A DNA stretch of 21,747 nt from Candidatus Latescibacterota bacterium (GTDB lineage Bacteria > JAAXHH01 > JABIQT01): positions 1-21,747 of the forward strand of contig JABIQT010000593.1 in NCBI GenBank assembly GCA_018667995.1, in the 5' to 3' direction. The translations under genes and the position numbers were made by a program. Within the stretch, counting starts at the first letter, position 1, and each line of letters starts with the position of its first letter. Below, piece by piece: positions 1 to 21,747 of this stretch. Below the pieces are notes generated by a model, which saw only the letters and a list, made by a program, of their open reading frames with translations, did not search any database and was not told where the DNA came from.

Positions 1-965
1 CCGCGATACACAACCCAGTGAGACCCCAGATTCAGGACCTCGATACATTGCCAATGCCTGATCGGAGCGCAATCGATATGTCGCGGTATCTGGATGCCTG
101 GAAGTCAAGCCACGGAATGAGTTCGGTGTCGATCATCACGGCTCGAGGTTGCCCCTATACGTGTGCCTGGTGCAGCCATACCGTATTCGGTGAATCGCAC
201 AGGCGTCGATCTCCATCGTTGATGGCCGATGAGGTCGCTCACATATCGGAAACCTACAATCCCGGTATGCTCTGGATTGCCGATGACGTCTTTACCATCA
301 ATCACAAATGGCTTCGACAATACGCCAAGGAGATGGCAAACCGAAAGTTGCATATACCCTTTGAGTGTATCTCGCGGGCGGACCGTCTCAATGAAGAGGT
401 CATTGGGACATTGGCAGAACTGGGATGCCAGAAAATCTGGCTTGGCTCCGAGAGCGGTTCGCAACGGATTCTTGATGCCATGCAGCGCGGCGTCACCACG
501 GAGTGCATTCGGGAGATGACGCGGATTGCTCAGGACCAGGGAATACAGGTGGGATTGTTCGTTATGCTAGGCTACGAAGGAGAGGAAATTGCCGATATCG
601 AAGCGACGACTGAGCATCTCAAGCAGACTGCGGCCGATGCCTTTCTGACGACGGTATCTTATCCGATAAAAGGAACACCGTATTTCCGCGAGATCGAGTC
701 CAAGCTTATCGATGAGGTTCCGTGGGATTCGCGAACGGAGCGGGATCTTGAAGTCGCCGGTCGCCGGTCACGTAGATTCTACCGCTATGCGAACCAGTGG
801 ATGGTGCACGAGGTCGCCTTTCATCGTGCCTGGCACAGTCCCCGGCGGGATTGGCCGAAGTGTTTGCGCTCCTTGGCCAATGCCTGGATCGGCAGGTGGG
901 GCATGCGTTGGACTGAGAACGAAACCAATCGACCACCTGCGCAGCGCGCCAATCTGAGCCACTGA
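1..965 (+). CDS. Radical SAM protein, C-terminal part (probably B12-binding type), cut by left edge
   Basis: The reading frame is open to the left edge (codons from position 3), so the true start and any N-terminal domain lie outside; the GTG at 18 is not a credible start. Seen: the linker DLDTLPMPDR, which in B12-binding radical SAM proteins joins the cobalamin domain to the radical SAM core, then the 4Fe-4S motif CPYTCAWC (CX3CX2C, cysteines at visible residues 45, 49 and 52 counted from position 18). The barrel region carries LGSESGSQRIL and FVMLGYEGEE, typical of this family. Known: such enzymes cleave SAM reductively and often methylate or rearrange unactivated carbons. The stop lies 18 bases before the methyltransferase start, and two glycosyltransferases follow, so modification of a lipid or glycan is likely. 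The exact reaction cannot be read. The B12 domain is inferred, not seen. Confidence 0.85.
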   Translation, partial: AIHNPVRPQIQDLDTLPMPDRSAIDMSRYLDAWKSSHGMSSVSIITARGCPYTCAWCSHTVFGESHRRRSPSLMADEVAHISETYNPGMLWIADDVFTINHKWLRQYAKEMANRKLHIPFECISRADRLNEEVIGTLAELGCQKIWLGSESGSQRILDAMQRGVTTECIREMTRIAQDQGIQVGLFVMLGYEGEEIADIEATTEHLKQTAADAFLTTVSYPIKGTPYFREIESKLIDEVPWDSRTERDLEVAGRRSRRFYRYANQWMVHEVAFHRAWHSPRRDWPKCLRSLANAWIGRWGMRWTENETNRPPAQRANLSH

Positions 966-983
966 CCCTTGCCCCATCCTACC

Positions 984-1769
984 ATGTCGCCTTCGCCCTT
1001 CGATGCTGTAGCAGACACCTATGACCGCACATTTACCGATACCACGGTAGGCCGATACCAACGTGCGGTCGTGACAGATATTCTACTCAAGCGCTTTCTC
1101 CCGGGAATGCATGTACTGGAGGTCGGATGTGGGACAGGCGCAGATACCGAGTGTCTCGCCAGACTCGGTGTAAAAGTAACCGCCACTGACCCGTCTTCGC
1201 GTATGATCTCTGTTGCACATGACCGTCTGTCTAGAGCAGGGCTCCGGGACCGCGTGCAGCTCACGGTTGCCACCGCAGAAGAGGTGCTGGATGACGAAGG
1301 CCACCAATACGACGGCCTTCTTTCAAATTTCGGTGCATTGAACTGCCTGGAGTCATCTGAAATCATAGGTAAACTTACCGGCAAGCTTCTCAAGCCAGGA
1401 GCGGTCGGTGTGGTCTGTATGCTGGGACGCTGGTGCGCATGGGAGATCGTCTTTCACCTTGGAACCCTTAGGTTTCGAGAAGCATTCCGCCGCATTAAGT
1501 CAGATAGCGTCGACGTTGCCTTAGGTGCCTTATCAATCCAGGTTATATACCCATCCTCCCATGATATAGCACGTGTCTGCAAGTCCAGCTGCAATCACAT
1601 ACAGACCACAGGCGTGGGTGTTCTCATTCCACCTTCCTATTTGAATTCGCTAGTAGAGAGATTCCCGACTATCTTCCGGATTGCACAATCCGTAGATACC
1701 AAAATCAATCGCCTGCCCGTCCTGCGTAACCTGGGCGACCACTACTGTCTCGAGCTGCAACGCCGGTAG
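984..1769 (+). CDS. Class I SAM-dependent methyltransferase
   Basis: A 261-residue protein with a Rossmann-type SAM site: motif I is VLEVGCGTGAD (about residues 44-54), then an acidic strand end at TATDPSSRMI, and a later LLKPGAVGVV strand of the Methyltransf_11/25 type. The N-terminal FDAVADTYDRTF is common in UbiE/BioC-like small-molecule methyltransferases. The ATG at 984 is chosen; a TTG at 969 in the same frame would add five residues, and neither has a clear ribosome site. The C-terminal third (about 150-261) is less conserved and probably holds substrate specificity. It sits between the radical SAM gene and the GT4 gene in the same direction with short gaps, so it most likely methylates a sugar, lipid or intermediate of that pathway. 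The substrate is unknown. Confidence 0.85.
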   Translation: MSPSPFDAVADTYDRTFTDTTVGRYQRAVVTDILLKRFLPGMHVLEVGCGTGADTECLARLGVKVTATDPSSRMISVAHDRLSRAGLRDRVQLTVATAEEVLDDEGHQYDGLLSNFGALNCLESSEIIGKLTGKLLKPGAVGVVCMLGRWCAWEIVFHLGTLRFREAFRRIKSDSVDVALGALSIQVIYPSSHDIARVCKSSCNHIQTTGVGVLIPPSYLNSLVERFPTIFRIAQSVDTKINRLPVLRNLGDHYCLELQRR

Positions 1770-1790
1770 TCCCAAGAGAATCATGTGCTT

Positions 1791-2936
1791 ATGGTACCCC
1801 CTACGCCAGCAACCCGAAAACATATCTGCATGATCGTCCCGGGATTTCCCGCATCTGATGACGACTGGTTCACGCCTGCGGTAACAGACACCATCATGGC
1901 TATGAAACTTCTCCACGAAGTCACGGTTATTACGCTCTCGTATCCGGGGTTGTCTGCTGAATATACCGTAAACGGTACGACCGTACTTTCTCTTGGTCGC
2001 CTCCGCCCAGTTTCCTTGGTCCGTTTACTAAAGCGCATTTACCGACTCCACCGATCAAAACCGTTGGATCTGATCCACGCCTTCTGGGCAACCAGGCCAG
2101 GAGTCGCAGGCACGCTTCTTTCGCGGATATTTCGGATCCCACTCGTCGTAACCTGCGCCGGTGGCGAGCTTGTAGAGCGTAGAGATATAGGATACGGAGA
2201 CTGGCGAGCCATCTTGTCCCGTGGTTACGTGCGCACCAGCTTCCTATTCGCGTCCCGGATCGTAGTCGGTTCAGAATTCCAGCGAAGACTTGTGTTGGTC
2301 AAATTTCCACGGCGAGCTGAAGAAACACTCAAGATACCTCTCGGTATTGATACCCGTATTTTCGTTCCACCGCACAAATCCGACGACGACGGCACAATTC
2401 GGATCCTTCATGTGGCAAGCCTTGTTCCTATCAAAAACCAGCGACTGCTGTTGGATGCCCTGGCTCTGTTGACAGACCTCGATTGGCATTTGGACATAGT
2501 TGGTGATGGTCTCGAGAAAGACCATCTCAAATTGACGTCCGACGCGCTCGGAATCGCCAGCCGAATCCGGTGGCACGGTTGGGTACATCATTCCAGCATG
2601 CCTGAACTATATCAGCAATCCGACATCTTCGTGCTCACATCTGAGCATGAAGCGCAGGGCATGGTCGTGCTTGAGGCCATGGCCAGTGGACTTCCTGTAG
2701 TTGCTACAGCCGTAGGAATTGCCGAGGAACTGATCAATACATGTGTTCCTACAGGCGACTATATGGCGTTTGCGGAACAGATAGCACACCTTGCCGAAAA
2801 TCGGTCTATTAGATTGGCGACTGGATTATTGAATCGGAACAAAGCGCTCCGCTTCGACCGGTCGAATCTGGTTCAAGACTTGGCAGATTTATATGGGAAT
2901 GTGATTGGTGAGAAACTGCAGAGGGAGGGACGCTGA
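1791..2936 (+). CDS. Family 4 glycosyltransferase (GT-B fold)
   Basis: A 381-residue protein, normal for GT4. It transfers a sugar from a nucleotide-sugar donor with retention, probably at the cytoplasmic membrane face. Seen: an N-terminal Rossmann half opening with HICMIVPGFPASDDDWF, then the inter-domain element IPLGIDTRIF (about 182-191), the second-domain start ILHVASLVPIKNQ with the usual basic residue (K215), and the donor-site EX7E motif with E287 and E295 in EHEAQGMVVLEAMASG, followed by LPVVATAVGIAEEL. The ATG at 1791 is preferred; a GTG at 1785 in frame adds two residues and has an AAGAGA just upstream, so it cannot be excluded. The gene ends three bases before the next ATG, and its last codons carry that gene's ribosome site. 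Acceptor and sugar are not predictable. Confidence 0.9.
   Translation: MVPPTPATRKHICMIVPGFPASDDDWFTPAVTDTIMAMKLLHEVTVITLSYPGLSAEYTVNGTTVLSLGRLRPVSLVRLLKRIYRLHRSKPLDLIHAFWATRPGVAGTLLSRIFRIPLVVTCAGGELVERRDIGYGDWRAILSRGYVRTSFLFASRIVVGSEFQRRLVLVKFPRRAEETLKIPLGIDTRIFVPPHKSDDDGTIRILHVASLVPIKNQRLLLDALALLTDLDWHLDIVGDGLEKDHLKLTSDALGIASRIRWHGWVHHSSMPELYQQSDIFVLTSEHEAQGMVVLEAMASGLPVVATAVGIAEELINTCVPTGDYMAFAEQIAHLAENRSIRLATGLLNRNKALRFDRSNLVQDLADLYGNVIGEKLQREGR
2921..2930 (+). promoter_or_regulatory. Strong ribosome binding site for the GT-C gene
   Basis: The run GAGGGAGGGA lies inside the last codons of the GT4 gene, 9 bases before the ATG at 2940. It fixes that start and implies translational coupling of the two genes. 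Confidence 0.6.
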
Positions 2937-2939
2937 TAT

Positions 2940-4406
2940 ATGCGTGATGTCCCCTTACGCCTGCTCGTTATTTCCGTACTCGTTGGTCTGCTTGCGGCTA
3001 TAATCCGGTTCGGAATAGCCTGGAGTACGGGTTTTGACGGGCTAATCGGCCAGGATGCCTACTACTACTACGAGCAGGGCCGCGAAATGGCTTTGAGTTT
3101 TGACCATCGGGGCCAGGATAGCATCGGTCTGCCTGCCCTTGTGGCCCTGGTGACACTTTCTTTCGGAATGACGCCTGAGCTTGCACAGGTGGTCGGACTG
3201 ACGATGGGAAGTCTGACACCCACTCTGGTCGTGTTGCTGGCATGGGCGCTTACGAGGAAAATGTCAGTGGCCACAATTGCGGGGCTGATCGTGTGCCTGA
3301 CGCCCTACCACATTCGAAGCAGTATAGTGACCATGAGTGACGTCCCTGCTCTCTTCTGGGTAACCAGCGCAATGCTGTGTGGAGTATGCTACGCGAGGCG
3401 CCCGCGATTATTCTGGATGCTCAGTTCAGTGCTGCTACTGACGTTCGCAACGATGACCCGTTACGTGAGTTGTCTCGCTCTGCTACCCGTTACTGCCTAT
3501 GCAGTGGTGGCCGATTTTCGTGTACCGCGCCTTCACGTGGCGGGGGCTTGTGTCATCGGGGTAATTGTAGCGTGGCCCGAAATTGAACATATGCGGACCA
3601 ACATCCCATCGCTTTTCATCGCTATGTCGTGGAATCCCGTGAATGCCATCCGATCTGAATTTACCACGCCAGATGGCTTGCTCTCTTATCCGTGGCCTGT
3701 CCTTTTGATGGATCTCCGTACTCTTGGAGGTTGGGGATTCCTCAATCCAGTATGGGCAGGCCTGGCTGTTATCGGTCTCTGGAAACTTCGAGGAGATAAG
3801 GCAACCCTGGCCTTTGTGATTTTTTGGATGGCCGGCCTATTAGCATTCCTGGCGGGGTTACCCCTGGTGAATCCACGCTATCTAATGCCGCTGGTCGTGC
3901 CGCTGAGCATCTGCGCGGCAGTGGGATTGATTTCCGTGATCGAAATGGCAGGGCCTAAGACAGCTGCGCTCCGTATCGGATGGAGTGTGTTCATTCTGAT
4001 GGGGCTTTCGGGCTTCGCCTATGGCACTGTCCGAACGGTAGGTGAGGTCCTCAAGCGGAAGGATTGCGAACTACAGGTGGTAAAATGGATAAACGCGAAT
4101 ATCCCTGCACCCTCGACCACAATTATCGCATTCGATGTGGCCCACGCGGCCCGGCACTATACATACCACCGGATCACTCATCTCCACGAATTCGAGATCG
4201 GGGAGACAGATTTGCCTCAAAGCCCAGAGGCAGGTGTTTATCTGATCTGGAATGAAGCCCATGCAGGTCGAATAGCACGGCGTACACCCGGATCGGATGA
4301 TACGATTCCTCGGTTCACAGAAAACTATAAATGGTTGCAGGATAACGTGAGTAAGACCGCGTTGGCGCAGATCTGTGGATGGGATATCTTCAGGCTGAAT
4401 CAATAA
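2940..4406 (+). CDS. Polytopic membrane glycosyltransferase, GT-C fold (PMT/ArnT-like)
   Basis: A 488-residue protein with about ten to twelve hydrophobic segments between residues 5 and 365 and a soluble tail of about 120 residues. Seen: first helix LLVISVLVGLLAAIIRF, then a first outer loop with GQDAYYYYEQG (D39), the position of the catalytic acidic residue in GT39/GT83 enzymes; a second acidic loop MSDVPALFW (D134); and NPRYLMPLVVPL near residue 311, the late-helix signature of PMT_2 proteins. Known family role: transfer of a sugar from a polyprenyl-phosphate carrier to an acceptor on the outer face of the membrane. It directly follows the GT4 gene, so it may finish a glycan started inside the cell. 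The stop is only six bases from the end of the convergent hydratase gene. Acceptor (protein, lipid A-like or other lipid) unknown. Confidence 0.85.
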   Translation: MRDVPLRLLVISVLVGLLAAIIRFGIAWSTGFDGLIGQDAYYYYEQGREMALSFDHRGQDSIGLPALVALVTLSFGMTPELAQVVGLTMGSLTPTLVVLLAWALTRKMSVATIAGLIVCLTPYHIRSSIVTMSDVPALFWVTSAMLCGVCYARRPRLFWMLSSVLLLTFATMTRYVSCLALLPVTAYAVVADFRVPRLHVAGACVIGVIVAWPEIEHMRTNIPSLFIAMSWNPVNAIRSEFTTPDGLLSYPWPVLLMDLRTLGGWGFLNPVWAGLAVIGLWKLRGDKATLAFVIFWMAGLLAFLAGLPLVNPRYLMPLVVPLSICAAVGLISVIEMAGPKTAALRIGWSVFILMGLSGFAYGTVRTVGEVLKRKDCELQVVKWINANIPAPSTTIIAFDVAHAARHYTYHRITHLHEFEIGETDLPQSPEAGVYLIWNEAHAGRIARRTPGSDDTIPRFTENYKWLQDNVSKTALAQICGWDIFRLNQ

Positions 4407-4412
4407 TAGGGG

Positions 4413-5192
4413 CTAAAATCGAATCTCTACACTGCCAAGTTCCCCAAAGTCGGCCACAGCCCAATCATGTACCGCCGCCATGTTGATTCCGGTGCAGGAT
4501 CCAGTGGCGATGAGTGAACCAGAGGGAATATCCCGTCCCAATTCGCTCTGCTGTTTAACCAGCCACTCGAGCGCATTCAGAGGATTCCCCATCACGTCCG
4601 CACCAGATCCCCTGGCGACCAGATCTCCATTGAGCTGCAGACTCACTTCCTGCAATGCAAGATCACATTGACGCCATTCTTTAATCCCCTCGCCCAGAAC
4701 GAGATGCGTGCCTCCCGCATTGTCGGCGCACACGGCCAGAAAACCCGCAGTGGCCCGATCTGACAAACGACTATCCCCTATCTCTATCGCCGGAAAAAGC
4801 ATGTCCACGGCATCACGAATCGACTCCCGAGAATGAGCTGAAGTTGATGCTGGGATTACACGACCAGTCCTGAGCACAAACTCGACCTCACAGTTCCTGA
4901 AACTGGTAAACATATCGATACCGAGCGATGCAGGAGTATGGTGAATATTGGGAGTGAAGAGTCGACCTGATACTGCGGTATCCGCGCCTTCTGCTTTGGC
5001 CACGGTCTTGCTGGCGGCACCAATCTTCCAACCTGCGAGAGGAAGGCCCATCAGTTCTGTTACTCGAGACTGGATGGCGTATGACTCGTCCATAGACGTA
5101 GGCCGACACCTCGCCGGCAAATGAACGGCTGTACGCGTCATACGGGCCTGATGGAGGAGTCGAGCGGATTGATCGATGAAATCGGGAGTCAT
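4413..5192 (-). CDS. 2-keto-4-pentenoate hydratase-like enzyme (FAH superfamily, MhpD/HpaH type)
   Basis: A 259-residue protein, the usual length for this family. Seen: WKIGAASK (K56), the metal-binding acidic pair in CEVEF (E102, E104), a third ligand in PAIEIGDSRL (E137), then GSGADVMGNPLNALEWL and TGSCTG, all hallmarks of MhpD-type hydratases and 4-oxalocrotonate decarboxylases. Known: these Mg/Mn enzymes hydrate 2-hydroxydienoates or decarboxylate oxalocrotonate in meta-cleavage pathways of aromatics. No ring-cleavage dioxygenase, aldolase or dehydrogenase of such a pathway is present, so the substrate may be different. The start at 5192 lies six bases after the PhyH stop, indicating co-translation with that dioxygenase. 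Last gene of a four-gene minus-strand operon. Family assignment is firm, substrate is not. Confidence 0.9.
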   Translation of the reverse strand: MTPDFIDQSARLLHQARMTRTAVHLPARCRPTSMDESYAIQSRVTELMGLPLAGWKIGAASKTVAKAEGADTAVSGRLFTPNIHHTPASLGIDMFTSFRNCEVEFVLRTGRVIPASTSAHSRESIRDAVDMLFPAIEIGDSRLSDRATAGFLAVCADNAGGTHLVLGEGIKEWRQCDLALQEVSLQLNGDLVARGSGADVMGNPLNALEWLVKQQSELGRDIPSGSLIATGSCTGINMAAVHDWAVADFGELGSVEIRF

Positions 5193-5198
5193 TCTTAT

Positions 5199-6053
5199 CT
5201 AGGCCTGTGCGTCTTCTTGTCGCGAACGTTCCTGCAGGTCGTAAAGGGATGCTATCCGGCTCTCGTAGAGCGGCACAGGAAACTCATTCATGGAGAAGCG
5301 TGCTTTTGCGGCCAGCCCGCCTCGGACCAGTCGCGAGTGCTGTTCCGTGAGGTGTGTCATCTCGCCGGTATAGACAGGGAATGCGTCCGCAGCACGGTAG
5401 CTGAGAATCAATGTCCGACGCGGTTGCTTCGAAGTGTTGGTGATGGAGGAGTGGGGGGTCATGGCATTCATGAAGATGGCCGTCCCGGCAGCACCCTCCA
5501 AAGGTACGGCCTGCGACTCATCCACCTTTGTAGTGACTTTACCACGAAAGAAGCCCTGCGTACTGTGGTCGAGCAACGGTGCGGTATGCTTGCGAGGAAT
5601 AACCTGAAGGCATCCATTTTCAATTGTAGTATCATCCAGATAGAAGAGAATTGAAACTGAATCCCTATTGGTCAAAGGATAATAGGAAAGGTCTTGATGC
5701 CATTCTACCGGTGATCCTATGCCCGGCGGTTTCATGTTGATCTTGCTGTAGTGGAAGAACAGATCCGGGCCAAAGAGCTGTTCCACAAAACTGAGTAGGC
5801 TATCCGATTCAGAGAAAGCTCGAAAGGCTTCGTAGTGGGTGCATGGTTCATATAGTCGGCGTACGAGCTCACCGCCCGGCTCCTGCTGCGGCTCCATCTC
5901 CATTCGCATTTCATCGTGCTCCGCCAGCGTACTCCCGGCCGTCACTTCCTGGATCGAGGAATGAAATCGACCTAGGTCCCCATCAGACAGAAAGTGGGGA
6001 TAGAGCACGAATCCTTCCTCGGAAAATTGAGCCACCTGTTCCGACGTGAACAT
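5199..6053 (-). CDS. Phytanoyl-CoA dioxygenase (PhyH) family Fe(II)/2-oxoglutarate oxygenase
   Basis: A 284-residue protein of the double-stranded beta-helix oxygenases. Seen: the iron site HXD in VEWHQDLSYY (H119, D121), the distal histidine in MTPHSSITNTS (H201) and an arginine that would bind 2-oxoglutarate in PRRTLILSYR (R212/R213); also KINMKPPG and ENGCLQVIPRKHT, typical of bacterial PhyH proteins. All key residues are present, so it should be active. Known: the family hydroxylates lipids, CoA esters, amino acids and natural products. An ATG seven codons upstream (6074) is in frame, but 6053 is chosen because AAAGG precedes it at 8 bases and MFTSEQVAQFSEEGF is the normal family N-terminus. 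It sits 37 bases after the receiver protein gene and six before the hydratase gene. Substrate unknown. Confidence 0.9.
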   Translation of the reverse strand: MFTSEQVAQFSEEGFVLYPHFLSDGDLGRFHSSIQEVTAGSTLAEHDEMRMEMEPQQEPGGELVRRLYEPCTHYEAFRAFSESDSLLSFVEQLFGPDLFFHYSKINMKPPGIGSPVEWHQDLSYYPLTNRDSVSILFYLDDTTIENGCLQVIPRKHTAPLLDHSTQGFFRGKVTTKVDESQAVPLEGAAGTAIFMNAMTPHSSITNTSKQPRRTLILSYRAADAFPVYTGEMTHLTEQHSRLVRGGLAAKARFSMNEFPVPLYESRIASLYDLQERSRQEDAQA

Positions 6054-6061
6054 CAACCATG

Positions 6062-6066
6062 CCTTT
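6062..6066 (-). promoter_or_regulatory. Ribosome binding site deciding the PhyH start
   Basis: AAAGG on the minus strand, 8 bases before the ATG at 6053. No such purine run precedes the in-frame ATG at 6074, so the shorter product is preferred. Confidence 0.45.
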
Positions 6067-6090
6067 CGCGTCATGGACGCTTATACGGAC

Positions 6091-7527
6091 TCAATCCTTG
6101 ACCTGTCCCGTAGAGATTACCTGCTGGAGCACACCCGTCAGTTGATCAGCCTGGTAGGGTTTCGGAACCATGCCGATGAACCCGTATTTTCGATAGTTTG
6201 CGAGAATGGGATTATTAACGTAACCGCTGGACACGATCACCTGCGCCTGAGGATCGGACATCATGATTCTATTGAGAGCATCTTTGCCACCCATGCCCCC
6301 GGGCACCGTAAGGTCCAGAATAACGGCATCGAATGGTGCCCCAGATCTCCCTGCCTCCACATAGGCATCAACTGCCGCCTGTCCGTCCTCTGTCAGCACG
6401 ACCTCATAGCCCGAATGGGTAAGGATGTCAGAGACCAGGGATCGGACTATCCGCTCGTCGTCCATCATAAGTATCTTACCACCCTCTTCAGGACGGACAC
6501 GTTCGGCGATTTCTTCGGACGCAAGCAGTTCACTGTTGCCACTCGTTCGTTCGGATTCTCGGGACTTCCTATCGGAGATATCGAAGAGCGTCCCAAAGAC
6601 ACCGCGAATGTCGCCGTCTTCATTTCGTACAGGTCTGGCATGCATTTCGACCCATATCACCCTATCCTCTTCATGTACTATTCGAAATTCACTCCGGCAG
6701 GTTTCTGATTGACCAGACAAGATTGGCGAAAAAACATGAAGAAATGCCCTCTGATCCTCAGGATGTACAAACTCGAGCACACTGGCGCCCAGGCTCTGCT
6801 CAACTGACTCACCCGTGTATACGGTCCATGCAGGATTTAGAAAAGACCAGTATCCGGCATCGTCAGTCTGGAATATTACCTCATCGACATTGTCAATTAC
6901 AGATTGATACTTGAAGCCCCTACTGCTCATTTCCATGTGCAGCTTTACCCGCGATATGTGAACTTTGAGGTTGTCACCAATACGCTCCGCAAGAGTAACG
7001 TCCATTCGCGTTAGTCCGATTTCAGGGGTCAATCCGATGACCAGTGCGCCGATGACTTGCACACTATCTGCTACGGGTATCCACACACTGGCAGCCACTT
7101 GCTCGGTCGTTCGCGAGAACAACGGATCTTCATCTATATCCGTAAGGTGCTCCGTTTTACCAGACCGAATTATGCGAGCGCTTACGCCCTGATTGGCTGG
7201 AAACTCCTCGACTGGCTTCTCAATTCCCGCGGCATGACGGAGCTTCATGGCGTGATCTTCGAGCATGTAGAGGCTCACATAAGGGAATCTGGATAGCTCA
7301 GAAAGTTTAGAGACGATTTTTTCACAGAGGGGATCCAATTCAAGATCACCTGACAGGGCGTGCTCATAGCTACTCAACACCTCCAGCATATCCGCATGTC
7401 GCCTGGAATCCGATGATATCTGTGACACATATTTGTTCTGTTGCTGAGAGCGATAAAGAACCCAGACCAGTACCGCAACGGAAGCGATCAGACCAATGAA
7501 AACCATATCTGTCAGATTTGTAGGCAT
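6091..7527 (-). CDS. Membrane-anchored GAF-PAS-receiver protein lacking a kinase core
   Basis: A 478-residue protein. Seen in order: one membrane helix (about 8-24), a GAF domain (about 45-190), a PAS/PAC domain (about 205-322, with DEVIFQTDDAGYWSFLNPAW and GVFGTLFDISDR), a short linker, and a CheY-like receiver (about 350-475) with acidic pair D356/D357, phospho-acceptor D405 in ILDLTVPGGMGG, a conserved SSG and K456 in PKPY. No HisKA or HATPase domain and no output domain. The upstream gene has the same layout plus the kinase core, and its receiver is closely similar, so the two are paralogues and this copy probably lost about 250 residues between PAS and REC. It may accept phosphate from the neighbouring kinase, act as a phosphate sink, or signal by protein contact. 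The reading frame is intact across the linker. Gap to the kinase gene 69 bases. Confidence 0.9.
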   Translation of the reverse strand: MPTNLTDMVFIGLIASVAVLVWVLYRSQQQNKYVSQISSDSRRHADMLEVLSSYEHALSGDLELDPLCEKIVSKLSELSRFPYVSLYMLEDHAMKLRHAAGIEKPVEEFPANQGVSARIIRSGKTEHLTDIDEDPLFSRTTEQVAASVWIPVADSVQVIGALVIGLTPEIGLTRMDVTLAERIGDNLKVHISRVKLHMEMSSRGFKYQSVIDNVDEVIFQTDDAGYWSFLNPAWTVYTGESVEQSLGASVLEFVHPEDQRAFLHVFSPILSGQSETCRSEFRIVHEEDRVIWVEMHARPVRNEDGDIRGVFGTLFDISDRKSRESERTSGNSELLASEEIAERVRPEEGGKILMMDDERIVRSLVSDILTHSGYEVVLTEDGQAAVDAYVEAGRSGAPFDAVILDLTVPGGMGGKDALNRIMMSDPQAQVIVSSGYVNNPILANYRKYGFIGMVPKPYQADQLTGVLQQVISTGQVKD

Positions 7528-7596
7528 AGTCCGGTTTGCTCGTTTTCTCGTAAAATGAGATGTTTACAGCCCAGATCGGTCAACCAATATTCGTAT

Positions 7597-9870
7597 TTAC
7601 TGTGTCTGCGAGGACGTCTCATGACCGATGGCTAGCACTTCATGAAGCACTTTGCTCAGCTGCGTGGTTCGATAAGGCTTCGGTACTCTTCCTGCGAATC
7701 CGTACTCATGGAAATTTGCCATGACTGGATCATTAGAGTATCCACTTGATGCGATGACCCGGGCCTGTGGATCTTTCATTAGAATATGCTGCAACGCCTC
7801 TCGCCCACCCATTCCACCGGGTACCGTTAAATCCATCAGTACGGCTGCGAACGGTCTACCGGCAGCATGTTCCCGCGAATAGGTACTGACGGCTTCGGCG
7901 CCATCTTCTGTGAGTGTTACCGCATACCCACAGTGCGTCAGAATATCTGCAACCAGGTCCCGGACGATGGCTTCATCCTCCATGACCAAGATCTTACCGG
8001 TCCCATTGAAGTAGATTTCTTCCTCTTCGTGTTTCTCGATTCTTGAATCCGGAGAGGCAGGAAGATAGATTGTAAATGTAGATCCTTCGCCAACCTCTGA
8101 TTCAAGATAGATAGCTCCATGGTGGTTATTGATAATCGAATGCGAGGTGGCCAGCCCCAAACCAGTGCCGGTAGGTTTGGTGGTAAAATAAGGGTCAAAG
8201 ATCTTCTGCTGCTGCTGTTCAGGGATTCCAATGCCTTCATCAGACACGGTAATCCGCACATATTGCCCTGGTTGCAACTGCAATGCAGGGTCAACGATCT
8301 TCGAAAGGTTCTCTGCTTGAATTCTAATGACGCCACCTTCGGGCATGGCCTGCTGAGCATTGAGAATCAGGTTCTGGATGACCTGACTTATCTGACCGCT
8401 GTCCACATCACCCGGCCACAGTTCCTCAGGGACTTCGAAATCACATCGTACATTGGAGCCTCTCGAAACAAAGGTTGCCGCTTCGTACAGAATCTCGCGT
8501 ATGGAGGCAATCTGTGTGACAGGTTCTCCGCCCTTGGAGAACGTTAGCAGCTGCTGGGTGAGCTTCTGTGCTTCTAAGGTGGCTCGCTCAGCCATCGTCA
8601 AACGGGGCGCCAGGCGATCGTCCGCCTCAGGGGTAATTAGAAGGTGTGCAAAGGAAATATGTCCGAGAATACCCGTGAGCAAATTGTTGAAGTCATGGGC
8701 AATCCCACCGGCAAGCGGACTTATCGCCTCAAGTTTACTCAGGCGGAATCGTTCTTCATCAATCTGCTTGCGTTCGGTGATGTCGTTCAATGTGCCGAAG
8801 ATACCAAGAGGGGCACCGTCGGTATCTTCGGAAACACGGGCATTAACCTCGATCCACCGTAAATCTCCGCTCTGGTTTACATAGCGAAATTCGTCCCGAT
8901 CCGAAGGACGCTGGCGCGTCAGGATAGGATTAAAGAACTCCATGTGCTGACGACGGTCATCGGGATGCACGTAGAGCAGGATATTGGTCCCCATGGCGTC
9001 GCGTACACTGTATCCCGTAACGTCCTGCCAGGCCGGATTCAGAAACGTAATGCGCCCGTCAATATCCGTTTTGAAGATAACTTCCTTTACATTCTCCACC
9101 ACAGAGCGATAGCTGCGTTCATTCTCACGAGCTTCTGTATATAACCGGGCACGCTCGATGGCGATATTGATGTGGTCGCTCAAGGCCATCATGAGCAGAA
9201 GATCAGCCTCGGAAAGAACAACGCCCTTCTTGCTTTCTACATTGAGAACCCCGACACCGCGGCCCTGATCAAAGAGTGGAATACATACTTCCGATTCAAC
9301 GTCGTCAGCAGACCTATGCACGGTGGGATCACGACTCACATCTTCCAGCAGTACAGGTTCTCCCGTTCGAACCACGCGCGCCATAACTTCGGAGTCAGTC
9401 GGCATATTCTCAATGGAACCCTCGTAACCTACCTGATGCTGCATAACCAGATCATCGTCCTCAAGCAGATATATACTGACCAATGCATATCCGAATGTGT
9501 CGGCTATGGCCTTCACCACAGTTCTCATAAGATCGGGAAGCGCTAACTCTCGTGCAAGAGCAGTCCTAATCTGGTCGAGCAAGGCCAGTTCCTGGGTCTG
9601 ACGTTCTGCAGATGCAAGCAGATCACGATATTGCTGTTCGCGCTCCCGAAGTTGCTGCTCTGTCTCCTTGCGCCTTTCAATGTCTCGCTGATATTTATGG
9701 ATCAATACAGTCAGCATAACCGCCATGAGGCATGCCGCAACAACCAAAGCAGCGAAATACAAGGCTGTGGGCGACAACTCACCCCAGATATTGGCTTGCG
9801 CCAAGTAGACGCTTCCAGAGGTTCGCTGAGAGAATTGAAGCAAGACAAAATCTTGGTTTACCAGGTCCAT
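7597..9870 (-). CDS. Hybrid sensor histidine kinase (TM-GAF-PAS-HisKA-HATPase-REC)
   Basis: A 757-residue protein. Seen in order: about 33 N-terminal residues probably outside, one membrane helix (about 34-57), a charged coiled coil (about 58-95), GAF (about 95-245), PAS/PAC (about 250-367), HisKA with phospho-accepting H392 in GGIAHDFNNLL, HATPase with N box (N500/N504), G1 SDEGIGIP, F box IFDPYFTTK and G2 GTGLGLA, and a C-terminal receiver with E631/D632, D680 in MDLTVPGGMGG and K731. All catalytic residues are present. Autophosphorylation on H392 and internal transfer to D680 is expected. Neither this nor the next gene carries a DNA-binding output, so a phosphotransfer protein or regulator elsewhere is likely needed. 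It is the first gene of the minus-strand operon. An in-frame stop at 9892-9894 limits upstream extension. Confidence 0.95.
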   Translation of the reverse strand: MDLVNQDFVLLQFSQRTSGSVYLAQANIWGELSPTALYFAALVVAACLMAVMLTVLIHKYQRDIERRKETEQQLREREQQYRDLLASAERQTQELALLDQIRTALARELALPDLMRTVVKAIADTFGYALVSIYLLEDDDLVMQHQVGYEGSIENMPTDSEVMARVVRTGEPVLLEDVSRDPTVHRSADDVESEVCIPLFDQGRGVGVLNVESKKGVVLSEADLLLMMALSDHINIAIERARLYTEARENERSYRSVVENVKEVIFKTDIDGRITFLNPAWQDVTGYSVRDAMGTNILLYVHPDDRRQHMEFFNPILTRQRPSDRDEFRYVNQSGDLRWIEVNARVSEDTDGAPLGIFGTLNDITERKQIDEERFRLSKLEAISPLAGGIAHDFNNLLTGILGHISFAHLLITPEADDRLAPRLTMAERATLEAQKLTQQLLTFSKGGEPVTQIASIREILYEAATFVSRGSNVRCDFEVPEELWPGDVDSGQISQVIQNLILNAQQAMPEGGVIRIQAENLSKIVDPALQLQPGQYVRITVSDEGIGIPEQQQQKIFDPYFTTKPTGTGLGLATSHSIINNHHGAIYLESEVGEGSTFTIYLPASPDSRIEKHEEEEIYFNGTGKILVMEDEAIVRDLVADILTHCGYAVTLTEDGAEAVSTYSREHAAGRPFAAVLMDLTVPGGMGGREALQHILMKDPQARVIASSGYSNDPVMANFHEYGFAGRVPKPYRTTQLSKVLHEVLAIGHETSSQTQ

Positions 9871-9942
9871 TATTCTCGAAGGGTGTTTTCGTCAGTAATC
9901 AAAGGTAACCAACGCCTTACAGCGCTGCCAGATCCGAATTTC

Positions 9943-9970
9943 AATATAATAAACGCGATCGTCTACGCAA
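9943..9970 (-). promoter_or_regulatory. Possible promoter of the kinase operon
   Basis: On the minus strand TTGCGT (9970-9965) and TATATT (9948-9943) are spaced 16 bases apart, ending about 70 bases before the kinase ATG. The -10 box is good and the -35 box poor (3 of 6). An AT-rich block here supports it. Low certainty. Confidence 0.3.
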
Positions 9971-10482
9971 CATAAAACGAGCACTACACTACAGTAACCG
10001 AAACGCCAAAGACGGAGACTCTTTCGACCTGTGTGGTATGTTCCTTCAGCCCGGTTTCCGATATAGGTGAGATGTGCGCATGAACCGAGCAAGAGCAGGT
10101 TCGACACACTTGGACGATTTCGAAGGTACCAATGTGGGCCGGGCGCCTAGGAGGCCACATAGCTCTGTCGGAACGGCCACCATTGAGTGAATACGCCACA
10201 TTGATGACTAACGAGACGAACGTGCTATTGCGAATCCAGAGTCCTCTGCACTTATAGGCCCGACTTTAACGGACAAAAACGGTTTGAATAGATCCCGGTT
10301 ACGGCGACGAATACTGAGATACAAGGAGCAGTGCACGCCAGTGAAATGGCCAGATGCGATTTTGATTGATGTGCCTCACGACTACGGAGTATATATTCGA
10401 ACTACTATTTTATGAGTTTGAGCTGAGTATATCTGTCACAGTAGAACACCATTAGAGTCACCAACCTAGTCTCTTGACCAAA

Positions 10483-10488
10483 AAGGAG
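10483..10488 (+). promoter_or_regulatory. Ribosome binding site of the isomerase-like gene
   Basis: A consensus AAGGAG 5 bases before the ATG at 10494. It fixes this start clearly. Confidence 0.7.
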
Positions 10489-10493
10489 CGCGC

Positions 10494-11354
10494 ATGTCAG
10501 TCTCTTGGAGCTGGTCCACGACCGGCTACGGATTTGCATCCAAAACAACCGAGGAAATCATCGCCCTCTGCGGCCATGCCGGGCTTGGCGGTGTTGAGGC
10601 GGTGACCCCATTTCTGCAAGGCCTTCGTGACAACGAGATAGAGGCCATGGGCAAGCAATTCAGGGAAGGTGGCGTTCAGATCGAGACATTCCACCTTCCG
10701 TTTTCGCCCGCGGACGATATATCATCCTTCTATGAAACGGTGCGTCGTTCCGCGGTAGAGAATATGAAGGTGTGGATTGAAAGGAGTGCTCTTCTGGGTG
10801 CTTCAGTTGGAGTCCAGCATCCCACTACTGCGCGTTACGATGCCGAGTTCGAGGGTATGGATCGATACATAAGCCAGCTCGCAAGGAGCTTGGATGATCT
10901 CCTGCCACTGGCTGAACAGTTTGACTACACCATTGCCCTGGAGAATCTACCCCCTGGCGATATCGGCGGGAGATTAAGCTCACGTCCTGCCCATTTTGAG
11001 CGATTTGTCCGTGAATTTGACCATCCGAACCTTGGCTTCATCCTGGACACAGGCCACGCCCTCATTTCATCAGGTCCCGACGCCGATGAATTCCACCGTA
11101 TCATGGCGCCTAGAATGGTGGCCTACCATCTGGCAGACAATGCCGGCGACCGCGACTCACATCTGGCGCCCGGTCATGGAGCGGTTGACTGGACTACCGT
11201 ATTCCGGCGGGCATCTGAAATTGAGTATTCCGGGTGCATGTGCATTGAAACGCCACCTTTTGCGCATACTCCAAACGGTGATTTTCAGCCGGACGACTGG
11301 AAACAGCTGGTGGACGATACCGCCAAGCTGGCAAATGCTGCGCTGGCGTCCTGA
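10494..11354 (+). CDS. Sugar phosphate isomerase/epimerase family TIM barrel (xylose isomerase-like, AP_endonuc_2)
   Basis: A 286-residue protein. Seen: the metal-ligand pattern of the family, with a glutamate at the end of the fourth strand region (E150 in IALENLPP), an aspartate in ILDTGHA (D185, H188), a histidine in AYHLADN (H212), the loop DSHLAPGHGAVDW (H223) and a final glutamate in CIETPP (E252). Known: such proteins isomerise or epimerise free or phosphorylated sugars, inosose or keto acids with a divalent metal; many environmental members are uncharacterised. No signal peptide, so cytosolic. Start fixed by a consensus ribosome site. It opens a new plus-strand stretch after the long gap and is followed by about 150 bases with possible hairpins, so it may be its own transcription unit. 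Substrate not predictable. Confidence 0.9.
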   Translation: MSVSWSWSTTGYGFASKTTEEIIALCGHAGLGGVEAVTPFLQGLRDNEIEAMGKQFREGGVQIETFHLPFSPADDISSFYETVRRSAVENMKVWIERSALLGASVGVQHPTTARYDAEFEGMDRYISQLARSLDDLLPLAEQFDYTIALENLPPGDIGGRLSSRPAHFERFVREFDHPNLGFILDTGHALISSGPDADEFHRIMAPRMVAYHLADNAGDRDSHLAPGHGAVDWTTVFRRASEIEYSGCMCIETPPFAHTPNGDFQPDDWKQLVDDTAKLANAALAS

Positions 11355-11360
11355 TTATTG

Positions 11361-11404
11361 ATCAGAGCTGACACCAGTTGTCTGATGGGATACCTTTTGA
11401 TCCC
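11361..11404 (+). terminator. Possible hairpins after the isomerase-like gene
   Basis: Six bases after the stop, ATCAGA (11361-11366) can pair with TCTGAT (11381-11386), with CTG/CAG pairing inside. A second dyad GGGAT/ATCCC (11387-11391 with 11400-11404) follows, its loop holding TTTT. No classic T-run follows either stem, so termination is only possible, not shown. Confidence 0.28.
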
Positions 11405-11508
11405 GGCGTAGAGTCGCTCCTGCAACGTCATAACATCCAGTCCGAACCTTTTCAAGCGGAACCAAAGGGATTCTCAGTGCTATTTATTCTGCATCGGATA
11501 TCGGATAA

Positions 11509-12411
11509 ATGAATGTGGTATCCGGATGGGTAGACAGGCTCAAGTGTCCGTCGTGCGACGGGTCGGTCAGCCAGGAAGAGGCAACCGTAGTATGTCGGAC
11601 CTGTGACATTACATACCCGGTGAGGGCCGGTGTTGTCCAAATGCTCTCGGAGGAACAGGGAGCATTAGCAGAGACCTTCAATGCCCAGTATGACGCCTTA
11701 CGTTTGAAGGAAGGTTGGGCCAGTGATATTCCGGGCTTCTATGATGCGCTGCCCTACAGGGATCTGACCGGGCGAAATACCGATGCCTGGCGCCAGCGCG
11801 TGCGCTCCTATCTGTTGGTCCGGCGGTGGCTGGAAAACACCGTAGGCACCGGAAGAATCTCCATTCTGGACTACGGTGCGGGCAACGGATGGCTCAGTCG
11901 TCTGCTGGCTGACCGCTATGACCTTGCCGCCATGGATATCAACGAGGGAAACCATGGGTTATCCGCCATTCCGGAATCATCGCGGCTCTACACCGTTATC
12001 CAATCCAGTCTCGAAAGTATCCCACTACACTCTGATTGCTGTGATGCCGTTGTGGCAAATGCAAGTCTGCACTATACGTCTGCCCCGGAGGGGGCTCTTG
12101 AGGAGATACATCGTATCCTGAAACCTGGCGGCGTAGTCGTTATCATGGATTCGCCCACGTACTCGTCTACTCAGGGCGTTCGGCAAGCCATGAAGCGTTC
12201 ACATTCGTATTTCTGTCAAATGGGATTCCCCGATCTCGCAAATCACTATGCAGGATTGACCGATGCCCTATTCAAGGCCAATGATCTTTTCCTCTACAGG
12301 CCCCTTCGAAAGGACTTCTCCACACTGGAGCTTTTGAAGAAGCGATTTAGAGAAGCCATGGGGCATCCAGAAAGTGCACGGTTTCCTGTCTGGACAGGGA
12401 GGAAGCTGTAG
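11509..12411 (+). CDS. SAM-dependent methyltransferase with N-terminal Trm112-like zinc ribbon
   Basis: A 300-residue protein. Seen: a zinc ribbon at the N-terminus with C13 and C16 (LKCPSCDGS) and C29 and C32 (VCRTCDITYPVRAGVVQML), the Trm112/YcaR pattern; then a class I methyltransferase domain with motif I ILDYGAGNGWLS (about 119-130), acidic strand end AAMDIN, and HRILKPGGVVVIMD (about 201-214). Known: fused proteins of this type are common in surface-glycan and natural-product loci and their substrates are mostly unknown. The ATG at 11509 has only a weak upstream GGAT. It ends 21 bases before the amidohydrolase gene, so the two are likely co-transcribed. The C-terminal 80 residues show no known motif. 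Family secure; target unknown. Confidence 0.9.
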   Translation: MNVVSGWVDRLKCPSCDGSVSQEEATVVCRTCDITYPVRAGVVQMLSEEQGALAETFNAQYDALRLKEGWASDIPGFYDALPYRDLTGRNTDAWRQRVRSYLLVRRWLENTVGTGRISILDYGAGNGWLSRLLADRYDLAAMDINEGNHGLSAIPESSRLYTVIQSSLESIPLHSDCCDAVVANASLHYTSAPEGALEEIHRILKPGGVVVIMDSPTYSSTQGVRQAMKRSHSYFCQMGFPDLANHYAGLTDALFKANDLFLYRPLRKDFSTLELLKKRFREAMGHPESARFPVWTGRKL

Positions 12412-12432
12412 CCACTCAGGTGACGGCATGCT

Positions 12433-13641
12433 ATGTTCCGCAAACGCTCTTTTGTACTGACGAACGCATCTATCCATTCCTTGTCAGAAACGAACAATGG
12501 CGACATCTGCGTGGTCGGCAAAAACATTGAAAGTATCGAACAAAATAGGATCGATCTATCCCGTACGCCGGCGGTAGATCTAAACAACTCGTGGGTCTTT
12601 CCTGGACTGATTAATGCCCATGATCATCTGGAATTGAATCTGTTTCCCAACATAGGTCGGGGACCATATTCAAACAGTTACGAATGGTTCGACGATGTAA
12701 ACGCTATGCGTGGTGAACCAGCCATGGCCCGGGTATTGGCAATCTCCATGAATGATCGATTACTCTGGGGTGGATATAGAAATCTACTATCGGGCGTGAC
12801 TACCGTGGGGCACCATAATCCATATCACGGTGCCGTGTTCAGAAAGGCGTTTCCTGTTCGTGTGCTGAGACATTATCGCTGGGCACATTCCCTTGGACTG
12901 GCTGAGTCGTACGGCGGCCGGCCAGAGGTCGAGTCAAGAAAAGCCGGCTCTCGGGAGCCGTTCATCATACATATCGCGGAGGGAGTGGACACCGGCGCCG
13001 CCGGTGAACTGCGGGAACTGGATCGCTTGGGAGCACTTCGCACGAGTACGGTTCTCGTACATGGTGTGGGCATTTCATCAGACGATTTCCAACTGGTGAA
13101 GGAACGTGGTGCTTGCCTGATATGGTGTCCGTCCTCCAACATGTTCCTCTTCGATAGAACGGTAGATATGGCGCAACTGCCCGATGGTATTCCGGTTGCG
13201 CTGGCGACTGATTCAACGCTGTCGGGAAAGCCGACACTCTTCGACGAGTTACGGGTAGCTTGTGATCAGAGTCAGATGAATGAACGCCAACTAATCAAAA
13301 TGGTTACCTGTAATGCAGCCAAAGTCCTCATGCTGAAGGAGAATACAGGAACCCTGGCGCCCTCGTCGACAGCTGACCTCCTGGTCTTGCCACGCCGAAG
13401 CACGGATTCGGGTAAGGATCTACTGGCATCCCGCCCCAGGGATATTCAGCTGGTGATCAAGGCGGGATGTCCCCTTTATGGAGATGTATCATTCGCATCG
13501 CTCTTCGACCACTGCCGGATCAAGGTGGAGCGAGTATACGTTGAGGGCAAGGCCAAGCTGATTATGCATGGATTGGGTGCGCTTCTCGATCGCATAAGGG
13601 ATAAGGGCGCCATGCCACCCATCGATGTAACCAGGGGATGA
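12433..13641 (+). CDS. Metal-dependent amidohydrolase (cytosine deaminase / TRZ-ATZ / MtaD-like)
   Basis: A 402-residue protein. Seen: an N-terminal beta-sandwich part ending in VFPGLINAHDHLELN, giving the HXH metal site (H63, H65), SGVTTVGHHNPYH, a third histidine and adjacent glutamate in IIHIAEGVD (H180, E183), a fourth histidine in VLVHGVG (H210), the metal aspartate in ALATDSTLSGKP (D260), and the closing sandwich with TGTLAPSSTADLLVL. This is the full ligand set of subtype III amidohydrolases acting on purine, pyrimidine, triazine or S-adenosylhomocysteine-like amines. AGGTGA ends 9 bases before the ATG. The upstream neighbour is a methyltransferase, so a role in clearing a SAM by-product is conceivable but unproven. 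The next gene starts 49 bases later in the same direction. Confidence 0.9.
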   Translation: MFRKRSFVLTNASIHSLSETNNGDICVVGKNIESIEQNRIDLSRTPAVDLNNSWVFPGLINAHDHLELNLFPNIGRGPYSNSYEWFDDVNAMRGEPAMARVLAISMNDRLLWGGYRNLLSGVTTVGHHNPYHGAVFRKAFPVRVLRHYRWAHSLGLAESYGGRPEVESRKAGSREPFIIHIAEGVDTGAAGELRELDRLGALRTSTVLVHGVGISSDDFQLVKERGACLIWCPSSNMFLFDRTVDMAQLPDGIPVALATDSTLSGKPTLFDELRVACDQSQMNERQLIKMVTCNAAKVLMLKENTGTLAPSSTADLLVLPRRSTDSGKDLLASRPRDIQLVIKAGCPLYGDVSFASLFDHCRIKVERVYVEGKAKLIMHGLGALLDRIRDKGAMPPIDVTRG

Positions 13642-13690
13642 ATGCTATGATGAAAAACTGTATGGCCCCAAACAGGATTGCACGAGATTC

Positions 13691-14581
13691 ATGAGCACAA
13701 ATACGCTATCCATAGTCATACCTGCCCACAACGAGGAGGCGGGCCTCGGTGCCGTTTTAGAGGGTCTCGCTGATGCCGACCTTCCGGGGCTGCTGGAAAT
13801 TCTGGTTGTAGACGACGGCTCGGAAGACACGACCGGAGCTGTAGCCGAATCGGCTTGCCAGAGGCTTCCAGTGAAGGTAATTCGGCACTCTGTCAATCGT
13901 GGGTACGGGGCCTCTCTGAAAACTGGAATTCGGGCGGCACAGGGAGAGATCGTTCTGATGATGGATGCCGATGGCCAGCATTCACCCGAAGACGCCAAGA
14001 ATATCATTCATGCGCTTGCGAGCGACGATGATATGGTCGTAGGGCTCCGTGGGAGCGGTTCGGCCCGGGATGCGTGGCGCAAACCTGGGAAGTGGGTTCT
14101 GGGCAAACTGGCCAACTACCTCAGTCGAACCCACATCCCTGATCTGAACTCCGGACTGCGTGCCGTTCGTCGTACCGTAATAAGCAAATATCTTCACCTG
14201 CTCCCAGACGGGTATTCCGCCTCAACAACGAGCACCATGGCGCTGATAAAACGCGGCTACGCGATCCGCTGGGAACCCATTACGGCCCTACCCAGAGCGG
14301 GCGGTGCCAGTAGTGTCCGTCAGATGCACGATGGACTGGGCGTGATTTTACTAATGATCCGTCTCATCGCCCTCTTTGACCCGCTCCGGGTCTTTCTACC
14401 TACTGGTGCCCTTTTCTTTACGGGTGGCGTCATATCGGGTATCTACTATTTCTTCTACGGCTCATTTGGGGGAGGCGTGTCAGTAGGTTCTTTGCTCCTA
14501 CTGCTCACCGGCCTACTCCTCTTCTTTTTCGGAATTGTGGCCGATCAGATCTCGGCACTTCGATTGGAAAAGTATGAATAG
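13691..14581 (+). CDS. Family 2 glycosyltransferase, polyprenyl-phosphate type (DPM1/ArnC/GtrB-like)
   Basis: A 296-residue protein. Seen: the GT-A start LSIVIPAHNEEAGL, D41/D42 in LVVDDGSEDTT, NRGYGASLKTGI (about 69-80), the DXD metal motif in MMDADGQHSPED (D92, D94), LNSGLRAVRR, and two C-terminal membrane helices (about 232-255 and 262-286). This layout matches enzymes that load a sugar onto dolichyl or undecaprenyl phosphate at the inner membrane face. Known from ArnC and GtrB: the lipid-linked sugar is then flipped and used by a GT-C enzyme. Between the amidohydrolase and the deacetylase; start ATG at 13691 with a weak ACGAGA upstream. The deacetylase follows after 36 bases, recalling the ArnC-ArnD pair. 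Sugar identity unknown. Confidence 0.92.
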   Translation: MSTNTLSIVIPAHNEEAGLGAVLEGLADADLPGLLEILVVDDGSEDTTGAVAESACQRLPVKVIRHSVNRGYGASLKTGIRAAQGEIVLMMDADGQHSPEDAKNIIHALASDDDMVVGLRGSGSARDAWRKPGKWVLGKLANYLSRTHIPDLNSGLRAVRRTVISKYLHLLPDGYSASTTSTMALIKRGYAIRWEPITALPRAGGASSVRQMHDGLGVILLMIRLIALFDPLRVFLPTGALFFTGGVISGIYYFFYGSFGGGVSVGSLLLLLTGLLLFFFGIVADQISALRLEKYE

Positions 14582-14617
14582 AGGATTGTTGGGGCTGATT
14601 CGTGGGGGGACCCTGAG

Positions 14618-15427
14618 ATGCAGAACATCCTAACAGTGGACGTGGAGGATTGGTATCAGGGAAATGCGAGAATCCCCTATCAGGATGCATGGAGATTCGA
14701 ATCTCGGATAGAGAAGAGTGTCGATCAGGTACTTGGTATTCTTGATGAGTACGAGACTCAGGCGACATTCTTCATCCTTGGCCATCTGGCCGAATCACAC
14801 GGACAGGTAGTCAAGCAGATACAGAATCATGGTCATGAGATCGCGACTCATGGGTATTCCCACCAATTGATCTTTAAGCAGAAGCCCGCTGAATTTGCGG
14901 AAGAACTCTATCGTAGCATCGCGCTATGTGAGGATCTTACCGGACGGGCGGTCATGGGGCACCGTGCCTCGAACTGGTCTGTGACCAGCCAGTCACTCTG
15001 GGCACTCGATCTACTCAAGAAGGCCGGCCTACGTTATGATTCGAGCGTGTATCCAGTCCGGACCGGTTATTTCGGTATCTCCGGACGATCCCGCGAGCCT
15101 CACATACTCGACAATGGATTGATTGAAGTGCCGCCCTCCACCGTGAGCGTTGCTAACTACACCATTCCATTTGCGGGAGGTTTTTTCCTCAGGACACTTC
15201 CATACGGCCTAGTAGAATGGGCAGTAAGGAGAGTGAATGCAGAAGGTCATCCTGCAGTGGTGTATTTACATCCATGGGAGTTGGATCAGGATCAACCCAA
15301 GAATCTACCGGTGCCATTTATCGACCAATTTATACACTATCACAACCTGGACACCACCGAGGCGAAACTACGTAGACTGTGCAGCCAATTCTCTTTCGGG
15401 ACCGTAATGGAAACTATTGCTCTGTGA
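14618..15427 (+). CDS. NodB-type polysaccharide deacetylase, XrtA/PEP-CTERM-associated (DUF3473) subtype
   Basis: A 269-residue protein. Seen: LTVDVEDWYQ at the N-terminus (catalytic D8), TFFILGHLAE, the HX3H zinc site in IATHGYSHQ (H78, H82), GHRASNWSV (R116), and YLHPWELD near residue 218, the signature ending of the XrtA-associated deacetylases. Known: the family removes acetyl or formyl groups from amino sugars; this subtype is found in exopolysaccharide loci linked with exosortase A. All zinc and catalytic residues are present. No signal peptide, so it should act in the cytosol, for example on a lipid-linked sugar. Its stop overlaps the GTG of the FemAB-like gene by four bases, showing coupled translation. 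No exosortase or PEP-CTERM protein is seen in this window. Confidence 0.93.
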   Translation: MQNILTVDVEDWYQGNARIPYQDAWRFESRIEKSVDQVLGILDEYETQATFFILGHLAESHGQVVKQIQNHGHEIATHGYSHQLIFKQKPAEFAEELYRSIALCEDLTGRAVMGHRASNWSVTSQSLWALDLLKKAGLRYDSSVYPVRTGYFGISGRSREPHILDNGLIEVPPSTVSVANYTIPFAGGFFLRTLPYGLVEWAVRRVNAEGHPAVVYLHPWELDQDQPKNLPVPFIDQFIHYHNLDTTEAKLRRLCSQFSFGTVMETIAL

Positions 15428-16464
15428 CCTGCCGAATCGAACCCATAGACGTCGCCGGTGAAGCTGAATGGGACGCATACGTGAATGGGTCCGCCAACGC
15501 GACTCTGTTCCACCAAGCAGCCTGGCGCCATATTGTGGAAGGTGTCTATGGACACACCGGAATCTACCTTGCCGCCCGGAAGAGCGACAGGCTCTGTGGC
15601 ATCCTGCCCATATTCAGGTGCGGCAACCGATTCGTGGGGCGTACCATGGTTGCGCTGCCATTTGCCGCCACGCAACCCTCTGTCTGCGCCGACGATGATC
15701 AGTCTGAGATCTTACTGATCGAGGCAGCCGAGACAATTGCCCGCCAGCACGGTGCTGAAGCCATTGAGTTGCGTGAAGCACGCAAGAAGCCTTGGAATTG
15801 GCAACCAGTGCAATCCTATATGAACGTACAGCTGGCCCTTGATCCGGACCCAGACATCGTTTGGCGTAAGAGAGTCGAGAGCCGCGTCAGAACAAAGGTA
15901 AAGGGCGCCCAGAGAGGCGGACTGCAGTTTCGTTGGGCAGGCATCGAAGATCTCGACGTGTTTTTCGATATTTATACCCACACCATGCACCGCCTTGGTT
16001 CCCCGCCACATTGCCGTAGGCTATTCGAGCAAGTACTGCTATCCTACCCATCTCATTCGGCGATTGCCGTGGTAAGCTCCGACTCGAAACCTGTGGCCAG
16101 CGCGATTGTCATGCATTCGGAAAAATGGATAGGATTTCCCTGGGCAGGATCCCTTGAGTGGGCGCATGCGCTTCGGCCGAACAATCTGCTTTATTGGAAG
16201 ATTATAGAGTATGCCTGCCTGAATGGATATCGCTCTCTAGATCTCGGCCGGTCTCCCGCCGGTTCTGGCTCGCTGCATTTCAAATGCCAGTGGGGCGGCG
16301 TGGCAGAACCGCTGTGGTACTACAGAAAGACCATCGGGAATAGGGTGGTAGAAGTCCGAGACGCTTCTGATCCTACCATGCGGGCGGCATCTCGTCTTTG
16401 GCGGATTCTACCCAGGAAACTATCTACAAATCTTGGGCCACATTTAGCCCGATTGATCCCCTGA
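15424..16464 (+). CDS. FemAB-like acyl/aminoacyl transferase with GNAT fold, PEP-CTERM-locus type
   Basis: A 346-residue protein. Seen: an N-terminal GNAT-like half with WDAYVNGSANATLFHQAAWRHI and LCGILPIF, and a second half with RPNNLLYWKIIEYACLNGYR (about 251-270) followed by LDLGRSPAGSGSLHFKCQWGG, the signature of FemAB-related proteins next to XrtA deacetylases. Known: Fem enzymes add amino acids from aminoacyl-tRNA to amines; other members of this fold use acyl-CoA. A GTG at 15379 in frame would overlap the deacetylase gene by 49 bases; the GTG at 15424 forms a GTGA stop-start junction and is preferred. Pairing with a deacetylase suggests that it caps the freed amine; this is inference. 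The radical SAM gene follows 29 bases later. Confidence 0.88.
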   Translation: MTCRIEPIDVAGEAEWDAYVNGSANATLFHQAAWRHIVEGVYGHTGIYLAARKSDRLCGILPIFRCGNRFVGRTMVALPFAATQPSVCADDDQSEILLIEAAETIARQHGAEAIELREARKKPWNWQPVQSYMNVQLALDPDPDIVWRKRVESRVRTKVKGAQRGGLQFRWAGIEDLDVFFDIYTHTMHRLGSPPHCRRLFEQVLLSYPSHSAIAVVSSDSKPVASAIVMHSEKWIGFPWAGSLEWAHALRPNNLLYWKIIEYACLNGYRSLDLGRSPAGSGSLHFKCQWGGVAEPLWYYRKTIGNRVVEVRDASDPTMRAASRLWRILPRKLSTNLGPHLARLIP

Positions 16465-16493
16465 AATCCGAATCGTCACATACGGAACGAGCA

Positions 16494-17531
16494 ATGCCCT
16501 CAGCCAACCTGATAGATAGATCTCTGACGCTTCTCACTGATCGAATCCACACCATGCCGATTCTCGTGCTGTTTCCGCACAGCAGGTGCAATTGTCGATG
16601 CATCATGTGCGACATCTGGCGCGGCAACGATCAATTGGTTGAAATAAGGACCGAACAGGTTCGCTCTAATATGAATGAAATACGCAAACTCGGTGTGAAA
16701 TGGGTCCTGCTCTCGGGCGGTGAGGCTCTGATGCACCAAGGCATCTTCGACATCTGCAAGCTGTTTCGTGACGAGGGCCTCCGCGTCACCGTCCACTCCA
16801 CGGGGCTCCTTCTGGAGAAGTTTGCCGCGGAGATCGTGGAACACTGCACGGATCTGATCGTCTCATTGGACGGAAGTCCCCCAGTGCATGATGCTATTCG
16901 CAATCTGCCCGGTGGCTTTGCGAAACTGTCCAACGGAGTCTCGGCGGTGCAATCCGTATCATCAGATTTCCCCATTTCCGCGCGCTGTGTCATTCAGAAA
17001 GCAAACTTTCGCGATCTCCCAAACATCATAGAGACCGCACGCGTGCTCAGGCTCGGTCAGATATCCTTCCTCGGCGCCGATGTCTCGTCTCAAGCATTCA
17101 ACCGGCAGGATGGCTGGAACGATGCCCGCAGCGAAACGGTCACGTTGACGCAGTCAGAGGTCTCAGAATTTCGGCACATACTGGCAGAGGTTATAGACGC
17201 GAATCAAGACTCCTTTGCCAGCGGGTTTGTCGCGGAATCTCCCGAAAAACTGACCCGAATTGTTGAATACTACGCAGCCGTTAACGGTCAGGGCGATTTT
17301 CCTAAGGTTCGGTGTAACGCGCCATGGGTATCCTCCGTAGTCGAAGCTGACGGCACTGTGCGCCCTTGCTTTTTTCATGAGTCGTTGGGGAATATCAACA
17401 GTAACACGCTCGATGAAATTCTGAATTCTAAAGCGGCCATTCGCTTCCGAAAGCAGCTGAAGGTATCAGCAGACCCGATCTGTCGTCGCTGCGTCTGCTC
17501 GCTGAACCTTGGGCCAAGGGCAAGAGTATAG
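16494..17531 (+). CDS. Radical SAM protein with SPASM-like C-terminal iron-sulfur domain
   Basis: A 345-residue protein. Seen: the SAM-cluster motif in SRCNCRCIMCDIW (C32, C36, C39 as CX3CX2C, with an extra C34), LLSGGEAL (about 72-79) for SAM binding, VSLDGSPPVHDAIR, and a C-terminal cysteine set C274, C292, C330, C333 and C335 in VRCNAPW, VRPCFFHESLGN and ICRRCVCSLN, a SPASM-type auxiliary cluster region. Known: SPASM enzymes mature peptides and act on sugars or small molecules. An in-frame upstream start near 16398 would overlap the FemAB gene; the ATG at 16494 with GGAACGAG just upstream is preferred. No short precursor peptide gene is seen beside it, so a glycan or small-molecule substrate fits better than a peptide. 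Last gene of the block-4 run. Confidence 0.9.
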   Translation: MPSANLIDRSLTLLTDRIHTMPILVLFPHSRCNCRCIMCDIWRGNDQLVEIRTEQVRSNMNEIRKLGVKWVLLSGGEALMHQGIFDICKLFRDEGLRVTVHSTGLLLEKFAAEIVEHCTDLIVSLDGSPPVHDAIRNLPGGFAKLSNGVSAVQSVSSDFPISARCVIQKANFRDLPNIIETARVLRLGQISFLGADVSSQAFNRQDGWNDARSETVTLTQSEVSEFRHILAEVIDANQDSFASGFVAESPEKLTRIVEYYAAVNGQGDFPKVRCNAPWVSSVVEADGTVRPCFFHESLGNINSNTLDEILNSKAAIRFRKQLKVSADPICRRCVCSLNLGPRARV

Positions 17532-17572
17532 CCAGTGACTGGTTTGGTCAGTTCTAGTCGCTCCTCAGTTAC

Positions 17573-17601
17573 TTGTCAACAGGTCTCAAGGAGGATATAT
17601 T
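17573..17601 (+). promoter_or_regulatory. Sigma70-like promoter for the SGNH hydrolase operon
   Basis: TTGTCA (17573-17578) and TATATT (17596-17601) stand exactly 17 bases apart, each matching the consensus at five of six positions. It lies 42 bases after the radical SAM stop and would give a 5' leader of about 125 bases before the ATG at 17734. Best promoter candidate in the window. Confidence 0.5.
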
Positions 17602-17607
17602 ATCCTC
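17591..17607 (+). repeat. Perfect dyad overlapping the -10 box (candidate operator)
   Basis: GAGGATA (17591-17597) and TATCCTC (17601-17607) are exact inverted copies around a TAT centre. The -10 box lies inside the dyad, as expected for a repressor site. It also contains AGGAGG with no usable start just downstream. A weak hairpin is the alternative reading. No second copy was noticed in the window. Confidence 0.5.
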
Positions 17608-17733
17608 TCGCTGTGGATCTATCGTCATGTTCGATCAAACAATATCGGTACTGCCCTACATGCCTGATGGAGTTTTTTGGGGGCGACCCAGAGGATTCCA
17701 GAACTATTCACCCATAACATATGGTACATCATC

Positions 17734-18777
17734 ATGCCATCAGCTGCTGCAGCACCTGATAACAAATCTGACCTGGTCTGGCACAATGTGGAAGATTGGG
17801 GTGTAGAAGGTAAAGGATGGTCCGACACAGAACGATACTATGACAGATTCCCCGGACGGGCCAGGGGCAGCGTGAGAGACCCGGTATGGGACCTGTCCAG
17901 GCACTCTGCGGGAATGTGTGTCCGGTTCGAAACGGATGCGGAGTCCATACACGTTCGGTACAAGCTCTTGAACGAAAGACTGGCCATGGCACATATGCCA
18001 GCATCCGGAGTGAGTGGCCTCGATCTCTATGCGGAGAATTCCGATGGTGTTGACCGGTGGGTATCTGTAGTCGCGCCTGAGTCACAGACCATCGACCAGG
18101 CTATAGCCCAGAATCTGGCTGACGGCTCCCGTCGCTATACCATATATCTCCCGCTGTATAACGGTGTTGAAACGCTCGAAATTGGTGTATCTCGGGATGC
18201 CCTGTTCTCGTCTGAGTCACCGCGCACGGAGCCACCAATGGTCTTCTACGGCACATCTATCACCCATGGAGCGTGTGCGTCGCGGCCCGGCATGGCCTTT
18301 CCTGCCATAATCGGGCGCCGGCTGAGGCGCCCTACGATCAATCTCGGTTTCTCCGGAAACGGACAGATGGAGACCGAGATCGTTGAGCTCCTGACGGAGT
18401 TGGAGGCTTCTGTTTACGTGATCGATTGCCTGCCCAACATGACACCCGATTTGGTCAAAGAACGATCGGAGCCGTTGGTACGGCAAATTCGGGGTGCCCA
18501 TCCTGATACCCCTATTCTACTCGTAGAAGACCGAACATTTACCAATGCGCCGTTTATCCGATCGCAGATGGAAGTCCATACAGAACGTCGATCGGGCCTC
18601 CGCACCGCCTATGAGGAACTGCAAGCAGAAGGCTTGACTGGCCTCTACTATCTGGCGGGTGACGACATTCTTGGAAGTGACGGCGAAGGGGCGACCGACG
18701 GCTCACATCCGAATGATCTGGGGATGATGCGATACGCAGACGGCTACGAGCCAGTGTTGTGTGAAATAGCTGTGTGA
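17734..18777 (+). CDS. SGNH/GDSL hydrolase with GxDLY beta-sandwich domain
   Basis: A 347-residue protein. Seen: an N-terminal beta-rich domain (about 10-165) containing SGLDLYAENSDG (G95, D97, L98, Y99), the GxDLY motif, and a C-terminal SGNH hydrolase domain with nucleophile S175 in FYGTSITHG, oxyanion N209 in GFSGNG and the catalytic D322/H325 in TDGSHPND. All four blocks are intact. Known: these two-domain proteins are thought to be esterases removing acyl groups from sugars or polysaccharides. No signal peptide is seen, so the protein may be cytosolic or exported by another route. A TTG at 17677 in frame would add 19 residues; the ATG at 17734 is preferred though it lacks a clear ribosome site. 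It follows a good promoter, so it probably starts a new operon with the CBM9-like gene. Confidence 0.88.
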   Translation: MPSAAAAPDNKSDLVWHNVEDWGVEGKGWSDTERYYDRFPGRARGSVRDPVWDLSRHSAGMCVRFETDAESIHVRYKLLNERLAMAHMPASGVSGLDLYAENSDGVDRWVSVVAPESQTIDQAIAQNLADGSRRYTIYLPLYNGVETLEIGVSRDALFSSESPRTEPPMVFYGTSITHGACASRPGMAFPAIIGRRLRRPTINLGFSGNGQMETEIVELLTELEASVYVIDCLPNMTPDLVKERSEPLVRQIRGAHPDTPILLVEDRTFTNAPFIRSQMEVHTERRSGLRTAYEELQAEGLTGLYYLAGDDILGSDGEGATDGSHPNDLGMMRYADGYEPVLCEIAV

Positions 18778-18781
18778 CTGC

Positions 18782-18809
18782 GGTACGAGACCGTCTGTGC
18801 CTCGGTACC
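18782..18809 (+). repeat. Imperfect hairpin after the SGNH gene
   Basis: GGTACGAG (18782-18789) can pair with CTCGGTACC (18801-18809) with one bulged base and an 11-base loop, starting five bases after the stop. No T-run follows, so terminator function is doubtful; mRNA 3'-end protection is possible. Confidence 0.22.
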
Positions 18810-18899
18810 CATCTGGATACACGAATTTTGTGTGCCGTGACCATATCAGATCACCATGAATGTGCCACCACATCATGATCTTCATAATACTGATTCATT

Positions 18900-18905
18900 G
18901 AGGAA
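18900..18905 (+). promoter_or_regulatory. Ribosome binding site of the CBM9-like gene
   Basis: GAGGAA ends 5 bases before the ATG at 18911 and supports that start. Confidence 0.6.
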
Positions 18906-18910
18906 TCCAA

Positions 18911-19750
18911 ATGTCAGTAAAGCCCTTCTCATCAAATGAGATTGCGAGTTACACATGCTACCGCACGCCCGAGCCGATTACCATAGATGGCAGACTTGAA
19001 GAAGCCGCTTGGCGCGCCGCACCCGAATCTCCCCGATTTGTAGACATCGTCAGCGGCGGTCCCGCACTCCACGATACTCGGTCATCACTCCTGTGGGATG
19101 ATCAGTACCTGTATGTATCTTTCAGGATCGAGGAACCCCACGTACGGGCAGAACTCACGAATCGTGATGATATTATCTTCATGGAAAACGACATCGAGGT
19201 ATTTATCGATGGTGGCGATACCTATTACGAGTTTGAGCTTAACGCCCTGAATACCATTTACGAGGTATTTTTTATCTGGCAGGACGCCTATAAACGAGAC
19301 GGGACGTTCGACATTCCAGAGTTCGATCTCTTCAGCGGCAAGGCGGGCTCCTTCGGCGGAAATAACGACCGACGCGGGGCAGCCTTCTGGCGCGGTACTC
19401 ATCCAAGGGGAAACCGGTGGGCGTTCCCACATTGGGATTTTCCGGGATTGGTATCTGCCGTGCACGTGGACGGCAGTATCAATGATGACAGCACCGTTGA
19501 TAAGGGGTGGTCCGTAGAAATCGGTTTTCCATGGGCGGGAATGAAGCATCTCGCCAATGGGCGATCCTTGCCCCCTCAGGATGGTGATCTGTGGAAAATC
19601 TGCCTGGCTCGTTACGAGAAGCTGGAATTGGGAGGAAAGGCGACCCACGTTGGATGGGCCTGGAACCGTGTGGGCGATCCGGACAATCACATTCCGGAGC
19701 GATTCACAGAGATTCACTTCTCAAACCAGCTTGTAACAGAAATAGCATAG
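18911..19750 (+). CDS. Carbohydrate-binding family 9-like (CBM9/DOMON-type) protein
   Basis: A 279-residue protein, mostly one beta-sandwich. Seen: the family opening [20 protein letters not shown] (about 17-36), [44 protein letters not shown], and a closing [15 protein letters not shown] with KICLARYE. Known: this module is found in carbohydrate-active enzymes and alone in many environmental bacteria, where it is presumed to bind sugars; a catalytic role is not established. No signal peptide, anchor or catalytic domain is attached, which is odd for an extracellular glycan binder. The start has GAGGAA at 5 bases. Neighbours are the SGNH hydrolase (133 bases upstream) and the YaiI-like gene (13 bases downstream). 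A role with the SGNH protein in handling acylated sugars is a guess. Confidence 0.88.
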
Positions 19751-19763
19751 AAATGAGTATCCC

Positions 19764-20225
19764 ATGCCTGACATATTCGTAGACGCCGATGCGTGCCCCG
19801 TCAAGCAGGAAATCTACCGTGTGGCGGATAGATACGACTTGAAAGTATTCGTCGTTTCGAACACATGGATGCGGATTCCGCGAGAAGGCCGAGTCGAACT
19901 TATCGTAGTGGACGATGGTTTCGATGCCGCAGATGATGACATCGTGGAACGGGTGTCCGGAAGTGATATCGTAATCACTGAAGATATCCCCCTTGCATCG
20001 CGTGCGCTGGAAAAAGGGGCCAAGGTGGTGAGTCCGAGGGGCCGTGTCTTCACAAGAGATACCATAGGTAACGACCTGGCCAACCGGGAGCTGATGTCCC
20101 ATCTGCGCGAAACAGGAGTAATCACTGGGGGACCATCGCCCTTCGACAAACGCGATCGATCTCAGTTCCTCCAACGATTGGACGACGCTGTCCAGGCCGC
20201 ACGAAAAGAGGACCGAACACGATAA
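19764..20225 (+). CDS. yaiI: YaiI/YqxD family protein (DUF188)
   Basis: A 153-residue protein, the normal length of the family. Seen: the hallmark [14 protein letters not shown] (about 4-17), [40 protein letters not shown] and SPRGRVFT. It is well conserved across bacteria and related in fold to PIN/NYN nucleases, with acidic residues D7 and D9 and the later DD and ED pairs as a possible metal site. Its function is not established. It lies 13 bases after the CBM9-like gene in the same direction, probably co-transcribed but not obviously linked in function. A GC-rich region with a short GGGG/CCCC stem (20248-20251 with 20260-20263) follows; without a T-run it is not called a terminator. Confidence 0.94.
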
Positions 20226-20377
20226 GATCCCCCGACCGGACACTTGTGGGGCGCATCGTCCCCTGGGCCGGGAATCAGTCATTCAGGAATCGGAATCCTA
20301 CCCGGCGAATCGTGCTCGAATCCTCATTTCCCAGAATCCTGCAGTACAGAATTCCGTAATCAGAGGGCTGGACGTTA

Positions 20378-20986
20378 GTGAATACAGCAATCAAACTCCG
20401 CACCGAACAGATCGCTTCAGCAGGTCGTATTCTTGCCCGTGCTTTTTACTCAGATCCATTCTTCCGCTACATTCTCCCTGACGCCGCTACGCGACAGGAA
20501 AAGCTGAACCAATATGCCTGCATCTATGTAAAGGCAAGCTGTCTGATGGATACCGTCCACGGGACCGGCATGCCCCTTTCTGGTGTGGCCGTCTGGACGG
20601 CTCCCGGGCGCGGACTCACGCCCGAAGAAAGATCAGAGGCGGGAATGGACAGGTTGCCCGATATATTCGGCCTCGAAGGATTCGAGCGCTATCTCGGAAT
20701 GGTTGCCCATCTGAGTATCGAAAGAGCACGCGACGTTCCGCTGGCACACTGGTATCTATCCATTCTCGGAGTAGATCCGACCAGGCAGGGCGAAGGAATA
20801 GGCGGCGCTCTGCTACAGCCCATCCTGAAAGTATCAGACCAAACAGATACGCCTTGTTACCTGGAGACCTTCGTGGAAGAGAACCTGGCCTTCTACACCC
20901 ACCATGGCTTTCGTATCTTGGTAGCAGGAGTGGAACCCAGAAGCTCAATACCTTTCTGGACCATGACCCGCACCCCATTGGCATGA
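20378..20986 (+). CDS. GNAT family N-acetyltransferase
   Basis: A 202-residue protein. Seen: AGRILARAFYSDPFFRYILPD near the N-terminus, common in a group of GNAT proteins acting on small molecules; the acetyl-CoA pyrophosphate loop LGVDPTRQGEGIGGALL (about 130-146, with R136, G138, G140, G142); and motif B YLETFVEENLAFYTHHGFRI (about 161-180). Known: transfer of acetyl from acetyl-CoA to an amine of an unknown substrate. It starts with GTG at 20378, preceded by AGAGGG at 10 bases. About 150 bases separate it from the YaiI-like gene, so it may have its own promoter, although none was recognised. The methyltransferase gene begins 45 bases after its stop. Cytosolic. Confidence 0.88.
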   Translation: MNTAIKLRTEQIASAGRILARAFYSDPFFRYILPDAATRQEKLNQYACIYVKASCLMDTVHGTGMPLSGVAVWTAPGRGLTPEERSEAGMDRLPDIFGLEGFERYLGMVAHLSIERARDVPLAHWYLSILGVDPTRQGEGIGGALLQPILKVSDQTDTPCYLETFVEENLAFYTHHGFRILVAGVEPRSSIPFWTMTRTPLA

Positions 20987-21031
20987 ACAGGATCGTGGCA
21001 TGTCGTACAGACAGATTGCAGACGGTTGGCC

Positions 21032-21747
21032 ATGACTGACCTGAGAGACCAGTATCGTACCTCAGTCCATCTCAACGCGCGCATCGACTTGCACGATAGG
21101 TTCAGTACCAATCCATATGATTTCAGCCTCTGGATATTCGACCAGATGACGTTCCCATCAAACTGCCATGCACTCGAGGTAGGATGTGGCACGGGGAAAC
21201 TCTGGTTTGCAAATCAAGATCGTCTGCCCCCAGATATTCAAATCACCCTATCTGATTTCTCGATTGGGATGGTCTCAGAAACTAGATCCCGCCTAAAGGA
21301 CCAAGCGTGTAATTTTGCTGTGTGTGACGCGCAGAACCCGCCCTTCTCGGAGGGGATCTTTGACGTGATCGTGGGCAACCATATGTTGTATCATATGGCC
21401 TCGCCTTCTGGAACAATTGCCAATCTGCGACGATTGCTGAAACCGGGCGGTTGTCTATACGCTGCTACAAACGGAGAGGACCATATGCAGGAGATTTTTA
21501 GTCTCATACCCACGCATATGGCACGCCGACCTATCCGAACAATGACAGAAAAGTTCCCATTGGAGACCGGTGCTCAGTTGTTGAAGAAACAATTTTCAGA
21601 CGTCCGGCTCGTCAAGTACCAGGACAGCCTGGAAGTCACAGATGCTGAACCCCTGGCGGCCTATTGTCTGTCTTTAAGGAATTTCTCGCAGGCCGAGCAT
21701 CCGTTGAGTGGAGATTCTTATGAAGATCTTATTGATCAGATAAACAC
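21032..21747 (+). CDS. Class I SAM-dependent methyltransferase, cut by right edge
   Basis: The frame from the ATG at 21032 stays open for 238 codons to the window edge. Seen: motif I in ALEVGCGTGKLW (about 47-58), the acidic strand end in ITLSDFSIGM (D75), then DAQNPPFSEGIFDVIVGNHM (about 99-118) and NLRRLLKPGGCLYAATNG (about 131-148), the standard order of Methyltransf_11 proteins. It resembles UbiE/BioC-like small-molecule methyltransferases. The visible part nearly completes a normal 250-280 residue protein, so little should be missing. No clear ribosome site precedes the ATG. It follows the GNAT gene by 45 bases. Substrate unknown. It is the third methyltransferase of the window and not an obvious copy of the other two. 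Confidence 0.85.
   Translation, partial: MTDLRDQYRTSVHLNARIDLHDRFSTNPYDFSLWIFDQMTFPSNCHALEVGCGTGKLWFANQDRLPPDIQITLSDFSIGMVSETRSRLKDQACNFAVCDAQNPPFSEGIFDVIVGNHMLYHMASPSGTIANLRRLLKPGGCLYAATNGEDHMQEIFSLIPTHMARRPIRTMTEKFPLETGAQLLKKQFSDVRLVKYQDSLEVTDAEPLAAYCLSLRNFSQAEHPLSGDSYEDLIDQIN

Follow-up and report, generated by a model that had tools for sequence, protein, structure and literature searches.

A kinase-less, membrane-anchored sensor-receiver protein beside a hybrid histidine kinase in Candidatus Latescibacterota: a candidate acceptor of the kinase's phosphoryl group

What might a membrane-anchored receiver do when it carries sensor domains of its own and has neither a kinase nor an output domain? 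The question is raised by two adjacent genes of a Candidatus Latescibacterota bacterium. They lie on a 21.7-kb contig (21,747 nucleotides; the window, meaning the whole stretch of DNA analyzed here) of a draft genome of 6.06 Mb in 1165 contigs that is 85% complete. Four co-directional genes follow one another on the minus strand, to which all feature coordinates below refer: a hybrid histidine kinase of 757 amino acids (P2; 7597 to 9870; open reading frame, Pfam, and NCBIfam), a kinase-less sensor-receiver protein of 478 amino acids (P1; 6091 to 7527; a frame without stops, Pfam, and BLASTP), a PhyH family gene directly downstream of P1 (5199 to 6053; the frame opens at 6074, with the likely start at 6053), and, last, a gene resembling FAA hydrolase/2-oxopent-4-enoate hydratase (4413 to 5192; domain and family matches). 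The gap between P1 and P2 is 69 nt, and no terminator-like site was found between them on their strand.

Pfam and hydropathy give P2 the architecture TM-GAF-PAS-HisKA-HATPase-REC. Its sole hydrophobic N-terminal segment is a predicted transmembrane helix (residues 37 to 57; 9700 to 9762), followed by Pfam matches to GAF (residues 110 to 239; 9154 to 9543), PAS (residues 254 to 364; 8779 to 9111), and HATPase_c (residues 490 to 606; 8053 to 8403) domains. HisKA (residues 387 to 448; 8527 to 8712) scores below the Pfam gathering threshold, at 21.5 against a curated cut-off of 26.9 bits, and is also marked by an intact HDFNN box with the phospho-acceptor H392. The receiver (residues 625 to 750; 7621 to 7998; Pfam, BLASTP, and motif) carries D680. 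Together with NLILNA at 500, DEGIGIP at 544, and GTGLGL at 568, these residues provide the HisKA histidine, the N and G boxes of the HATPase, and the C-terminal receiver aspartate of a hybrid histidine kinase. The best NCBIfam resemblance of the P2 core is to CckA, at 243 bits against a curated cut-off of 1000; by this measure P2 is no CckA equivalog and is CckA-like in its core only.

P1 has the architecture TM-GAF-PAS-REC, and Pfam shows neither HisKA nor HATPase. The sole hydrophobic N-terminal segment is again a predicted transmembrane helix by hydropathy (residues 6 to 25; 7453 to 7512), and an AlphaFold2 model draws a single long helix across residues 5 to 58. The GAF domain (residues 64 to 189; 6961 to 7338) and the PAS domain (residues 207 to 317; 6577 to 6909) were assigned by Pfam; AlphaFold2 predicts the PAS domain poorly because the alignment is thin (13 rows, partly misaligned). 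The PAS domain ends between residues 317 and 328 and the receiver starts at 350, so that P1 is not a hybrid histidine kinase; the short junction (residues 318 to 349; 6481 to 6576) is where HisKA and HATPase sit in full-length relatives. The receiver (residues 350 to 475; 6103 to 6480; Pfam Response_reg match at residues 352 to 466, BLASTP) contains the acid pair D356/D357, the phospho-acceptor D405, S434, and K456, and is modeled with pLDDT mostly above 90. The first-pass annotation had described two neighbors sharing TM, GAF, PAS, and receiver domains, with both phospho-acceptors present and P1 passing from PAS directly to the receiver. The frames, domains, and both aspartates are as described, and BLASTP aligns P1 with P2 at the front and in the receiver, with no match between.

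How closely are the two proteins related? BLASTP gives 34% identity over the GAF-PAS part and 60% over 126 amino acids of the receiver. A domain-by-domain alignment, the comparison proposed at the outset, resolves this into 60% for the receiver, 44% for PAS, and 28% for GAF. The GAF domain of P2 is 57 to 66% identical to that of its orthologues and 56% identical to that of a paralogue in its own genome, compared with the 28% seen for P1, and the front part of P1 may reflect either fast sensor evolution or an origin elsewhere; at this distance its GAF domain may have been replaced. Both receivers do contain DLTVPGGMGG, SSGY (at 433 and 708), and PKPY (at 455 and 730), as first noted. These motifs (DLTxPGGMGG, SSGY, and KPY) are typical of a whole receiver subfamily found in many genomes; alone they are therefore no proof of a private duplication, and the link between P1 and P2 comes from the tree.

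In the receiver tree, P1, P2, and the P2 orthologues of two other genomes (G011 and G013, of genera g4 and g5) are united with support of 99/99 (95/90 in a smaller tree). P1 is placed just outside P2 and its orthologues (95/79; 92/91 in the smaller tree), suggesting that it may branch before P2 split from the orthologues in two other genera. A private sisterhood of P1 and P2 is disfavored and not firmly rejected (p-AU of 0.058), and a tree of the GAF-PAS part gave no resolved fork. An origin of P1 in an unrelated response-regulator family, a finding that would have refuted the original proposal, is rejected both by this grouping and by receiver scores, which are below 40 bits for the other receivers of the genome and 80 to 190 bits within the family. 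By its grouping as well as its conserved residues, P1 belongs with the C-terminal receivers of hybrid kinases.

Within this family, 46 of 49 receivers follow a HATPase G2 box; the exceptions are P1, a HATPase-less protein from Aminicenantes (L030), and a broken gene (L028). Since nearly all of these receivers follow a HATPase, that of P1 came, by this reasoning, from a hybrid kinase whose core was lost. Four short-frame candidates for further kinase-less forms (G378, G375, G202, and G334) were discarded, as each has a HATPase before its receiver. The Aminicenantes gene (L030:1605-3377, from a Candidatus Aminicenantes MAG) encodes a hybrid kinase with HisKA and receiver whose frame goes from HisKA straight to the last HATPase strand; either part of the kinase core was lost here in parallel, or the assembly is wrong.

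The divergence of P1 and P2 is old. Their receivers use the same codon at 23 of 73 identical residues, with 24.9 expected, and third positions are 31% identical. Synonymous sites are thus saturated at 60% protein identity, indicating that the likeness of the proteins was kept by selection. Saturation rules out a recent duplication, and recent gene conversion between the receivers is dismissed as well, since the receivers share no stretch of highly similar DNA and agree in codon choice only as often as chance predicts. The initial proposal of duplication followed by loss of the kinase core accordingly holds well for the loss; the duplication is old, perhaps older than the separation of P2 from its orthologues.

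P1 looks like a working protein and not an obvious artefact, judging from its coding sequence, although it is seen in one genome. It is an open frame of 478 codons, whereas a neutral frame of this length acquired stops in 200 of 200 simulated runs at 0.1 substitutions per site, and its GC content by codon position matches that of P2. The concern that the kinase-less form is an artefact of one assembly is eased by an intact gene and kept alive by its single occurrence. Within the phylum (16 genomes) P1 turned up in this genome only, and none of 384 genomes spread over the domain yielded it among the best four candidates scored per genome; no record of a plasmid collection covers 80% of P1. A genome search for adjacent TM-GAF-PAS-HK-REC and TM-GAF-PAS-REC proteins, suggested by the first-pass annotation, did not find a second example.

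In two relatives (G011, locus L037; G013, locus L038), the P2 orthologue is followed directly by a PhyH orthologue, 63% and 68% identical to that of the window, respectively. Neither junction, with gaps of about 13 and 121 nt, contains P1 or a remnant of it. Both P2 orthologues (L037:3206-5371, contig G011:C146; L038:2674-4839, contig G013:C193) are broken, by frameshifts or in-frame stops (two TGA codons), with open flanking genes, which suggests that the kinase locus is decaying in the order. The PhyH gene is kept in 14 of 14 same-order genomes searched and adjoins a P2 orthologue in two.

Judged by its residues, the P1 receiver is fully equipped for phosphorylation. At each of the 21 positions that are ≥90% conserved across the family, it has the conserved residue, among them D356, D357, D405, S434, and K456; P2 keeps 18 of these residues, as does the broken G013 orthologue, which has lost P409 and Y436. 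The acid pair starts with Glu (EDE) in P2 and its orthologues and with Asp in P1 and 93% of the family.

The α1 helix of receivers docks on the DHp helices of kinases, as established for Spo0F-Spo0B and HK853-RR468 and by specificity rewiring. In the P1 receiver this helix, positioned from the AlphaFold2 model (residues 359 to 371; 6415 to 6453), is identical to that of P2 at 11 of 14 positions (0.79). For comparison, 536 receiver pairs that are about as alike as P1 and P2 beyond the docking parts average 0.34 (SD, 0.11) in this helix, and 1 of them reaches 0.79; the pairs lack statistical independence, and the P1-P2 value owes something to common descent, since both lie in one clade. The P2 orthologues available for this comparison are broken genes only and make poor yardsticks. 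A sliding scan of 12 residues likewise picked α1 (360 to 371) as the receiver segment most excessively shared with P2 (z of 3.9; 1 of 361 pairs). Because α1 is the DHp-docking helix, its sharing points to the P2 kinase as the likely phosphodonor of P1, and favors real phosphotransfer from P2 to P1 over an inert decoy. P1 also has the intact phospho-acceptor and the predicted docking surface for a shared kinase that the sequence of a phosphate-sink receiver should contain.

We therefore favor, with a probability of roughly 0.5, a model in which P1 takes phosphate from P2, as a branch or a sink, as a membrane-tethered receiver with its own diverged sensors. P1 would have arisen long ago from a P2-type hybrid kinase, shed HisKA and HATPase, and been kept under selection. 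P2 would autophosphorylate at H392 and pass the phosphoryl group to D680 of its own receiver or to the competing D405 of P1, which would dock on the same DHp helices through its nearly identical α1 and so drain or branch the signal. The diverged GAF and PAS domains of P1 may read another cue and set its competitiveness as an acceptor. This complete picture, a sensor-gated, membrane-tethered sink or branch made from a duplicated hybrid kinase with its core cut out, is put forward more tentatively. Architecture, ancestry, intactness, phosphorylation residues, and α1 were computed; from them we infer the transfer, its net effect (sink or branch), and the gating by GAF and PAS. If the model is right, signals would be integrated at a competing acceptor instead of at the kinase, with the second sensor controlling the acceptor and not the kinase, and the pair would be a natural test of selection on a docking helix after loss of the kinase core.

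Phosphotransfer between related hybrid proteins has precedents. The EspA kinase of Myxococcus xanthus phosphorylates the receiver of EspC as well as its own (PMC4320627), and CheA3 phosphorylates the receiver of CheS3 (PMC3868531). EspA and EspC resemble the proposed P2-P1 pair as two related hybrid-kinase proteins in which one kinase serves both receivers (PMC4320627), but EspC is reported to be a hybrid kinase that has its kinase region, and P1 has none. Phosphate reaches a GacS-family receiver from its own protein and from others (PMC8175716). In the Pseudomonas GacS multikinase network, related hybrid-kinase receivers likewise take phosphate across proteins in a manner predictable from ancestry (PMC8175716); the members studied there, unlike P1, are hybrid kinases, and the parts of that report used here describe no kinase-less one. 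Singly, then, the components are already known: kinase-less partners, receivers combined with PAS or GAF domains, and cross-phosphorylation among hybrid kinases that are related. Their combination in one tandem pair was found nowhere else in the genomes searched, and the literature searched yielded no PAS-REC protein lacking an output domain.

The sequence by itself does not separate sink, branch, decoy, and hetero-complex. As a hetero-complex modulator, a doubtful role that nevertheless survives best among the alternatives, P1 would pair with P2 in the membrane via TM, signaling helix, and GAF/PAS and switch the P2 kinase on or off, like RetS-GacS or DivL-CckA, with the receiver as a secondary input. 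The shared TM-GAF-PAS layout and the continuous helix of the P1 model agree with such pairing. So does the P2 core, which is most like CckA, whose partner DivL is short and without the pseudo-kinase in Rhodobacterales (PMC9430884). Short DivL, like P1, partners a CckA-type hybrid kinase (proposed for P1) and has kept PAS while losing its kinase-like region (PMC9430884), but it has no receiver, whereas that of P1 is predicted to be phosphorylatable. The surfaces likely to form a dimer are the least conserved (GAF, 28%; PAS, 44%) and the receiver the best, which argues against this reading. FixT and Osp, which act on the histidine kinases FixL and CckA, are, like P1, receiver proteins without an output domain. 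These inhibitors consist of one domain each, without the two acid residues, and stay unphosphorylated (PMC9430884), whereas P1 has the acid pair and D405, a membrane tether, and sensors; its receiver, fully equipped for phosphorylation, thus also speaks against the modulator reading.

Quite unlikely, in our estimate, is an output-type receiver that takes its phosphate from P2 or some other kinase and acts by protein contact, for example by passing phosphate to an HPt domain. Such a role has been proposed for the REC-PAS-GAF regulators common in archaea, which combine a receiver with PAS and GAF domains and have neither kinase nor output (PMC5847659), and of the five HPt domains encoded in the genome, one lies next to a REC-SpoIIE protein and to a hybrid kinase that shares 50% identity with P2 over GAF-PAS. 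However, the archaeal receivers are N-terminal, their proteins are not described as derivatives of a neighboring hybrid kinase, and the P2-P1 operon has no HPt or output gene. That P1 is a dying copy, or its missing core an assembly error in a draft genome, is very improbable: its single occurrence and the broken P2 orthologues, which show that genes of this family do break down within the order, are outweighed by the open frame, the complete set of conserved receiver residues, and saturated synonymous divergence at 60% protein identity. The differences between P1 and P2, which run through the whole of their shared parts, exclude an assembly fusion of the two.

The larger hybrid kinase near the HPt domain (L041:3988-8433, contig G000:C958) has a different receiver and is followed by the REC-SpoIIE phosphatase protein and the HPt domain. 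Between the TIM-barrel gene and PhyH, where P2 and P1 lie in the window, a relative has a second PhyH-like gene and no kinase (L083:2404-5531, contig G001:C78). At a further locus (L040:1710-6784, contig G000:C146), a pair of complete hybrid kinases with receivers of this family lies in tandem, directly followed by another PhyH family gene, an order that echoes the P2-P1-PhyH order of the window.
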